Shown: one piece after another, positions 1 through 64,000 of the stretch
Layout of the letters: each line of letters begins with the position of its first letter
Position numbering within the stretch: position 1 is the stretch's first letter
Source: Amycolatopsis regifaucium
Lineage (GTDB): Bacteria > Actinomycetota > Actinomycetes > Mycobacteriales > Pseudonocardiaceae
Direction: 5' to 3'
Length of the DNA stretch: 64,000 nucleotides
Assembly: GCF_001613935.1 (NCBI RefSeq)
Contig: NZ_LQCI01000050.1
Span: 124,001-188,000, forward strand
Notes under the pieces: generated by a model
The model's database searches: none
What the model was told of the DNA's origin: nothing
Seen by the model: only the letters and a program-made list of their open reading frames with translations
Position numbers and translations under genes: made by a program

Positions 1-129
1 GCACTGGCCCGCGCGTACGCCGAACACGGCGGAGAGCTGATCCGTCTCGGCGTCGAACAGGCCGCACCGCTGGGTGGTTTCACCGGCTGGACCCCGGCGC
101 GGGTCGTGACCCAATGGAGCAAGGCGTGA
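1..129 (+). CDS. cobL: Precorrin-6Y C5,15-methyltransferase (decarboxylating), C-terminal end
   Basis: Only the last 42 codons are present; the gene starts outside the window. The visible peptide contains GGELIRLGVEQAAPLGGF and ends TPARVVTQWSKA, the typical end of the CbiT-like half of CobL. CobL methylates precorrin-6B at C5 and C15 and decarboxylates the C12 acetate in aerobic B12 synthesis. Its TGA stop (127-129) overlaps the GTG start of cobM as GTGA, so the two are probably translationally coupled. Assignment rests on this short tail plus the cob context. Confidence 0.85.
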   Translation, partial: ALARAYAEHGGELIRLGVEQAAPLGGFTGWTPARVVTQWSKA

Positions 130-887
130 CAGTCCATTTCATCGGAGCCGGACCCGGCGCCGCCGACCTCATCACCGTGCGAGGCCGTGACCTGCTGAGC
201 CGCTGCGAAACCTGCCTGTACCCCGGCAGCATGACGCCGACAGCGCTTTTGGAGTACTGCCCTCCGGACGCAGTGCTCGTCGACACCGCGAACCTCGACC
301 TGCCCGCGATCGTCGAGCGGATGGTCGAGGCCCACCGGACCGGGCATGAGATCGCGCGGCTGTGTTCCGGGGATCCGTCGATCTACAGCGCGGTCGCCGA
401 GCAGATGCGCCGCCTCGACGCGGCGGGTGTTCCCTACGACGTCACGCCGGGGGTGCCCGCGTTCGCCGCCGCGGCCGCGCTGCTCAAGCGCGAACTGACC
501 GTGCCGGAGGTCGGCCAGAGCCTGGTCGTCACGCGGGCGCAGGCCCGGTCCACCGCCATGCCACCGGGTGAAACGCTGGCGAACTTCGCCCGCACCGGCA
601 CCACCCTCGCGCTGCATCTCGCGATCAACCGCATCGAGCAAGTAGTCGACGAATTGCGGCCGTTCTACACCGACGACTGCCCGGCGGCCGTGGTCGCGTT
701 GGCGAGCCAGCCCGGTGAGCAGGTGCTGCGCGGCACGCTCGGCACCATCGCCGCCCGGTCACGCGAAGCCGGGATCACCCGCGCCGCGATGATCTTCGTC
801 GGGGAAGTCCTCGCCGCCGAAGGGTTTCCCGACAGCTTCCTGTATTCGGCCACCCGCGATCGAGCCAACCAACCGGAGTCGTTATGA
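126..887 (+). CDS. cobM: Precorrin-4 C11-methyltransferase CobM
   Basis: SAM-dependent tetrapyrrole methylase that methylates precorrin-4 at C11 to give precorrin-5. The N-terminus VHFIGAGPGAADLITVRG has the glycine-rich start of the TP-methylase fold, and LCSGDPSIYSAV (about residues 80-91) and YDVTPGVPAFAAAAA match family core motifs. Length (253 aa) is normal. An ATG at 114 gives four extra residues, but GTG at 126 overlaps the cobL stop and has GGAG at 116-119 with good spacing, so I chose it. The stop overlaps the next gene's start (ATGA, 884-887). Confidence 0.93.
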   Translation: MTVHFIGAGPGAADLITVRGRDLLSRCETCLYPGSMTPTALLEYCPPDAVLVDTANLDLPAIVERMVEAHRTGHEIARLCSGDPSIYSAVAEQMRRLDAAGVPYDVTPGVPAFAAAAALLKRELTVPEVGQSLVVTRAQARSTAMPPGETLANFARTGTTLALHLAINRIEQVVDELRPFYTDDCPAAVVALASQPGEQVLRGTLGTIAARSREAGITRAAMIFVGEVLAAEGFPDSFLYSATRDRANQPESL

Positions 888-1879
888 AGGAACTGCGCTG
901 GGGCCTGCTGGCCGCCGGGACCATCGCCGCCGAGTTCGCGGCGGGCGTCGACGAAAGCAAGCACGGTGTGCTGGAGGCCGTCGCCGCGCGCTCCGGTGAT
1001 CGGGCGGCCGAGTTCGCGAGCCGCTTCGAGATCCCGAAATGCTACGGCTCCTACGACGACCTGCTCGCCGATCCGGACGTCGACGCGGTCTACATCTCGA
1101 CGCCGCATCCGCTGCACGGCGCATGGGCGATCCGCGCGGCCGAGGCGGGCAAGCACATCCTGTGCGAGAAACCGCTGACCGTCTCGGTCGACGAAGCCGA
1201 GAAGGTCATCGAAGCGGCCCGCGCCAACGACGTCTTCCTCATGGAGGCGTTCATGTACCGGCTGCATCCGCAGATCCGGCGGCTGGCGGAGCTGATCTCG
1301 TGTGGCGCCATCGGCGAGGTCCGCGCCGTCGACGTCGCCTTCAGTTACAACTTCGCCGTCCCCCGGCTCACCGATCCAGCGCTCGGCGGCGGCGGGATCT
1401 TCGACGTCGGCTGCTACTGCACCTCGCTCGCGCGGCTGGTCTCGCAGGCGGCGACCGGACAGGACGTCGTCGAGCCCGAAGAGGTGCTCGGCATGGCCAA
1501 GCTGGACGAAAACGGCATCGACGAGGTCGCGTTCGGACTGCTGCGGCTGCCCGGCGGCATCCTCGCGCAGCTGGCCTGCGGTTTCCAGCTGACCCAGGAC
1601 GACCACATCCGCGTCTACGGCTCGCAAGGGCAGCTGTACGTGCCGAAACCGGCGTGGATCCACGAGATGCGCCGGCCGAGGTCGTCGCAGATCATCCTCA
1701 CGCCGGAAGGCCGGGAGCCCGAGGTGATCGAAGTGGAAGCGACTCAAGGCCTCTTCGCTCGCGAGGCCGACCACGTCGCCGCGCATCTCGCCGACCGGCA
1801 GGCGCCCGAACTCACCTGGGCGGAAACGCTCGCCAACCTGCGCACGCTCGAACGGTGGCGCGCGGCTGTCACCCGATGA
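884..1879 (+). CDS. Gfo/Idh/MocA-family NAD(P)-dependent oxidoreductase inside the cob operon
   Basis: 331 aa. The N-terminal Rossmann half begins RWGLLAAGTIAAEFA; the family EKP motif is in HILCEKPLTVSVDEAEK (about residue 95), the usual site of the catalytic lysine. The C-terminal half carries GGGGIFDVGCYCTSLARL, typical of the GFO_IDH_MocA C-terminal domain. Both ends overlap their neighbours by ATGA (884-887 with cobM, 1876-1879 with cobK), so it is co-transcribed and probably translationally coupled with corrin enzymes. Family members oxidise or reduce sugars and related alcohols. No Gfo/Idh step is established in the cobalamin pathway, so the substrate is unknown. Confidence 0.85.
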   Translation: MKELRWGLLAAGTIAAEFAAGVDESKHGVLEAVAARSGDRAAEFASRFEIPKCYGSYDDLLADPDVDAVYISTPHPLHGAWAIRAAEAGKHILCEKPLTVSVDEAEKVIEAARANDVFLMEAFMYRLHPQIRRLAELISCGAIGEVRAVDVAFSYNFAVPRLTDPALGGGGIFDVGCYCTSLARLVSQAATGQDVVEPEEVLGMAKLDENGIDEVAFGLLRLPGGILAQLACGFQLTQDDHIRVYGSQGQLYVPKPAWIHEMRRPRSSQIILTPEGREPEVIEVEATQGLFAREADHVAAHLADRQAPELTWAETLANLRTLERWRAAVTR

Positions 1880-2622
1880 CCCTGCTGATTCTGGGCGGCA
1901 CCGGCGAAGCCCGCGAGCTGGCGAAGGAACTCGTGGCGCGTGGTGAGCACGTCGTGTCGTCCCTCGCGGGCCGCGTCGCGCGCCCGAAACTGCCCGACGG
2001 CGAAGTCCGCGTCGGCGGCTTCGGTGGCCCGGAAGGCCTCGCGCGCTGGCTGACCGAAAACGACGTCTCCGCGATGATCGACGCGACACACCCCTTCGCG
2101 GAACGCATCGGCGCCAACGCGGCGAAAGCCGCACAGGCGACCAACACGCCACTGCTCAGGTTGGCCAGGCCCGGCTGGACCGAGCAGCCAGGCGACACCT
2201 GGCACTGGGCGGACGACCTCGACCACGCCGCGCGGCTGCTCCCGGGGCTGGGCGAACGCGTGTTCCTCACCAGCGGGCGGCAGGGGCTCGCCGCCTTCGC
2301 CGGGCTCGACGACCTCTGGTTCCTGATCCGCTGCGTCGACCCGCCCGAGGAACCACTCCCCCGGCGGCGAGAAGTCCTGCTGGACCGCGGCCCGTATACG
2401 GTCGAGAAGGAACGCGGGCTGATGGAGCGGCATGGCGTCCAGGTGCTCGTCACGAAGGACAGCGGCGGCGCGATGACCGCGGCGAAGCTCACCGCCGCCC
2501 GCGGACTCGGCCTCCCCGTGGTCGTCGTCCGGCGGCCGCGGCGACCCGAAACGGCCAGCGTGACGACAGTCCAGGACGCCCTGATCCGGCTCGGGGTGCC
2601 GAGCAAGGGCAGCCCTGCGTAA
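1876..2622 (+). CDS. cobK: Precorrin-6A reductase CobK
   Basis: NADPH-dependent reductase of precorrin-6A to dihydroprecorrin-6. The N-terminus MTLLILGGTGEARELAKEL is diagnostic of CobK/CbiJ; DATHPFAERIGANAA (about residue 72) and VLVTKDSGGAMTAAKL near the C-terminus are further family signatures. 248 aa is normal. ATG 1876 overlaps the preceding TGA as ATGA. Last gene of the visible + strand cob operon; the next gene starts 33 nt downstream. Confidence 0.93.
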   Translation: MTLLILGGTGEARELAKELVARGEHVVSSLAGRVARPKLPDGEVRVGGFGGPEGLARWLTENDVSAMIDATHPFAERIGANAAKAAQATNTPLLRLARPGWTEQPGDTWHWADDLDHAARLLPGLGERVFLTSGRQGLAAFAGLDDLWFLIRCVDPPEEPLPRRREVLLDRGPYTVEKERGLMERHGVQVLVTKDSGGAMTAAKLTAARGLGLPVVVVRRPRRPETASVTTVQDALIRLGVPSKGSPA

Positions 2623-2655
2623 GCCGTTCGGACCAGACCCGTTAGCGTTGCGCCG

Positions 2656-5600
2656 ATGCGTCTGATCGCTGTCACGCTGGGGTTGCTGTCCGCCTTGTGC
2701 GCGTTGGCTTTCCCCTTCCTGCCGGTGGTGCAGGACACAGCGGAGGTCGTCTGGCCAACGGGCGGCGACACCCGCTCCGTCAACGCGCCCTTGACCGGGT
2801 ATTGGGCACAGGACCTGCGCGTCGATCTGCCGTGCTCGACCATCCGTTCGCTGGACGCGCGCTCGCCGGGCCAGGCACTGTTGTTCTCCACCGTGCCCGA
2901 CGGCCGCACCGACCCGCGCGCGGGCAAGGGCGTCGGCCTGCAGCTGCGCATCGACAACGGCGTGCTGCTCGCCTCCAGCCAGGGCCAGCAGATCGTGCAG
3001 CAGCCGCTGCCTCCTCAGTCGACGTCGTCGCACAACTGCGACGTCAAGCTCCGTACGGACGCGAACCAGATGACGGTGACCGTCGCCGAGACCGTGGTGT
3101 TCCACGCCGAGGGCGACGTCCGGCCGCGGCTGGTCGGGATCTATTCGTCGATCAACGACGGCAAGGACCCGATCGACGGCCTGCACGTCTCGGTGGTCCC
3201 GGACACCCGCTACCAGACCTCGCCCACGGTGCTGAAGTGGATCATCGGGGTGCTCGCGGCGCTGTCGTTCATCGGCTGCCTGATCGCGGTGTGGCGGATG
3301 GACTCCGGTTTCGCCCGTCGCGCGCCCAGGTGGGCACCGGTCGGCTGGTGGCGGCTGACCGCCCGCGACGCGACGGTGATCATCGCGCTCGGCGCGTGGG
3401 TCTTCATCGGCCCAGTCACCTCGGACGACGGCTACATCCTCACGATGTCGAGAGTCGCCGAAGAGACCGGCTACCTGACCAACTACCACCGCTGGTTCGG
3501 CGTCGCCGAGGCACCGTTCGGCTGGTTCTACCACGTGTATCAGCTGATGGCGCACGTCAGCACGGTGCCGCCGTGGATCCGGCTCCCGTCGTTCCTGCTC
3601 GGCGTGCTGAGCTGGCTGCTGATCAGCCGCGAGGTCATGCCCCGCCTCGGCACCCAGGTACGGACGAGCCGAGCGGCGGGCTGGGCCGCCGCCGCGGTGT
3701 TCCTGGTCTGGTGGATGCCGTACAACAACGGCGTCCGGCCGGAACCGGTCGCCGCGCTGGGCTCGCTGCTGGCGATCTGCGCCGTCGAGCGCGCGCTGGT
3801 GACCCGCCGTCTGCTGCCGCTGGCCCTCGGTCTCACCGCGGCCGGCTTCACCCTGGCCGCGACGCCGACCGGGCTGATCGCCGTCGCGCCGTTCCTGGTC
3901 GCGGCCCGCCCGCTGTTCAAACTGGTCCGCCAGCGCGCCGAGAACGGCTGGCTGCCGGTGCTCGCGCCGGTGCTGGCCGCCGGGCTGCTGGTGCTGGTCG
4001 TGGTGTTCGCCGACCAGACCTTCGCCACCGTGCAGGAGGCGACCCGGATCCGCACCCAGGTCGGCCCGAACCTGTCGTGGTTCCAAGAACTCGCGCGCTA
4101 CCAGTTGCTCTTCGAGAGCCTGCCGGACGGTTCGGCGCCGCGCCGGTTCCCCGTGCTGCTCGTGCTGCTGTGCACGGGGGCGTGTCTGGTGGTGCTGCTG
4201 CGCCGCGGCCGGATCCCCGGCGCCGCACTCGGCCCCAGCCGCCGCCTGATCGGCACGGTCGCGCTGTTCTTCCTGCTGCTGGCGCTGACCCCGACCAAGT
4301 GGACGCACCACTTCGGCGCGTTCGCCGCGGTCGGCGCGGCCATGGCGGCGCTGACCGCGCTGGCGACCAGTTCGACGGTGCTGCGGTCGAGGCGCAACCG
4401 GGCGGCGTTCCTCGCTGGGCTGCTCGTGGTCGGCGCGCTGGCCGCGACCGGACCCAACTCGTACTGGTTCGTCTCGAAACTCGGCGTGCAGTGGACCGCC
4501 GTGGCGCCCTCGATCGGCGGGATCCCGCTGTCGACGATCCTGCTCATCGCGGCCGCGATCTCCGGCGTATACGCGTTCGTGGAGAACGTCCGCGCGCACC
4601 GGCCGGGGCTGCCGGCGGGGCCGCAGGAAGGCCGAGGCCGGTCGCTGCGGCTCGGTTCACTCTCGCTGGTGGTCGTCTGCGGTCTGATGGCCACGGGCGA
4701 GTTCGTCAGCATGGCGTGGGCGATCCACAACCAGGCCGGTTCCTACAGCCTCGGTGCCGCGAACTTCGGGCATCTGTCCGGGAAGAGCTGCAACCTCTCC
4801 GACCACGTGATGGTGGAACGGGACGCCGCCACGAGCATCCTGCGGGCCCAGCCCGAACAGCGGACCGTGCCGGTGAAGAAAGAGGAGCCGCCCGCCGGGC
4901 AGACCCCGCCGCCGCTGCCCGATCCGGAACAGGACAACGGCCGCGTGCAGACCGGGTTCCACACCCGCGCCCTCGACGACAAGGACCCGCTGGCCGAACC
5001 GCCACACGGGTTCAAACCCGACGAAGTGCCGATGTGGAGCAGCTTCCTCGACCCCGAAACCCGCGCCGGACGGCTCCGCAGCGACTGGTACGCCCTCGCC
5101 GAAAAGCCCGCGGACGGCCAGATCGTGGTGGCCACCGCCGGGGCGTCACGACGGCCGACGTCGGTCAGTCTCGACTACGGCGTGAACACCAGTGAAGGCG
5201 TGAAGGTCCTCCGCAGCCAGTTCGTGCTCCCGCCGGGCGCGGGGACGAACGGCTGGAACGACACCCGCATCAACCTGCGCGACCTCCCCGCCGAGACGAC
5301 GTCCGTGCGGATCAACATCGTGGACAACGACCTGACCGAGGACGGCTGGATCGCCGCGTCCGCGCCCCGGGTCCCGACGTTCACCACGCTGACCGAGAAG
5401 ATCGCGGGCAAGCAGGTGTACGTCGACTGGCCGGCGTCGTTCGTCTACCCGTGCGTGCAACCGGTGACCTCGCACGACGGCATCTCGAAGGTGCCCGACT
5501 ACCGGATCACCCCCGGCGCCGTCGCCGACGAGGCGAACTGGGCGTCCAGCACCAACGGCGGCCCGATTGGCTGGCTCGAAGAGGTCGCGGCCGAACCCGA

Positions 5601-5775
5601 GGTGCCCAGCTACCTGATCGGCCAGCCGAGTCAGTCGTGGGGCCAGCTGCTGCAGGTCGAACCGTTCACCGAGGGGATCGCGCCGACGATCATCCACGGC
5701 GAGAAGGTCGTCCCGGGCTGGTGGTCGCCGGGTCCCGGACCGCGGCAGCCGAACGGCAAGGACCCGACGCGGTAG
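2656..5775 (+). CDS. Emb-type arabinosyltransferase (arabinogalactan synthesis)
   Basis: 1039-aa integral membrane GT-C transferase related to mycobacterial EmbA/B/C, using decaprenyl-phospho-arabinose to extend arabinan. A first hydrophobic segment (about 5-25) precedes an extracytoplasmic carbohydrate-binding-like domain. The GT-C signature SDDGYILTMSRVAEETG has the Asp pair at about D257-D258. Some ten or more further membrane segments run to about residue 690, followed by a large soluble C-terminal domain with a proline-rich stretch around 740. The ATG at 2656 is preceded by TAGCGT (2643-2648), so a leaderless transcript is possible. EmbA, B and C cannot be told apart from sequence alone. 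Two palindrome blocks follow, facing the convergent helR. Confidence 0.9.
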   Translation: MRLIAVTLGLLSALCALAFPFLPVVQDTAEVVWPTGGDTRSVNAPLTGYWAQDLRVDLPCSTIRSLDARSPGQALLFSTVPDGRTDPRAGKGVGLQLRIDNGVLLASSQGQQIVQQPLPPQSTSSHNCDVKLRTDANQMTVTVAETVVFHAEGDVRPRLVGIYSSINDGKDPIDGLHVSVVPDTRYQTSPTVLKWIIGVLAALSFIGCLIAVWRMDSGFARRAPRWAPVGWWRLTARDATVIIALGAWVFIGPVTSDDGYILTMSRVAEETGYLTNYHRWFGVAEAPFGWFYHVYQLMAHVSTVPPWIRLPSFLLGVLSWLLISREVMPRLGTQVRTSRAAGWAAAAVFLVWWMPYNNGVRPEPVAALGSLLAICAVERALVTRRLLPLALGLTAAGFTLAATPTGLIAVAPFLVAARPLFKLVRQRAENGWLPVLAPVLAAGLLVLVVVFADQTFATVQEATRIRTQVGPNLSWFQELARYQLLFESLPDGSAPRRFPVLLVLLCTGACLVVLLRRGRIPGAALGPSRRLIGTVALFFLLLALTPTKWTHHFGAFAAVGAAMAALTALATSSTVLRSRRNRAAFLAGLLVVGALAATGPNSYWFVSKLGVQWTAVAPSIGGIPLSTILLIAAAISGVYAFVENVRAHRPGLPAGPQEGRGRSLRLGSLSLVVVCGLMATGEFVSMAWAIHNQAGSYSLGAANFGHLSGKSCNLSDHVMVERDAATSILRAQPEQRTVPVKKEEPPAGQTPPPLPDPEQDNGRVQTGFHTRALDDKDPLAEPPHGFKPDEVPMWSSFLDPETRAGRLRSDWYALAEKPADGQIVVATAGASRRPTSVSLDYGVNTSEGVKVLRSQFVLPPGAGTNGWNDTRINLRDLPAETTSVRINIVDNDLTEDGWIAASAPRVPTFTTLTEKIAGKQVYVDWPASFVYPCVQPVTSHDGISKVPDYRITPGAVADEANWASSTNGGPIGWLEEVAAEPEVPSYLIGQPSQSWGQLLQVEPFTEGIAPTIIHGEKVVPGWWSPGPGPRQPNGKDPTR

Positions 5776-5825
5776 AAGCCTTCGAGGTTGTCGTGTCCGT
5801 GGCGCGGTGGCGTTGGCGGTGGCGT

Positions 5826-5880
5826 GTCCGTGAAGGCCTCCTTCCCTACTCTCAAGGTAGGGAAGGAGGCCTTCACGGAC
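5826..5880. repeat. Family A palindrome, copy A1
   Basis: Perfect 24-bp inverted repeat, left arm starting GTCCGTGAAGGCCTCCTTCC, 7-nt loop TCTCAAG. It lies between the convergent arabinosyltransferase and helR genes. Identical arms recur at 6194-6248 and 40317-40371, and shortened arms at 61481-61529. Either strand could form the hairpin in RNA. No U-tract follows. Confidence 0.97.
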
Positions 5881-5896
5881 TTCCCGGGCTGATTCT

Positions 5897-5954
5897 GGGC
5901 GCCACTCTTGGGCGTCAGTGTCCACAACGGACACTTTCTGTCGACTTGGCGCCC
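5897..5954. repeat. Nested inverted repeat
   Basis: Outer arms GGGCGCCA (5897-5904) and TGGCGCCC (5947-5954) enclose AGTGTCC-acaac-GGACACT (5917-5935). It lies in the same gene-free stretch as A1 and A2. No second copy was noticed in the window. Confidence 0.7.
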
Positions 5955-5983
5955 GATTGAGGCCTATAAGTACGTTTCGGCGC

Positions 5984-6035
5984 GGGGTCGTGAGTGCGGA
6001 TGAGGGTTCTAACCCTGATTGGCACTCACGACCCC
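5984..6035. repeat. Family D-related palindrome
   Basis: Outer arms GGGGTCGTGAGTGC and GCACTCACGACCCC; inner arms AGGGTT-ct-AACCCT (6003-6016). The outer GTGAGTG and inner GGGTT/AACCC resemble the GTGAGTGGCGATTCGGGTT module at 21299, 54339 and, inverted, 54598. The rest of the 5776-6298 gap holds no convincing gene. Confidence 0.8.
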
Positions 6036-6193
6036 CTCCCGAAGCCTCGCATATCACCCGAATCGGGCGCTGCGGACTTCGGAAGTAATACGCCGACCTG
6101 TCGACCCCGCGTGAGGCCCCTTCGCGCGGCTCAGCCTCCTCGGTCCCCGAAGTGTCCCTTGTAGACGCTCAGATCCCCCTGGCGCGGTGGTGT

Positions 6194-6248
6194 GTCCGTG
6201 AAGGCCTCCTTCCCTACTCTCAAGGTAGGGAAGGAGGCCTTCACGGAC
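6194..6248. repeat. Family A palindrome, copy A2
   Basis: Same 24-7-24 structure and sequence as A1, 313 bp further on. The flanks are also similar (GGCGCGGTGG... before, ACTTCC...GGCT after), which points to a duplication longer than the palindrome. Ends about 50 bp from the stop of helR. Confidence 0.97.
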
Positions 6249-6298
6249 TTCCTGGCTCGGCGACGGCCAGCTGAGGTGGTCGGCCGGACGGCCGGCCG

Positions 6299-8476
6299 TC
6301 ACCGCGTGGTCAGCCCGGCCAGCTCCGACGGCAACGAACCCTCGTACAGCACCCCGAGCCGCTGGGTGGCGCGGGTGAGCGCGACGTAGAGCTCGGCCGC
6401 GCCACGGGGGCCGTCGGCGAGGATCCGGTCCGGGTGCACGACCAGGACCGCGTCGAACTCGAGGCCCTTCGTCTCCGAGGCGGGCACGGTGCCCGGCACC
6501 CCCGGCGGCCCGATCACGACGCTGGTGCCTTCACGGCCGGCTTCGTCCTCGGCGAACTCCTCGATGGCCGCGGCCAAGGTGTCGTCGGTGACGGCCCGCG
6601 CCCACGGCGGGACGCCGGTGGAGCGGACCGAAGCGGGCGCCCGGACGTCCGGCGCGAACTCGGCGAGCACCGAGGCGGCGACGGCCATGATCTCCGACGG
6701 CGTGCGGTAGTTCACCGTCAGCGACCGGTACACCCAGCGGCCCGGCACGTACGGCTCCAGCATCGACGCCCACGACCGTGCCCCGGCTTCGGACCGGCGC
6801 TGCGCGAGGTCGCCGACCACGGTGAAGGACCGGCTGGGGCAGCGCCGCATCAGCACTCGCCAGTCCATTTCGGACAGTTCCTGTGCCTCGTCGACCACGA
6901 CGTGCCGATAGGTCCAGTCCCGGTCCGCCGCGGCGCGTTCGACCAGGCTGCGGGTGTCGTGCTCGACGAACCGGTCGGCGAGTTCGCCGGCGAAGAGCAG
7001 GTTCTCCGCCGACAGCATGACGTCCTCGTCCATCTCCTCGCGGTCGAGCTTCATCGTGTCGAGCACACCTTCGGCGTACTCGGCCTCGGCCTTCTTCTCC
7101 CGTGCCACGGCCTGCTCCGCCGCCTTTTCCGCCGCCGTGTCCCGCCCGAGGAGGTCGACGAGTTCGTCGAGCAGCGGCATGTCCGAGACCGTCCAGGCCT
7201 CGCCGTCGGCGCGCAGCAACGCCGGGTCGGCTCCGGCCGCCCGCAGCCGTTCCTCCGACGAAAGGAGCGAGCCCAGCAGGCTTTCGGGCGTCAGGATCGG
7301 CCAGAGCGCGTCGAGCGCGGCGGTGAACGCCTCGCTCTCCGCGAGCTCCTCGAGCAGGTCCTTGCGCAGCCGCTCCCATTCGTCGCGGTCGTCCCGGCTG
7401 AGCCAGCCGCGGCCGATGCGCGCGATCGCCCGTTCGGTGAGCACGTAGGTGACGATGTCGAGGAACGCCGCGCGGGCCTCGTTGTGCGGCAGCTCGCTCT
7501 TGCGCCCCTCTTCCCTCGCCCATTCCGCGGTCTCGGCGTCGATCCGCACGGTGACGTCGGTGAGCTCGATCTCGAGCGGCTCCTCCGGCACCCGCTGGCG
7601 GTCGGCGACGGCGGCTTTGAGGACGTCCAGCATCTTCAGCGAGCCCTTGAGCCGCGCCACCTCCGGTCCGTCCTCGGCGGTGACGTGCTTGCCGGGGACG
7701 AAGTCGCCGGTGGTCATGAACACCACGTCGGTCTCGCCCAGCGACGGCAGGACGCGGCCGATGTGGTGCAGGAACGCCGGATTCGGCCCGACCACGAGCA
7801 CGCCGTGGCGTTCCATCCGCTCGCGCTGCGTGTAGAGCAGGTAGGCGACGCGGTGCAGTGCCACCACGGTCTTCCCGGTACCCGGACCGCCTTCGATCAC
7901 CAGAACGCCGGGGTGCTCGTGCCGGATGATCTCGTCCTGCTCGGCCTGGATCGTCGCGACGATGTCGCGCATCCCCTCCCCTCGGGGGGCGTTGACGGCC
8001 GCGAGCAGCGCCGCGTCACCCTCCGCGTCCTCGCTGGGACGGCCGAACACCTCGTCGGTGAAGCCGCGCAGCTCACGCCCGTGGGTGTGGAACTGGCGGC
8101 GACGGCGCATCTTCTCCGGCGTCGCCGCGGTCGCGGTGTAGAACGGGCGCGCCGCCGGTGCCCGCCAGTCGAGCAGCACCGGTTCGTAGTCCTTCGCCTC
8201 GTCGAAGAGACCGATGCGGCCGATGTAGGAGGTCTCCCCCGAAACGCTGTCCAGCCTGCCGAAGCACAGTCCGTTGTCGACGACGTTCAGCCGCCGCGAC
8301 TCCCGGTCCAGCGCGCGCACCTCGACGTCCCGTTCCATGGCCGTCCCGCCGGTTCCGCCCAGCGCGGCCTGGAACTCCCCCTTCACCCGTGCGCGTTCGG
8401 CGTCCAGGCGCGTGTAGAGCCCGGCGACGTATTCGCGTTCGGATCGCAGTTCTTCTTCATGACCCTGAGTTGACAC
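6299..8476 (-). CDS. helR: HelR/HelD-family RNA polymerase-associated helicase-like ATPase, rifamycin resistance
   Basis: 725-aa UvrD-like P-loop protein. Walker A GGPGTGKTVVALHR lies at about residues 195-208, the Walker B-like VVVDEAQELSEMDW at about 525, and motif YVALTRATQRLGVLYEG closes the C-terminal helicase core. The N-terminal region (RSEREYVAGLYTRLDAERARVK) is the coiled-coil arm type seen in HelD proteins, which dissociate stalled RNA polymerase. HelR members displace rifamycins from RNA polymerase. The call of helR over plain helD rests on the rifamycin-associated element 55 bp upstream (8531-8550). GTG at 8476 has GGGAG 6-7 nt upstream. Cytoplasmic. A generic HelD paralogue remains possible. 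Confidence 0.85.
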   Translation of the reverse strand: MSTQGHEEELRSEREYVAGLYTRLDAERARVKGEFQAALGGTGGTAMERDVEVRALDRESRRLNVVDNGLCFGRLDSVSGETSYIGRIGLFDEAKDYEPVLLDWRAPAARPFYTATAATPEKMRRRRQFHTHGRELRGFTDEVFGRPSEDAEGDAALLAAVNAPRGEGMRDIVATIQAEQDEIIRHEHPGVLVIEGGPGTGKTVVALHRVAYLLYTQRERMERHGVLVVGPNPAFLHHIGRVLPSLGETDVVFMTTGDFVPGKHVTAEDGPEVARLKGSLKMLDVLKAAVADRQRVPEEPLEIELTDVTVRIDAETAEWAREEGRKSELPHNEARAAFLDIVTYVLTERAIARIGRGWLSRDDRDEWERLRKDLLEELAESEAFTAALDALWPILTPESLLGSLLSSEERLRAAGADPALLRADGEAWTVSDMPLLDELVDLLGRDTAAEKAAEQAVAREKKAEAEYAEGVLDTMKLDREEMDEDVMLSAENLLFAGELADRFVEHDTRSLVERAAADRDWTYRHVVVDEAQELSEMDWRVLMRRCPSRSFTVVGDLAQRRSEAGARSWASMLEPYVPGRWVYRSLTVNYRTPSEIMAVAASVLAEFAPDVRAPASVRSTGVPPWARAVTDDTLAAAIEEFAEDEAGREGTSVVIGPPGVPGTVPASETKGLEFDAVLVVHPDRILADGPRGAAELYVALTRATQRLGVLYEGSLPSELAGLTTR

Positions 8477-8530
8477 AGGCTCCCATTTCCGCAGGTTCCG
8501 GCTACGGCGAGTGAGTCTGCGGTATGACCG

Positions 8531-8584
8531 GGGGCTTGTGGCAAGTCCCCCTATGCGCTATATGTTTATTACGGAGGGAGTCAG
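8531..8584 (-). promoter_or_regulatory. Rifamycin-associated element (RAE) and possible promoter of helR
   Basis: GGGGCTTGTGGCAAGTCCCC (8531-8550) is an imperfect inverted repeat that fits the RAE, the motif found upstream of rifamycin-inactivating and helR genes in actinomycetes. On the minus strand a possible -35 CTGACT (8584-8579), 16-nt spacer and -10 TATAGC (8562-8557) would start transcription next to the element. The RAE match is strong; the promoter hexamers are tentative. Confidence 0.8.
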
Positions 8585-9050
8585 CCTTCGCCCGGTGGCG
8601 TGTGGTCGAGCCCCGGAAAGTAACTCTCCCACCTCTTCTCTCGTGATCCTCGGCGTCGCCGACCGGCAGATCTCCTCGCCCACCCGCTCGGCGTCCGTCT
8701 GCCACAGCCGCACCCCGCTGCCCCCGACCGCGAGCGTATGCGTCCGGGACGCGCACCGTCCGGAACGCCGACGCCGCCAGTTCCCTGCCGGTCGGGCCGA
8801 ACGCCAGCTCCTTGACGCCCGCGGCGATCGTGTGGCCGTCGGGGCTGAGCGCCATCTTGTACAGCGCGCCGCTGTCGGGCCGCAGGGGTCGAAACCAAGC
8901 TCGGTCGTTGGGGGTCGGCGACGTCCCACAACGCGAGCAGACCGTCGTGGGTCTCTTGGATCGGCGCGAGCCGGTACGCGGCGAGGCTGCCCTTGTCCCG
9001 GTCCAGCGACTCCCTCAGATCGGTCGCTTCGGCGAACTGCCGGGCTCGGC
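8585..9050 (-). pseudogene. Decayed C-terminal fragment of a WD40-repeat (nSTAND/kinase-type) protein
   Basis: Minus-strand reading gives family-like text in three frames in the right order: SLAAYRLAPIQETHDGLLAL then LWDVADPQRPSLVST; then MALSPDGHTIAAG and FGPTGRELAASAFRTVRV; then GVRLWQTDAERVGEEICRS and PRITREEVGELL. This is the end of a WD40 propeller and the usual C-terminal tail of large actinobacterial WD40 proteins, broken by at least two frameshifts and lacking the upstream domains. No intact frame covers it. It abuts the stop of cobIJ. Confidence 0.7.
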
Positions 9051-9052
9051 CG

Positions 9053-10558
9053 TCACTCGTAGGTGCGAGGCGTCCAGACGATCCCGTTCTCGGCGCGGGT
9101 CTTGGACGAGCCCACGATCAGCAGGCAGCGCATGTCCACGCTCGCCGGATCGAGGGTACCGAGCGTGACGACGCGGATGTCCTCCTCCGGGCCGCCGACG
9201 TCGCGGGCGACGACCACCGGCGTCTCCGGCGCGCGATGCCGGAGCAGCACGTCGCGGGCCTGCGCGAGCTGCGTGGTCCGCGTCCGCGACGCCGGGTTGT
9301 ACAGCGCGAGCACGAGATCCGCGGCACCCGCCGCGTCGAGCCGCCGTTCGATGATCTCCCACGGCTTGAGCCGGTCGGACAGCGAAAGCACGCAGTAGTC
9401 GTGCCCCAGCGGTGCACCGACCCGGGACGCGGCCGCCTGCGCGGCGGTCACCCCCGGCACGATCCGCACCCGCGTCCCCGCGCCGTGCCCGGCGGCGACC
9501 TGCTCCAGCACCGCCGACGCCATGGCGAACACGCCAGGGTCACCCGAGGACACCACCGCGACCCTGGCCCCGGTCGAGGCCAGTTCGAGCGCCTCCACGG
9601 CGCGGTCCGCCTCGACCCGGTTGCCCGACGCGTGCCGCTGCTGGCCCGCGCGCTGCGGCACTCGCGCGACGTACGGGCCGTAACCGACGATGTGCTCCGC
9701 CGCGGCCAGTTCCTCGGTCGCTTCGGGTGTCAGCCAGTCCGGGCCCGCCGGGCCGAGTCCGACGACCACGACCTCGCCACCGGTGTGCGTTTCCCGCTTC
9801 CGGGTGACTTCGGCTTCGTCGGCGAGCCGGGAGGCGTAGGCCGGGCTGGGCAGCAGTGCCAGCGAGAAGTACGGCACCGACTCCGGGTCCACGTCGGCGA
9901 ACGGCTCGACGCGCTGCGCCTGCCAGGTCGCGCGTTCGACGTAGAAGGCGTCGTCCAGTTTCCCGGCCTCGGCCAGCGCCTCGCGGACGTTGCCGAACGT
10001 GCGGCCGAGTTTGAGCACCGCCGCGGCTTGCGTGTCGGCCAGCCGTCGCGCGAGTTCCGGCGCGGGCAGGGTGCCTGGCAGGATGGTGAGGACCTCGTCG
10101 CGCTGCACCAGCGGACGGCCGAGCACCGACGACGCCGCGCTCACCGACGTCACGCCGGGCACCACGGTCGCCTCGTAGCGGTCGGCGAGCCGTTCGTGCA
10201 TGTACATGTAGGAGCCGTAGAAGAACGGGTCGCCCTCGCAGAGCACGACCACGTCGCGTCCGGCGTCGAGATGCTCGGCGAGCCGTTTCGCGCTCAGCTC
10301 GTAGAAATCGGCGATCGCGCCTTCGTAGCCGCCGGGGTGGTCGGTGGTCTCGGTGGTGACCGGGTAGACCAGCTTCTCCTCGATCTGGCCGTCCCGCAGA
10401 TACGGCTCGGCGACCGATCGCGCGATGCTGCGGCCGTGCCGCGCGCTGTGATAGGCGATGACGTCGGCCTCGCCGATCAGCCGCGCGGCCTTGACCGTCA
10501 TCAGTTCCGGGTCACCGGGACCGAGCCCGACACCCCAGAGTTTCCCGAGCCCGCTCAT
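9053..10558 (-). CDS. cobIJ: Fused precorrin-2 C20-methyltransferase / precorrin-3B C17-methyltransferase
   Basis: 501-aa bifunctional enzyme. The CobI half (about 1-235) starts [19 protein letters not shown] and has [18 protein letters not shown] and [15 protein letters not shown]. The CobJ half (about 255-501) starts [19 protein letters not shown] and has [18 protein letters not shown] and [19 protein letters not shown]. CobI makes precorrin-3A from precorrin-2; CobJ methylates C17 with ring contraction. The fusion is common in actinobacteria. Its start overlaps the cobH stop (10555-10558). It ends the minus-strand operon cobG-cobH-cobIJ. Confidence 0.95.
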
Positions 10559-11178
10559 TCGACCTCACTCGCCATCGCGTTGATCGCGGCGACGGCCATC
10601 GCGCTGCCGCCACGACGTCCGTGCACCACCAGATAGGGGGCGGGAGCGCGTTCGACGAGCTCCACTTTGGACTCGGCGGCGCCGACGAAGCCCACCGGGA
10701 CACCGATGATCGCCGCCGGGGCCCCGACACCCTCGTCCAGCAGTTCCAGCAGCCGGAACAGCGCGGTCGGCGCGTTGCCGATCGCCACCACTGAGCCGGG
10801 CAGCTTGTCGCGCCACAACTCCAGCGCGGCCGCGGAGCGGGTGGTGCCCATCCGCTCGGCCAGCCCCGGCACCTTCGGATCGGACAGCGTGCACAGCACC
10901 TCGTTGGCGGCGGGAAGGCGTTTGCGGGTCACCCCGGAGGCGATCATGTTGGCGTCACACAGGATCGGCGCGCCCGCTTCGAGGGCCGCTCGACCGGACT
11001 CCACCACGTCGAGGCTGTAGCGGAGGTCGTCGACCAGGTCGACCATCCCGCAGGCGTGGATCATCCGCACGGCCAGTACCGCGACGTCGTCGGGGAGGAT
11101 CGCGAGATCCGCCTCCTCGCGGATGGTCGCGAACGAATGCCGGTAGATCTCGGCCCCGTCCCGGATGTAGTCGATCAC
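10555..11178 (-). CDS. cobH: Precorrin-8X methylmutase CobH
   Basis: 207 aa. Moves the methyl group from C11 to C12 of precorrin-8X to give hydrogenobyrinate. Contains [16 protein letters not shown] (about residue 38) with the catalytic His of the family, [18 protein letters not shown] and [18 protein letters not shown] 11178 overlaps the cobG stop as GTGA and places the protein at normal length. Middle gene of a tightly packed minus-strand operon. Confidence 0.94.
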
Positions 11179-12263
11179 TGTGTTCCCTTCTCCGCCAACG
11201 TCGCCAACGTCTCCGTTAGCTCGCCGACCGGGACGAACGCCCCGCCGACCAGATAACCGTCCTCCGTCGCGAGTACGTCGACGTGCTCGCGCGCGGGCTT
11301 TCCGCATCGCCGTGCGCACCCGGCGAAATGCACCCTCGGGGTCCGGCCGACCCGCGCCGCGTCGGCCCGCACGTCGGCGAGCGACTTCGCGCAGCCCGGC
11401 CGCCCGACGCAGGCGCTGATCCCGAGCGACGGCGCGCCCGGATCGGTGATCAGCCCCGGGTCCGCTTCCAGGGCGCCGAGGACCAGGATCGATCGCCACG
11501 GGGTGACCACGGCGTTTCCGGCCTTCGCGATCTTGCGGGCCTGGGCCGAGGTGAGCCTGCCGAAGACCGGGGCGACCCCGGTCGCGTCCCCGATCGGCCC
11601 GATCGGGAGGCCCGGGTCCACCTCGAACTTTCGCGGTTCCGCCTGTTCCCCCGGTATGCCCTTGAGCAGCGGCTCCGTATCGGCGAGTTCGCTGATCCGC
11701 CAGGCCGTTCCTCGCACGCGAAGGAACGCGCGCGCGACCGAAATCAGCGTCTCGACGGCGTGCTCGGCGGTGACCCGCAGGCCGGTGTCCTCACCGGCGA
11801 GCAGCACGGCTCCGTCGCGCCAGCAGACGTCGGCGCCCTCGCCCGCGACGTCGCCTTGGCCGCCATCGAGGGCGAAGAGGAAGCGTCCCGGGAGTTCGGC
11901 CAGCTCGGGAACGGCGCACAGTGCCTCGTCGAGCGCCGGGGCGAGCTTCTGCGCGGTGTCGCTGAGCGGCGACGCGAGGATGTTGCGGACGCGTTCGTGC
12001 GACGGCGAGGGCAGGAGCCCGGCCGCGGCGAGCCTGCCCGCGAGACCGGGCCGGGTGACGCCGCGCAGCTGCATGTTCCCGCGGGAGGTCAGATGGAGGG
12101 CGCCGTCCCCGAGGTCTTCGGCGGCTTCGGCGAGCGCCCTGAGCTGGTCCGCGGTGATGGCGCCGCCAGGCAAGCGGACCCGGGCGAGCGGACCGTCGGC
12201 GGCGTCGTGCGTGGCGAAGACACCAGGGCACGCGTCGGCTCGGACACGTGCGCTCGTGGACAT
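11175..12263 (-). CDS. cobG: Precorrin-3B synthase CobG
   Basis: 362-aa protein of the nitrite/sulfite reductase ferredoxin-like family, performing the O2-dependent hydroxylation of precorrin-3A at C20. Tandem half-domains include [14 protein letters not shown] (about 58) and the cluster-binding [20 protein letters not shown] with [10 protein letters not shown] (about 300-335), which supply the Fe-S cysteines. ATG 12263 gives [20 protein letters not shown]; longer upstream frames run into the divergent ABC promoter and lack similarity. First gene of cobG-cobH-cobIJ. No B12 riboswitch is apparent in the 97-bp gap upstream. Confidence 0.93.
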
Positions 12264-12288
12264 GCGCTCACTGTAGATGGCCCGTTCT

Positions 12289-12317
12289 CCGACAGTATTC
12301 GTCGGACCAAATATAGT
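12289..12317 (+). promoter_or_regulatory. Probable sigma70-type promoter of the ABC-XRE operon
   Basis: CCGACA (12289-12294), 17-nt spacer, TATAGT (12312-12317), 44 nt before the ABC ATPase start. A short GTAG-TTGTG-CTAC repeat (12316-12328) overlaps the -10 and could be an operator for the XRE protein encoded at the operon end. The arms are only 4 bp, so that is weak. Confidence 0.5.
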
Positions 12318-12360
12318 AGTTGTGCTACATTCGATCGCAGCACTGAGATGGGGGTGACCA

Positions 12361-13266
12361 ATGAGAGATCCACAGGACGTGATGATCGCCGTCAAAGATC
12401 TCCGGATGCGGTACGGCACGAACGACGTCCTCCACGGCGTCGACTTCACCGCGCACCGCGGCGAGGTGATCTGCCTGCTGGGCCCGAACGGCGCGGGCAA
12501 GACCACGACGATCGAGATCCTCGAAGGCTTCCGGATGCGGTCGGAGGGCGAGGTCAGCGTGCTGGGCACCGACCCGGCGCACGCGGACGAGAACTGGCGG
12601 GCCCGGCTGGGGGTCGTCCTCCAGGCCTGGCGCGACCACGCGAAGTGGCGGGTGCGCGAGCTGCTGGAACACCTGGGCGGCTACTACGCGCCGTACTCCA
12701 CGGATCGCATCAAGCGGCCGTGGGATCCGGACGAGCTGGTCGCCGCGGTCGGCCTGACCGAACACGCGGACAAGAAGGTCCGGATGCTCTCCGGCGGGCA
12801 GCGGCGCCGTCTCGACGTCGCGATCGGCATCGTCGGCCGTCCGGAACTGTTGTTCCTCGACGAGCCGACCGCCGGGCTGGACCCGGAGGCGCGGCGCGAG
12901 TTCCACGAACTCGTGCACCGGCTGACCGATGACGACGACACGACGATCCTGCTGACCACGCACGACCTCGACGAGGCCGAGAAACTGGCCGACCGGATCC
13001 TGATCCTGAACCACGGCCGGATCGTCGCCGACGGTTCGGCCGACGCGCTGAGCAGGCAGATCGCCGGAGAGGCCGAGGTGCGCTGGACCCTGGACGGTCA
13101 GCGGTTCGTGCACTCGACCACGGAATCGACGAAGTACGTGCACGAACTGTTCAAGCAGCACGGCGACGCCATCGCCGATCTGGAGGTCCGGCGGGCGTCA
13201 CTGGAAGACACGTACATGACCTTGGTCCGCACGGCCGAATCCCTGGAGGCGGTGAGCACGCGATGA
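12361..13266 (+). CDS. ABC transporter ATPase, DrrA/CcmA-like exporter type
   Basis: 301 aa. Walker A CLLGPNGAGKTTTIEILEGF (about 40-56), Q-loop LGVVLQAWRDH, signature LSGGQRRRLDVAIGI (about 143), Walker B ELLFLDEPTAGLDPEAR and the switch His in LLTTHDLDEAEKLADR. About 70 residues follow the nucleotide-binding domain, as in DrrA-like exporters. The 3' end overlaps the permease start (13263-13266). With the permease and a short XRE regulator it forms a self-contained exporter operon. The substrate is unknown; drugs or lipids are usual for the family. Confidence 0.92.
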   Translation: MRDPQDVMIAVKDLRMRYGTNDVLHGVDFTAHRGEVICLLGPNGAGKTTTIEILEGFRMRSEGEVSVLGTDPAHADENWRARLGVVLQAWRDHAKWRVRELLEHLGGYYAPYSTDRIKRPWDPDELVAAVGLTEHADKKVRMLSGGQRRRLDVAIGIVGRPELLFLDEPTAGLDPEARREFHELVHRLTDDDDTTILLTTHDLDEAEKLADRILILNHGRIVADGSADALSRQIAGEAEVRWTLDGQRFVHSTTESTKYVHELFKQHGDAIADLEVRRASLEDTYMTLVRTAESLEAVSTR

Positions 13267-14114
13267 ACGCGGTTCAGCACAGTGTCCGGCTGGGCATCCG
13301 ACGCGGCTGGATCGAAGGCCGCCAGATGATGACCAACCGGGAGGATCTCTTCAACACCTTCCTCTTCCCGGTGATCTTCGTGGTCGTCATGTTCTTCATG
13401 CGCGACTCGAAACTGCCGGGGACCGAGTTCTCGCTCGGCTCCGCCACCGTGCCGAGCGTGCTGGGCGCGTCGATCGTGTTCAGCGGCATGCTCGGCATGG
13501 CGGGCATCCTCGCCGTCGAACGCGAGGACGGCACGCTCCTGCGCGCCAAGGCCACACCGAACGGCATGCTCGGCTACCTCGTGGGCAAGGTCGTCACGGT
13601 GTCGTTGAGCACGATCATCGGGATGCTGCTGGTACTGATCCCCAGCCTGATCCTGTTCGACGGCATCGCCCCCGGCGGCCTGGCTTCGTGGCTGGGCCTG
13701 CTGTGGGTGCTGGCGCTCGGCCTGCTCGCCACCATGCCGATCGGCGCGATCTTCGGCTCGCTGACCTCGAACGCGCGCAGCATCGGGCTGATCATGCTGC
13801 CGACACTGGGAATCGGCGCGATCTCCGGGATCTTCTACCCGATCACCGCGCTGCCGGAATGGCTGCAGGGCATCGGCCAGGTGTTCCCGATGTACTGGCT
13901 CGGCCTCGGCATGCGGTCGGCGCTGCTGCCGGACTCGACGGTGATGGTGGAGATCGGGCAGTCCTGGCGGCCATGGGAGACCCTCGGTGTACTGGCCGTC
14001 TGGGCCGTGATCGGATTGACACTGGCCCCGGTCGTCCTGCGGCGCATGGCGCGGCGCGAGTCCGGGTCCTCGGTGGCGGCACGACGGGAAAAGGCGATGC
14101 AGCGAATTGGCTAG
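13263..14114 (+). CDS. ABC-2 type transporter permease
   Basis: 283 aa with about six membrane segments (first around LFPVIFVVVMFFM, then VLGASIVFSGMLGMAGILAV, VTVSLSTIIGMLLVLIPSLI, WLGLLWVLALGLLATMPIGA, and two more) and the ABC-2 feature AISGIFYPITALPEWLQGIGQVFPMYW. Start ATG overlaps the ATPase stop by 4 nt (ATGA). Partner of the ATPase at 12361; the two presumably assemble as a 2+2 exporter in the plasma membrane. Confidence 0.9.
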   Translation: MNAVQHSVRLGIRRGWIEGRQMMTNREDLFNTFLFPVIFVVVMFFMRDSKLPGTEFSLGSATVPSVLGASIVFSGMLGMAGILAVEREDGTLLRAKATPNGMLGYLVGKVVTVSLSTIIGMLLVLIPSLILFDGIAPGGLASWLGLLWVLALGLLATMPIGAIFGSLTSNARSIGLIMLPTLGIGAISGIFYPITALPEWLQGIGQVFPMYWLGLGMRSALLPDSTVMVEIGQSWRPWETLGVLAVWAVIGLTLAPVVLRRMARRESGSSVAARREKAMQRIG

Positions 14115-14117
14115 TTC

Positions 14118-14360
14118 ATGAGCGAGGTCGTTTACAACCGGATCGCGATGTTGCGCGCGGAACGAGGCATCTCCCGCCGCGAGCTCGCCGATGCGCTGGG
14201 CGTCCATTACCAGACCATCGGGTACCTGGAACGCGGCGAGTACAGCCCGAGCCTCTACCTCGCCCTGCGGATCGCGGCGTTCTTCGAGGTGGCGGTGGAG
14301 GTCATCTTCTCCACCGCCCCTTTCCCGCGGATCGGGGATTCCTCGGAGCGATCGGCTTGA
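14118..14360 (+). CDS. Small XRE-family transcriptional regulator
   Basis: 80-aa protein that is little more than a helix-turn-helix: AERGISRRELADALGVHYQT followed by IGYLERGEYSPSLYLALRIA. It belongs to the short XRE group often encoded beside ABC-2 exporters. It begins 3 nt after the permease stop, so it is almost certainly the third gene of the operon and a candidate autoregulator of the promoter at 12289. Confidence 0.88.
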   Translation: MSEVVYNRIAMLRAERGISRRELADALGVHYQTIGYLERGEYSPSLYLALRIAAFFEVAVEVIFSTAPFPRIGDSSERSA

Positions 14361-14372
14361 GCGCCGAGGTCG

Positions 14373-14394
14373 TGAGTGGTACATGATGGCCCCA
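14373..14394. repeat. Remnant fusing the starts of repeat families D and B
   Basis: GTGAGTGG is joined directly to GTACATGATGGCCCC (sharing the G), i.e. the first bases of module D followed by half of a family B arm, without the second arm. It lies 12 nt after the XRE stop. CCAGCG-cgaa-CGCTGG follows at 14408-14423, a small hairpin that could help end the ABC operon before the riboswitch. Confidence 0.6.
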
Positions 14395-14496
14395 CCACCG
14401 CCTCCGACCAGCGCGAACGCTGGGGCCTGTTCCCTGAAGGGCACATCACCTTGACGCCGGGCCGAGGCGCACCGGAGAGTGAGCTTCGAACCCACG

Positions 14497-14612
14497 CGTC
14501 GGCAGGTGGAGGAACCCGGTGAGAATCCGGGGCGGTCCCGCCACTGTCACCCCTCCCAGGTGAAAGAGGGGAAGCCAGGAACTCCGGCCGGCGCGACCGC
14601 ACGACCCGGGGC
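14497..14612 (+). promoter_or_regulatory. Cobalamin (adenosylcobalamin) riboswitch of cobN
   Basis: Conserved elements appear in order: GGTGAGAATCCGGG (from about 14518), GCGGTCCCGCCACTGTCA (B12-binding core), and GAAGCCAGGA (14571-14580, B12 box). The riboswitch ends 26 nt or so before the cobN start. CGGGG (14606-14610) can pair with CCCCG (14620-14624) just ahead of the Shine-Dalgarno GAGGA, so translational control of cobN by B12 is likely. Boundaries are approximate. Confidence 0.93.
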
Positions 14613-14637
14613 GCGGACACCCCGAGTGAGGACTGCC

Positions 14638-17600
14638 GTGATCCTGCTTCTGTCCACTTCGGACACCGACCTGCTCAGCGCCCGTTCCAGCGAGGCCGGC
14701 TACCGGCTGGCGAACCCGGCCCGGCTCGACCTCGCCGAGTTGCCCGCCCTGCTCGACGGCGTCCAGATCGTCGTCGCCCGGATCCTCGGCTCCGAGCGCA
14801 GCTGGCAGGAGGGACTCGACACGGTCCGCGCGAGTGGCGCGCACGTGGTCGTCCTCGGTGGTGAGCAGACGCCGGACGCGCAGCTCATGAAGCTGTCCAC
14901 GGTCCCGGCCGGTACCGCGGCGGAGGCACACGCGTATCTCGCGCAGGGCGGGCCGGAGAACCTCACCCAGTTGCAGCGCTTCCTGAGCGACACGCTCCTG
15001 CTCACCGGCGACGGTTTCGAGCCACCCGCGGTGCAGCCGCTCTGGGGTGTCCTCGAGCGCGAACCCAAGACCACCGAAGGCCCGGTCATCGCGATCCTGT
15101 ATTACCGGGCGCATCACCTCTCCGGCAACACCGAGTTCGTCCACTCCCTCGCCGACGCCATCGAGGACGCCGGGGGCCGCGCCCTCCCGATCCACTGCGC
15201 GTCCCTGCGCACCCGCGAGCCGGAGATGATGGCCGAGCTGACCAAGGCCGACGCGCTCCTGGTCACCGTGCTGGCCGCCGGTGGCACCCGGCCGTCCGAG
15301 GTCGGCGCCGGTGGTGACGACGAGGCGTGGGACGTCTCCGAGATGGCCGCCCTCGACATCCCGATTCTCCAGGCCCTCTGCCTCACCAGCGACCGCGAGA
15401 CCTGGTCGGCGAACGACGACGGCCTCTCCCCGCTCGACGCCGGGAACCAGATGGCCGTCCCCGAGTTCGACGGTCGGCTGATCACCGTCCCGTTCTCGTT
15501 CAAGGAGATCGACGACGACGGCCTCCCCAAGTACGTGCCGGACGCCGAGCGCGCGTCCCGGGTCGCCAAGATCGCGCTGGCCCACGCCCGGCTGCGCCAC
15601 ACACCGCCGCCGGAACGCCGTATCGCGCTGATGCTGTCCGCGTATCCGACGAAGCATTCCCGCGTCGGTAACGCCGTCGGCCTCGACACTCCCGCGTCCG
15701 CGATCGAGCTGCTGCGCCTCATGCGCGATCGGGGTTACGACCTCGGCGAAGACCCGTTCCCCGGCGTCGAACCCACCGGAACCGAGCAGCCCGATGGTGA
15801 CGCGCTGATCCACGCGCTCATCGCCGCGGGCGGGCAGGATCCGGAGTGGCTCACCGAAGAACAGCTGTCCGGCAACCCGATCCGCGTTCCCGCCGACCAG
15901 TATCGCGAGTGGTTCGCCGAACTGCCCGCGGAACTCCGTGAGGCGATGGAGGAGCACTGGGGCCCCGCTCCCGGCGAGCTCTACGTCGACAACGGCGACA
16001 TCGTGCTCGCGTCGCTCCAGTCCGGCAACGTCATCCTGATGATCCAGCCGCCCCGCGGGTTCGGCGAGAACCCGGTGGCGATCTACCACAACCCCGACCT
16101 CCCGCCGAGCCACCATTATCTGGCCGCCTATCGCTGGCTGGAGCGGGAATTCGGCGCGCACGCCGTCGTCCACCTCGGCAAACACGGTTCGCTCGAATGG
16201 CTTCCCGGCAAGACGGCGGGCCTCTCGGCTTCGTGCGCGCCGGACGCCGTCCTGGGCAATCTGCCGCTGATCTACCCGTTCCTGATCAACGACCCCGGCG
16301 AGGGCGCGCAGGCGAAACGGCGTGCGCACGCCACGATCGTCGACCACCTGATCCCGCCGATGGCCCGCGCCGAGAGCTACGGCGACATGGCCCGCTTGGA
16401 GCAGCTTCTCGACGAGCACGCCAACATCGCCGCGATGGACCCGGCGAAGCTGCCCGCGATCCGCGCGCAGATCTGGACACTGATCCAGGCCGCGAAGCTC
16501 GACCACGACCTCGGGGTCGCAGAACGGCCGCACGACGCGGAGTTCGACGACTTCCTGCTGCACATCGACGGCTGGCTGTGCGAGGTCAAGGACGCCCAGA
16601 TCCGCGACGGCCTGCACATCCTCGGTGCCGCTCCGGAAGGTGAGGCGCGGATCAACCTTGTGCTCGCGATGCTGCGCGCCCAGCAGATGTGGGGCGGCAA
16701 ACAGGGCGCGGTTCCGGGTCTGCGCTCCGCGTTGGGGCTGAAGGAGAACAGCGACGCCCCACTGTCCGAAGTGGACGCGATCGAGCAGAAGGCACGCTCG
16801 CTCGTCGAGGCGATGGAGGCCAGGGGCTGGTCCCCCGCCGCCGTCGCGGAGGTCGTCGCCGACGTGCCGGAACACCAGGACGTCGCCCGCGTGCTGACCT
16901 TCGCCGCGACCGAGATCGTGCCCCGTCTGGCCGGCACGAGCGGCGAACTCGACGCGGTGCTCCACGCGCTCGACGGCGGCTACCTCCCGGCAGGCCCCAG
17001 CGGGTCTCCCCTGCGCGGCCTGATCAACGTGCTGCCGACCGGCCGCAACTTCTACACCGTCGACCCGAAGGCGATTCCGAGCCGACTCGCCTGGGAGACC
17101 GGGCAGGCGCTCGCCGACTCGCTTCTCCGGCGCTACCGCGAAGACACCGGCGACTGGCCACGCTCGGTCGGCCTCTCGGTCTGGGGCACGTCGGCCATGC
17201 GCACGTCGGGTGACGACGCCGCCGAAGTCCTTGCCCTGCTGGGTGTCCAGCCGGTCTGGGACGAGGCGTCGCGCCGGGTCACCGGCATCGAGGCGATCCC
17301 GCTCGCCGAACTCGGGCGGCCGCGGATCGACGTCACCGTGCGGATCAGCGGTTTCTTCCGTGACGCCTTCCCGCATGTGATCAGCCTGATGGACGACGCG
17401 GTGCGCCTCGTGGCGGGCCTCGACGAGCCCGACGAGCAGAACTTCGTGCGCGCCCACACCCGCGCGGATCTGGCCGCGCACGGTGACGAACGCCGGGCCA
17501 CCACGAGGATCTTCGGCTCCAAGCCCGGCGCGTACGGCGCGGGTCTGCTGCCGTTGATGGACTCCGGGAACTGGCGTGACGACAAGGATCTCGCCGAGGT

Positions 17601-18219
17601 CTACGCGGTCTGGGGCGGGTTCGCCTACGGCCGGGATCTCGACGGCAGGCCCGCCCGCGAGGACATGGAGAACTCGTACAAGCGAATCGTGGTCGCGGCC
17701 AAGAACACCGACACCCGTGAGCACGACATCGCCGACTCCGACGACTACTTCCAGTACCACGGCGGGATGATCGCGACCGTCCGCGCGCTGACCGGGACCG
17801 CGCCCGCGTCCTATGTCGGCGACAGCACCACCCCGGACGCCGTCCGCACCCGCACCCTCGGCGAGGAGACCGCCCGTGTCTTCCGTGCCCGCGTGGTCAA
17901 CCCGCGCTGGCTGGCCGCGATGCGCAAGCACGGCTACAAGGGCGCCTTCGAACTGGCGGCGACGGTCGACTACCTGTTCGGTTTCGACGCCACCGCCGGC
18001 GTGGTCGGCGACTGGATGTACGAGAAGCTCACCGAGTCCTACGTACTCGACGAGGTCAACCAGGAGTTCCTGCGCCAGGCCAATCCGTGGGCGCTGCGCG
18101 GCATCATCGAGCGGCTGAACGAGGCCGCCGACCGGGGGCTGTGGGCGGAGCCGGACGCCGATCTTTTGGCTCAGCTGCGCGAGGTCTACCTCTCGCTGGA
18201 GGGCGACCTCGAAGCCTGA
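14638..18219 (+). CDS. cobN: Aerobic cobaltochelatase large subunit CobN
   Basis: 1193 aa, normal for CobN. This is the porphyrin- or corrin-binding subunit that, with the AAA+ CobS/CobT (or ChlI/ChlD-like) subunits, inserts cobalt into hydrogenobyrinate a,c-diamide. It begins VILLLSTSDTDLLSARSSEA and contains family blocks VHLGKHGSLEWLPGKTAGLS (about residue 510) and NLPLIYPFLINDPGEGAQAK. The frame is open back to 14479 through the riboswitch, but GTG 14638 has GAGGA 5 nt upstream and matches typical N-termini; GTG 14626 is an alternative. The AAA+ subunits are not in the window. Confidence 0.95.
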   Translation: MILLLSTSDTDLLSARSSEAGYRLANPARLDLAELPALLDGVQIVVARILGSERSWQEGLDTVRASGAHVVVLGGEQTPDAQLMKLSTVPAGTAAEAHAYLAQGGPENLTQLQRFLSDTLLLTGDGFEPPAVQPLWGVLEREPKTTEGPVIAILYYRAHHLSGNTEFVHSLADAIEDAGGRALPIHCASLRTREPEMMAELTKADALLVTVLAAGGTRPSEVGAGGDDEAWDVSEMAALDIPILQALCLTSDRETWSANDDGLSPLDAGNQMAVPEFDGRLITVPFSFKEIDDDGLPKYVPDAERASRVAKIALAHARLRHTPPPERRIALMLSAYPTKHSRVGNAVGLDTPASAIELLRLMRDRGYDLGEDPFPGVEPTGTEQPDGDALIHALIAAGGQDPEWLTEEQLSGNPIRVPADQYREWFAELPAELREAMEEHWGPAPGELYVDNGDIVLASLQSGNVILMIQPPRGFGENPVAIYHNPDLPPSHHYLAAYRWLEREFGAHAVVHLGKHGSLEWLPGKTAGLSASCAPDAVLGNLPLIYPFLINDPGEGAQAKRRAHATIVDHLIPPMARAESYGDMARLEQLLDEHANIAAMDPAKLPAIRAQIWTLIQAAKLDHDLGVAERPHDAEFDDFLLHIDGWLCEVKDAQIRDGLHILGAAPEGEARINLVLAMLRAQQMWGGKQGAVPGLRSALGLKENSDAPLSEVDAIEQKARSLVEAMEARGWSPAAVAEVVADVPEHQDVARVLTFAATEIVPRLAGTSGELDAVLHALDGGYLPAGPSGSPLRGLINVLPTGRNFYTVDPKAIPSRLAWETGQALADSLLRRYREDTGDWPRSVGLSVWGTSAMRTSGDDAAEVLALLGVQPVWDEASRRVTGIEAIPLAELGRPRIDVTVRISGFFRDAFPHVISLMDDAVRLVAGLDEPDEQNFVRAHTRADLAAHGDERRATTRIFGSKPGAYGAGLLPLMDSGNWRDDKDLAEVYAVWGGFAYGRDLDGRPAREDMENSYKRIVVAAKNTDTREHDIADSDDYFQYHGGMIATVRALTGTAPASYVGDSTTPDAVRTRTLGEETARVFRARVVNPRWLAAMRKHGYKGAFELAATVDYLFGFDATAGVVGDWMYEKLTESYVLDEVNQEFLRQANPWALRGIIERLNEAADRGLWAEPDADLLAQLREVYLSLEGDLEA

Positions 18220-18326
18220 CGTCACCCGGTGGAGCAGGCCCATGGCCCGCCCGGCGGTACCACTGTCATATGCGCAGAACTTAGCGTGACAGGGGCGGTG
18301 GGACATCAATGATCGGGAGGACAGCG

Positions 18327-18419
18327 ATGATCAAGCGTCTGTTGAAGGTCGTGCTCCGTCACGGTTGCTGCTCGGCGTGCACCGGTGTGGGCTGCGGCTG
18401 CTGCGACGCCTGCAAGTAG
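18327..18419 (+). CDS. 30-residue cysteine-rich peptide
   Basis: MIKRLLKVVLRH is followed by an 18-residue tail with seven cysteines: GCCSACTGVGCGCCDACK. The ATG has GGGAGGA (18315-18321) 5 nt upstream, and the third positions are G/C in most codons as in neighbouring genes, so it looks like a real gene. The N-terminal half is basic and amphipathic; the tail has CC and CxxC-like spacings suited to a metal or disulfides. It lies 107 nt after cobN and before the convergent ribD-like gene. I do not recognise a family. A metallothionein-like metal binder or a peptide precursor are guesses only. Confidence 0.65.
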   Translation: MIKRLLKVVLRHGCCSACTGVGCGCCDACK

Positions 18420-18435
18420 TGCCGCAGCACACGGA

Positions 18436-19524
18436 CTAGAGGTGGACACCCGGAATGTGGGTGTTCGCGCGGCGGACGCCGGCGGCGAGGGCGGGTACCT
18501 CGATCACCCGGCGTCCGGCCGCTTCCAGCGTTTCGGCGCCGACGCAGTCGACGAACACGGACGGTTCGCGCCAGGCGAACACGACTCGGGGAAGGCCGGC
18601 GTCGAGAATGAGCTGGGTGCAGCTTCGCGGATGTGACGTCCGCGAACTGCACGGCTCCAGCGACGTGTACATCGTCGCCTTCGCCAGTCGCGGGTCTCCC
18701 GGTTCGAGTTTCGCGAGTGCGGCTTCCTCCGCGTGGTTGGCGGGGTCGCCGTCGCCCGAGTAACCGGTGGAGATCACTTCGCCGTCGGCGCCGGTGATGA
18801 CCGCGCCGACGCGGAAAGTCCTCGGCGGGCAAAGATCCGCCAGTGCGATGGCCTCGCGCAACCGCAGAATGTCCACTTCGGACGGTTCCGGTGTCGCGTG
18901 GTACTCCAGCACGGCGATGTCACCCAGCCGGGTGCTTTCGACAAGAGTGAGCCCGCGAGGGAAGGCGCCGGGACCGGCGAATCGCGGCGCGCGCGGGTCA
19001 CCGACGAAGAACGGCGCGATCGCCAGATGCAGCTCGTCGACCAGTCCCTCGGTGAGGAACTGGGTGTGGATCGAGCCGCCGCCTTCGACCATCAGCCGCC
19101 GCACGCCGCGCGCGTGGAGATCCGCCAGCATCTCGCGCAGGCCGGTCAGCTCGACCACGGTCGCCTTTACCCCCGTGACGACGCCAGGCGGCGCGTACAC
19201 CAGCTTCTCCGTGTCGCCGAGCGTGAAGAACTGGGCCCCCGGATCGAGTGAGCCACTGCGCGTGAGCGTCACCTTGACCGGTTGTTCCGGCCGCCCGGCC
19301 GCGACCCGCTCGCGCACCAGCTCCGGCGAGCGGACCAGTAACCGGGGATTGTCCGCGCGGACGGTGTTCGCCCCGACCAGGATGGCGTCCGACGCCGCGC
19401 GCAGGCCGTCGACCCTGGCCCAGTCGTCCTGGTTGGACAGCACCAGCCGGGTGTCGGTCGCGTCGTCGAGGTAGCCGTCCAGTGAGACCGCGGCGGACAG
19501 CAGGACGTGTGGGCGTTCGATCAC
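18436..19524 (-). CDS. RibD-like bifunctional protein with swapped domains: N-terminal reductase, C-terminal deaminase
   Basis: 362 aa. Residues 1-215 are a RibD C-terminal/DHFR-like reductase domain (VSLDGYLDD, DAILVGANTVRADNPRL, LMVEGGGSIHTQFL). Residues 215-362 are a cytidine-deaminase-like domain with zinc ligands in NHAEEAAL and EPCSSRTSHPRSC. E. coli RibD has deaminase first, so the order is reversed. Both activities belong to riboflavin synthesis (deamination then side-chain reduction of the pyrimidine ribotide). No other rib gene is nearby, so use in a different pyrimidine-derived pathway is possible. Convergent with the Cys-rich peptide gene; divergent from abcF. Confidence 0.83.
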   Translation of the reverse strand: MIERPHVLLSAAVSLDGYLDDATDTRLVLSNQDDWARVDGLRAASDAILVGANTVRADNPRLLVRSPELVRERVAAGRPEQPVKVTLTRSGSLDPGAQFFTLGDTEKLVYAPPGVVTGVKATVVELTGLREMLADLHARGVRRLMVEGGGSIHTQFLTEGLVDELHLAIAPFFVGDPRAPRFAGPGAFPRGLTLVESTRLGDIAVLEYHATPEPSEVDILRLREAIALADLCPPRTFRVGAVITGADGEVISTGYSGDGDPANHAEEAALAKLEPGDPRLAKATMYTSLEPCSSRTSHPRSCTQLILDAGLPRVVFAWREPSVFVDCVGAETLEAAGRRVIEVPALAAGVRRANTHIPGVHL

Positions 19525-19543
19525 GTCGCCAGTATGCCCTCGC

Positions 19544-19573
19544 GAACTAACGCAAAAAGAGTTGCGTTAGTTC
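19544..19573. promoter_or_regulatory. Palindromic operator between ribD-like and ABC-F genes
   Basis: GAACTAACGCAA (19544-19555) and TTGCGTTAGTTC (19562-19573) are perfect 12-bp arms around a 6-nt loop. It is AT-richer than its surroundings. The right arm overlaps the putative -35 (TTGCGT) of the ABC-F promoter, and the left arm is 20 nt from the ribD-like start, so one repressor could serve both genes. Confidence 0.7.
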
Positions 19574-19652
19574 GGGGCGGTCGGCTAGCCTCGGCCCCAT
19601 GATCCTGTGAGACGAACCTGCGCCCTCATCCACCTCCTTCGCAGGGAGTCTC
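19562..19652 (+). promoter_or_regulatory. Promoter and leader of the ABC-F gene with a 3-codon upstream ORF
   Basis: TTGCGT (19562-19567), 18-nt spacer, TAGCCT (19586-19591). Transcription would start near 19598, at or beside ATG-ATC-CTG-TGA (19599-19610), which encodes Met-Ile-Leu. The real start follows at 19653 after GGGAG. Short leader ORFs controlling antibiotic-resistance ABC-F genes are known; whether this one stalls ribosomes is inference. Confidence 0.5.
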
Positions 19653-21242
19653 ATGTCTATTTCTTTGACGCTTTCCGACGTCACTTTCACCTGGCCCGAC
19701 GGCGCCCCCGTGTTCGAGCGGCTCTCGCTCACCATCGGCACCGGCCGTACCGGGCTGGTCGGCACCAACGGTTCCGGCAAGTCCACGCTGCTGAGCCTGC
19801 TCGCAGGCAGGCTGCGGCCCGAATCCGGCTCGATCACCACGCCGGGGGAAATCGGCTACCTGCCGCAGAACCTGGTCCTGGACACCGAGCGGCGAGTGGA
19901 CGACGTCCTGGGTGTGACGGCGATCCGCGCGGCGATCAAGGCCGTCGAGAGCGGCGACACCGCCGAGGAGCACCTCACCACCATCGGCGACAATTGGGAT
20001 GTCGAGGAACGCACCCGCGCGATCCTCGACCGGCTCGGCCTGGGCGTCGTCCGCCTGGACCAGCGGGCGGGCGAACTGTCCGGCGGCGAACTGACGTTGC
20101 TCGGCCTGGCCGCGTTGTTGTTGCGCCGGCCGGCCGTCCTGCTGCTGGACGAACCGACCAATAATCTCGACCTGCGGGCCCGCGAACTCGTGTACCGCGA
20201 GGTGGCGGCTTGGACCGGGATCCTCGTGGTGGTCTCGCACGACCGCGAACTGCTTCGGTCCGTCGACCGGATCGCCGAGGTCCGCGACCACGAGGTCACC
20301 CTGTACGGCGGCGACCTCGCGGAGTACGAACACGCCGTCGAGGTGGCGCAGGAGGCCGCGCGGCGCCACGTCCGGGCGGCGGAATCCGACGTCAAACGGC
20401 AGAAACGGGAGCTGGTCGAGGCCGGGATCAAGCTCGCCAGGAGGGCCCGCTACGGCCGGCAGATGTGGGACCGGAAACGCGAACCCAAGGTGCGGATGCG
20501 CAAACGCCAGGAGGACGCGCAGATCGCCGCGGGCAAGTACCGGAACCTGCACGCCGACAGGCTGGAGGACGCCGTCGAGACGCTGAAGGCCGCCGAAGAG
20601 CTGGTGCGCGAGGACGCCGAGATCCGCGTCGAACTGCCGGAAACCCTGGTGTCGCCGGGACAGGACGCGCTCCGCATCGACGCCGTTCCCCGCTTCGGCC
20701 CGGCGGCGAATCTGCACGTCATGGGGCCCGAGCGGATCGCGCTCGTGGGACCGAACGGTTCGGGCAAGACCACCCTGCTCCGCACGATCACCGGCGACCT
20801 CCCACCGAAGTCGGGCGACGTGCGGTTGTTCGTCCCCGCCCGGCTGCTTCCCCAGCGGATCGACATCCTCGACGACACCATGTCCATTGTGGACAATGTG
20901 CGCCGGTTCGCGCCGTCGCTCACGGACAACGAGATCCGCGCCCGGCTGGCACGGTTCCTGTTCCGGGGCACGGCGGCCGAACGAACGGTGGCGTCACTGT
21001 CCGGCGGGGAACGCTTCCGGGCCGCGCTGGCGGCGCTACTGCTCACCGACCCGGCGCCGAAACTGCTGATCCTCGACGAGCCGACGAACAACCTCGACCT
21101 GGCGAGCGTGCGACGCCTCACCGAGGCGTTACGCGCCTACCGGGGCGCGCTGATCGTGGCGAGCCACGACCGGCCGTTCCTCGCCGACATCGGTATCACC
21201 AGATGGCTGCCCCTCCCGCATCCAGAGGACGAAACGAGGTAG
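19653..21242 (+). CDS. ABC-F family ribosome-acting ATPase (possible antibiotic resistance)
   Basis: 529 aa, two ABC domains in one chain and no membrane segment. First Walker A TGLVGTNGSGKSTLLSLLAG (about 37-50), signature LSGGELTLLGLAALL and LLLDEPTNNLDL; second Walker A ALVGPNGSGKTTLLRTI (about 370), signature LSGGERFRAALAALLL and LILDEPTNNLDL. A charged linker (ESDVKRQKRELVEAGIKLAR onward, about 245-310) is the arm that reaches the ribosome. It resembles actinobacterial ABC-F proteins giving macrolide/lincosamide-type resistance or acting in translation. No biosynthetic cluster is adjacent. The last codons (PHPEDETR, stop 21242) fall in a family C repeat arm. Confidence 0.88.
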   Translation: MSISLTLSDVTFTWPDGAPVFERLSLTIGTGRTGLVGTNGSGKSTLLSLLAGRLRPESGSITTPGEIGYLPQNLVLDTERRVDDVLGVTAIRAAIKAVESGDTAEEHLTTIGDNWDVEERTRAILDRLGLGVVRLDQRAGELSGGELTLLGLAALLLRRPAVLLLDEPTNNLDLRARELVYREVAAWTGILVVVSHDRELLRSVDRIAEVRDHEVTLYGGDLAEYEHAVEVAQEAARRHVRAAESDVKRQKRELVEAGIKLARRARYGRQMWDRKREPKVRMRKRQEDAQIAAGKYRNLHADRLEDAVETLKAAEELVREDAEIRVELPETLVSPGQDALRIDAVPRFGPAANLHVMGPERIALVGPNGSGKTTLLRTITGDLPPKSGDVRLFVPARLLPQRIDILDDTMSIVDNVRRFAPSLTDNEIRARLARFLFRGTAAERTVASLSGGERFRAALAALLLTDPAPKLLILDEPTNNLDLASVRRLTEALRAYRGALIVASHDRPFLADIGITRWLPLPHPEDETR

Positions 21243-21281
21243 TGGCGCACGCAAGTACCGCATTTAGAGGACGAAACGCGG
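21218..21281. repeat. Family C repeat, copy C1 (arms in direct order)
   Basis: GCATCCAGAGGACGAAACGAGGTAG (first 20: GCATCCAGAGGACGAAACGA; 21218-21242) lies in the end of the ABC-F gene and gives its TAG stop. CCGCATTTAGAGGACGAAACGCGG (first 20: CCGCATTTAGAGGACGAAAC; 21258-21281) follows. Unlike C2-C4 the two arms are direct, not inverted. An opposite arm, GTCCTCTAAATGCGG, occurs at 21545-21559 beyond the composite block. Confidence 0.8.
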
Positions 21282-21298
21282 GGGCAACGCCGGGGGGC

Positions 21299-21498
21299 GT
21301 GAGTGGCGATTCGGGTTGGAGCGAACCCTCTCTTAGGGACCTACTCGTCACCTGCGGTCTTGCTCGCGTGTAAGTACATGATGGCCCCCTTCCTTGCGCT
21401 AGGCGCAAGGAAGGGGGCCATCATGTACTTACGCCTGACCTGCAAGGAGTCCTTCACGGACCGGCCACTACCGCACCCACCCGCCGTAGGTACCTAGA
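21299..21498. repeat. Composite repeat element, copy 1 (D-E-B-A')
   Basis: Modules in order: D GTGAGTGGCGATTCGGGTT (21299-21317); E, starting CTACTCGTCACCTGCGGTCT (21341-21370); B1, a perfect 30-bp inverted repeat with 3-nt loop (21370-21432; arm starts GTAAGTACATGATGGCCCCC); A', starting CAAGGAGTCCTTCACGGACC (21443-21495). The same modules in the same order, on the opposite strand, occur at 54375-54616. It lies between the convergent ABC-F and paaE genes, a 320-bp stretch with no gene. Confidence 0.9.
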
Positions 21499-21562
21499 AC
21501 GACCTCGGCCTCTCCCGTCGGCCAGGTCCGGAAGCGCATTCAGTCCTCTAAATGCGGGGTGG

Positions 21563-22636
21563 TCAGGCGTCGAAGTCCACGGTGACGGACTCGGAGATCG
21601 GGACCGACTGGCAGGTGAGCACGAAACCGGCGTCGACTTCGGCCTTCTCCAGCGCGAAGTTGCGCCGCATGTCCACCTTGCCGTCGCAGATCTTCGCCCG
21701 GCAGGTGCCGCACACCCCACCCTTGCAGGCGAAGGGCAGATCCGGGCGGTACTTCTGCGCGCCGTCGAGCAGGGAGGAGTTGCGCGGCAGCGTCATCGTC
21801 GTCGACCGGCCGTCGAGGACCAGCGTGACCTCGCTGGAGGACCCCACGACGGCCGGGTCGATGTGCTGCACCGGCTCCGGCGGAGTGTCCACATAGAACA
21901 GTTCCTGGTGGACACGCTCGTCCGGCACGCCGAGGGCGCGCAGCAGTTCCTGCGCACCGGTCACCATGTCGAACGGGCCGCACAGCCACCAGTGCGCGAC
22001 GTCGTCGGCCGGGATCAGCACGGTGCACAGGCGCCGCAGCTTCTCCGCGTCCAGACGCCCGGTGAACAGTTCGGCCTCGCGCGGCTCACGCGAGAGCACG
22101 TGGACGAGTTCGAGCCGCGCCGGGTAGCGGTCCTTCAGATCCGCGAGGTCGTCGGCGAACATGACGGTGTCGGTGCGCCGGTTGCCGTAGAGCACGGTCA
22201 CGGTGGCGTCGGAAGCGCCGAGCAGCGACGACGCGATCGACAGCACCGGCGTGATGCCCGAACCCGCCGCGATCAGCACGTGGTGCCCGGCGGAGTCCAG
22301 ATCCGGGGTGAAGTTGCCGGTCGGCGCGGCGACCTCGATCTCATCGCCGGGGCGCACGTCGCGCACCAGCCACGACGAGAACAGCCCGCCCGGCACCTCC
22401 CGGACGCCGACGCGCGGCGCCGCACCGGCCGGCGCGCAGATCGAGTACGAGCGGCGCTCGTCCCGGCCTTCGATTTCGCGGCGCAGGGTCAGCGACTGGC
22501 CCGCCTTGAACCGGAAGGTTTCGGCGAGGTCTTCGGGTACGTCGAAGGTCACCGCGACGGCGTCGTCACAGAGGCGCTGGACGCCGGAGACCTTCAGGGT
22601 GTGGAACCCCGTGCGGCGCAGAGTGGACGCGGTCAC
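21563..22636 (-). CDS. paaE: 1,2-phenylacetyl-CoA epoxidase subunit E (reductase)
   Basis: 357-aa electron-transfer subunit taking electrons from NADPH to the PaaAC diiron centre. N-terminal FAD domain with RSYSICAPAG (RxYS, about 63), NAD-binding domain with HHVLIAAGSGITPVLSIASS (about 120), and a C-terminal plant-type ferredoxin domain with ACKGGVCGTCRAKI and LTCQS (about 308-345) supplying four [2Fe-2S] cysteines. Last gene of paaZ-A-B-C-D-E; it starts 1 nt after the paaD stop. Confidence 0.95.
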   Translation of the reverse strand: MTASTLRRTGFHTLKVSGVQRLCDDAVAVTFDVPEDLAETFRFKAGQSLTLRREIEGRDERRSYSICAPAGAAPRVGVREVPGGLFSSWLVRDVRPGDEIEVAAPTGNFTPDLDSAGHHVLIAAGSGITPVLSIASSLLGASDATVTVLYGNRRTDTVMFADDLADLKDRYPARLELVHVLSREPREAELFTGRLDAEKLRRLCTVLIPADDVAHWWLCGPFDMVTGAQELLRALGVPDERVHQELFYVDTPPEPVQHIDPAVVGSSSEVTLVLDGRSTTMTLPRNSSLLDGAQKYRPDLPFACKGGVCGTCRAKICDGKVDMRRNFALEKAEVDAGFVLTCQSVPISESVTVDFDA

Positions 22637-22637
22637 G

Positions 22638-23126
22638 CTAGATCTCCTTGACGTGTTCGAACGGTTCGAGGCAGGAACGGCAGCGGCGCAGGGCCTTGCA
22701 CGCCGTCGCGCTGAACCGGGACTGCTCCTCGGTGTCCGCGGAACCGCAGTGCGGGCAACGGACCGACGACACCGGCGGGCTCAACGTGAGCGGGATCGGC
22801 CCGGTCCGCCGCGGCGCGGCCCCCGGCGGCGCGATGCCCGCTTCGGCCAGCTTCCGCTTGCCGTCCTCGGTGATCCAGTCGGTGGACCAGGCGGGCCGCA
22901 GCACGGTCCGGACCTCGACCTCGCCGTAGCCCGCCCCGGTCAGCGCGTGCACGAGGTCGTCGCGCATGGTGTCCATCGCCGGGCAGCCGGTGTAGGTCGG
23001 GGTGATCGCGACGACCACTCGACCGTCCTCTTCGGACACTTCCCGTAGCACGCCCAGATCGGCGAGGGTGAGCATCGGCAGTTCCGGGTCGGTGACCGTG
23101 GCCGCCACGGCGTACGCGGTCACCAT
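22638..23126 (-). CDS. paaD: Phenylacetyl-CoA epoxidase assembly protein PaaD
   Basis: 162 aa. An N-terminal MIP18/DUF59-like domain (VTDPELPMLTLADLGVLREV; TYTGCPAMDTMRDDL) plus a C-terminal zinc or iron cysteine motif (CPHCGSADTEEQS...CRSC). PaaD is required for maturation of the epoxidase, presumably its Fe-S or diiron centres. ATG 23126 overlaps the paaC stop by 7 nt; GTG 23123 is nearly equal. Longer upstream frames are within paaC. Confidence 0.93.
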   Translation of the reverse strand: MVTAYAVAATVTDPELPMLTLADLGVLREVSEEDGRVVVAITPTYTGCPAMDTMRDDLVHALTGAGYGEVEVRTVLRPAWSTDWITEDGKRKLAEAGIAPPGAAPRRTGPIPLTLSPPVSSVRCPHCGSADTEEQSRFSATACKALRRCRSCLEPFEHVKEI

Positions 23127-23977
23127 GTCGCGTCCGGATGTTCCCTGGCGACACTTTGCAGCTCCGCCAGCAGGTAACCCATCCGCTCGGTGTGCACACC
23201 GTCGCGGCCCATCCGGCCGGAGACCCCGGCGATGGCGCCGGCCTCGGGGCGCGTCAGCTTCGCGACGGCCAGCACCTGGTCGAGGATCGCGTCGAACTCG
23301 GGCCGCAGCGACGGCGATTCGACGAACTCGTCCTGGTGTGCCACGAAAAGCTCGTCGACGTAGGGCCAGACCGCGTCCAGGCCCTCCTGCATCCGCGCGT
23401 GGGAGAACTCGGTCCCGTCGCCGAGCCGCACGGCCCATTGGGCGGCGTAGTCACGGTGGTAGGCGACCTCCTTGACGCCCTTGTCCGCGATGGCCGCCAG
23501 CACCGGATCGACACTGGTCTGCAAGCGCTGCAACAAGGCCAGCCGCCAGATCGAGAACACCAGCAGCCGCGCGATCAGCTGGCCGAAGTGGCCGCCGTCG
23601 AGTTCGGCGAGCCGGACGTTGCGGTACTCCTGCTCACTCCGGAAGAAGGCGTAGGAGTCCTCGGTGCGCTCGCTCCCGTCGGCCTTGCCCGCGCGGGCGA
23701 GCAGCAGACGGGCCTGTCCGAGCAGGTCGAGCGCGATGTTGGCGATCGCGACCTCGTCCTCGAGTTCGGGCGCGTTCGTGCACCATTCCTGCAGGCGGTG
23801 CGAGAAGATCAGCGCGTCGTCGCCGAGCATCAGGCAGTACGCGGCCAGCCGCGTACCGTCCACACCGGACGGAACCGTGGTGTCCACACCGGACAGTGGA
23901 TCCTCGAAGCCGGTGCCGAAGGCCCAGCGCGAGTCATTTTCCTCGGTGATCGCCTCGTAGGCGTTGTCGAAGCTCAT
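23120..23977 (-). CDS. paaC: 1,2-phenylacetyl-CoA epoxidase subunit C (structural)
   Basis: 285-aa ferritin-like helical subunit that pairs with PaaA and stabilises it; PaaC itself has no complete diiron site. Family text: YCLMLGDDALIFSHRLQEWC, IALDLLGQARLLLARAG and KGVKEVAYHRDYAAQWAVRL. It lies between paaB (1-nt gap) and paaD (overlap), fixing the order in the operon. Confidence 0.94.
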   Translation of the reverse strand: MSFDNAYEAITEENDSRWAFGTGFEDPLSGVDTTVPSGVDGTRLAAYCLMLGDDALIFSHRLQEWCTNAPELEDEVAIANIALDLLGQARLLLARAGKADGSERTEDSYAFFRSEQEYRNVRLAELDGGHFGQLIARLLVFSIWRLALLQRLQTSVDPVLAAIADKGVKEVAYHRDYAAQWAVRLGDGTEFSHARMQEGLDAVWPYVDELFVAHQDEFVESPSLRPEFDAILDQVLAVAKLTRPEAGAIAGVSGRMGRDGVHTERMGYLLAELQSVAREHPDATW

Positions 23978-23978
23978 G

Positions 23979-24263
23979 TCAGATGTGCGGAACGTTGTCG
24001 GGGATGTCGTAGAACGTCGGATACCGGTACACCTTGTCGCCGCTGGGCGCGAAGAACGGGTCCTTCTCGTCCGGCGAGGACGCGGTGATGGCGCTCGCGC
24101 GCACGACCCAGATCGACACGCCTTCGTTGCGGCGGGTATAGAGATCCCGGGCGTGGTGCAGCGCCATCTCGTCGTCGGCGGCGTGCAGCGAACCCACGTG
24201 CACGTGGTTCAGGCCGCGCTTTCCCCGGACGAACACCTCGTACAACGGCCAGTCGTGCTTCAT
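23979..24263 (-). CDS. paaB: 1,2-phenylacetyl-CoA epoxidase subunit B
   Basis: 94-aa small subunit. WPLYEVFVRGKRGLNHVHVG and SLHAADDEMALHHARDLYTR are the diagnostic PaaB segments. ATG 24263 shares one base with the paaA stop (TGATG), so the longer open frame upstream is not used. The exact role in the PaaABCE complex is unsettled, but it is needed for activity. Confidence 0.95.
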   Translation of the reverse strand: MKHDWPLYEVFVRGKRGLNHVHVGSLHAADDEMALHHARDLYTRRNEGVSIWVVRASAITASSPDEKDPFFAPSGDKVYRYPTFYDIPDNVPHI

Positions 24264-25201
24264 CACGAACCCTTCTTCGCTGCGTGCGCGACGGCGGCTT
24301 CCCGCACCCACGCGCCGTCTTCCTGTGCCCGGCGCCGGTGCGCGACGCGCTGGGCGTTGCACGGACCGTTGCCCTTCAACACGTTCTTGAACTCGTCCCA
24401 GTCCACCGCGCCGAAGTCGTAGTGGCCGCGTTCGGGGTTCCACTTCAGGTCCGGGTCCGGGAAGGTGACGCCCAGCGCCTCCGCCTGCGGAACGGACATG
24501 TCGACAAAGCGCTGACGCAGCTCGTCGTTGGTGTGCCGTTTGACCTTCCACGCCATCGACTGCGCGGTGTTCGGCGATTCCGCGTCCGGCGGGCCGAACA
24601 TCATCAGCGACGGCCACCACCAGCGGTTGACCGCCTCCTGCACCATTTCCCGCTGCTTTTCCGTGCCGCGCATCATGGTCATCAGCAGTTCGAAGCCCTG
24701 CCGCTGGTGGAAGGACTCCTCCTTGCAGATGCGGATCATGGCGCGCGCGTACGGCCCGTAGGAACTGCGGCACAGCGGGACCTGGTTGCAGATGGCCGCG
24801 CCGTCGACCAGCCAGCCGATCACGCCGACGTCGGCGAAGGTCAGCGCCGGGTAGTTGAAGATCGACGAGTACTTCTGCCTGCCGTTGATGAGCTTGTCGG
24901 TCAGGTCCGCCCGGTCGGCGCCGAGCGTGGCCGCCGCCGAGTACAGGTACAGCCCGTGACCGGCCTCGTCCTGCACCTTCGCGAGCAGGATCGCCTTGCG
25001 CCGCAAGGAAGGCGCCCGGGTGATCCAGTTGCCTTCCGGCTGCATGCCGATGATCTCCGAATGCGCGTGCTGCGCGATCTGCCGGATCATCGTCTTGCGG
25101 TACCCCTCGGGCACCCAGTCGCGCGGCTCGATGCGCTGGTCACGCGCGATGGTCGCCTCGAAATGCCGTTCGAGGTCTTCCTCGGACACCGTCGCTGTCA
25201 T
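24263..25201 (-). CDS. paaA: 1,2-phenylacetyl-CoA epoxidase subunit A (catalytic)
   Basis: 312-aa diiron monooxygenase subunit that epoxidises the ring of phenylacetyl-CoA. Ferritin-like carboxylate/His motifs are seen in [14 protein letters not shown] (EAxH, about 75) and [15 protein letters not shown] (ExxH, about 165). Starts with [14 protein letters not shown] and overlaps the paaZ stop by 4 nt. Length and order are standard for actinobacterial paa operons. Confidence 0.95.
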
Positions 25202-27228
25202 GCCTGCTCCTTCGCCACCAGGGTGAGCACGTCGTACTTGGCGACCGAGTCGCCGTCTTGGTTGGTCACGTCGGCGTCCCAGCGGACTTCGCCGTACTCC
25301 TGGTCGATGCGCGGGGTGATCTGCTTGGCGGTCAAGGTCACCGTCAACGAGTCGCCGACCTTCACCGGGGTGAGGAACCGCAGGTTCTCCAAGCCGTAGT
25401 TGGCCAGCACCGGACCGGGCTCGGGCGAGACGAACAGGCCTGCGGCGAACGAAACCACGAGGTATCCGTGCGCCACGATGCCGCCGAACAGCGGGTTCGC
25501 CGCCGCGGCCTCGGGATCGGTGTGGGCGTAGAAGGTGTCACCGGTGAACTCGGCGAAGTGGTCGACGTCTTCCTGGGTGACAGTGCGCGGCCCAGCGACC
25601 ACGGAGTCGCCGATCTTCAGTTCCGCCAAGGACTTCCGGAACGGATGGACGTCGCTCTCGGTGCGCGGGGCACCCGCGACCCAGCGGCCGGTGACCGTGC
25701 TGAGCACCTTGGGGCTGCCCTGGACGGCGGTGCGCTGCATGTGGTGCAGCACGCCGCGGATCCCGCCCATCTCCTCGCCGCCACCGGCGCGCCCGGGGCC
25801 GCCGTGGACCAGCTGCGGCATCGGCGAACCGTGGCCGGTGGACTCCTTGGCGTCGTCGGCGTCCAACACCAGCAGACGGCCGTGGTACGGCGCGACCCCG
25901 AGCACGACCTCGCGTGCGAACTCCGCGTCCGCGGTGACGACGGAGCCGACGAGGCTGCCGCCGCCGCGGGCGGCGAGTTCGACGACCTGCTCGGTCGAGG
26001 TGTAGGGCAGCAACGTGGAGACCGGGCCGAACGCCTCGACCTCGTGCGGCTCGGAACGCTCCGGGTCCGCCTTCAGCAGCACGGGCGAGATGAACGCGCC
26101 GCGCTCGGCGTCCGCGCCGACGACCTCGACCCGCTCCGGGTCGCCGAAGACGACCGACCCGACGTCCAGCAGCGCCTTGAGCGACCGCCGGACCTCCTCA
26201 CGCTGCTCCAGGCTGGCCAGCGCGCCCATCCGGACACCCTCGGCGGTGGGGTTGCCGATGGTGACCTTCGCCAGCCGCGCGCTCGCGGCCTCGGCGACGT
26301 CGTCCAGCAGGTCGGCGGGGACGAACGCGCGACGGATCGCGGTGCACTTCTGCCCGGCCTTGACCGTCATTTCGGTGGTCAGCTGCTTGACGAAGAGGTC
26401 GAACTCGGTGGTGCCGGGTTTGGCGTCCGGGCCGAGGATCGAGCAGTTCAGCGAGTCGGCCTCGGCGTTGAACCGGGCCGAGTTGCGCACGATCGCCGGA
26501 TGCGCACGCAGTTTCTGCGCCGTTGAAGCGGAACCGGTGAAGGAGACGAGGTCCTGCGCGGTGACGTGGTCGAGCAGGTCGCCGACGCTGCCCGCGACGA
26601 ACTGCAGCGTGCCCTCGGGCAGGATGCCGGCGTCGATGATGATCTCGACCAGCCGCGCGGTCAGGTACGCGGTCTGGCTGGCCGGCTTGATCAGGCTCGG
26701 CACCCCGGCGAGGAACGCGGGCGCGAACTTCTCCAGCGGGCCCCAGACCGGGAAGTTGAAGGCGTTGATCTGGACGGCGACACCGCGCAGCGGCACGGCG
26801 ATGTGCTGGGCGACGAAGGTGCCGCCCTTGCTCAGCGGCTCCACGTTGCCGTCGACGTAGACGGTGTCGTTCGGCAGTTCGCGCTTGCCCTTGCTGGAGT
26901 AGGCGAACAGCACTCCGATGCCGCCGTCGATGTCGACCATCGAGTCGGTCTTGGTCGCACCCGTGCGCGCCGACAGCGCGTACAGCTCGTCGCGGTGTTC
27001 GCGCAGGTGCGAGGCCAGCGCCTTCAGCAACGCGGCGCGCTGATGAAAGGTCAGCTCACGCAGGGCGGGTCCGCCGGTGCGGCGGCCGTACTCCAGCGCG
27101 GCGGCGAAGTCGATGCCGTCGGACGAGACCCGGGCGACCTCCTCGCCCGTCGAGGCGTCGTGCAGCGGCACTCCGTCGTTGTCCGCCGTGTGCCATCCGC
27201 CGGAGACGTAGCTGCGCAGCAATGCCAT
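25198..27228 (-). CDS. paaZ: Bifunctional oxepin-CoA hydrolase / 3-oxo-5,6-dehydrosuberyl-CoA semialdehyde dehydrogenase PaaZ
   Basis: 676 aa. Residues 1 to about 520 are an aldehyde dehydrogenase ([32 protein letters not shown], catalytic Cys in GQKCTAIRR, Glu in [10 protein letters not shown]); residues about 540-676 are a MaoC-like hot-dog hydratase ([39 protein letters not shown]). It opens the oxepin ring and oxidises the resulting aldehyde. First gene of the minus operon, transcribed from the promoter at 27279-27306. Confidence 0.95.
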
Positions 27229-27259
27229 GGGGCCGAACCCTTCGATGGTGGATTAACAG

Positions 27260-27393
27260 ACCGTCCGTTCAGTAATTCACTGTAGCTCGCGTCCGGGGTC
27301 TTGCAAACCCCCGGACGGCGGCGGATCCTTGACATCCACGCGGAAGCACGCCTTTACTGGCGGCACCCTTTAACAACCGTCCATTCGGTCAGT
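27260..27393. promoter_or_regulatory. Divergent paa promoters with two PaaR-type operators
   Basis: Minus strand (paaZ): -35 TTGCAA (27306-27301), 16 nt, -10 TACAGT (27284-27279). Plus strand (paaI): -35 TTGACA (27329-27334), 18 nt, -10 TTTACT (27353-27358). Each promoter is followed by a related imperfect palindrome: ACCGTCCGTTCAGTAA (27260-27275) and ACCGTCCATTCGGTCAGT (27376-27393). Both fit the actinobacterial PaaR pattern ACCG-NN-CG-NN-CGGT with one mismatch each. The TetR protein encoded at 29098 is the likely repressor. Confidence 0.75.
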
Positions 27394-27407
27394 AACCAGG
27401 TGGTGTG

Positions 27408-27815
27408 ATGACGACCAACGCGGCGCACGCGATGTTCGCCGACGACCTGGCGTCGAGCGCGCTGGGTATCGAGCTGGTCGAGGCGGCCGAGGGGCACGCC
27501 GTCGCCACCATGCGGATCACCGAGACGATGGTCAACGGCCATGGCATCGCCCATGGCGGTTATGTCTTCCTGCTCGCCGACACGACGTTCGCCTGCGCCT
27601 GCAACAGTCATGGTCCGGTCACCGTCGCGTCCGGCGCGGAGATCTCCTTCGTCGCCACCGGCGCACTCGGCGACCACCTCATCGCCACCGCCACCGAGCG
27701 GACCCGCTACGGGCGCAACGGCATCTACGACGTCACCGTGCACCGGGAGACCCCCGACGGGCCGGAGGTCGTCGCCGAATTCCGCGGCCGCAGCCGCACC
27801 ATCCAGAAGGCATGA
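27408..27815 (+). CDS. paaI: Acyl-CoA thioesterase PaaI
   Basis: 135-aa hot-dog thioesterase. VNGHGIAHGGYVFLLADTTF is the PaaI signature (HGG) with the catalytic Asp in LADT. It removes CoA from stalled ring-hydroxylated intermediates of the phenylacetate pathway. ATG 27408 has AGGTGG 4-5 nt upstream; GTG 27405 would add one residue. First gene of the + operon paaI-paaK-paaR, behind a PaaR-like box. Confidence 0.93.
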   Translation: MTTNAAHAMFADDLASSALGIELVEAAEGHAVATMRITETMVNGHGIAHGGYVFLLADTTFACACNSHGPVTVASGAEISFVATGALGDHLIATATERTRYGRNGIYDVTVHRETPDGPEVVAEFRGRSRTIQKA

Positions 27816-27817
27816 CG

Positions 27818-29101
27818 ATGACTTTCAGCGACGACGCCGAGAACCTCACCATCGGCGAACTCCAGGCGCGGCAACTGAACCGGCTCCGGTGGACGCTGCG
27901 GCACGCCTACGACAACGTGCCGTTCTACACCAGGAAGTTCGACGAGGCCGGTGTCCATCCGGACGACTGCAAGGCGCTGGAAGACCTGGCGAAGTTCCCC
28001 TTCACCACCAAGCAGGACCTGCGCGACAACTATCCCTTCGGCATGTTCGCGGTGCCGGAATCGCAGGTCAGCCGGATCCACGCGTCCAGCGGCACCACCG
28101 GCAAGCCGACCGTCGTCGGCTACACCGCCGGCGACATCGACACCTGGGCGACGGTGATGGCGCGGTCGATCCGCGCGGCGGGCGGGCGGCCGGGCGACAA
28201 GGTCCACGTGGCCTACGGGTACGGCCTGTTCACCGGCGGCCTCGGCGCGCACTACGGCGCCGAAAAACTGGGCTGCACGGTGATTCCCGCGTCCGGTGGC
28301 ATGACAGCGCGTCAGGTGCAGATCATCACCGACTTCAAACCCGAGATCATCATGGTCACGCCGTCGTACCTGCTCACGCTGCTCGACGAGTTCGAGCGAC
28401 AGGGCATCGACCCGCAGACCAGTTCGCTCAAGGTCGGCATCTTCGGCGCGGAACCGTGGACCGAGCAGATGCGCACCGAGATCGAGGAACGCGTCGGCAT
28501 CGACGCCGTCGACATCTACGGCCTGTCCGAGGTGATGGGGCCCGGTGTCGCGCAGGAATGCGTCGAGACCAAGGACGGGCTGCACATCTGGGAGGACCAC
28601 TTCTTCCCCGAGGTGATCGACCCGTTCACCGAGAAACCGATCGACGACACCGGGGAACTGCTGTTCACCTCGCTCACCAAACAGGCGCTGCCGATCATCC
28701 GCTACCGCACCCGCGACCTCACCCGGCTGCTGCCGGGCACCGCGCGGCCGTCGTACCGGCGGATGGAGAAGGTGACCGGCCGTACCGATGACATGATCAT
28801 CCTGCGTGGCGTCAACGTCTTCCCCACGCAGATCGAGGAAGTCGTGCTGGTGACCCCCGCGCTCGCCCCGCATTTCCAGCTGGTGCGCTCGACCAAGGGC
28901 CGGATGGACCACCTGACCGTCCGCGTCGAAGCCCGCCCGGACGCGACCGCCGAGCAACGCGCCGAAGCCGCCGCGCGGCTGATCGCCGGGGTCAAGGACG
29001 GCGTCGGCGTGAGCGTCGGCGTCGAGGTGGTCGACCCGGACACACTGGAACGGTCGCTGGGCAAGATGCGCCGCGTCCTCGACGAGCGGGACCGCGGTTG
29101 A
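27818..29101 (+). CDS. paaK: Phenylacetate-CoA ligase
   Basis: About 427 aa, ANL-family ligase that activates phenylacetate with ATP and CoA, the entry step of the pathway. The P-loop-like SSGTTGKPTVVGYT (about 90), the GIFGAEPW region and the C-terminal hinge YRTRDLTRLLPG with TGRTDDMIILRGVNVFPTQI are typical. GAAGG (27806-27810) is 7 nt from ATG 27818; ATG 27812, which overlaps the paaI stop, is the alternative. The 3' end overlaps paaR (TTGA). Confidence 0.95.
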   Translation: MTFSDDAENLTIGELQARQLNRLRWTLRHAYDNVPFYTRKFDEAGVHPDDCKALEDLAKFPFTTKQDLRDNYPFGMFAVPESQVSRIHASSGTTGKPTVVGYTAGDIDTWATVMARSIRAAGGRPGDKVHVAYGYGLFTGGLGAHYGAEKLGCTVIPASGGMTARQVQIITDFKPEIIMVTPSYLLTLLDEFERQGIDPQTSSLKVGIFGAEPWTEQMRTEIEERVGIDAVDIYGLSEVMGPGVAQECVETKDGLHIWEDHFFPEVIDPFTEKPIDDTGELLFTSLTKQALPIIRYRTRDLTRLLPGTARPSYRRMEKVTGRTDDMIILRGVNVFPTQIEEVVLVTPALAPHFQLVRSTKGRMDHLTVRVEARPDATAEQRAEAAARLIAGVKDGVGVSVGVEVVDPDTLERSLGKMRRVLDERDRG

Positions 29102-29691
29102 GCACGCCCGCCCGCCGGGGACGCCCCGGCTACGACCTCGAATCGCTGCTGCAGGTCGCGGTCAAGCTGTTCAACGAACGCGGCTACGACGGCACCAGCA
29201 TGGAAGACCTCTCCCGCAAGCTCGGCATCACGAAATCCGCGATCTACCACCACGTGCCGAGCAAGGAGGAACTGCTGCGACTCGCCGTCGACCGCGCGCT
29301 GAACGGCCTGTTCGCCGTCGCCGCCGAGACGGAGTCCTTCGAGGGCAGGGCGATCGAGAAGCTGGAGCATCTGGTGCGGGGCAGTGTCCTCGTGCTGGTC
29401 GGGCAGCTGCCGTTCGTCACGCTGCTGCTGCGGGTGCGGGGCAACACCAAGATCGAGCGCGCGGCGCTGGCGCGGCGGCGCGAATTCGACCGGCTGGTCA
29501 CGGAACTGGTCAAACAGGCCGAAACCGAAGGCGACGTGCGGCCCGACATCGATCCGGCGGTCACCGCGCGGCTGCTGTACGGCATGGTGAACTCGCTGAT
29601 CGAGTGGTACCGGCCGCGGCGGGGCTCGGCGGGGACGGAACTGGCGGACGCGGTGTGCAAGATCGCTTTCGACGGGCTTCGGACGCAGTAG
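29098..29691 (+). CDS. paaR: TetR-family repressor of the paa genes
   Basis: 197 aa starting with TTG that overlaps the paaK stop. N-terminal HTH: TSMEDLSRKLGITKSAIYHH, followed by VPSKEELLRLAVDRAL, the standard TetR arrangement. The C-terminal ligand domain would bind phenylacetyl-CoA in known PaaR proteins. Position in the operon and two matching palindromes in the divergent promoter support the name. Confidence 0.85.
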   Translation: MSTPARRGRPGYDLESLLQVAVKLFNERGYDGTSMEDLSRKLGITKSAIYHHVPSKEELLRLAVDRALNGLFAVAAETESFEGRAIEKLEHLVRGSVLVLVGQLPFVTLLLRVRGNTKIERAALARRREFDRLVTELVKQAETEGDVRPDIDPAVTARLLYGMVNSLIEWYRPRRGSAGTELADAVCKIAFDGLRTQ

Positions 29692-29748
29692 GCCCCTTGG
29701 CGCGTCTGGCTGTCGCGGAACCCCAGGATGCGAGGCTGCACGCGTGCG

Positions 29749-30027
29749 CTACTCCCCCGCGGCCTTCGGCGGCTGCCGCGCCTGCCAGATCAGCGCGTCC
29801 CGCAACTGCTGGATGAGCTGTTCGTCGTCGGCCTCCGACGGATCGACCCCGAGCGGGATCCACCGTTCGCCGACCTCGGCGCCATTCTCGAAACTGGTGA
29901 TCACGATCCCGGCGTAGGAGACGGTTTCGTCCCCGCTGTCACCTTGGATCCGGACGTCACGATGCTGCAGCCGCACACTGACCCACCGTCCGGGGCGGCA
30001 CACCGGTTCGCGTTCGGCACTGGCCAT
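29749..30027 (-). CDS. Hypothetical protein, 92 aa
   Basis: I do not recognise the family. The protein begins MASAEREPVCRPGRWVSVRL and has an acidic middle with SFENGAEVGERWIPLGVDPS and an amphipathic C-terminal helix LIQQLRDALIWQARQ. No signal peptide or membrane segment. Codon third positions are GC-rich, consistent with a real gene. It is convergent with paaR (57-bp gap, no palindrome) and divergent from the TetR gene at 30152. Confidence 0.6.
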   Translation of the reverse strand: MASAEREPVCRPGRWVSVRLQHRDVRIQGDSGDETVSYAGIVITSFENGAEVGERWIPLGVDPSEADDEQLIQQLRDALIWQARQPPKAAGE

Positions 30028-30151
30028 TCGTCCCTACCTATGACGCCCGCTCCCTCGCCACGAACGTCGCACCCGGGGCGCGGAGGGTTACCGGCCGGTT
30101 GTTCCGGTTCGATAACGGCACCCGCCCACGTGAAACGGTTACGCTCGGCCC

Positions 30152-30817
30152 ATGAGCACCGATCCGGAGATCCGGCGGCGCCGACTCGAACCGGCCGCCC
30201 GGCGTGCGGAGATCCTGGCCGCGGCACGACGGCTGTTCGGCGCGGGTACGTACGCCTCGGTGTCGACCTCGGACATCGCGAAGGCCGCCGGGGTGGCCAG
30301 GCCGCTGATCAACCACTACTTCGGCGGTAAACGCGAGCTGTACCTGGAAGTCGTGCGGCAGATGATGATCGTGCCCGCGCCGGTGATCGAGAACCTGCCG
30401 GACACGACCGCCGAAGAGCGGCTCGAGATCAGCGTCCGGCATTGGATCGAAGTCGTCGAACGCAACGAGCAGGCGTGGCTGACCGCGATCGGCCAGGAAG
30501 CCGTCGGCCGCGACCCGGACATCGAGCGGATCATGCTGGAGGGTGACGAGATCGCCGCCGACCGCGTGCTCGCGGCCGCGTTGATGAGCGACATCACCGA
30601 GGGTCGTGAAGAACTCCGCGCGATGATCCGCTCGTACGGCGGGATGCTGCGCGCCGCGTCACGCGAGTGGCTGATCCGCGGCACGCTCGACCGCGAAGAA
30701 CTGCGGATCTTCCTCACCGATTCGATCCTGCACCTGCTGCGGGTCACTTACCCGGCCGTGCTCGCAACGCGTTCCGCCGGGCATAAGCCGCCGGCGTCAT
30801 CCCCTTCCAGCGTTTGA
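30152..30817 (+). CDS. TetR-family transcriptional regulator
   Basis: 221 aa. HTH in ASVSTSDIAKAAGVARPLIN followed by HYFGGKRELYLEVV, a clear TetR N-terminus preceded by RRAEILAAARRLFG. The C-terminal half is helical and has no recognisable ligand motif. Its last 74 bp overlap, tail to tail, the end of the AraC-type gene on the other strand. No divergent operon reveals its target; the hypothetical gene at 29749 is the nearest candidate. Confidence 0.9.
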   Translation: MSTDPEIRRRRLEPAARRAEILAAARRLFGAGTYASVSTSDIAKAAGVARPLINHYFGGKRELYLEVVRQMMIVPAPVIENLPDTTAEERLEISVRHWIEVVERNEQAWLTAIGQEAVGRDPDIERIMLEGDEIAADRVLAAALMSDITEGREELRAMIRSYGGMLRAASREWLIRGTLDREELRIFLTDSILHLLRVTYPAVLATRSAGHKPPASSPSSV

Positions 30818-31772
30818 AGGCGTAGATGAAACTCGACGCCTCGGCGTAGCCCAGCCGCAGCGCGACGTCCTCGACGCTGAGCACGCCGGTGTCGAGCATC
30901 TCCTCCGCCAGCGCCTGGCGGACCTCGTCCAGCAACGCGCGGTAGCCGGTCCCGGCCTCGAACAGGCGACGCCGCAGGGTGCGGGGACTGAGCGCGAGCC
31001 GTCGCGCGACCTCGTCCATCCCGGCGTCGACCCCGCCGAGCCGCACCAGCCGTTCCCGGACCTGCTGCGCGATCCCGGACCGCTCACGTTTCCGGGAGAC
31101 CAGCAGATCGCATTGCGCGGCGCACACCGCGACCGTCTGGTCGTTGGCCTGCGGCAGCGGTTTGTCGAGCAGGAGCGGGTCCAGGGTGGCGACCTGCGAC
31201 CGGGCGGAGAACGAAGGCTCCAGCCCGAAGGTCCGCACATATTCGTCCACAGTGGAGGGTCGCTCGTGCCGGAACGACAAGGAACGCAACGAGATGTCCG
31301 GCAGGATGTCGCGCATGACGGTGTGGATGGCGCCGAGATCGCGCAACATCAGGAAGCGGGCGACGTCGTCGGGCACCCGGCTGTCGTCCATGGTCAGCGC
31401 GAGCCGTCCGGCCTCGACGGTCACGTGCGGGATGCAGAAGGTGAAGCTCAGGTCCAGGTATCGCAGCGCGAAGCGCATCGCGTCACCCAATGTCGGGCTG
31501 CTGATGCACGCGAAGCCGAAGATGCCGAACGCGCTGACCCGGTAGCGCCTGCTCAGCCGCAGTGCGACGGCGTCCCCTGCACCGAGCCCGCGGATCAGCT
31601 CGCGGACCACGGCGAGTTCCTGGCGCGCGTCGACCTGGCCGTCCACGGGGGCGTGCTCGTAGTGGGCCAGTCCGGTGACGCCGTGCTCGGCGGCGAAGCG
31701 GGCCATGAGCACGATGCTCGCCGTGCCACGGGGGTAGTCCCAATCGCGGATCACCGGCGGCGGTAGTTCCAT
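30744..31772 (-). CDS. AraC-family regulator with an arabinose-binding-like (DUF/Arabinose_bd) N-terminus
   Basis: 342 aa. C-terminal AraC/XylS DNA-binding domain: DEVARRLALSPRTLRRRLFE (first HTH) and LSVEDVALRLGYAEASSFIY (second HTH), then FKRWKGMTPAAYARR. The N-terminal 220 residues match the OruR/ArgR-type sensor with LGDAMRFALRYLDLSFTF. Such regulators often control lipid or amine catabolism. ATG 31772 gives MELPPPVIRDWDYPRG. Divergent from the AlkZ-like gene; convergent overlap with TetR. Confidence 0.88.
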   Translation of the reverse strand: MELPPPVIRDWDYPRGTASIVLMARFAAEHGVTGLAHYEHAPVDGQVDARQELAVVRELIRGLGAGDAVALRLSRRYRVSAFGIFGFACISSPTLGDAMRFALRYLDLSFTFCIPHVTVEAGRLALTMDDSRVPDDVARFLMLRDLGAIHTVMRDILPDISLRSLSFRHERPSTVDEYVRTFGLEPSFSARSQVATLDPLLLDKPLPQANDQTVAVCAAQCDLLVSRKRERSGIAQQVRERLVRLGGVDAGMDEVARRLALSPRTLRRRLFEAGTGYRALLDEVRQALAEEMLDTGVLSVEDVALRLGYAEASSFIYAFKRWKGMTPAAYARRNALRARPGK

Positions 31773-31850
31773 GGCCGGGATTATGGATCCCGGCAGCGAT
31801 CGGCGCATTGAGGACCGTAGCTGTCCTTGATCCCGTTTAAGGTGAGCCGC

Positions 31851-32954
31851 ATGTCCGACACGTTGAGCAGGCGCGCGCTGAACCGCGCCATGCTGGACCG
31901 GCAACTGCTGCTCCGGCGTTCGAAGATGACCGCGCTCGAAGCGGTCGAGCAGCTCGCCGGGTTGCAGGCGCAGGCGCCCAACCCGCCGTACTTCGCGCTG
32001 TGGACGCGGCTGCACGGCTTCCGCCAGGACGACCTGGCCAAGCTGCTGCTGGACAAGAGTGTCGTGCGGATCGCGCTCATGCGCGGCACCGTGCACCTGG
32101 TGACGCGGGAGGACGCGCTGGCGTGGCGGCCGATCGTGCAGCCCCTCTACGACCGGTCGGTGCACGGAAACACCCAGTTCTCCCCGGAGATCAAGGGCCT
32201 CGACCACCAGGAGATCGCCCGCACCGCCCGCAAACTGCTCGGCGAACGACCGCTTTCGTCGGGCGAACTAGGCGCGGAACTCGCGAAGCGCTGGGAGAGC
32301 GCCGGGCCATCGTCGCTGGTACACGTCGCGCGGGCCTTGCTGCCGCTGGTGCAGATCCCGCCGCGCGGCGTATGGGGCAAATCGGGACAGCCGACGTATC
32401 AGACCACCGGGGACTGGCTCGGCGCCGAACCGGACGCGACGCCGTCGCCGGAAGCGATGTTCCGGCGCTATCTGGCCGCGTTCGGGCCGGCCAGTGTGCA
32501 GGACGCGCAGGCGTGGGCCGGGATCACGAAACTCGGCGAGGTCGCCGAGCGGTTGCGGCCGGAGCTGCGGACGTTCCGTGACGAGAACGGACGCGAGCTG
32601 TTCGACCTGCCGGACGCGCCGCGGCCGGATCCGGACACCCCCGCGCCGCCGCGGCTGCTGGGGCCGTTCGACCAGACCATCCTGTCCTACGCCGACCGCA
32701 CGCGCGCGATCAGCGACGAGTACCGAAAGGTCGTCATCACCCATAACGGCCTGGTCAAGGGCACCATCCTGGTCGACGGGTGGGTGAAGGGCTTCTGGGA
32801 GATCAAGACGGCGAAGAAGGCCGCTTCGGTCGTCATCACTCCGTTCGAACGCGTCCCGAAGCGCGATCTGAACGCTCTCGAAAGCTCCGCTCACCGCCTC
32901 CTGACCTGGGCGCACCCCAAGTCCGAGGCCCATTCTGTGCATTTCGTCCTCTAA
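31851..32954 (+). CDS. AlkZ/YcaQ-like winged-helix DNA glycosylase (HTH_42)
   Basis: 367 aa. Members of this family (AlkZ from azinomycin producers, E. coli YcaQ) excise bulky or cross-linked alkylated bases. The catalytic QxQ motif is present as Q39-A-Q41 in EQLAGLQAQAPNPPYFALWT; RIALMRGTVHLVTREDALAW and LLGPFDQTILSYADR are family segments. ATG 31851 has AAGGTGAG 4 nt upstream; a TTG at 31827 is possible. The last codons and TAA lie in a family C palindrome. No gene cluster for an alkylating product is nearby, so this is probably a housekeeping-type copy. Confidence 0.85.
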   Translation: MSDTLSRRALNRAMLDRQLLLRRSKMTALEAVEQLAGLQAQAPNPPYFALWTRLHGFRQDDLAKLLLDKSVVRIALMRGTVHLVTREDALAWRPIVQPLYDRSVHGNTQFSPEIKGLDHQEIARTARKLLGERPLSSGELGAELAKRWESAGPSSLVHVARALLPLVQIPPRGVWGKSGQPTYQTTGDWLGAEPDATPSPEAMFRRYLAAFGPASVQDAQAWAGITKLGEVAERLRPELRTFRDENGRELFDLPDAPRPDPDTPAPPRLLGPFDQTILSYADRTRAISDEYRKVVITHNGLVKGTILVDGWVKGFWEIKTAKKAASVVITPFERVPKRDLNALESSAHRLLTWAHPKSEAHSVHFVL

Positions 32955-33001
32955 ATGCGGTAGTTGGGAGTGCGAACTACCGCATTTAGAGGACGAAATG
33001 C
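32939..33001. repeat. Family C palindrome, copy C2, containing a stop codon
   Basis: Perfect 27-bp arms (left begins GCATTTCGTCCTCTAAATGC) and a 9-nt loop. The left arm encodes the last residues HFVL and the TAA stop (32952-32954) of the glycosylase gene. The next gene runs in the same direction, starting at 33085. Confidence 0.96.
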
Positions 33002-33047
33002 GGTCGCGAGGTGGCCGGAAATCTCGATTGCGTGGCCGGGCATGTAC

Positions 33048-33076
33048 TTCCACCAGGGGTGACCGGTGGGTAGCTT
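33048..33076 (+). promoter_or_regulatory. Promoter for a leaderless monooxygenase transcript
   Basis: TTCCAC (33048-33053), 17-nt spacer, TAGCTT (33071-33076). The ATG at 33085 is 8 nt after the -10 and has no Shine-Dalgarno, so the mRNA probably begins at or next to the start codon. Confidence 0.55.
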
Positions 33077-33084
33077 CGTTCGGC

Positions 33085-34542
33085 ATGGGCGAGACGAGCG
33101 TGCTGATCGTGGGGACGGGCTTCGGCGGGGTCGGAACGGCGATCGAACTCAAACGCGCCGGGTTCGACGACTTCACCATCCTGGAGAGCGCCGCCGAACC
33201 GGGCGGCGTCTGGCGGGAGAACACCTACCCGGGCGCGGGCTGCGACATCCCCTCGCCGCTGTACTCGTTCTCCTACGAGCCCAATCCCGACTGGCCGAAG
33301 CGGTTCTCGCTGCAGCCCGACATCCACGCCTACCTCAAACGCGTGGTCCGCCGCTACGCGCTCGAACCGCACATCCGCTTCGACACTCGCGTCACCAGCG
33401 CGTCCTTCGACGAGGAGCGCGGGCTCTGGCGGGTGGAGACCGCGGACGGCGAGACCTTCGAGGCGACCGTCTTCGTCCCCGCCGTCGGGCAGCTCTCGCG
33501 GCCGGTGCTGCCGGACATCCCCGGCCAGGACACCTTCGAGGGCCCCAGTTTTCACTCCGCGCGCTGGGACCACGACGTCGACCTGCGCGGCAAGAGGGTC
33601 GCGGTGATCGGCACCGGCGCGAGCGCGATCCAGTTCGTGCCCGAAGCCCAGCGCCAGGCCGCGGAACTGACGGTGTTCCAGCGAACCCCGCCCTACATCC
33701 TGGCCAAACGGGACACGCGCTACCGCCGCTGGCAGCAGCGGCTGTTCCGCTCGCTGCCCGCCACGCAACTGCTCGGCAGACTCCGGATCTTCCTTCTCGC
33801 CGAGTACGCGACCTACGCGATGACCAAACATCCGTCGCTGGCCAAGGTCTTCGAACTCCGCGCGGCCCAGTTGCGCCGCCGTCACCTCAAGGACCGGGGG
33901 CTGCGCACGAAGCTCACGCCGGACTATCCGTTGGGCTGCAAGCGGATCCTGTTCACCAACGAGTACCTGCCCGCGCTGGCGCAGCACAACGTCGCGGTGG
34001 AGACCGGCCGCATCAGCGCGATCACGCCGTCCGGGGTGCGAACCGAGGACGGCGTCGAGCACGAGGCCGACGTCATCGTCTACGGAACCGGTTTCGCGGC
34101 AACGGATTTCCTCGGCGAACTGAAGGTCGAGGGCCTCGGCGGGAAGTCACTGTCCGACGCGTGGAAGGGCGGCGCGCGGGCGTATCTCGGCATGACGGTG
34201 CCGGGCTTCCCGAACCTGTTCTGTGTCTACGGGCCCAACACCAACCTCGGCGCGGGCTCCATCATCTACATGATCGAACGCCAGGCGCGCTACATCCGCC
34301 AAGCCGTCGAACACCTCAGCCGTCCCGGAGTGTCCTATCTGGACGTCGTCCCCGAGGTCGAACAGCGCTACGACGAAGAGGTCCAGCGACGGCTCGCCGA
34401 CAGCGTCTGGACGACCTGCGCCAGCTGGTACCGCCAGGACAACGGCCGGGTGACCACGAACTGGCCCGGTTCGGTGACCGAATACCACCGCCGGACGAAG
34501 ACGCTCGACCTCGGCGACTACCGGACGGCGGGATCGCGATGA
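33085..34542 (+). CDS. Flavin-dependent Baeyer-Villiger-type monooxygenase
   Basis: 485 aa. Two Rossmann motifs: VLIVGTGFGGVGTAIELKRA (FAD, N-terminus) and VAVIGTGASAIQFVPEAQ (NADPH, about 175). The BVMO fingerprints are present: GGVWRENTYPGAGCD (GGxWxxxxYPGxxxD) and FEGPSFHSARWDHD (FxGxxxHxxxW-D). It would insert oxygen next to a ketone using NADPH and O2. The stop overlaps the start of the GMC oxidoreductase (ATGA), so an alcohol-to-ketone-to-ester sequence is plausible. The substrate is unknown. Confidence 0.88.
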   Translation: MGETSVLIVGTGFGGVGTAIELKRAGFDDFTILESAAEPGGVWRENTYPGAGCDIPSPLYSFSYEPNPDWPKRFSLQPDIHAYLKRVVRRYALEPHIRFDTRVTSASFDEERGLWRVETADGETFEATVFVPAVGQLSRPVLPDIPGQDTFEGPSFHSARWDHDVDLRGKRVAVIGTGASAIQFVPEAQRQAAELTVFQRTPPYILAKRDTRYRRWQQRLFRSLPATQLLGRLRIFLLAEYATYAMTKHPSLAKVFELRAAQLRRRHLKDRGLRTKLTPDYPLGCKRILFTNEYLPALAQHNVAVETGRISAITPSGVRTEDGVEHEADVIVYGTGFAATDFLGELKVEGLGGKSLSDAWKGGARAYLGMTVPGFPNLFCVYGPNTNLGAGSIIYMIERQARYIRQAVEHLSRPGVSYLDVVPEVEQRYDEEVQRRLADSVWTTCASWYRQDNGRVTTNWPGSVTEYHRRTKTLDLGDYRTAGSR

Positions 34543-36206
34543 ACTACGACGTGCTGGTGATCGGCTCCGGTTTCGGCGGCAGCGTGACCGCGTTGCGGCT
34601 GACCGAGAAGGGCTACCGCGTCGGCGTGCTGGAGACCGGCCGCCGGTTCGCCGACGACGAGTTCGCGAAGACGTCGTGGCGGCTGCGGAAATACCTGTGG
34701 GCCCCGAAACTGGGTTGCTACGGCATCCAGCGGCTGACTCTGCTGAAGAACACGTTCGTCCTGAGCGGCGCGGGCGTCGGCGGCGGCTCTCTCGTCTACG
34801 CGAACACGCTCTACGAGCCACCGGACACCTTCTACGAAGACCCGCAGTGGGCGCATATCACCGACTGGAAGGCCGAACTCGCCCCGCATTACGGCCAGGC
34901 GAAACGGATGCTGGGCGTGGTGGAGAACCCGCTGGTCACCCCGGCCGACCGGGTGCTGCGCGAGGTCGCGGAGGACATGGGCATCGCGGACACCTACCGG
35001 CCGACACCGGTCGGTGTCTACTTCGGCAAGCGCGACGTCGACCCCTTCTTCGGTGGCGAAGGCCCCGCGCGGAAGCCGTGCACACACTGCGGGGAGTGCA
35101 TGACCGGCTGCCGGGTCGGCGCGAAGAACACGACCGTCAAGAACTACCTGTACCTGGCGGAAAAGGCGGGCGCGGCGGTCCATCCCCTGACCACCGCCGT
35201 GTCGGTCCGGCCCATCGAGGGCGGCTACGCGGTGGATACCGTCCAAACAGGACGGTGGGTACGCAAGCGCAAGCAGACCTTCACCGCCTCGCAGGTCGTG
35301 TTCGCCGCCGCTTCCCTGGGCACACAAAGGCTTCTGCATTCGCTGAGGGACTCCGGCACGCTGCCGAACCTGTCACCAAGGCTGGGGTTGCTCGCCAGGA
35401 CGAACTCCGAGGCCGTCCTAGCCGCGCGATCGCTGCGCGAGGACACCGACTTCACCCGCGGCGTCGCGATCACGTCGTCGATCCACCCCGACGCCGTCAC
35501 GCATGTCGAACCGGTGCGTTACGGCAAGGGCAGCAACTTCATGGGCTTGCTGACGACGGTGCTCGTCGACGCCGAGCCGGGGAAACACCGGTGGGTGCTG
35601 GGTTTGCGCGAACTCGTGCGGAATCGCCGGCACCTGGTGCGGCTGCACAACCCGCGGCGCTGGTCGGAGCGGATGGTCGGGCTGCTGGTGATGCAGACGC
35701 TGAACAATTCCGTGACCACGTACACCAAACGCGGGCTCTTCGGCCGGCGCATGACCACGAAGCAGGGCATCGGTGACCCGAATCCCGAGTGGATCCCCGC
35801 CGGACACGAGGTCACCCGGCGGGTGGCGGACAAGATCGGCGGGCTGGCGCAGGGCGCGTGGACGGATCTGGCGAACATCCCCATCACCGGGCATTTCATC
35901 GGCGGCTGCGCGATCGGCGACAGCGCCGAGACCGGCGTCGTCGATCCGTACCAGCGAGTGCACGGCCACCCCGGGTTGCACATCGCCGACGGCTCGGCGA
36001 TTTCGGCGAACCTGGGCGTGAACCCGTCGCTGACCATCACCGCGCAGGCGGAGCGCGCGATGTCGTTGTGGCCCAACAAGGGAGAGGCCGACCCGCGGCC
36101 ACCGCTGGGTTCCCCCTACCGGCGCCTCTCCCCTGTCGCCCCTCTCAAGCCCGTCGTGCCCCCGCACGCCCCGGCCGCCCTCCGTCTCCCCCTCACCCCG
36201 CTCTGA
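34539..36206 (+). CDS. GMC-family oxidoreductase, ChoD/cholesterol-oxidase-like
   Basis: 555 aa. N-terminal dinucleotide fold VLVIGSGFGGSVTALRLTEK, flavin motif LSGAGVGGGSLVYANTLYEP (about 77) and C-terminal GGCAIGDSAETGVVDPYQRV with VNPSLTITAQAERA. PCTHCGECMTGCRVGAKNT (about 183) is the four-Cys segment seen in mycobacterial ChoD. ChoD-type proteins are annotated as cholesterol oxidases but true substrates are uncertain. No Tat or Sec signal. Co-translated with the monooxygenase upstream. The 5-nt spaced family C palindrome follows. Confidence 0.87.
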   Translation: MNYDVLVIGSGFGGSVTALRLTEKGYRVGVLETGRRFADDEFAKTSWRLRKYLWAPKLGCYGIQRLTLLKNTFVLSGAGVGGGSLVYANTLYEPPDTFYEDPQWAHITDWKAELAPHYGQAKRMLGVVENPLVTPADRVLREVAEDMGIADTYRPTPVGVYFGKRDVDPFFGGEGPARKPCTHCGECMTGCRVGAKNTTVKNYLYLAEKAGAAVHPLTTAVSVRPIEGGYAVDTVQTGRWVRKRKQTFTASQVVFAAASLGTQRLLHSLRDSGTLPNLSPRLGLLARTNSEAVLAARSLREDTDFTRGVAITSSIHPDAVTHVEPVRYGKGSNFMGLLTTVLVDAEPGKHRWVLGLRELVRNRRHLVRLHNPRRWSERMVGLLVMQTLNNSVTTYTKRGLFGRRMTTKQGIGDPNPEWIPAGHEVTRRVADKIGGLAQGAWTDLANIPITGHFIGGCAIGDSAETGVVDPYQRVHGHPGLHIADGSAISANLGVNPSLTITAQAERAMSLWPNKGEADPRPPLGSPYRRLSPVAPLKPVVPPHAPAALRLPLTPL

Positions 36207-36210
36207 CCCC

Positions 36211-36275
36211 CGCATTTCGTCCTCTGAATGCGGTAGTCGCTAGTGCGAACCACCGCATTCAGAGGACGAAACGCG
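36211..36275. repeat. Family C palindrome, copy C3
   Basis: 23-bp arms with one mismatch (left begins CGCATTTCGTCCTCTGAATG; 36211-36233 and 36253-36275) between convergent choD-like and chitinase genes, 4 nt after one stop and 2 nt before the other. Confidence 0.95.
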
Positions 36276-36277
36276 TT

Positions 36278-37771
36278 TCACGGGAGGCCGGCGAGCCCCG
36301 CGCTCACGGTGTTCGACCACGCGTAACCCTGCGAGGCGTCCCAGTTGATCGACCAGGTCATCGCGCCGCGGATCGTCGGGTACGTCGTCGACGGCTTGAA
36401 CGAGCCGCAGTTCGTGCCCTTCGCCAGGCAGTTCAGCGCGTTGACCGTGTTACCGGGCGCCTGGTAGCCGCCACCGGCCGCCGAGCCCGACGCGGGCAGG
36501 CCGAGCCCGACCTGGTCGGCCCGCAGGCCGCTCTGCAGCTGGATGCAGGCCAGCGCGGTGAGGAAGTCGACCGTGCCCTGCGAGTAGACCTTCTGGTCGC
36601 AGCCGAGCATCGAGCCGCTGTTGTAGTACTGCATGTTGACGATCGTCAGGATGTCCTTGACGTTGAGCGCCAGCTTGAAGTACTCGGCCGCCGGGCTCTG
36701 CATGTCGATCGTCTGCGGCGCCATCGTGATGACCGTGCCGCCCGCCGCGTGGATGCTGCGCAGCGCCTGCGCCATGTAGGTCGCGTTGACGCCGTTCTCG
36801 AGGTCGATGTCGACGCCGTCGAAGCCATAGGTCGCGATGAGCGACTTCATGCTGTTGGCGAAGTTCGCCGCCGCGGCCGAGGAGTCGACGCGGATCGTGC
36901 CCTTCTCGCCGCCGACGGAGAGGATGACCTTCTGCCCGCGTGCCTGTGCCGTCTTGATGTCGGCCTTGAACTGCGCGTCGGTGTAGCCGCCGAGCTGGCT
37001 CGAAAGACCGGAGTCGAGGGTGAAGGTGACCGCGCCCGGCGTGGTCGTCGCGTCGGCGAAGGACACCGCGATGATGTTGTACTTCGTCGGGACGTCGGCG
37101 AGCTTGAGCGCCTTCGCGCCGTTGTAGAAGTTCTGCCAGTACCCGGTGATCACGTGCTTCGGCAGGTTCCCGGTCGGCGGGGTGCTCGTCGTGGTCGTCG
37201 GCGAGCTGGTGGTGGTGGTCGTCGTCGGGCTCGTGGACGTCGTCGGCGTGGTCGGCGTCGTGGTCGGTGAGCCGCCGGGGCCGTCGAGGTTGACGTCGTC
37301 GGCGAAGTAGGCGGGCTGGCCGTACCAGCCGTGCAGGTAGATGTCGACGCTGGTGGTGGACGCGCCGGTGGTGAAGGTCAGCGACAGCTGGGACCAGCTG
37401 GCACCGCCCTGGGTCCAGGTGTTCTTGTCACCCGTCCCGGTTCCGGTGACGCCGAGGTAGGTGTAGCTGCCCTGCACCCACGCCGACAGCGTGTACGCGG
37501 TGTTGGCCTTCACCGGCACGCTCTGCGAGCAGCGGGCGTTGTCCTGCCCGGCCGGGGTGGCGCTGAGCGCGCGGCTGCCCGAGTGGACCGGTGTGCTGAC
37601 CACCGCGTTCGTGCCGGAGCAGGTCCAGCCGCTCGTGGTCCCGAGTTCGAAGCCGGGGTTGGTCAGGATGTTGGCGGCGGAGGCGCTGCCCGACACCGCG
37701 AAAGTCACCCCCAGGCACACGGCCAGTGACGACAGCAAGGCGAGGAACGCGTGTTTCGGCTTGACTTTCAC
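36278..37771 (-). CDS. Secreted GH18 chitinase with N-terminal carbohydrate-binding module
   Basis: 497 aa. Sec signal peptide (about 1-33: [19 protein letters not shown] then SGSASA-A). A CBM-like beta-sandwich ([18 protein letters not shown], about 34-160) is followed by a Thr/Pro/Ser-rich linker (about 165-205) and a GH18 barrel whose catalytic motif DGVDIDLE (about 316-323) is intact; ILSVGGEKG is the other GH18 motif. It hydrolyses chitin outside the cell. GTG 37771 has GGAGG 5 nt upstream. Expression is probably under DasR via the operator in its promoter. Confidence 0.93.
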
Positions 37772-37807
37772 AGGTGGCCTCCACGAACGGGTGACGTCGG
37801 CCACCTC

Positions 37808-37836
37808 AAAATGGACTAGACCAATACGCCTGTCAA
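37808..37836 (-). promoter_or_regulatory. Chitinase promoter with a DasR-type (dre) operator
   Basis: On the minus strand: -35 TTGACA (37836-37831), 17-nt spacer, -10 CATTTT (37813-37808). The spacer holds TGGTCTAGTCCA (37823-37812), which differs at one base from the core TGGTCTAGACCA of DasR sites and of the repeats in Streptomyces chitinase promoters. Binding there would block RNA polymerase until aminosugar phosphates release it. Confidence 0.8.
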
Positions 37837-37931
37837 GGTTTCGGTTAAGGGAGGCCATACGAAAGTCGGCTCGGTACGAGCGGCAGAATGCAGAGTCCAG
37901 AGCACCCGAGGGCGGATTCAGGAGCGTGGGA

Positions 37932-40307
37932 GTGAGCGTGCAGGGCCTGCAGACAGTCGAGCAGAAGATCGCCGAAGAACTCGGTGTGCGCGAAGGGCAG
38001 GTCAAGGCGGCCGTCGACCTGCTGGACGGCGGATCGACCGTGCCGTTCATCGCCCGGTACCGCAAAGAGGTCACCGGGATGCTGGACGACAGCCAGCTCC
38101 GCACGCTCGAAGAACGCCTCCGCTACCTGCGGGAACTCGACGAGCGCCGGGTCGCGGTGCTGGACTCGATCCGCAGCCAGGGCAAGCTCGACGAGGCGCT
38201 GGAAGCGTCGATCATGGCGGCGGACACGAAGTCCCGCCTCGAGGACATCTACCTGCCGTTCAAGCCGAAGCGGCGCACGAAGGCGATGATCGCCCGCGAA
38301 GCCGGTCTGGAGCCGCTCGCCGACGGGCTGCTGAGCGACCCGAACACCGACCCGCAGGCCGCCGCCGCGGTGTTCGTCGACGCCGAAAAGGGTGTCGCGG
38401 ACGCGCAGGCCGCGCTCGACGGCGCCCGCGCGATCCTCGTCGAACGCTTCGCCGAGGACGCCGACCTCATCGGCGAACTGCGCGAGAAGATGTGGTCGCA
38501 GGGCCGGCTGGCTTCGAAGGTCCGCGACGGCAAGGCCGAAGAGGGCGCGAAGTTCTCCGACTACTTCGACTTCTCCGAGCCCTACACCAAACTCCCCTCG
38601 CACCGGATCCTCGCGATGTTCCGCGGCGAGAAGGAGGAGATCCTCGACCTCACGATGGAGTCCGAGGAGCCCTCCGAAGAGCCGCGCACCGGCCCCACCG
38701 ACTACGAGACCCGCATCGCGCACAAGTTCGGCATCTCCAACGAAGGCCGCCCGGGCGACAAGTGGCTCAACGACACCGTCCGCTGGGCATGGCGCACGAA
38801 GATCCTGCTGCACCTGGGGATCGACCTGCGGATGCGGCTGCGCCAGTCGGCCGAGGACGACGCCGTCCGCGTCTTCGCCGCGAACCTGCGCGACCTGCTG
38901 CTCGCCGCCCCGGCCGGCACCCGCGCCACGATGGGCCTCGACCCGGGCTTCCGCACCGGCGTCAAGGTCGCGGTGGTCGACGCGACCGGCAAGGTCGTCG
39001 ACACCCACGTCATCTACCCGCACCAGCCCGCCAACAAATGGGACCAGTCCATCGCCGAACTCGCCGCGCTGTGCGCCCGGCACAAGGTGGACCTGATCTC
39101 GATCGGCAACGGCACCGCGTCGCGCGAGACCGACAAGCTCGCCGGTGAGCTGATCAAGAAGCATCCGGACCTGAAGCTGACCAAGGCCGTCGTCTCCGAG
39201 GCCGGCGCGTCGGTCTACTCGGCGTCGGCGTTCGCTTCGCAGGAACTGCCGGGCATGGACGTGTCGCTGCGCGGCGCGGTCTCCATCGCGCGACGGCTGC
39301 AGGACCCGCTGGCCGAACTGGTGAAGATCGACCCGAAGTCGATCGGCGTCGGGCAGTACCAGCACGACCTGTCGGAGGTCTCGCTGTCGCGTTCACTCGA
39401 CGCGGTGGTCGAAGACTGCGTGAACGCGGTCGGCGTGGACGTCAACACCGCGTCGGCGCCGCTGCTGACCCGCGTCTCCGGTATCACGACGGGGCTGGCG
39501 GAGAACATCGTGGCGCACCGCGACGCGAACGGGCCGTTCAAGACCCGCTCCGGGCTGAAGGAGGTCGCGCGACTCGGCCCCAAGGCCTTCGAGCAGTGCG
39601 CGGGCTTCCTCCGGATCCCGGACGGCGACGACCCGCTCGACTCGTCCTCGGTGCACCCGGAGGCGTATCCGGTGGTGCGGCGGATTTTGTCCTCCACCGG
39701 CACGGACATCCGCTCGCTGATCGGCAACTCGCGGACGCTGCAGGCGCTGAAGCCGTCGGAGTTCGTCGACGAGACCTTCGGCCTTCCGACGGTGACCGAC
39801 ATCCTTGCCGAACTCGAAAAGCCGGGCCGCGACCCGCGTCCGGCGTTCAAGACCGCGACCTTCGCCGAGGGCGTCGACAAGATCGGCGACCTCAAGCCGG
39901 GAATGCGGCTTGAAGGCGTCGTGACGAACGTGGCCGCGTTCGGCGCGTTCATCGACGTCGGCGTGCACCAGGACGGCCTCGCGCACGTCTCCGCGCTGTC
40001 GAAGAACTTCGTCAAGGACCCGCGTGAGGTCGTCAAGCCCGGCGACATCGTCAAGGTGAAGGTCCTGGAAGTCGACGTGCCGCGCAAGCGGATTTCACTG
40101 ACGCTGCGGCTGGACGACGAGCCCGGCAAGCCTGCTCGCGAGCAGGGCGGCGGCCGTGACCGCGGCCAGGGCGGTGGCGGCCAGCGTCAGGGCGGCGGTC
40201 AGCGTGGCGGCCAGGGCGGCCGTGGTGGCGGCCGGGACCGCGGCGGCAACTCCGGGGGCGGCGGCGCCATGGCGGACGCGCTCCGGAAGGCCGGCTTCGG
40301 CAAGTAG
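37932..40307 (+). CDS. tex: Tex-family S1 RNA-binding protein
   Basis: 791 aa, cytoplasmic. N-terminal Tex helical region ([38 protein letters not shown]), YqgF-like RNase H fold ([16 protein letters not shown], about 335), helix-hairpin-helix segments ([20 protein letters not shown]) and an S1 domain ([20 protein letters not shown], about 655-725). A Gly/Arg/Gln-rich tail (RGG type, about 735-785) may add RNA affinity. Tex is tied to transcription and ribosome maintenance. GTG 37932 has GGAG 7 nt upstream; GTG 37926 or 37938 are alternatives. Confidence 0.93.
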
Positions 40308-40316
40308 GTCTCAGAA

Positions 40317-40371
40317 GTCCGTGAAGGCCTCCTTCCCTACTCTCAGGGTAGGGAAGGAGGCCTTCACGGAC
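40317..40371. repeat. Family A palindrome, copy A3
   Basis: Perfect 24-bp arms as in A1 and A2, loop TCTCAGG, between convergent tex and acyl-CoA dehydrogenase genes (9 nt and 2 nt from the stops). Confidence 0.97.
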
Positions 40372-40373
40372 CT

Positions 40374-42104
40374 TTACGGGTTCATGGCGTAGGCGCCGGA
40401 GAGGTCCCGCACCAGCGACCACACGTGGTCGAACCGCGCCGCGTCGACGACCGGCTTCCGGATCGAAGCCAGCGCGAGTGCCTGCTGCGCCTCGGTCGAG
40501 GACGACTTCCCGTGCAGCTCGACCGCGGTGGCGCTGAAGTCCTGCACCAGGATGGCGAAGATCTGGTCGACGACCTCGGTCTCGATGCCGGTGATCTCGG
40601 CCTGCTCCAGCACCAGCTGCCCGTAGACGACGAGGGTGAACAGCTCGGTCAGCGCGAGGCCGAAGTCGATGTCCTGCTGCTGCGCCTCGTCCGGTGCCGC
40701 GTCGGTGAACAGCTTCACCAGCGCTTCGGCCTGTTCGGTGAACCGCGCGACGTTCGGGATCGTGGACGCCTTGGCGTAGGCCTCGCGCCAGTCGTGGAAC
40801 CGCACCTTCGAAAGCCCGCGCGCGGGGCCCTGACGGAACAGGAACTCGTCGTCGGCCGCGTCGGAACGCGTCGGCACCGGCTCGTAGTCCTGGGGCGCGA
40901 ACAGATACGCGGGCACGAACTTCGCGATCAGCGCGAGGTTCACCGCCACCGTGCCTTCCAGCTTCGGCAGGCCGTCGATGTCGTTCTTGGACATCGCCAG
41001 GTAGGTGTCGGCCTCGAAACCCTTGGCCGCCACCACGTCCGCGACCAGACCGATGACCTTCCGCGCCTCGGTGGTCACCTTCATCTTGGTGATCGGGTTG
41101 AACAGCAGGTACCGGCGGTCGTCCGGGTTCGCGCTGCGGAAGTAGTCCACCGCGCGGTCGGAGAACAGCTTCATCGCGATGAGCCGCGCGTACGCCTCGA
41201 CGAATTCCCTGCGCACGTGCGGGAATTCGGTGACCTTCTTGCCGTAGAGCACCCGGTTGTGCGCGTGCGTGATCGCCTCGTACAGCGAGTGCGTCGACAT
41301 GCCGATGCCGCCGAAGCACAGGTTGAACTTGCCGATGTTGACCGTGTTCAGCGCCGCGGAGAACGCTTCGGAGCCGACGTGCAGAATGTCCTCTTCGGAC
41401 ACCGGGTAGTCGTCGAGCCGGAACTCGGCCACGTACATCTGTGACGGCACGACGTTCTTCACCACGTGGTAGTTCGGGTGTTCGGAGTCCGCGTAGAAGA
41501 ACACGTACTGATCCGGGCCCTCGACACCGTCGATACGGCCGAAGACCGACACGGTCCGCGCGCAGTTCCCGTTGCCGATGTAGTACTTCGACCCGTTCGC
41601 GCGGTAACCGCCCGCGCCGTCCGGGGTCAGCACGAGGTCCGACGAGTAGATGTCGGCGCCATGCTCCTTTTCGGACAGTCCGAACGCGGCGACGCCGCCG
41701 GCCGCGAGCGAGTCCGCCGCGCGTTTGCGGGCGGCCTCGTTCGCGCTCTGCCACACCGGGCCGAGGCCCAGGATCGTGACCTGCCAGGGGTACCAATAAT
41801 TCAGCCCATAGAAGCCGAGGATCTCCGACAGTGCGGCGACCCGCGCGGTGTCCCAGCGCTTGTCGGGATTCCCTTCGGCGCTGGCACCGGGAGTGAGGAA
41901 CGTCGAAAAGAGCCCTTCCTTGCCCGCGAACTCGATGAAGTCCGCGTAGAAGGTGCGCTCGTGGTAGTCCTCGACGAGCTTGCGCTTGCCTCGCTGTTCG
42001 AACCACTCGATGGTGGCACGAAGCAGGCGACGCGTCTCCGGGTCGAACTGCCGTGGGTCGTACCCACCCGGGTTCAGCAACAACGCGGTCGCCTTTTCGC
42101 TCAT
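40374..42104 (-). CDS. Acyl-CoA dehydrogenase family protein
   Basis: 576 aa, longer than the usual 380-400. The middle carries ACAD features: AFGLSEKEHGADIYSSDLVL (FAD loop, about 145) and NGSKYYIGNGNC, then SEAFSAALNTVNIGKFNLCF. An N-terminal helical extension (about 100 residues) and a C-terminal extension are present. ATG 42104 has AGGAG 4-5 nt upstream; GTG 42110 adds two residues. Probably oxidises a CoA thioester in fatty-acid or aromatic catabolism. No thiolase or hydratase is adjacent, so the substrate cannot be assigned. Confidence 0.88.
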   Translation of the reverse strand: MSEKATALLLNPGGYDPRQFDPETRRLLRATIEWFEQRGKRKLVEDYHERTFYADFIEFAGKEGLFSTFLTPGASAEGNPDKRWDTARVAALSEILGFYGLNYWYPWQVTILGLGPVWQSANEAARKRAADSLAAGGVAAFGLSEKEHGADIYSSDLVLTPDGAGGYRANGSKYYIGNGNCARTVSVFGRIDGVEGPDQYVFFYADSEHPNYHVVKNVVPSQMYVAEFRLDDYPVSEEDILHVGSEAFSAALNTVNIGKFNLCFGGIGMSTHSLYEAITHAHNRVLYGKKVTEFPHVRREFVEAYARLIAMKLFSDRAVDYFRSANPDDRRYLLFNPITKMKVTTEARKVIGLVADVVAAKGFEADTYLAMSKNDIDGLPKLEGTVAVNLALIAKFVPAYLFAPQDYEPVPTRSDAADDEFLFRQGPARGLSKVRFHDWREAYAKASTIPNVARFTEQAEALVKLFTDAAPDEAQQQDIDFGLALTELFTLVVYGQLVLEQAEITGIETEVVDQIFAILVQDFSATAVELHGKSSSTEAQQALALASIRKPVVDAARFDHVWSLVRDLSGAYAMNP

Positions 42105-42128
42105 CGTCACTCCTGGTCGCCGAAGTTA

Positions 42129-43466
42129 CTACTCGGTAACCGTAGCGCGCCGCTTCGCCGTCCGGCCACCGAACTCGACCGAAGTCACCTCCCCGTGCTC
42201 ATTCCGCAGGAAGCGCGCGGTGGGTTTCCGGGTGTCGGCGGCCGGGGCGATCGCGTCGTCGCCGACGAACACGGCTTCGAACGGCGGCGGCGACGGGAGG
42301 CCTTCGACGTCGGCGACCAGCTGGGCCTGCAGCGCGCCGTCACGGTCGCTGACCACGAACGCCAGGTCCCCGGTCTGGTAGCGGCCGAGGTACTCGGCGA
42401 TGTCCGGCTGGGGCACCGGCGGCGGGCTCGCGAGCGGAGGCAGCCCCACCAGCTTCTCCAGGCACCAATCGACGATTTTCGCGCCCAGCGCGGAGCCGCC
42501 CGCGCTGTTGGTCAGCACGGTGACGGCGAAGTCCTCCTCGGGCAGGGTCACGAAGTCCGACAGCTGCAGGTTGCTCACGTTCCCCCCATGCCTGACCAAA
42601 CGCGCGTCACCGTGGCTCGTGTGCAGCCAGCTCAGCCCGACCTCCTCGAACCGCAGGGCGGCCTTGCGCTGTGGCGCGCGCAGGAGGTCCCGGGACGCGG
42701 CACTGAGCGGCGGCTCACCCTCGGCCTCGCCGGCCAGGAAGAACCGGGCCCATTTCAGCTGGTCGCCCGCCGTGGACCACAGGCCGCCGCTCGCGCTGTC
42801 CGCGCGGGTCAGGCCCACGGTGTGCTCGACCGCCGGACCGCTTTCACGCACCACATGACCGACGGCGTGACGGCGTGTGAGCACCTCCCACGGCAGGTAA
42901 TACGACTCGGTCATGCCGAGCGGTTCGAGCAGCCGGGCGCGGACGACGTCCTCGAAAGGTTCGCTCGCCACCACCTCGACGACCCGTCCGGCCAGCTGGA
43001 ACCCGGCGTTGCAGTAGGAGAACACCTCACCGGGCGGGAAGTTCTGCGGCAGTTCACCGAACTTCGCGATGGCGAGGGCCAGCGCGTCGTCACCCCAGCC
43101 GGTCGTGAAGTCCACGTCGCCGAGGAACCCGGCGGAGTGGGTGAGGAGATGCCGGAGGGTCACCGTCTTCCGCGCGACCGGATCCGCCAGCGGAAGATCG
43201 GGCAGGTACTCGACGACCGGCCTGTCCAGGTCCAGCAGGCCGTCCTCGACCAGGGCCATGACGGCGGCCGCGGCGAAGGTCTTGCTGGTGGAGCCGATCA
43301 TGAACAGAGTGCCGGGATCGACCGGCAGACCGGTGTCCACACTGGACACTCCGGTGGCGAAAACCGACTCCTCGCCGCGGTAGGTCACCCCCACCACGGC
43401 TCCGGGGACAGCCACCTCCCGCGCCCCCTCGTCGAGCACGCCTTGCAGCTCCTGAACGTTCGACAC
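42129..43466 (-). CDS. Beta-lactamase-family serine hydrolase
   Basis: 445 aa. SxxK catalytic motif at S59-T-S-K62 (FMIGSTSKTFAA) and YxN at Y151-C-N153 (FSYCNAGFQLAG), so a class C beta-lactamase/esterase/DD-peptidase-like fold. RHLLTHSAGFLG is the usual linker block. No signal peptide, so it is probably a cytoplasmic esterase or peptidase, not a secreted lactamase. GTG 43466 start. The C-terminal 120 residues form an extra domain found in many actinobacterial members. Confidence 0.88.
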   Translation of the reverse strand: MSNVQELQGVLDEGAREVAVPGAVVGVTYRGEESVFATGVSSVDTGLPVDPGTLFMIGSTSKTFAAAAVMALVEDGLLDLDRPVVEYLPDLPLADPVARKTVTLRHLLTHSAGFLGDVDFTTGWGDDALALAIAKFGELPQNFPPGEVFSYCNAGFQLAGRVVEVVASEPFEDVVRARLLEPLGMTESYYLPWEVLTRRHAVGHVVRESGPAVEHTVGLTRADSASGGLWSTAGDQLKWARFFLAGEAEGEPPLSAASRDLLRAPQRKAALRFEEVGLSWLHTSHGDARLVRHGGNVSNLQLSDFVTLPEEDFAVTVLTNSAGGSALGAKIVDWCLEKLVGLPPLASPPPVPQPDIAEYLGRYQTGDLAFVVSDRDGALQAQLVADVEGLPSPPPFEAVFVGDDAIAPAADTRKPTARFLRNEHGEVTSVEFGGRTAKRRATVTE

Positions 43467-43591
43467 CCGTGTCCCCTTTCGTACGGTCAGGCCAGCGTTT
43501 CACCGCGACGCCGCGGCCGGCTCGTCCGAACCGACGAACATCGCCGGACCGATGCGGGCGATATCACGTAGTCGGGGAGATCACGACCCGC

Positions 43592-43740
43592 TACACTGGA
43601 GCCGCGGTCCGCTCAGTTCTGCCTCGGGCCGCGTTTCGTTGTCGAAGACCACGCGCCGCGGCCCCCCGAGGTCTGCGCCGGGCAGGACAACCCTTCCTAT
43701 CCGTACGGAGATACCAGGGCGCACCTGTGCCCACACGCTT
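43592..43740 (+). promoter_or_regulatory. Possible promoter and long 5' leader of the DEAD-box gene
   Basis: TACACT (43592-43597) is a fair -10 with no good -35. A start near 43604 would leave about 137 nt of untranslated leader, unusual here. The leader is GC-rich and foldable. The stretch 43467-43740 contains no other gene; an in-frame GTG at 43552 exists but its N-terminal extension looks non-coding. Confidence 0.35.
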
Positions 43741-45384
43741 ATGAGCACACCTACTTTCACCGAACTCGGCCTGCCCAAGACCCTCGTGGACTCGCTCGCC
43801 GAGCAGGGCGTCACCAGCCCGTTCCCGATCCAGGCCGCCACGCTGCCGCATTCGCTGGCCGGGCGCGACGTCCTCGGCCGCGGCCGCACCGGCTCCGGCA
43901 AGACCTACGGCTTCGTGCTGCCCGTCCTCGCCCGGCTCGCCGCCGGCCCGACCCGGCGCCGCCCCGGCCGTCCGCGTGCGCTGGTGCTGGCCCCGACCCG
44001 CGAGCTGGCCACCCAGATCGAAGCTTCGTTCGTTCCACTGGCCAAGCCGCTCGGCCTCAAGGTCACCACCATCTTCGGCGGCGTCAGCCCCAACCCCCAG
44101 ATCACCCGGCTGCGTGACGGCGTCGACATCGTCGTCGCCTGCCCCGGCCGGCTCGCCGACCACATGCGTTCGGGCGAGGTGAAACTCGACAACATCGAGA
44201 TCACCGTGCTGGACGAGGCCGACCACATGGCCGACCTCGGCTTCCTGCCCGACGTCCGGCGCATCATGGCCGAGACCCCGGAGCGTGGCCAGCGGCTGCT
44301 GTTCTCCGCGACCCTCGACGCCGGCGTCGACGTGCTGGTCAAGCGCTTCATGCACGATCCGGTCACGCACAGCGTCGACTCGGCGCAGTCGCCGGTCTCG
44401 ACCATGAAGCACCACGTGCTGCACCTGGAGGAGGTCCACCGGCTGCCGGTGCTGATCGACCTCACCGCGGCGCCGGGTCGCACCCTGGTGTTCACCCGGA
44501 CGAAGCACCGCGCCAAGCAGCTGACGCGCAAGCTCATGGCCTCCGGCGTGCCCGCGGTCGAACTGCACGGCAACCTCGGTCAGACCGCGCGGACGCGGAA
44601 CCTGGAGGCGTTCTCCTCCGGTGCGGCGAAGACACTGGTCGCGACCGACATCGCCGCCCGCGGTATCCACGTCGACGACGTCACGCTGGTCATCCACGCC
44701 GATCCGCCGGTCGAGCACAAGGCGTATCTGCACCGGTCCGGCCGGACGGCGCGGGCCGGGGCGTCCGGCACCGTCGTCACGCTGATGACCGACGCGCAGG
44801 TCGGCGACGTCCGCGACCTCACCCGCAAGGCCGGCATCAAGCCGACCACGACGCAGCTCGGCCCCGGCCATCCGCTGCTGGCCGAACTGGCTCCCGGCGA
44901 GCGTTCGTTCACCGCGTCACCGCGGCGGCCGATCGTGGACACCCGGCCGAAGAAGGTCTCCGCCAGCGGCGAGGCCATCCTCGGCAAGGGCGACGACGAA
45001 GAGGACCGCCCGCCGAGCCGTGGCCGCGGTAACCGCGCGGGCCGTGGCCGTGGCCCGTCCGCCGGTGGTCGGGGCGCTTCCGGTGGCGGACGTCGCAGTG
45101 GTGGCTCCTCGGAGGGCCGCTCGCGCCAGCCTCGGGCGGAGGGTGATCGCCGCGGTGGCGCCCCCGCCGGTCAGGGCCGTCGCGGCGCCGAGACCACCGG
45201 ACGTCGCGAAGGCGCGCCCAAGGGCGGCCAGGCTCGTCGTGGTGCGGCGGAGTCGCAGCCGCGCCGCGGTTCCGGGGCCGCGAAGTCCCAGTCCCGCACC
45301 GGCTCCGGCGGCGCTCCTGCCCGCCGTGGCGGTGCCGCCGCGTTCTCGTCGGGAACCCGCGCCGGAGCCCGCCGCTCTCGCTAG
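43741..45384 (+). CDS. DEAD-box RNA helicase with basic Gly/Arg-rich tail
   Basis: 547 aa. Q motif in FPIQAATLPHSLAGRD, Walker A GRTGSGKTYGFVLP (about 50), motif II VLDEADHMADLGF (DEAD, about 157), motif III SATL, and C-terminal motifs VFTRTKHRAKQLTRKL, ATDIAARGIHVDDV and LHRSGRTARAG. Residues 420-547 are low-complexity Arg/Gly/Ser/Ala with repeated RG. RhlE/CsdA-like role in RNA unwinding and cold adaptation is likely. ATG 43741 has no clear Shine-Dalgarno. Confidence 0.93.
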   Translation: MSTPTFTELGLPKTLVDSLAEQGVTSPFPIQAATLPHSLAGRDVLGRGRTGSGKTYGFVLPVLARLAAGPTRRRPGRPRALVLAPTRELATQIEASFVPLAKPLGLKVTTIFGGVSPNPQITRLRDGVDIVVACPGRLADHMRSGEVKLDNIEITVLDEADHMADLGFLPDVRRIMAETPERGQRLLFSATLDAGVDVLVKRFMHDPVTHSVDSAQSPVSTMKHHVLHLEEVHRLPVLIDLTAAPGRTLVFTRTKHRAKQLTRKLMASGVPAVELHGNLGQTARTRNLEAFSSGAAKTLVATDIAARGIHVDDVTLVIHADPPVEHKAYLHRSGRTARAGASGTVVTLMTDAQVGDVRDLTRKAGIKPTTTQLGPGHPLLAELAPGERSFTASPRRPIVDTRPKKVSASGEAILGKGDDEEDRPPSRGRGNRAGRGRGPSAGGRGASGGGRRSGGSSEGRSRQPRAEGDRRGGAPAGQGRRGAETTGRREGAPKGGQARRGAAESQPRRGSGAAKSQSRTGSGGAPARRGGAAAFSSGTRAGARRSR

Positions 45385-45406
45385 AGCATTTCGCTTCGCC
45401 GTCCGG

Positions 45407-46339
45407 TCAGCGCCGGGCGGCGGAGCGGGCTTCGGCGGCCGCGCGTCGCTCTTCGAACCGCGACGCCTGAGTGTCGAGGGCCTTCAGGAACTGATCGAGT
45501 TCGTCCCTGGCCTTCTCCCCGACCTCGCCGAGCCCTTCCAGCTCGAAGATCTTCCACTGCCGCAGCAGCGGCCAGATCACCTCGTCGTGGTGAATCCTCA
45601 GGTCGTAGATGCCCGCCTTCGCGATGAGCGCGGCCTTCCGCACGAAACTCGGGATCACGGCGCCCGGCATCTGGAACTGGACGACCTCGTCGGTGATCGC
45701 GCGCATCATCGCGTCGGGGGTGAGCTCCAGCGACGCCTGCACCAGATTCCGGTAGAAGACCATGTGCAGGTTCTCGTCCATCGCTACCCGGGAGAGCAGC
45801 TTCTCGCACAGCGGATCCTGCGTGTACCGCCCGGTGTTCCGGTGCGAAATCCGCGTCGCCAGTTCCTGGAAGGACACGTACGCGAAGACGTTCAGCAACG
45901 CCTTGTCGCCGCTGTCGTATCCGGCCTGCATCGTCTGCATCCGGGCCCGCTCCAGCTCGACCGGGTCCACCGCGCGCGTCACCAGCAGGTAGTCGCGGAT
46001 GCAGATGCCGTGCCTGCCCTCCTCCGCGGTCCACCGGTGCACCCACGTGCCCCACGCGCCGTCGCGGCCGAAGGCCCGCTCGATCTCGCGGTGGTAGCTC
46101 GGCAGGTTGTCCTCGGTGAGGAGGTTGACCTCCAACGACGTCCGCGCGATCGGCGACACCCGCGACTGCTCGGGATCCCACGGCTCGCCGCCCAGTTCGG
46201 CGAAGTTCTTCCCCTCGCTCCACGGCACGTACTCGTGCGGCATCCACTCCTTGGCGACCGAGAGATGCCGGTTGAGGTTCTCCTCGACCGTTCCCTCCAG
46301 CTCGAGCATCAGCCGGGTGCTTTCGGGGACCGTGGTCAT
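45407..46339 (-). CDS. Acyl-[ACP] desaturase (DesA-like, ferritin-like diiron)
   Basis: 310 aa. Two diiron motifs, EEGRHG (about 104-109, in RWTAEEGRHGICIRDYLL) and DENLHM (about 186-191), fit soluble acyl-ACP desaturases (FA_desaturase_2). It would introduce a double bond into acyl-ACP using O2 and ferredoxin. Actinobacterial DesA proteins act in unsaturated or mycolic-type lipid formation. Starts MTTVPESTRLMLELEG with AGGAAGG upstream. Controlled by the large palindrome at 46368, presumably a lipid-responsive repressor site. Confidence 0.87.
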   Translation of the reverse strand: MTTVPESTRLMLELEGTVEENLNRHLSVAKEWMPHEYVPWSEGKNFAELGGEPWDPEQSRVSPIARTSLEVNLLTEDNLPSYHREIERAFGRDGAWGTWVHRWTAEEGRHGICIRDYLLVTRAVDPVELERARMQTMQAGYDSGDKALLNVFAYVSFQELATRISHRNTGRYTQDPLCEKLLSRVAMDENLHMVFYRNLVQASLELTPDAMMRAITDEVVQFQMPGAVIPSFVRKAALIAKAGIYDLRIHHDEVIWPLLRQWKIFELEGLGEVGEKARDELDQFLKALDTQASRFEERRAAAEARSAARR

Positions 46340-46367
46340 GCGTTCGTCCTTCCTGGGTACGGAAAAC

Positions 46368-46408
46368 GCCTACCTACGACACCGTAACTTACGGTCTCGT
46401 AGGTAGGC
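46368..46408. promoter_or_regulatory. 41-nt nested palindromic operator upstream of the desaturase
   Basis: GCCTACCTACGA-c-ACCGTAA-c-TTACGGT-c-TCGTAGGTAGGC, symmetrical around C46388 apart from the C80/C96 pair. Outer arms are 12 bp and inner arms 7 bp. It lies 28 nt upstream of the desaturase start and 27 nt from the stop of the ABC permease. The double nesting fits two repressor dimers (TetR-type) on overlapping faces. Confidence 0.8.
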
Positions 46409-46434
46409 CACCGACGGAAGGTGAACGCTCAGGC

Positions 46435-47328
46435 CTAGAGCGAAGCGGTCAGCCCTCGCGCGCGCAGGACCGACCGCTCCAGCGGCCGGAACACGATCAG
46501 TTCGATGCCGACGCCGACCAGGAGGATCAGGAAGATCGCCGAGATCACGGCCTCCATGCTGTTGAACGACGAGCCCTCGTTCAGATACGCGCCGAGCCCC
46601 TTGCCGAGCGCCGGCGACAGCGCGATCAGTTCGGCGGCCATCAGCGAACGCCACGAAAACGCCCAGCCCTGCTTGAGCCCGGCCAGGAAGCCCGGCAGCG
46701 CGGCGGGCAGCAGGATGTGCCTGGCGGAGGAGAGCCTGCCCGCTCCCATCACCTGGCCGACCCGCGGCAGGATCGGCGGGATCTGGTCGATGCCCGCGAC
46801 GAGGCCGTTCGCGATCGAGGGCACCGAGCCCAGCAGGACGACGAAGTAGATCGAGGCGTCGTTCAGCCCGAACCACAGGATCGCCGCCGGCACCCAGGCC
46901 ACCGACGGAAGGCTTTGCAGTCCGGTCAGGAACGGCCCGACGGCCGAACGGACCAGCCGGACCTTCGCCACCAGGAGGCCGAGCGGCGTCCCGATGAGCA
47001 CGCCGATCAGGAATCCCAGCGCGGCCCGGTGCACCGACGTCCAGACGAATTCGAAGATCTCCCCGTCGGTGGTGATGCCGGCGAGTTCGTCCCAGACCGC
47101 GAGCGGCGCGGGCAGCATCGACTCCGGCCAGAACGCGGCGGCCCACAGGGCCTGCCACAGCGCGATCAGCAAGATCAGGAAGACCACGGGCGGCACGAAG
47201 CCGCGCAGGAACCGCTTCCCCCGGCTTTCCCGGCGTTCCCCGGCGGGGGTGTCGAGCGAGTCGAGCCCCGCGCCGACGGCCTCGTCCGCCTCCTCCGCCG
47301 CGAGTTCGGGGCGGTCAAGCCGCGGCAT
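46435..47328 (-). CDS. ABC transporter permease, SsuC/TauC-like
   Basis: 297 aa, six or so membrane segments after an acidic 35-residue N-terminus (first TM VPPVVFLILLIALWQALW). BPD-type permease domain with the EAA-like loop AELIALSPALGKGLGAYL and GAGRLSSARHILLPAALPGF. Family imports aliphatic sulfonates, taurine, nitrate or related anions. The 3' end of the ATPase gene overlaps its start by 14 nt. Confidence 0.88.
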   Translation of the reverse strand: MPRLDRPELAAEEADEAVGAGLDSLDTPAGERRESRGKRFLRGFVPPVVFLILLIALWQALWAAAFWPESMLPAPLAVWDELAGITTDGEIFEFVWTSVHRAALGFLIGVLIGTPLGLLVAKVRLVRSAVGPFLTGLQSLPSVAWVPAAILWFGLNDASIYFVVLLGSVPSIANGLVAGIDQIPPILPRVGQVMGAGRLSSARHILLPAALPGFLAGLKQGWAFSWRSLMAAELIALSPALGKGLGAYLNEGSSFNSMEAVISAIFLILLVGVGIELIVFRPLERSVLRARGLTASL

Positions 47329-48097
47329 GGGTACTGATCACCTCCCGGAGGTGACCGGTGATCTCCAGCGTCAGCTCTTCGGCGTCGGAGGCCTGGACGT
47401 CGCGCCATTCGCGCACCACACGGCCCGGCCGTGAGGAGAGCAGCACGACACGCTGACCGAGCCGGACGGCCTCGCGGACGTCGTGGGTCACGAACAGCAC
47501 CGACGTGCCGGTGCTGCGGTAGACCCGCAGCAGTTCACCCTGGAGGACGTCGCGGGTGATGGCGTCGAGCGCGGCGAACGGCTCGTCCATCAGCAGCAGC
47601 GACTGGTCCGGGTCACCGCCGACGCGCAGGGTCGCCGCCAGCGCCCTGGCGAGCGCGACCCGCTGGCGCATCCCGCCGGACAGCTCGTGCGGCCGCTTGT
47701 CGCCCGCGCCGCCGAGGCGGACGAGGTCGAGCAGCTCGGCCGCCTTCGCGCGGCGCTCGGTCCGGCCGAACCCGGCCAGCCGCAGCGGGAGTTCCACGTT
47801 GCGGGCGGCGGTCAGCCACGGCATCAGCGCGGCCTCCTGGAACATCACCGCGGGACGGGAGGTCTCGAGGGTGATCGTGCCGGAAGTCGGCTGATCGAGG
47901 CCCGCGACCAGGTTCAGCAGGGTGCTCTTGCCGCAGCCGGAAGCGCCCAGCAGGCAGACGAACTCGCCGGGGGCGACGGCCAGATCCATCCCGTCGAGGG
48001 CCACGACGGCCCGGCCGGTGGGACCGAACGCCTTCCGGACACCGTCAAGGCGCACGGCGACGCCGGTGGACAGGCCGGGCTCCAAGGTGGTCGTCAT
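47315..48097 (-). CDS. ABC transporter ATPase, SsuB/TauB-like
   Basis: 260 aa. Walker A LLGASGCGKSTLLNLVAGLD (about 52), signature LSGGMRQRVALARALA (about 145), Walker B SLLLMDEPFAALDAITRDVL, switch FVTHDVREAVRLGQRVVLLS. The sequence type matches the sulfonate/taurine/nitrate importers. Energises the permease at 46435. Confidence 0.9.
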   Translation of the reverse strand: MTTTLEPGLSTGVAVRLDGVRKAFGPTGRAVVALDGMDLAVAPGEFVCLLGASGCGKSTLLNLVAGLDQPTSGTITLETSRPAVMFQEAALMPWLTAARNVELPLRLAGFGRTERRAKAAELLDLVRLGGAGDKRPHELSGGMRQRVALARALAATLRVGGDPDQSLLLMDEPFAALDAITRDVLQGELLRVYRSTGTSVLFVTHDVREAVRLGQRVVLLSSRPGRVVREWRDVQASDAEELTLEITGHLREVISTHAAA

Positions 48098-48113
48098 CGC
48101 TGATCCCCTTCGG

Positions 48114-49175
48114 TCACTTCGTCAGCCCGGGCGCGTTCACGCCCGGCTTGCCCTGCTGGGAGAGCACTGCGTTGAGCGGGCCGAAATCGGCGAACCCCTT
48201 GAGGTCCACCGCGGACTTCACCACGCCGGCGGTCACCGAGTCCTGCGCGAGCTGGCTGAAGGTCGACGCGACCGGGTCGATGCCGAGCTCGATGCCCGAG
48301 AACGCGCGGTCGAGAACCGCCTCGCTCAGTGTGCTGCCCGCCAGGGCTTTGAGTTCTCCATTGACCACCGTCTTCGCCTCGGCGGGGTTGGTCTTCGCCC
48401 ATTCGATGGCGGCGAGTTCACCCTTGAGGATGGCGGTGACGGTCTCCGGGTGCTGCTGCAGGAACTCGCTGCGGACGATCACGACCGTGGTCGGGAACTT
48501 GCCTTCCGGCCACAGGTTCTTCTCGTCCACCAGTACTTTCGCGCCGGCGTCCAGCACCAGTCGCGACGACCACGGCTCCGGCAGCCAGCCGCCGTCGAGT
48601 TCGCCCTTCTTGAACGCGTCGAACGTCTTCGGGTTGTCGAGGTTGGTGACCTTGACGTCGGCCAGCTTCTTCTCGGCGACGAACTTCTTCAGCGCGACGT
48701 CCTGGGTGTTCGCCAGCGACGGCGTCGCGATGTTCTTGCCGGACAGCTGCTCCGGCGTGGTGATCTCGGGCTTCACCACCAGCTGCGCGCCGCCGGTGAC
48801 CGCACCGGAGACGAGCTGGATGGCGCCCTTGGACTTGGTGAAGGCGTTGATCGCCGGGCCGGAGCCGATGAAGGCGATGTCGAGCGAGTTGCCGAGCAGC
48901 GCGTTGACCTCTTCGGGTCCGGCGTTGAAGGTTTGGGGCGTGAGCTTCGTCGAGCCCAGTTCCTTGGCGAAGAACTCCTTCTTCACCCCGATCAGCGCGG
49001 GCGCGTGCGTCACGTTGGGGAAGTACCCGACCCGCACTTCGGACGCGGCGCCCTGGCTCTTCTGCTCGGCGGGGGTGGAGCCGCTGTCGGCGCGCGAACA
49101 CCCCGCGATCCCGCCGGCCAAGGTCAGTGCGGCGAAGGCCGCGGCCAGCAAACGGGCTCTGTGGTGGGTGCGCAC
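48114..49175 (-). CDS. ABC transporter substrate-binding lipoprotein, SsuA/TauA-like
   Basis: 353 aa. Lipoprotein signal with lipobox I-A-G-C (FAALTLAGGIAGCSRADSG), then the SsuA-type fold: VRVGYFPNVTHAPALIGVKK, NAGPEEVNALLGNSLDIAFI and GELDGGWLPEPWSSRLVLD. Captures an anionic substrate outside the membrane for the SsuBC-like pair. GTG 49175 is chosen; ATG 49232, in frame, would add 19 residues to the n-region. The family cannot be narrowed to sulfonate, taurine or nitrate here. Confidence 0.88.
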   Translation of the reverse strand: MRTHHRARLLAAAFAALTLAGGIAGCSRADSGSTPAEQKSQGAASEVRVGYFPNVTHAPALIGVKKEFFAKELGSTKLTPQTFNAGPEEVNALLGNSLDIAFIGSGPAINAFTKSKGAIQLVSGAVTGGAQLVVKPEITTPEQLSGKNIATPSLANTQDVALKKFVAEKKLADVKVTNLDNPKTFDAFKKGELDGGWLPEPWSSRLVLDAGAKVLVDEKNLWPEGKFPTTVVIVRSEFLQQHPETVTAILKGELAAIEWAKTNPAEAKTVVNGELKALAGSTLSEAVLDRAFSGIELGIDPVASTFSQLAQDSVTAGVVKSAVDLKGFADFGPLNAVLSQQGKPGVNAPGLTK

Positions 49176-49394
49176 GGAAGGTCGCCTTTCGGAGGGTACG
49201 ACGCTGCTCGGGTGGTGGCGCGAGAGTCGCATGTTCACCCACCCGCCTGCATCGCCATCCGAATGACGGGAAAGATCCTGAGAAACCTTGACACCAGGCG
49301 GAACTGCTGTTCCACATTCCAGGACACCGGGAGCATCCGCCCGGTGTAACGGTCCGGGCCGAACGGGCGAATCACGCTTAGTGGTGACGACTGC

Positions 49395-50945
49395 ATGGTG
49401 AATCACCGTCGGACCGTCGCGATGGCGGGCGTGCTGACCGCCGGCCTCGGGCTGGGCGTGCTCGCGATGACCCTCAAGATCGCCGACGGTACGCACACCG
49501 TGCTGGACACCACCTTGTCGACGACGACCGGATTCCTCTTCCTGCTCGCCGGCGCCGTCGCGCATGTGCGACGGCCCTCGAACCCCACCGGTCTCCTCAT
49601 CGCGCTGGCCGGGCTCGCGTTGTTCGCCGAGGACCTGCAATTCGCCGAAGACGCCGTCACGCACACCGTCGGTCTCGCGCTGTCCGCCGCGTCCAGCCCG
49701 GTGATCGCGCATCTGGTGCTCGTCTTTCCCCACGGAAAACTCCGGTCCCGCGGGGAGCGCGCGCTCGTCTTTTCCGCCTACGGCGTGGTCTTCGGCTCGG
49801 CGGTACTCGGTCTGCTGGTCAACGACGATCCGCTGAACCTCGCCGCGGTCGCGGCCTCCCCCGAGGCGGAACAGCTGGTCAAACGGCTGCTGGAACTCGT
49901 CGGCGCGCTGATCGGCGGCGGTGTCGTCGTGGTGCTGGTCTACCGCTGGCTCGCCGGGCGGCTGCCGCAGCGGCGCCTGCTGTCCCCCGTCGTCGCCATC
50001 GCCGTGATCGGCGCGGTGAGCACGACGGTCGGCAGTGCGCTCGGCTCCGGGCATCCGGTCTCCGAACCGCTGCTCGACGTCTACCGCGTCTCGTTCTGCC
50101 TGTGGCCGTTGGCGTTCCTGATCGGGGTGCTGCGGGCGCGAGTCGGCAACGCGGAAATGATCCGGCTCCTGCTGGAACGCGACGGCTCCGGGCTGGCCGC
50201 GCTGGTGCAGGACGACGAGGTGTGGAAGGACACCCGGTCGATCGACGCGCTCAACGCCGCGGCCGGGCTGGTGCTGGACAACCAGCGGCTCGCCGCGGAA
50301 CTGGAGGAGCGGCTCGTCGAGGTCCATGCCTCGCGGGCACGCATCGTGGCCGCCGCCGACGACGAGCGGAGACGGGTCGAACGGGACCTGCACGACGGCG
50401 CGCAGCAGCGGCTGGTGAGTGTCGTGCTGCTGCTGAGAATGGCGGAACGGCGCCTTGGCGACGAACTGACCCCCGCCGTCGAGAAGCTGCTGCGGAACAC
50501 CATCGACGAACTGCAGGCCACCGTCACCGAACTGCGCGAACTCGCGCGCGGGCTGCATCCCGCGATCCTCACCGAGGCCGGGCTGATCCCCGCCGTCCGA
50601 TCGCTGCTGGACCGGATCCCGCTCGCGGTCGACCTCGCCGGGGCGGACGTGCCCCGGCTGAGCGGCGCCGTCGAGGCGACGGCGTACTTCGTCGTCTCCG
50701 AAGCGGTCACCAACGCGCTGAAGCACGCGCAGGCCGGGGAGGTCCGGGTGCGGATCGGCGTCGAGGAGGACCGCCTGCGGGTGGAGGTCCACGACGACGG
50801 CACCGGCGCGGCCGACATCGGCGGCGGCTCCGGGCTGCATGGTCTCCGCGACCGCGTCCGCGCGCTCGGCGGCGAACTCACCATCGTCGGCGAGCCCGGT
50901 TCCGGCAGCACGGTGTCGGCCGTGATCCCGCTGAACGGCTCCTGA
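49395..50945 (+). CDS. Orphan sensor histidine kinase (NarL/DesK-type, HisKA_3)
   Basis: 516 aa. N-terminal membrane region of about seven segments (residues 8-240), a short coiled coil (EELEERLVEVHASRARIVAA), then the dimerisation domain with the phospho-acceptor His in RRVERDLHDGAQQRLVSVV (about 334), and HATPase with N-box VVSEAVTNALKHAQAGEVRV (about 435) and G-box GGGSGLHGLRDRVRALGG. No response regulator adjoins; the next genes are folP-like on the other strand. Signal unknown. Confidence 0.9.
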   Translation: MVNHRRTVAMAGVLTAGLGLGVLAMTLKIADGTHTVLDTTLSTTTGFLFLLAGAVAHVRRPSNPTGLLIALAGLALFAEDLQFAEDAVTHTVGLALSAASSPVIAHLVLVFPHGKLRSRGERALVFSAYGVVFGSAVLGLLVNDDPLNLAAVAASPEAEQLVKRLLELVGALIGGGVVVVLVYRWLAGRLPQRRLLSPVVAIAVIGAVSTTVGSALGSGHPVSEPLLDVYRVSFCLWPLAFLIGVLRARVGNAEMIRLLLERDGSGLAALVQDDEVWKDTRSIDALNAAAGLVLDNQRLAAELEERLVEVHASRARIVAAADDERRRVERDLHDGAQQRLVSVVLLLRMAERRLGDELTPAVEKLLRNTIDELQATVTELRELARGLHPAILTEAGLIPAVRSLLDRIPLAVDLAGADVPRLSGAVEATAYFVVSEAVTNALKHAQAGEVRVRIGVEEDRLRVEVHDDGTGAADIGGGSGLHGLRDRVRALGGELTIVGEPGSGSTVSAVIPLNGS

Positions 50946-50950
50946 CCCAC

Positions 50951-51018
50951 CCGCGTTTCGTCCTCTGAATGCGGTAGTTGCACACGCAAGTACCGCATTC
51001 AGAGGACGAAACGCGGGG
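50951..51018. repeat. Family C palindrome, copy C4
   Basis: Perfect 27-bp arms (left begins CCCGCGTTTCGTCCTCTGAA) and 14-nt loop, between convergent histidine-kinase and folP-like genes, 5 nt after one stop and 14 nt before the other. Confidence 0.97.
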
Positions 51019-51032
51019 AGACCGGGGCGGGG

Positions 51033-51899
51033 TCAGGCCAGGCCGCGGATCGCGCGGGCGGGTGGTCGCACCCCCTGGATCGACGCGATCATCTCCAGCA
51101 CTTGGCGGGTGCGCTTCACCTCATGCACCCGGAACACCTTCGCCCCCTCGGCCACCGCCCAGGCCGTCGCGGCGAGGGTCCCGTCGACCCGCTCCGCGAG
51201 TTCCACGCCGAGCGTCTCCCCTACGAAGTCCTTATTGGACAGTGCCATCAGCACCGGCCAGCCGGTGTCGGCCAGTTCCCGTGCGTGCCGCAGCAGCGCG
51301 AGACTGTGCCACGTGTTCTTGCCGAAGTCGTGGGTCGGGTCGATCAGCACGCCCTCGCGCGGGACACCGAGCGCGACGACCGCTTCGGCGCGCGCCGCGG
51401 TCTCCGCGACGACGTCCGCGACGACGTCCGGGTAGCGCACCCGGAACGGACGGGTACGCGGGACGGCGTTGCCGGTGTGCGAGCAGACGTAGCCGGTGCC
51501 GAACTCCGCCGCCACCTCGGCCAGCCGCGGATCGGCGCCCGCCCAGGTGTCGTTGATCAGGTCCGCGCCCGCCTCGGCCGAGCGCCTGCCCACCTCGTGC
51601 CGCCAGGTGTCGACGCTGATCACCAAGTCCGGATGCAGTTCCCGGATCCGCTCGACGAACGGGACCACCCGTCGGATCTCTTCCTCGACGTCCACCTCCG
51701 CACCGGGGCCCGCCTTCACACCGCCGATGTCGACGATGTCCGCCCCCTCTTCCACCGCCCGCGCGACGGCGGCGAGCGCGTCCGGGTCGGCGAAGGTCGC
51801 TCCCTTGTCGTAGAAGGAATCCGGGGTGCGGTTGACGATCGCCATGACCAGGGCCCGATCCCTGACGACGCGGCGCCCGCGGAAGGTCAGCTCGTTCAC
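51033..51899 (-). CDS. folP2: Dihydropteroate synthase homologue, FolP2-like
   Basis: 288-aa TIM barrel of the pterin-binding family: VMAIVNRTPDSFYDKGATFA at the N-terminus and VISVDTWRHEVGRRSAEAGA (about 95). The strand-2 segment reads DIGGVKAGPGAEV instead of the canonical DIGGESTRPG-like sequence, as in mycobacterial FolP2, which lacks proven DHPS activity. So its role in folate synthesis is doubtful. GTG 51899 start. Stop faces palindrome C4. Confidence 0.82.
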   Translation of the reverse strand: MNELTFRGRRVVRDRALVMAIVNRTPDSFYDKGATFADPDALAAVARAVEEGADIVDIGGVKAGPGAEVDVEEEIRRVVPFVERIRELHPDLVISVDTWRHEVGRRSAEAGADLINDTWAGADPRLAEVAAEFGTGYVCSHTGNAVPRTRPFRVRYPDVVADVVAETAARAEAVVALGVPREGVLIDPTHDFGKNTWHSLALLRHARELADTGWPVLMALSNKDFVGETLGVELAERVDGTLAATAWAVAEGAKVFRVHEVKRTRQVLEMIASIQGVRPPARAIRGLA

Positions 51900-51975
51900 C
51901 CCTCGATCGTAGGCGAGAGCACCGGCGGGTGCCGCCCACCGGGACGGTCCCGGACACCGGGAGCGGCCATTCGAG

Positions 51976-52044
51976 TGGTGTATCTGATATATGACACCAG
52001 AGATCAGACCTCTCTTGACTTGCCGTCGAGGCGGCGAGTAGGTG
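51976..52044 (+). promoter_or_regulatory. Promoter and possible operator of the GH105 gene
   Basis: TGGTGT (51976-51981) and ACACCA (51994-51999) are perfect arms around ATCTGATATATG, a spacing suited to a dimeric repressor such as a GntR or LacI protein. TTGACT (52015-52020), an 18-nt spacer and TAGGTG (52039-52044) form a fair promoter. The leader to 52098 is about 47 nt. Confidence 0.45.
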
Positions 52045-52097
52045 TTGTCGCACAAGGAAAGTTCCGCCCGGTGTCCCCGGCGCAGGAAGGGCCACGA

Positions 52098-53276
52098 ATG
52101 TCCTCAAATCCTCTTCGCGCGGCACGGCTTTCGCGGCGCACGATGCTGGCCGGAACCGCGGGCGCCCTCGGCGCGCTCGCCCTGCCCGGCGTGGCCACCG
52201 CGGCCCCGCTGGACTGGTCCAGGGCGGTCGTCGACTCGACGATGCGGCGCCACACCCCGGCCACGCTCGGCGGCTGGGGTTACACGCGCGGCCTGTACCT
52301 CTACGGCCAATTCCTGGTGTACAAGCGCACCGGGGAAAAGAGCTATCTCGACTACATCCTCGCCTGGTACGACCGGTTCGTCACCGAGAACGGAATCTCC
52401 AACGAGTTCACCAACCTGGACGCGATGCGCTCCGGACAGATGTTCCCACTGCTGTACAACGAAACCGGGCAGGCGAAGTACAAGACCGCGGCGGACCAGC
52501 TCCGCCGCCGGTTCCCGTCCTATCCCCGGACATCCGACGGTGGGATGTTCCACGCCACGAGCAAGACCGGGCAGTTGTGGGCGGACGGCGTGTACATGGC
52601 ACAGCCCTTTCTCGCCTTGTACGGCAAGACTTTCGGCGACCGTGGCTACTGCTACGAAGAGGCCGCGAAGAACGTCTCCGTCTATTTCGACCGGCTCAAG
52701 GAGCCCACCAAAGGCCTGCTTTACCACGCCTATGACGAGGACGGTTCGGAATCGTGGGCTTCCGGCCCCGGGCGGCATTCGAAGTACCACTGGGCCCGCG
52801 CGATCGGCTGGCTCGGGATGACGGCGATCGACCTACTGGAGATCCTTCCCGCCGACCATCCACGACGACGGCGGCTCGTCGACGTCGTCAAGTTCCTCGC
52901 CGCCGGCTACACCCGCTGGCAGGACCGGACTTCGGGCCGCTGGTTCCAGATCGTCGACCGCGGCGGCGACAAGGACAACTGGCTGGAGACTTCGGCCTCC
53001 GCCATGTACACGTTCCTGCTCTCCAGGGCGGTGGAACGCGAATATATCGGCATGGAGTACCGGCCGGTCGCCGCGAAGGGCTACTGCGGCGTCCTGTCCC
53101 AGGTTTCCACCGGCTCCGACGGGCTGACGGAAATCAAGAACATCTCCGAGGGCACGAATGTCGGAGACACGGCGTATTACTACGCGCGCAAGCGCAACAT
53201 CAACGATTTCCACGGTCTCGGCGCGTTCCTCATCATGAATGAGCAACTGGCTTTCCGAGGCGGTGTCGGGTATTGA
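52098..53276 (+). CDS. Secreted GH105/GH88-type unsaturated glucuronyl/rhamnogalacturonyl hydrolase
   Basis: 392 aa. Twin-arginine signal ARLSRRTMLAGTAGALGALA with cleavage near VATA-AP. The (alpha/alpha)6-barrel sequence includes GWGYTRGLYLYGQFLVYKRT, LWADGVYMAQPFLALYGKTF (catalytic Asp region, about 165) and KYHWARAIGWLGMTAIDLLE. Such enzymes cleave unsaturated uronyl residues left by pectin or glycan lyases. ATG 52098 has AGGAAGG 8 nt upstream. The second, GH88-like, enzyme is at 61689. The exact substrate is inference. Confidence 0.83.
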   Translation: MSSNPLRAARLSRRTMLAGTAGALGALALPGVATAAPLDWSRAVVDSTMRRHTPATLGGWGYTRGLYLYGQFLVYKRTGEKSYLDYILAWYDRFVTENGISNEFTNLDAMRSGQMFPLLYNETGQAKYKTAADQLRRRFPSYPRTSDGGMFHATSKTGQLWADGVYMAQPFLALYGKTFGDRGYCYEEAAKNVSVYFDRLKEPTKGLLYHAYDEDGSESWASGPGRHSKYHWARAIGWLGMTAIDLLEILPADHPRRRRLVDVVKFLAAGYTRWQDRTSGRWFQIVDRGGDKDNWLETSASAMYTFLLSRAVEREYIGMEYRPVAAKGYCGVLSQVSTGSDGLTEIKNISEGTNVGDTAYYYARKRNINDFHGLGAFLIMNEQLAFRGGVGY

Positions 53277-53330
53277 CCTGAGGCGCTAACATCGCGTGCT
53301 GCGACGCCCACTCCCAGGAGGGACGACCGG

Positions 53331-54335
53331 ATGCGCGAGACGCCGACCCAGGCCTCCTATACCCGGCTCGAACTCGGTGACACCAGCAAGATCCCGGTCA
53401 GTGTGACGGTTTCCCCGCATATCTCGCTGGTCTCGATGCTCGTCGAGGTCGTCGGCGGGTACGACCGTGGTCTGCCCGCCCCCTGGCGCCGCCAGGTGGG
53501 CTCGGCGATTCCGGAGCAGGGATACCGTGCGGCGAGCGCGCTCGCCCGTCGGGGCACCTCCGTGCAGCCGGATTTCATCGTGCCGATCAGTCCCACCGAG
53601 GACGCTTCCGCCGCCGCACAGGCGGAAATGCTGCGCGAGCTGCCGGAAACCGATGTTTTGAAAGGACTCGAAGAGGTCTTCGGCGACCAAGTGCCCGCGC
53701 AGTGGCGGCAGGCGGCCGATCATCCGAGACGCTGGGTCGCCTCGCTCGCGGACGCCTTCACCGCGACCAGGGTGGCGACCGAAAATCTCTGGATCAAGGC
53801 CCGTCCCCTGCTCGACCGCGAGATCGAACGGATCGGCGTCGCCTCCGTCCGCGGCGGGACGGACGCGGTACTGGGCCTGCTGCGGCCCCATTTCCGGTTC
53901 AGCAACGGCTCCTTGCTGCTGCCCGACGCCGAACCGGCGCGCTACACCACCCGTGGCCGCGAACTGATCCTCGTCCCGATGCTCGCGGGCTGCCGGTCGG
54001 TGGTGTCCAACTTCGACGAGGAGGACGCCATCTGGATCGGCTATCCCCTCCCCGGACTGGACGGTCTGCTCGAGAACGGCAGGCCCGAAGCACCCCCCGG
54101 AGCGGAGGGGCTCGACCTCGTCGTCGGTGCCCACCGCGCGAAACTGTTGCGGCACTTGGGTAGACCCGCCCGCATGGGGGAGATCGCGAACCTGCTGTCC
54201 TGTGCCGCGAGCACCGCGACCTACCACTGCGAGCAGCTCGTCTCGGCGGGCCTGATCCAGCGTCACCGCGAGGGCCAGGTCGTCCTCGTGGTCCGGACAG
54301 CCCGCGGTGACGCTTTGGTGGACCTGCTGTCCTGA
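53331..54335 (+). CDS. ArsR-like winged-helix transcriptional regulator, 334 aa
   Basis: C-terminal winged helix: GEIANLLSCAASTATYHCEQ then LVSAGLIQRHREGQVVLVVR (about 277-325). The N-terminal 260 residues form an unusual long regulatory region (PHISLVSMLVEVVGGYDRGL, TTRGRELILVPMLAGCRSVV) typical of large actinobacterial ArsR-type proteins of unknown ligand. No metal cysteine motif is seen. ATG 53331 has AGGAGGG upstream. Separate from its neighbours; target unknown. Confidence 0.85.
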   Translation: MRETPTQASYTRLELGDTSKIPVSVTVSPHISLVSMLVEVVGGYDRGLPAPWRRQVGSAIPEQGYRAASALARRGTSVQPDFIVPISPTEDASAAAQAEMLRELPETDVLKGLEEVFGDQVPAQWRQAADHPRRWVASLADAFTATRVATENLWIKARPLLDREIERIGVASVRGGTDAVLGLLRPHFRFSNGSLLLPDAEPARYTTRGRELILVPMLAGCRSVVSNFDEEDAIWIGYPLPGLDGLLENGRPEAPPGAEGLDLVVGAHRAKLLRHLGRPARMGEIANLLSCAASTATYHCEQLVSAGLIQRHREGQVVLVVRTARGDALVDLLS

Positions 54336-54338
54336 CTC

Positions 54339-54616
54339 GTGAGTGGCGATTCGGGTTCTAGCCAAGGGGGTTTCAGGTACCTACGGCGGGTGAGCCCGGT
54401 AGTGACCGGTCCGTGAAGGACTCCTTGGTCACCCACTGGTGTGGGGCTGGTGCGGGCTGCCGGTCGGCACGAGCTTGATCAACTGCAGGTCCACCTTTCC
54501 CCAGTACATGAAGGCCCCCTTCACTGCGCCTAGCGCAAGGAAGGGGGCCATCATGTACTTCACGCGAGCAAGACCGCAGGTGACGAGTAGGTGCTCTAAC
54601 CCGAATCGCCACTCAC
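54339..54616. repeat. Composite repeat element, copy 2 (inverted relative to copy 1)
   Basis: D (54339-54357), A' (54375-54427), a B palindrome (54503-54559), E reversed (54561-54590), D reversed (54598-54616). Read from the minus strand, the order D-E-B-A' is the same as at 21299-21498. The B arms have diverged: the left arm reads AGTACATGAAGGCCCCCTTC, the right arm the ATGG variant, so the stem has mismatches. The 287-bp gap between convergent genes holds no gene. Confidence 0.88.
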
Positions 54617-54622
54617 CACCCG

Positions 54623-56194
54623 CTAAACCCGTTGCAGGCCCGGCCTTCCCGCCTCGACGACGTAGCTGCGGTCCGCGGCGAGGGTCACCTTCGAGAAGTC
54701 GTACTCGGCGGTGTCCGAAACCGTCATGAAATCCGCCCGCATCTGCGCCTGGGTGGCCGTCACCCGGACATAGCCGCGCTTTCCCCGGCAGTACTTGATG
54801 TGCGGGTTGTGCGAGAGCCACGTCGACGACGGATCGCTCGCGGTGTCGCTGTTGCTCGTCACCGACGTCGTCACCAGTTCCGAACCGAACACCGGGTCGC
54901 TGTGGTTGAAGTAGTCGCGGCGCAGATCCGCGGCCCAGTGCCGGTGGACGTCGCCGGTCAGCACGATCGGGTTCGGCACCTTGCGGTCCACGATGCCCTT
55001 CGCGATCCGGTCGCGGGAAGCCTCGTAGCCCTGCCAAGAGTCGGGGCTCTCACAGGTCGCCTTGTTGCCGTCGCCGTCACGGGTGGCGAAGAAGACCTGC
55101 TGGCCGAGGAAGTCCCACTTCGCCGGGGCCGTCTCCAGCGCCTTCAGCAGCCACGCCTCCTGTGCGGTGCCCAGGATGCTGCGCGACGTCGACCGCATGT
55201 CGGTGCACGCGGGTCCCGCGTCGCCGGAGGGATCGGGTACCTGCGCGTTGCGGTACTGCCGCGTGTCGAGCAGGTGGAACCGGGCGAGGTTGCCCCAGGC
55301 GAACTGCCGGTACAGGCGGATGGTCGAACCACTCGGCTTGGCGGTGGACCGGATCGGCATGTTCTCGTAGAACGCCTGGAATCCGTTGGCCTTCCGCTCG
55401 GCGGTCGCGGGGGTGGTGGTGCCGTTCCAGTTGTTCATCACCTCGTGGTCGTCGAAGACCACGATCCACGGCGCCATCGCGTGCGCGTTCTGCAGGTCGG
55501 CGTCGGTCTTGTGCTGCGCGTGCCGGGCGCGGTACTGAGCCAGCGTCGTCACGTCCTCGGTGAAGGCGAGCCTGCGCGGATTCAGTTCGGCGGCCGCGCG
55601 CCCGGATTTCCGCTCGTACATGTAGTCACCGAGGAACAGCACCAGCTCCGGGTTGTCGGCGAGCATTCCCTTGTACGAGTGGTACCAGCCCTCCTCCCAG
55701 TGCTGGCAGGAGGAGAAGCAGTACTTCAGCTGGTCGACGGCCGCACCGGCGGCGGGTGCGGTCCGGGTCCGGCCGACCGGCGAGAGGTATCCGCTGGTCT
55801 TGAAGCGGTAGAAGTACTCGCGTCCCGGCGCGAGGCCGACCGGCTCGATGTGCACACTGTGCCCGGAGGCGCGGGCCGCGGTCGCGCTGCCGCGCTGGAC
55901 GACCGAGGAGAACGCCTGGTCGTTCGCGATCTCCCAGTCCACTGTGTACGAAGCGTCCGGCATTCCGCCGAAACCGTCCGGGTTCAGCGGGGCGGGCGCG
56001 AGCCGCGTCCACAGCACGACGCTGTCCGGCAACGGGTCACCCGAGGCGACACCGAGCTGGAACGGATCGTGGATGGCGGGCGCCGCCGCCATCGTTCTCG
56101 CGTTCGCCCACGAAGGCAACGTCGACGTCAAAGCCGCCGCCGAAACCGCCGCGGCTCCACCGAGCAGTACCGCCCGCCGGTTCACCTGACCCAT
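54623..56194 (-). CDS. phoD: Secreted alkaline phosphatase D
   Basis: 523 aa. Tat signal (NRRAVLLGGAAAVSAAALTS). PhoD features: FQLGVASGDPLPDSVVLWTR at the mature start, FSSCQHWEEGWYHSYKGM, FLGDYMYERK, VVFDDHEVMNNWNG and LTGDVHRHWAADLRR, giving the metal ligands. It is a phosphodiesterase/phosphomonoesterase that frees phosphate. A possible PHO box pair lies upstream (see findings). The gene runs with the SH3-like gene upstream but with a 44-nt gap. Confidence 0.93.
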   Translation of the reverse strand: MGQVNRRAVLLGGAAAVSAAALTSTLPSWANARTMAAAPAIHDPFQLGVASGDPLPDSVVLWTRLAPAPLNPDGFGGMPDASYTVDWEIANDQAFSSVVQRGSATAARASGHSVHIEPVGLAPGREYFYRFKTSGYLSPVGRTRTAPAAGAAVDQLKYCFSSCQHWEEGWYHSYKGMLADNPELVLFLGDYMYERKSGRAAAELNPRRLAFTEDVTTLAQYRARHAQHKTDADLQNAHAMAPWIVVFDDHEVMNNWNGTTTPATAERKANGFQAFYENMPIRSTAKPSGSTIRLYRQFAWGNLARFHLLDTRQYRNAQVPDPSGDAGPACTDMRSTSRSILGTAQEAWLLKALETAPAKWDFLGQQVFFATRDGDGNKATCESPDSWQGYEASRDRIAKGIVDRKVPNPIVLTGDVHRHWAADLRRDYFNHSDPVFGSELVTTSVTSNSDTASDPSSTWLSHNPHIKYCRGKRGYVRVTATQAQMRADFMTVSDTAEYDFSKVTLAADRSYVVEAGRPGLQRV

Positions 56195-56238
56195 GAGAAT
56201 TCAACCTTTCGAAGTGGGGAAAGAACGGGGAGTGAATT

Positions 56239-56895
56239 TCACGCGGCGTAATCGGTGATGCCGCCACTGCAGGCCTCGAGTACCGGATTCGCGGCGGCGT
56301 TGGCGACGCAGACCTTGTAATAGACCCACGAACCCTTCGCGACCGGAACGACCTTGTCGACGTGCGTGCCGTTACCGCCGGAGGCCCAGACATAGAACGG
56401 GCCGGCGCCACCCTTCGTCCAGTAGGCGACCACAGCGGACTTGCCGTCGGCGTCCTGGTCGTAAACCAGGAAATGAGCATCCGATGAACGGAACTGTCCT
56501 TCGCCGGCGCAGGTACCGGTGGAACATTCGGCACTGCCGGAACCGACGCCGCAGTCGGGTGCGATCCGCTGATCGGAGCCGGTGTAGACATATCCGTCCG
56601 AAATGTAGCCACCGAGCGCGGGAACGTAGTCCCACAACGTCGTCGTGCCGAGCGGACCGGTGACCGAACTCCCGATCGTCTGGCAGTCGATGGTCACCGT
56701 GGCCCCGTTGGCCACCGTGCGCACCGCGGTCGACGCCGTGTTCGGCGCGCGGCGCACGTTCAGCGGATCGCCCGCCGTCTTCACGGTCCCGGTCGCCGCG
56801 GCCAGCGCGGGGGTGGCACCCGCGAGACCGAAGGCGCCCGCCGTCACCAGCACGAGGAAGAAACCGGCGAGCCGCCGGATACTTGAACGCTTCAT
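56239..56895 (-). CDS. Secreted SH3-like protein (SH3-1)
   Basis: 218 aa. Sec signal (about 1-33: RRLAGFFLVLVTAGAFGLAG, cleaved near ALA-A). The first mature domain resembles a bacterial SH3b: GTVKTAGDPLNVRRAPNTAS, then LGGYISDGYVYTGSDQRIAP; four cysteines in the next stretch probably form disulfides. It is paralogous to the C-terminal domain of the protein at 60120 (DPLNVR / DPMNVR; YISDGYVYTGSD / YISDTYLQTGSD). The role is unknown; wall binding is a guess. Upstream are 11-bp repeats. Confidence 0.75.
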   Translation of the reverse strand: MKRSSIRRLAGFFLVLVTAGAFGLAGATPALAAATGTVKTAGDPLNVRRAPNTASTAVRTVANGATVTIDCQTIGSSVTGPLGTTTLWDYVPALGGYISDGYVYTGSDQRIAPDCGVGSGSAECSTGTCAGEGQFRSSDAHFLVYDQDADGKSAVVAYWTKGGAGPFYVWASGGNGTHVDKVVPVAKGSWVYYKVCVANAAANPVLEACSGGITDYAA

Positions 56896-56916
56896 GGCGG
56901 CAGCGTCGACCGGAGT

Positions 56917-56933
56917 CGTACACATCCCGTACA
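56917..56933 (-). promoter_or_regulatory. Direct 11-bp repeats upstream of SH3-1 (possible SARP site)
   Basis: On the minus strand TGTACG GGATG TGTACG gives the same hexamer twice with an 11-bp period (56933-56928 and 56922-56917). SARP proteins bind such repeats. The second SH3-like gene has TGTATC GATCG TGTACA at 60049-60065. Confidence 0.55.
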
Positions 56934-57008
56934 AACACCGAAGCCTGTCTGCACATGCATGCGAATGGATCTAGCCAACCATGGCGTTACGGCAATACGA
57001 TCGGAGGA

Positions 57009-57041
57009 ATGGGGCTCCTGCCGTATTGGCGGTTTAGGTGA
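57009..57041 (+). CDS. Short upstream ORF of the SARP regulator (10 codons)
   Basis: MGLLPYWRFR, whose TGA (57039-57041) overlaps the GTG (57038) of the regulator as GTGA. GGAGG (57003-57007) is only 1 nt from the ATG, which is suboptimal. A broken CAATACG...CGTATTG repeat surrounds it. Possible translational coupling or attenuation; may be chance. Confidence 0.35.
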   Translation: MGLLPYWRFR

Positions 57042-59974
57042 CTATTCTCGGGTTTCGCGTTCTCGGTCCGCTCGAAGTGGCGGTGGACGGGCAGGTGGTG
57101 CCGCTCGGCGGCCCCAAACCGCGTCTGCTGCTCGCCGCGCTGCTTCTCCAGCCCAACGTCGTCGTCTCCACCGAACTGCTGATCGAGGTCCTGTGGCCCT
57201 CGTCGGCTCCCCGTTCGGCGGCGGCGAACATCCGCACCTACGTCCATTCACTCCGCAAACGCCTCGCCGATCACGATCCCGGACTCGGGGAACGGATCGG
57301 CAGCCGGGCGTCCGGATACATCTTGAAGGCTTCCCCTGGGGAGATCGACCACATCAGGTTCGGCGAACTGGCCGCGCTGGCACAGGACGCACTCGGCCGA
57401 GGGGAGGCCGAAACCGCTCTCGACCTGCTGGATCAAGCCGAAGCGCTGTGGCGCGGGGAAGTCCTCGAAGGGCTACCCCACGACCACGGCTGGGGCGCGA
57501 CGGTGGCCCGGCTGACGGAATCGCGGCTCGCGGTCTCCGAACAACGGCTGCGGGCGAGGATCGAACTCGGCCGTACCGCCGAAGCCGTCGCGGAACTGCG
57601 CGGCCTGGTCACCGAGCATCCGCTGCGCGAGGAACTCTGGCAGCAGCTGATCGTCGCGTTGCGGGCCGACGGCCGCATGGCCGACGCGATCGAGGCCTAC
57701 GAAACGGCCGAGAAAGTGCTGGCCGAGGAACTCGGCACCGAGCCGGGACCGCGGTTGCGGGAAGTGCGGGCCTCGCTGGTCGCGGCGCCGTCCGCGCCCG
57801 TCCCGCTCACCCGGCCTACGGCGCCGGTCTGCCAGCTGCCGCTGGACCTGCCGGACTTCACCGGCCGCGACACGGTGGTCGGCGATCTCGTCGACCTGTT
57901 CCGTCGCCGCCGTGGCCAGGGGAAACCGGCGATCGTGGTGCTTTCGGGGGCGCCGGGGGTCGGCAAATCCTCGGTCGCGATCCGGGTCGCGCACGCGGTG
58001 CGGGAGGACTTCCCGGACGGCCAGCTGCATGTCGATCTCGCCGGGACGTCGTCCTCGCCCCGGCCGCCGATGACCGTGCTCGCGGAGTTGCTCCGCGCGC
58101 TGGGCGTCCCCGACGCGGGCCTGCCGCGGGAACTGCCCGAACGCGCGGCACTGCTGCGCTCCCGGCTGGCGAGTACGCGGATGTGCGTCGTCCTCGACGA
58201 CGCCGGCAACGCGGCGCAGGTCCGGCCACTCCTGCCCGGGGCGGGCACCTGCGCGGTGCTGATCACCAGCCGGGTGCGCATGCCGGATCTGGCCGGGGCC
58301 ACCCCGGTCGACGTCGATCTCCTGCCCGAGGCCGAGGCCGCCCAGCTGCTCGAAGGCATCGTGGGCCGGGACAGGGTGGCCGCCGAACCTGAGTGCGCCG
58401 CCGCGATCCTGCGCCAGTGCGGGTATCTGCCACTGGCGATCCGGGTCGCCGGGGCGAAGCTGACCCACCGGCCCGGCTGGACGCTGCGTGTCCTGGCCGA
58501 CAGGCTGCGGGACGAGAGACGAAGACTCGACGAACTCCGCGTCGGTGATCTTGCCGTCCGCGCCAGTGTCACGCTCAGCTACGACCTCCTGCCGATGTCG
58601 GCGGCGACCGCGTTCCGCGGCCTCGGCGGACTCGGCTCGGTCCAGTTCCCCGCTTGGGCGGTGGCGGCCCTGCTCGGCCGGACCCACGCCGACGACGTCC
58701 TCGACGTGCTGGTGGACGCCCACCTGGTCGAACTCACCGGCTCGGACGGCAGCGGCGAGCCGCGCTATCGCCTGCACGACCTGTTGCGGTGTTACGCCGT
58801 CGAACTGCGGGCGCAGGACGTCCCGGAGAAGGCGCGCGACGCCACCAAACGAGTACTGGAGGGATATCTCGCCCTCGCGGTCGAAGCGGCGGATCGGATG
58901 CCGATCCACTTCTTCGGGCTATACCGGGACGACACCGCCGTCCAGCCGGCTCTCCCACCGGGGACCGCGAGGCTGGTCGAAGATCCGGCCGCGTGGTTCG
59001 CCGCCGAGCGGCACACCTGCGTCGCCGCCGTCTCGCTGGCCGCCGATCTCGGTTTCGACGCGCTCGCCTGGCGGCTCGCCGCCGCGCTCGCGCCGTACTT
59101 CGACCAGCGCGGGCACCAGGACGACTGGCTGCACACGCACGCCGTGGCACTGGCGGCGGCCCGCCGGTCCGGCGAGGTGCGGGGCGAAGCGATCATTCAG
59201 CGCAACCTCGGCCAAATCCAGCTGTACCAAGACAGTTACGCCGAAGCACTGGTCGCGTTCGAGCAGTCGCAGCTGCTGTTCGACAAGATCGGCGACGCGC
59301 GGGGCACGGCGATCGCATTGGCCGGGCTCGGCACCGTGCTGCGGATCAAGGGCGAGGTCGAGGTCGCGCTGGAGCACTGCCACGCGGCACTCGACCAGTT
59401 CTCGGCGGCCGGTGATCCGCATGGCGAGGCCGTCGCGCGGATCGCGATCGGCGCGGTGTGGCTGGCGCGACGCCGGTTCGCCGACGCGGAACGCTGGTTC
59501 ACCGAAGCACTCGAACAGGCCGCGGCCATCGGCGACCGGCATCGGGAGGCACACGCGCTCAAACGGCTCGCGATGTTGCAGCAACACCAAGGAAACCTCG
59601 CCAGGGCACGCGAACGGGTCGACCGGGCCATCGCGATCTTCAACGAACTCGGCGACGACCACTGCATCGGCTACGCGAACCAGAACCTCGGCGAGCTTTA
59701 TCTGCACAGCGGGGACCTGGCCCACGCGCAACTGCTGCTGGTCAATTCGCTGAGCGTGCACCGGCGCAATGGGGACCGCCGGTCCGAGGCCGAGGTGTCC
59801 CAGCTGCTGGGGGAACTGCACGAGGCATTGAGCCAGCCGGAGCGGTCGCGGACGTACTCGGAACGCGCCCTCGCGTTGTGGCGGGAGCTCTCGGCACGGC
59901 CACAGGAGTCCGCGCTCGCTTCACGGCTGCAGGAATCGGCGGAAGCCTCCTACGGCGACTCCGCGAGCGCCTGA
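57038..59974 (+). CDS. SARP/AfsR-type regulator: BTAD-winged helix, NB-ARC ATPase, TPR repeats
   Basis: 978 aa. N-terminal OmpR-like DNA-binding domain (FRVLGPLEVAVDGQVVPLGG; SAAANIRTYVHSLRKRLADH, residues 1-95) and BTAD (about 95-245, LRARIELGRTAEAVAELRGL). An NB-ARC ATPase has Walker A VVLSGAPGVGKSSVAIRV (about 304-312) and Walker B-like MCVVLDDAG. C-terminal TPR-like helices (from about 690) end the protein. GTG 57038. Such regulators activate nearby genes through direct repeats; the flanking SH3-like genes carry such repeats. Confidence 0.92.
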   Translation: MTILGFRVLGPLEVAVDGQVVPLGGPKPRLLLAALLLQPNVVVSTELLIEVLWPSSAPRSAAANIRTYVHSLRKRLADHDPGLGERIGSRASGYILKASPGEIDHIRFGELAALAQDALGRGEAETALDLLDQAEALWRGEVLEGLPHDHGWGATVARLTESRLAVSEQRLRARIELGRTAEAVAELRGLVTEHPLREELWQQLIVALRADGRMADAIEAYETAEKVLAEELGTEPGPRLREVRASLVAAPSAPVPLTRPTAPVCQLPLDLPDFTGRDTVVGDLVDLFRRRRGQGKPAIVVLSGAPGVGKSSVAIRVAHAVREDFPDGQLHVDLAGTSSSPRPPMTVLAELLRALGVPDAGLPRELPERAALLRSRLASTRMCVVLDDAGNAAQVRPLLPGAGTCAVLITSRVRMPDLAGATPVDVDLLPEAEAAQLLEGIVGRDRVAAEPECAAAILRQCGYLPLAIRVAGAKLTHRPGWTLRVLADRLRDERRRLDELRVGDLAVRASVTLSYDLLPMSAATAFRGLGGLGSVQFPAWAVAALLGRTHADDVLDVLVDAHLVELTGSDGSGEPRYRLHDLLRCYAVELRAQDVPEKARDATKRVLEGYLALAVEAADRMPIHFFGLYRDDTAVQPALPPGTARLVEDPAAWFAAERHTCVAAVSLAADLGFDALAWRLAAALAPYFDQRGHQDDWLHTHAVALAAARRSGEVRGEAIIQRNLGQIQLYQDSYAEALVAFEQSQLLFDKIGDARGTAIALAGLGTVLRIKGEVEVALEHCHAALDQFSAAGDPHGEAVARIAIGAVWLARRRFADAERWFTEALEQAAAIGDRHREAHALKRLAMLQQHQGNLARARERVDRAIAIFNELGDDHCIGYANQNLGELYLHSGDLAHAQLLLVNSLSVHRRNGDRRSEAEVSQLLGELHEALSQPERSRTYSERALALWRELSARPQESALASRLQESAEASYGDSASA

Positions 59975-59981
59975 CGTCGAA

Positions 59982-60036
59982 GTACATGAAGGCCCCCTTC
60001 CTTGCGCCTAAGTACAGGAAGGGGGCCTTCATGTAC
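59982..60036. repeat. Family B palindrome, copy B3
   Basis: 21-bp perfect arms (GTACATGAAGGCCCCCTTCC...), loop of 13 nt, starting 8 nt after the SARP stop. Between two genes on the same strand. Confidence 0.95.
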
Positions 60037-60048
60037 ATCCCGGGCGTT

Positions 60049-60065
60049 TGTATCGATCGTGTACA
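60049..60065 (+). promoter_or_regulatory. 11-bp direct repeats upstream of SH3-2
   Basis: TGTATC (60049-60054) and TGTACA (60060-60065) are 11 bp apart, as at 56917-56933. TTTGTA-N6-GTGTAC is shared by both sites. A SARP-like binding site is inferred. Confidence 0.5.
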
Positions 60066-60119
60066 GGTCCCGGCGAAGCTTCCGTCGTAGCAACCGAGAG
60101 TGCTCGAAGGGAGACCGGA

Positions 60120-61343
60120 ATGGTCCGGACCGTGAAGGCCCGCCGTGTGATGGCGGCCGTGCTGGCCATGGGGGCGGTCACCGCGCTGGCCGCCAACCCC
60201 GCGAACGCGGCGTCCGAAGGAAGCTGGCGAGCCGACTTGTCCACTGTGGACAGCGACGATGTCAACGTCCGCAGCGACGGTGGCGTGCTCAGCCTGGAAA
60301 ACGCCGCCTGGCACAGAAAACCCGACTCCATCGGCAGCCAGGGCTACCTGCTGCTGGGCGAGCAGAAGCTCGGGAAGCCGGTGAACCGCGTCACCGCGCG
60401 GGTGACCGCCGACGCGCCGAAGGGCACGGCCGTCGAGGTCGACGTCCGCGGAAAACTGAACTCGAACGACTGGACCGAGTGGACCCCCGCCGAGGGTGGC
60501 GCCCAGCTGTCCACTTCGGTCTCCACGGTCCAGGTCCGCATCGGACTGCGCACCGTGAACGACGGACTGACCGCGAAGGTCAGCGACGTCACGCTCCAGG
60601 GCGAACTCGGCCCGCAGACGAACGCGATCGGCGCGGCCGCCGCCCCGCTGACCTACAAGGTGTTCGCCACCCGTGAGGGTCTTCCCGGCGGCACCACCGC
60701 CAACGGCCACGTGATCAAGTCCCGCGACCACTTCGTCGCGCTGCCCTCCGGACGCGGCCTGGCGCCCAAGAACACCGGAAACTACACCGTCCGCGTCTGC
60801 CGCACCGACAACAGCCGCTGCGAGTACGCGCCGGTGTGGGACGTCGGCCCGTGGAACACCAAGGACGACTACTGGAACCCGTCGGCAACCCGCCAGATGT
60901 GGAAGGACCTGCCGCAGGGCAAGCCCGAAGCACAGGCCGCGTACCAGGACGGCTACAACGGCGGCAAGGACGAGTTCGGCCGCAAGCCCGCCAACCCGGC
61001 AGGAATCGACCTCGCGGACGGCACCTTCTGGGACGGCCTGAAGATGACCGACAACGGCTGGGTCAACGTCTCCTACCTGTGGACCGGCTCCGGCCCGACC
61101 GGTGTCGTCAGCACCGCGGGCGACCCGATGAACGTGCGGGCTTCCGCGAGCACCACGGCGGCCGTCAAGGGCCTCGCGGCGAACTACGCGAAGGTCAACA
61201 TCGAATGCTACGTCGAGGGTGAGACCGTCACCGGCAAGTTCGGCACCAGCAACATCTGGGACCGGATCGGCCCGGGACACTACATCTCCGACACCTACCT
61301 GCAGACCGGATCGGACCTGCCCGTCGCGCCCAAGTGCGCGTGA
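60120..61343 (+). CDS. Secreted protein with double-psi-barrel-like and SH3-like domains (SH3-2)
   Basis: 407 aa. Sec signal (about 1-30, cleaved near ANA-A). An N-terminal beta domain (about 32-165), a middle section with FVALPSGRGLAPKNTGNYTV, VWDVGPWNTKDDYWNPSAT and AGIDLADGTFWDGLKM that resembles RlpA/expansin-type barrels, and a C-terminal SH3-like domain paralogous to the protein at 56239. ATG 60120 has GAAGGGAG upstream. Probably acts on or binds the cell wall; function unproven. Confidence 0.7.
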   Translation: MVRTVKARRVMAAVLAMGAVTALAANPANAASEGSWRADLSTVDSDDVNVRSDGGVLSLENAAWHRKPDSIGSQGYLLLGEQKLGKPVNRVTARVTADAPKGTAVEVDVRGKLNSNDWTEWTPAEGGAQLSTSVSTVQVRIGLRTVNDGLTAKVSDVTLQGELGPQTNAIGAAAAPLTYKVFATREGLPGGTTANGHVIKSRDHFVALPSGRGLAPKNTGNYTVRVCRTDNSRCEYAPVWDVGPWNTKDDYWNPSATRQMWKDLPQGKPEAQAAYQDGYNGGKDEFGRKPANPAGIDLADGTFWDGLKMTDNGWVNVSYLWTGSGPTGVVSTAGDPMNVRASASTTAAVKGLAANYAKVNIECYVEGETVTGKFGTSNIWDRIGPGHYISDTYLQTGSDLPVAPKCA

Positions 61344-61353
61344 CCCCCTGAAC

Positions 61354-61392
61354 GCGAAGGCCCGGCGCACCCCCATTGCGCCGGGCCTTCGC
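61354..61392 (+). terminator. Hairpin terminator of SH3-2
   Basis: 16-bp arms GCGAAGGCCCGGCGCA / TGCGCCGGGCCTTCGC around a 7-nt loop, 10 nt after the stop. No long T tract, as is usual in GC-rich actinobacteria. Confidence 0.85.
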
Positions 61393-61480
61393 CCTTTCCG
61401 GAAACTCATCGAGGGCCGCCTCAAGCTCGCGCGTTCCGCGACGTCCAGCGCCCGGTTGCCAGGAGTCGAGGTCCATGTTC

Positions 61481-61529
61481 CGTGAAGGCCTCCTTCCCTA
61501 CTCTCAAGGTAGGGAAGGAGGCCTTCACG
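61481..61529. repeat. Family A palindrome, copy A4 (shortened arms)
   Basis: 21-bp arms CGTGAAGGCCTCCTTCCCTAC and complement, loop TCTCAAG. It lacks the outer GTC/GAC of A1-A3. It lies in the 345-bp gap before the GH88 gene; the rest (61530-61688) may hold its promoter but I see no clear hexamers. Confidence 0.93.
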
Positions 61530-61688
61530 ACACAGCCGTCGCGGGTCGACACACGCGAGCGACACCAAAAAGCCTTACCGTCACCATAAGACCGTCCCAC
61601 TGAACGGCGCGTTTATTCACAACCATGAATGGCCTTCACAAGCGCTCAGTCGTCATGCGAAACTCCCGTGACGCATTCCCACTGACGA

Positions 61689-62930
61689 ATGGCGGGCATC
61701 GTGAGCGTTTCCCGGCGAACCCTGTTGACCACCGCCGCCGGTGCCGCCGTCACGGCGACGGCGATCACCCCGTCCGCCAGGGCGGCGGAGCGGGAAGCCG
61801 ACGGTTCAAGGACTTTCCGCCGAACGGCCGACTACGCGGTGACCAAACTGCGAGTCGTCGCACCCGGCGTGACGGCCTTTCCGGAGATCACCCGATTCGA
61901 GAAATGGACCTATTCCGCCAATGGCGGCTGGATCGGCGGTTTCTGGCCGGGAACATTGTGGCTCGCCTCGATCTACAGTGGCGATCCGCAATTCCGGACG
62001 CTCGCGATGGCGGCCGCGGAAAAGCTCGCGCCGCGCCAGTATGAAACACGCGATCACGACCTCGGATTCCTGTTCTATCCCTCGTGGGTGACAGGCTGGC
62101 GGCTCACCGGCGACGAGAAGTGGCGCACCGGCGCGCTCAACGCCGCCGCGTCGCTCATCCAGCGCTACAACGAAAAGGGCCGGTTCATCCGGGCATGGGG
62201 CGCGCTCGGCACGCCGGGTAACGCCGGCCGGGTCATCGTCGACACGATGATGAACCTGGATTTGCTCACCTTCGCGAGCAAGCAGACCGGTGACCGGAAG
62301 TACCTCGACATCGCGGTCTCCCACGCGAAGACCACCGAACGGGTCTTCCTGCGCCCGGACGGTTCGACCCCGCACGTGTTCGACTTCGACCCGGACACCG
62401 GCGCCGAGATCGGCCCGAACTCCGTGCAGGGCTACAGTCCGGCGTCGTGCTGGTCGCGCGGCCAGGCTTGGGCGATCTACGGGTTCACCACGATGTACCG
62501 GCGCTCCGGCGACCCGCTGTTCCTGCGGACAGCGCAACGCCTGGCGGACTTCGCGCTCCGCGCCCTGACCCCGGACAACGTGCCGGTGTGGGACTACCTC
62601 GCTCCACAGGCACCGCACGACATCAAGGACTCCTCCGCCGGAGCGGTGATGGCGTGTGGGCTGCTCGACCTGGCGAAGGTCGCGAACCGGCCGCAGTACC
62701 GCGAGGCGGCGATCCGGATCCTCACGGCGTTGTGCGACACCTGCCTGACCACGAAGTCCACCCGCGCCGAGGCGATCATGGCGCGGGGCACCCGCAACCG
62801 CCCGGCCGAGGACGGCGTCGAGGTCTCACTACCCTACGGCGACTACTACCTGCTCGAAGGCATTCTGCGGGTGCTGATGCCCGCGGAGCTCGACAAGGCG
62901 ATCGACCTCTCCACGCGTCCCAGTACATGA
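61689..62930 (+). CDS. Secreted GH88-family unsaturated glucuronyl hydrolase
   Basis: 413 aa. Tat signal VSRRTLLTTAAGAAVTATAI, cleaved near ARA-A. GH88 (alpha/alpha)6 features: NGGWIGGFWPGTLWLASIYS, VIVDTMMNLDLLTFAS (catalytic Asp region), SVQGYSPASCWSRGQAWAIY and KDSSAGAVMACGLLDLAK. It hydrolyses unsaturated uronyl ends from lyase products. ATG 61689 (GTG 61701 is an alternative). The TGA stop (62928-62930) lies inside palindrome B4, so the last residues STRPST may be shaped by the repeat. Confidence 0.85.
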   Translation: MAGIVSVSRRTLLTTAAGAAVTATAITPSARAAEREADGSRTFRRTADYAVTKLRVVAPGVTAFPEITRFEKWTYSANGGWIGGFWPGTLWLASIYSGDPQFRTLAMAAAEKLAPRQYETRDHDLGFLFYPSWVTGWRLTGDEKWRTGALNAAASLIQRYNEKGRFIRAWGALGTPGNAGRVIVDTMMNLDLLTFASKQTGDRKYLDIAVSHAKTTERVFLRPDGSTPHVFDFDPDTGAEIGPNSVQGYSPASCWSRGQAWAIYGFTTMYRRSGDPLFLRTAQRLADFALRALTPDNVPVWDYLAPQAPHDIKDSSAGAVMACGLLDLAKVANRPQYREAAIRILTALCDTCLTTKSTRAEAIMARGTRNRPAEDGVEVSLPYGDYYLLEGILRVLMPAELDKAIDLSTRPST

Positions 62931-62978
62931 TGGCCCCCTTCCTTGCGCCTGGCGCAAGGAAGGGGGCCATCATGTACT
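62922..62978. repeat. Family B palindrome, copy B4, containing a stop codon
   Basis: Perfect 27-bp arms (left begins AGTACATGATGGCCCCCTTC), 3-nt loop, between convergent GH88 and DUF4396-like genes. The left arm provides the GH88 stop codon. Confidence 0.97.
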
Positions 62979-62996
62979 TCACACCAGCGAAAGACG

Positions 62997-63455
62997 TCAG
63001 TGCGCGTGGTGCGCGTGGACCTTCGCATGTCCCAGCCCGCGCCCGATCATCCACTTGTTCACCGGCACCGTCAGCACGAACGCGATGGCCAGCGAGAACG
63101 CCAGCGCGCCCCAGAACAGCAGGCTCCCGAGCCCGGCGTCCATGGCACCCGGCACCACCACCATGACCCCGTTGTCGACGATCTCCATGACCGCGATCGA
63201 GACGGTGTCGGCGGCCAGCGCCACCTTGAGCGCCGCGCCGATCCGCAGGCCCGACTTCAGCACGCCGCGCATCGTCAGCGCGTAACCGAAGACGAAGGCC
63301 AGCGCGACCGACAGGACGATCGTCGCCGCGTTGTGCAGGCCGAGTGCCGTGCCGATCACCATGCCGAGGACCTCGCCGATCGCACAGCCGGTGAGGCAAT
63401 GCAGGGTCGCCGACGCCGCCATCGACCAGCTTGCTCCATGCCGTGTCTCGTTCAT
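62997..63455 (-). CDS. DUF4396-like four-helix membrane protein with His-rich tail
   Basis: 152 aa. About four membrane segments (TGCAIGEVLGMVIGTALG; ATIVLSVALAFVFGYALT; DTVSIAVMEIVDNGVMVV; LLFWGALAFSLAIAFVLT). LHCLTGCAIGE has two cysteines and the tail is GHAKVHAHHAH, suggesting a metal site. ATG 63455 (MNETRHG) is upstream-limited by an operator-like element. Function unknown; the family often sits near copper or redox genes. Confidence 0.7.
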   Translation of the reverse strand: MNETRHGASWSMAASATLHCLTGCAIGEVLGMVIGTALGLHNAATIVLSVALAFVFGYALTMRGVLKSGLRIGAALKVALAADTVSIAVMEIVDNGVMVVVPGAMDAGLGSLLFWGALAFSLAIAFVLTVPVNKWMIGRGLGHAKVHAHHAH

Positions 63456-63464
63456 ACGAACCAA

Positions 63465-63483
63465 TATACCCCCTACCCGTATA
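63465..63483 (-). promoter_or_regulatory. CsoR/CstR-like operator upstream of the DUF4396-like gene
   Basis: TATAC (63465-63469), a C-rich middle, and GTATA (63479-63483) form TATAC-CCCCTACCC-GTATA. CsoR-family repressors (copper, persulfide) bind ATAC-G/C tract-GTAT sites. It lies 9 nt from the start codon, where a repressor would block transcription. Confidence 0.5.
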
Positions 63484-63595
63484 TATGGCGCAGTGACGCG
63501 GCTCTCCTCGATCGCTCACCGTCACCCCCGTAGGCCGAATCGGTAATCGGGCCAGGTCGATGAACTCACTTCCGTAACCCTTTGCGCTCATCCGG

Positions 63596-63624
63596 TTGAC
63601 CGGGGTAACCGGAGACCCTAGTTT
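63596..63624 (+). promoter_or_regulatory. Promoter of the binding-protein gene
   Basis: TTGACC (63596-63601), 17-nt spacer, TAGTTT (63619-63624). Close to sigma70 consensus, 69 nt ahead of the lipoprotein start. Confidence 0.65.
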
Positions 63625-63692
63625 CGCCGGAGGTCTCCACCGCGCGCAGACCGATCGGCTGGTTCAGGTAGTTCCGTGACTATGGGGTGGAG

Positions 63693-64000
63693 ATGCGAGG
63701 GCCGACGAAGACGCTCGTGGTGGCGGCCGTGTGCGTTTTGGGCATGCTGTTCGGGTTGATCGGGTGCGACGGCGAAGAACCGGCGGGAACGGCGGCCAAG
63801 CCGATCCGGATCGCGTTCGTGCCGAAGGTCGCGGGCATCCCGTACTTCGAGGCGATGAACACCGGCGGGCACGCCGCGGCCAAGCAGCTCGGCGTCGAAT
63901 GGGTCTCGACCGGCCCGCCGACGGTCGACCCCGCCGCGCAGGTCTCGATCGTGCGCGGCTTCGTCGACCAGCGGGTCGACGTCATCGCGATCGCCCCGAA
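63693..64000 (+). CDS. Sugar ABC transporter substrate-binding lipoprotein, rhamnose/AI-2 type (partial)
   Basis: First 102 codons; continues beyond the window. Lipoprotein signal with lipobox L-I-G-C (VAAVCVLGMLFGLIGCDGEE). The mature start IRIAFVPKVAGIPYFEAMNT and IVRGFVDQRVDVIAIAP are the type-1 periplasmic fold of RhaS/LsrB-like proteins, usually encoded first in rhamnose or autoinducer-2 import operons. ATG 63693 has GGTGGAG just upstream. Substrate cannot be fixed from this fragment. Confidence 0.8.
   Translation, partial: MRGPTKTLVVAAVCVLGMLFGLIGCDGEEPAGTAAKPIRIAFVPKVAGIPYFEAMNTGGHAAAKQLGVEWVSTGPPTVDPAAQVSIVRGFVDQRVDVIAIAP

Follow-up and report, generated by a model that had tools for sequence, protein, structure and literature searches.

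A large SARP of the AfsR type, here called REG, is very probably the activator of a scattered regulon in Amycolatopsis regifaucium that consists of secreted, wall-facing proteins, with T-TGTAC(G) repeats and a poor -10 element as its predicted promoter signature. The window analysed is a 64,000-nucleotide stretch of contig C50 of the home genome (G000), in which the REG gene sits between the genes SH3-1 (minus strand) and SH3-2 (plus strand). The sites, their spacing, their conservation, their genome counts and their co-occurrence with REG are direct observations. A first-pass annotation had proposed a compact local regulon under the SARP; the link to the SARP is supported by co-occurrence and co-location, whereas the local extent is too narrow, as repeats plus hexamer mark 11 promoters spread over the home genome and recur 3–9 times per genome in 13/13 genus genomes. 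The accompanying idea of wall-facing targets agrees with the genes after the sites in the genomes read, which appear to encode mostly secreted proteins.

The regulator and its neighbours

The locus comprises the following features.

54623..56194, minus strand: PhoD-like phosphatase (Pfam PhoD, 1.3e-98)
56239..56895, minus strand: SH3-1, secreted 218-aa protein with a bacterial SH3-like domain, proposed target
56902..56907, minus strand: -10-like hexamer GACGCT (NANNNT), 9 nt past the TGTACG of SH3-1, assigned by pattern
56917..56933, minus strand: candidate SARP-type operator of SH3-1, TGTACGGGATG TGTACG, half sites 11 bp apart
57038..59974, plus strand: REG, large SARP (AfsR type), 978 aa, assigned by Pfam, PDB and ortholog searches
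60049..60065, plus strand: candidate SARP-type operator of SH3-2, TGTATCGATCG TGTACA
60075..60080, plus strand: -10-like hexamer GAAGCT (NANNNT), 9 nt past the TGTACA of SH3-2, assigned by pattern
60120..61343, plus strand: SH3-2, secreted 407-aa protein, proposed target

REG has the build of a large SARP. Its N-terminal OmpR-type DNA-binding domain (Trans_reg_C, 4.9e-7) and BTAD (1.4e-38) are joined to a central NB-ARC/NOD part (NB-ARC, 6.4e-11) and a C-terminal TPR part (TPR_12, 3.9e-24) in Pfam searches, which bears out the AfsR-type gene first described between the two SH3 genes. REG matches the PDB entry of AfsR, 8k60, at E 2.3e-124. Its top NCBIfam model is SARPRegAfsRStmc, at 560.6 bits against a curated cut-off of 1430, and thus REG is not AfsR by this equivalog model (NF053617). 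The recognition-helix peptide RTYVHxLR, its arginines encoded by CGN, is found at one place in the home genome, in REG, and is present in 35/38 sequences read, with L108, L114 and L115 deviating.

Both flanking proteins satisfy a crude signal-peptide rule and have a domain in common (39/81 identical, 48%; E 2e-19), as the first-pass annotation had stated. "SH3-like" is the best description of this domain from the alignments. SH3-1 scores 24.9 bits against SH3_3 (E 2.3e-5), under the Pfam cut-off of 27, and SH3-2 has no Pfam match, so that neither belongs to SH3_3 by score. SH3-2 combines an N-terminal beta-sandwich-like part, seen in a low-confidence AlphaFold model (mean pLDDT 48.8), with a conserved middle and the C-terminal SH3-like domain. 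The best PDB match of this model is the mouse PNGase C-terminal domain (E 3.6e-4), followed by carbohydrate-binding modules among others; these matches are no more than a hint at the nature of the N-terminal part. The PhoD-like gene follows SH3-1 on its strand after 44 nt, the two are probably on one transcript, and SH3-1 also has a PhoD-like neighbour in L104, L111, L120 and L121.

Candidate operators and promoter geometry

The repeats reported upstream of both SH3 genes are confirmed as sequence matches in the window. TGTACGGGATGTGTACG (56933-56917, minus strand) is its sole exact TGTACG-N5-TGTACG match and lies 21 nt from the SH3-1 ATG, and TGTATCGATCGTGTACA (60049-60065, plus strand) reads TGTATC-N5-TGTACA, with the SH3-2 ATG 54 nt further on. 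The composite of repeats and hexamer matches at G000:C50:180902-180934 for SH3-1 and at G000:C50:184048-184080 for SH3-2. The claimed SARP periodicity also holds, since the direct repeats are 11 bp apart, as in SARP operators with repeats 11 (or 22) bp apart, and the gap of about 8 bp that SARP promoters have between the 3' repeat and the -10 is kept as well, the -10 here being recognised by pattern alone. The SH3-1 transcription start would coincide with or adjoin the ATG, and the SH3-1 mRNA would therefore be leaderless.

The significance of these repeats comes from conservation and genome-wide counts rather than from counts in the window. The only two exact matches to TGTA-N7-TGTAC in the window are the candidate operators of SH3-1 and SH3-2; with one mismatch there are three, a number reached in 10/100 shuffles, and a looser search of the window with two mismatches gave three matches against 2.6 expected, neither being significant. 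Positions 54000-63500 gave no hit in a tandem-repeat search.

Conservation across loci is high. The operator is present in 24/24 SH3-1 promoters and in 24/24 SH3-2 promoters compared (each the window plus 23 loci), with invariant TTGTA/TGTA columns; the motif and the A/T columns of the -10 have a conservation of 1.000, compared with 0.50 and 0.54 for 25 upstream columns of the SH3-1 and SH3-2 promoters, respectively. The earlier proposal was to fall if the repeats were absent upstream of orthologous genes, and this objection largely fails on these counts; it keeps some hold at L047, L048 and L057, which have an SH3-2-like gene without a site and whose rows, anchored on a partial match and not on the gene start, were left out of the counts. 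Among 108 distinct sites, many of them from close relatives, NANNNT lies exactly 10 nt past TGTAC (9 past TGTACG) in 84, and other offsets account for at most 4 sites each, except 14 at offset 21. The hexamer accompanies 90/98 strict sites in the 13 genus genomes. SH3-1 or SH3-2 genes that have been relocated away from the SARP gene (G020, G026, G150 and G159) keep both the site and the -10.

There are exceptions to this geometry. SARP-bearing loci without a composite site are L047, L048, L057, L147 (G182) and L149 (G201); L147 has a relaxed site without a -10 ahead of an M23 gene and nothing else, and in G182 the control matches (3) outnumber the strict sites (1). The -10 pattern is missing from sites at L098, L100, L106, L109, L116 and L210, from the minus-strand site of L105 and from one of the two sites of L108, and four of the sites lacking it precede M23 genes. 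In G005 the REG relative is only a partial one (residues 1-706, 50%), with a deviating helix.

A dispersed set of candidate targets

The 11 home-genome promoters with repeats and hexamer are dispersed, some of them away from the SARP gene, and 10 precede exported proteins (9 by rule, 1 by eye). The candidate targets are listed below.

Local: SH3-1 (with PhoD) and SH3-2
Enzymes: M23 peptidase, GH6 and a sialidase-like protein
Others, exported: a further SH3-bearing secreted protein, a beta-helix protein, a Tat-type propeller protein, a secreted protein without a Pfam match and a small secreted protein
Non-exported: a small SARP (G000:C34:728889), with a site in its own promoter

Judged from the genes after these 11 promoters, REG does not have the profile of a cluster-situated antibiotic SARP. 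The composite scan of the home genome returned 25 rows against 15 for the control. Fourteen of the 25 had three mismatches, from which only SH3-2 was kept, with C9:514116 named as repeats without a -10; C34:1122767 (two mismatches) was dropped, having no convincing gene start within the next 200 nt.

The sites accompany REG across genomes. In 80 Amycolatopsis genomes, TTGTAY-N5-DTGTAC matches at 532 places and the reversed control pattern at 9, and a REG ortholog is present in 79/80; the one genome lacking it is also the only one with 0 sites, a co-absence that rests on n=1. The sample from other genera comprised 143 genomes. Sixteen of them have a REG relative (at least 900 bits or, in two, a partial one at 63-65%), and these contain 16 sites and 4 control matches; for the remaining 127 the numbers are 43 and 38; when six g27 genomes (relatives 52-53%) are moved over, the counts become 22 against 9 and 37 against 33. 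In five other genera (G053, G056, G005, G009 and G115) a REG relative has strict sites no more than 0.7 kb away.

Alternative explanations

Another regulator, such as the small SARP or an OmpR-type response regulator, could bind the repeats with REG a mere neighbour, which we regard as unlikely. The small SARP has a site in its own promoter, the M23 target is followed by a further large SARP (G000:C3:107984; L132), and G106 has a composite site, by a weak SH3-2-like stretch, and no REG relative at E<=1e-150. However, close matches of the small SARP (92%) are found in G085 and G141 only, and strict sites occur in 16 of the 17 other scanned genomes, where its best match is 55%; it is therefore rejected as a genus-wide binder. 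The SARP beside the M23 gene is likewise rejected, because its helix differs (QTYILRVRR), whereas RTYVHxLR with CGN codons is unique to REG in the home genome. That sites adjoin REG relatives in five other genera also argues for REG.

Control of the two SH3 genes alone, with the distant matches due to chance or other factors, is very improbable and was rejected. The two local sites are each present in 24/24 promoters compared, and the distant ones are candidates, but 532 sites against 9 contradict a purely local reading and the distant sites have the same -10 spacing. Moreover, M23, SH3, sialidase-like and beta-helix genes carry sites in both G000 and G124, which belong to different Amycolatopsis clades, although their M23 genes are not clearly one ortholog, and in another genus (G128) a site stands ahead of a relative of the C9:205006 protein (L194; by eye). 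The chance that the repeats are -35/-10 elements recognised by a sigma factor, with no activator site, seems slighter still. TTGTAC resembles TTGACA and lies upstream of a -10-like hexamer; the usual distance from -35 to -10 is 16-18, yet the two TTGTAC copies precede the hexamer by 21 and 10 bp, neither near that range. Two copies 11 bp apart are no sigma feature. An extended spacer is a named feature of SARP promoters (PMC10936776). The sigma-factor promoter was rejected on spacing, and activation by REG is the reading that we prefer.

Relation to known systems and significance

SARPs are best known as antibiotic-cluster switches. A regulon of wall-facing secreted proteins would be a job not usual for this family, and a literature search, judged by titles and abstract beginnings, turned up no account of secreted proteins or wall hydrolases forming a SARP regulon. 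The SARP domain of the EmbR structure 2fez is matched by REG at 5.4e-35. EmbR of Mycobacterium tuberculosis is a SARP with a cell-envelope role whose targets are arabinosyltransferase genes. It carries an additional FHA domain (PMC10936776), where REG has NB-ARC/TPR instead. The start of the model for GsmA, a sporangiospore maturation cell wall hydrolase (NF038016), is matched by SH3-1 (56.3 bits; 3.4e-15) and SH3-2 (49.8 bits), both far under the cut-off of 240, and Pfam finds no hydrolase domain in either protein.

The closest parallel is AfsR of Streptomyces coelicolor. AfsR and REG are alike in domain order (SARP, NOD/NB-ARC, TPR), and the afsS promoter (PMC10936776) resembles the REG sites in its 11-bp direct repeats over the -35 region, in the distance from repeat to -10 and in a suboptimal -10 (CACTGT at afsS; GACGCT and GAAGCT at SH3-1 and SH3-2). 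With the hexamer numbered -12 to -7, the two TGTAC copies begin at -38 and -27, and the T's at these positions are those that AfsR contacts at the afs box (PMC10936776), which fits AfsR-like binding. The half sites differ, TGTACG for REG and TTCAGC at -38 to -33 in afsS, as do the helices, RTYVHSLRK and RTYASRLRK. AfsR contacts T-38 via R92 (PMC10936776), and REG has S at this position in the 8k60 alignment, so the AfsR-DNA contacts are not transferable one to one. The predicted targets of REG are exported proteins, in contrast to afsS and antibiotic genes for AfsR.

We propose that REG would act as a transcription activator, its NB-ARC/TPR part keeping it inactive until it is released by a signal together with ATP. 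A side-by-side dimer would then occupy the two T-TGTAC(G) half sites, spaced by 11 bp and placed 9 nt before the poor -10 (NANNNT), and recruit RNA polymerase in the manner of AfsR at afsS. The regulon would span 10 dispersed promoters of exported proteins, likely acting on or outside the cell wall, and that of one small SARP, whose inclusion would make a cascade. Binding by REG and activation in response to the signal would have envelope remodelling or exoenzyme production as their purpose. More tentatively, REG, as a STAND-type SARP, may be a genus-wide master activator of envelope-facing exoenzymes, with NB-ARC/TPR sensing wall fragments or loss of wall integrity, export of wall hydrolases, SH3 wall binders, PhoD and glycan-degrading enzymes, a clade-specific small SARP as a second tier and leaderless mRNAs for some targets.

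Most medium and large SARPs are poorly investigated, according to a 2024 review (PMC10972967). Here a large SARP receives a precise predicted operator, a promoter geometry and a dispersed target list, all derived from DNA sequence. An ortholog group with members in 79 of the 80 Amycolatopsis genomes searched thereby gains a predicted function that can be tested directly, and the combination of operator and -10 spacing may offer a way to read the regulons of other large SARPs.

Organization of the locus

The first-pass annotation had placed REG, a large AfsR-type SARP gene, between the genes for SH3-1 and SH3-2, two secreted proteins with an SH3-like domain, and gene calls together with domain comparison bore out this arrangement. 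The two repeats that it had noted are also present, share the context GTTTGTA...GTGTAC, and are the sole two exact TGTA-N7-TGTAC matches within the window. A gap of 44 nt separates SH3-1 from a PhoD-like gene downstream.

Features in the window
56239-56895, minus strand, SH3-1
56933-56917, minus strand, SH3-1 repeat TGTACGGGATG-TGTACG, exact match
57038-59974, plus strand, REG, SARP
60049-60065, plus strand, SH3-2 repeat TGTATCGATCG-TGTACA, exact match
60120-61343, plus strand, SH3-2
21374-21428, 54504-54558, 59982-60036 and 62923-62977, copies of an inverted-repeat element
5826, 6194 and 40317, diverged pairs of the same element

The short inverted-repeat element has arms like AAGGGGGCCTTCATGTAC set 19 nt apart, and one copy lies between REG and SH3-2. 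Matches to the arm with at most three mismatches numbered 15 (0.02 expected), 14 of them paired; within the 100 nt upstream of SH3-2, the right arm was not seen in relatives.

Conservation and promoter geometry

Among 27 Amycolatopsis loci with REG, a complete SH3-1 adjoins the regulator in 23 (exceptions L047, L048, L055, and L057). SH3-2 is matched from its first residue in 23 of the 27, is missing at L052, and is partial in L047, L048, and L057, which were left out of the SH3-2 promoter set. The motif lies upstream of SH3-1 in 24/24 sequences (the window and 23 loci) and upstream of SH3-2 in 24/24 (likewise), counts that are not independent, as the compared loci belong to related species. 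The mean top-base frequency is 1.000 for the motif and -10 A/T columns of both sets, against 0.498 (SH3-1) and 0.538 (SH3-2) for 25 upstream columns. Because the flanks have diverged enough, this contrast appears meaningful despite the kinship. The SH3-1 site of L042 and L056 ends in TGTAT, not TGTAC. Scanning the locus gave no composite site (the repeats plus a -10-like hexamer, NANNNT) in L047, L048, L057, L147, or L149, all of which carry REG; this speaks against a link between REG and the sites.

The hexamer stands at a preferred distance from the repeats. NANNNT occurs 10 nt after TGTAC in 84 of 108 distinct 72-mers holding a site, a set that includes chance matches from other genera; other offsets drew 0–4 each, save 14 at offset 21. 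The -10 pattern accompanies 90/98 strict sites (TTGTAY-N5-DTGTAC) in 13 genomes of the genus. A published account of AfsR gives 11 or 22 bp as the distance between SARP repeats, places the 3' repeat 8 bp from the -10 element and the afs box at -40 to -19, and reports that binding is lost when T-38 or T-27 is changed (PMC10936776). With our hexamer taken as -12 to -7, the two TGTAC have their initial T at -38 and -27. From the predicted start, which lies on or beside the ATG, we infer that the SH3-1 mRNA is leaderless: the gap between hexamer and ATG is 6 nt in the window (56896-56901) and in 20/23 orthologs, and 7 nt in L035, L043, and L046. The gap read from the site line of the glycoside hydrolase target (GH6) is also 6 nt.

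Candidate targets in the home genome

The home genome (G000) comprises 8.27 Mb in 52 contigs, with the window at C50:124001-188000. It holds nine strict sites, all nine with a -10 hexamer, and two more with one repeat mismatch.

Sites in the home genome and the genes that they precede
C3:105932, M23 peptidase
C9:205006, secreted protein, no Pfam match
C16:28986, beta-helix protein (Pfam 19 bits, below cut-off)
C18:195843, small secreted protein
C23:219725, GH6
C34:728825, small SARP
C50:180902, SH3-1
C50:184048, SH3-2
C50:233191, Tat-type propeller protein
C51:308754, SH3-1-like secreted protein
C52:385895, sialidase-like (BNR) protein

Nine of the 11 genes pass our own signal-peptide rule, a crude one rather than a published predictor, which accepts 5/37 called genes in the window; counting the Tat-type protein, added by eye, 10/11 are predicted to be exported. 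Repeats with one mismatch and without a -10 also occur at C9:514116 (secreted, weak DUF2599).

Further SARP genes lie beside two of these sites. The small SARP gene (C34:728889-729656; L141:1890-2657) has the same motif in front and, by eye, is flanked by glycosyltransferase-like and methyltransferase-like genes; close matches (92%) to it were found in 2/19 other genomes scanned. In G141 as in the home genome, another large SARP gene (C3:107984; L132:4940-7804) lies downstream of the M23 target, forming a second neighborhood of a SARP and a wall hydrolase.

Distribution of sites and of the regulator

Across 80 Amycolatopsis genomes, both strands yielded 532 strict sites versus 9 for the reversed pattern used as control, with at least one site in 79/80. 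In the family's other genera, 143 genomes gave 59 versus 42. Composite matches occurred in 20 of 397 genomes of the order: 13/13 within the genus (90 sites, control 0) and 7/384 outside it (8 sites, control 2). Four of these seven (G026, G009, G020, and G128) hold a REG relative (56–66%); the same search, which covered these and G033, found none in G033. G106 has a composite site, yet no REG relative at E≤1e-150, and G182 has 1 strict site versus 3 control; both likewise speak against a link to REG.

REG orthologs (61–100%, E≤1e-200) occur in 79/80 genomes of the genus, matched only from residue 235 in G191 and with an in-match stop in G168, G203, and G215. The sole genus genome without REG, G216 (97% complete), has 0 strict sites and no relative of SH3-1 (E≤1e-15) or of the M23 target (E≤1e-20), a comparison that rests on this one genome. 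In other genera, 16 genomes with a REG relative (at least 900 bits, or partial at 63–65%) hold 16 strict sites versus 4 control, and the remaining 127 hold 43 versus 38; shifting over the six g27 genomes (REG relatives 52–53%) gives 22 versus 9, and 37 versus 33 for the rest.

In G053, G056, G005, G009, and G115, the REG relative has strict sites no more than 0.7 kb away; the -10 is missing from the G115 site and from one of the two G005 sites. G053 has sites on both sides of its REG relative, in the same block with PhoD, SH3-1, and SH3-2, and G154, a distant genus member, has a composite site 0.74 kb from REG. Relocated candidate targets all keep the site and the -10: SH3-1 and SH3-2 of G020, arranged head to head with a site apiece on a contig other than that of REG; SH3-1 with PhoD, ~250–270 kb from REG, in G150 and G159; and SH3-2 of G026, again on another contig. 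The home genome encodes the recognition-helix peptide RTYVHxLR, with CGN arginine codons, a single time; of 38 sequences read, 35 have the peptide (L108, L114, and L115 differ). At L108 (G005), three half sites stand in tandem 11 bp apart (5328-5354); a partial REG relative begins 38 bp downstream of them, yet they are oriented away from it.

Similar genes follow sites elsewhere. In G124, which belongs to a different Amycolatopsis clade, the genes with a strict site in front encode an M23 peptidase (its site without a -10) and SH3, sialidase-like, beta-helix, and another exported protein; no convincing gene follows the site at L100. M23-like genes, named outside the home genome by similarity or sequence reading, have a strict site near REG in G009, G056, G115, and G154 and away from it in G020 and G215, with a -10 in G056, G154, and G215 and none in G009, G115, and G020. 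In G128, a composite site precedes what is, by eye, a relative of the C9:205006 protein.

Proposed mechanism

The domain and promoter features tested place REG among the SARPs. It scores below the NCBIfam AfsR cut-off and so is not AfsR by that model, and its recognition helix, putative operator, and predicted regulon differ from those of AfsR. No such SARP regulon was found in the literature searched, with most subscription papers outside its reach. In AfsR, the NOD and TPR parts inhibit the SARP domain unless ATP is bound (PMC10936776). By analogy with AfsR, REG would be inactive as long as its sensor part receives no signal; the activated protein would then bind as a dimer spanning two half sites and recruit RNA polymerase to promoters with a poor -10 and an over-long spacer. 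The list of candidate targets suggests that the signal may be the cell wall, or wall- or plant-derived glycans, and the exported products would be wall-binding proteins, wall hydrolases, and enzymes active on glycans.
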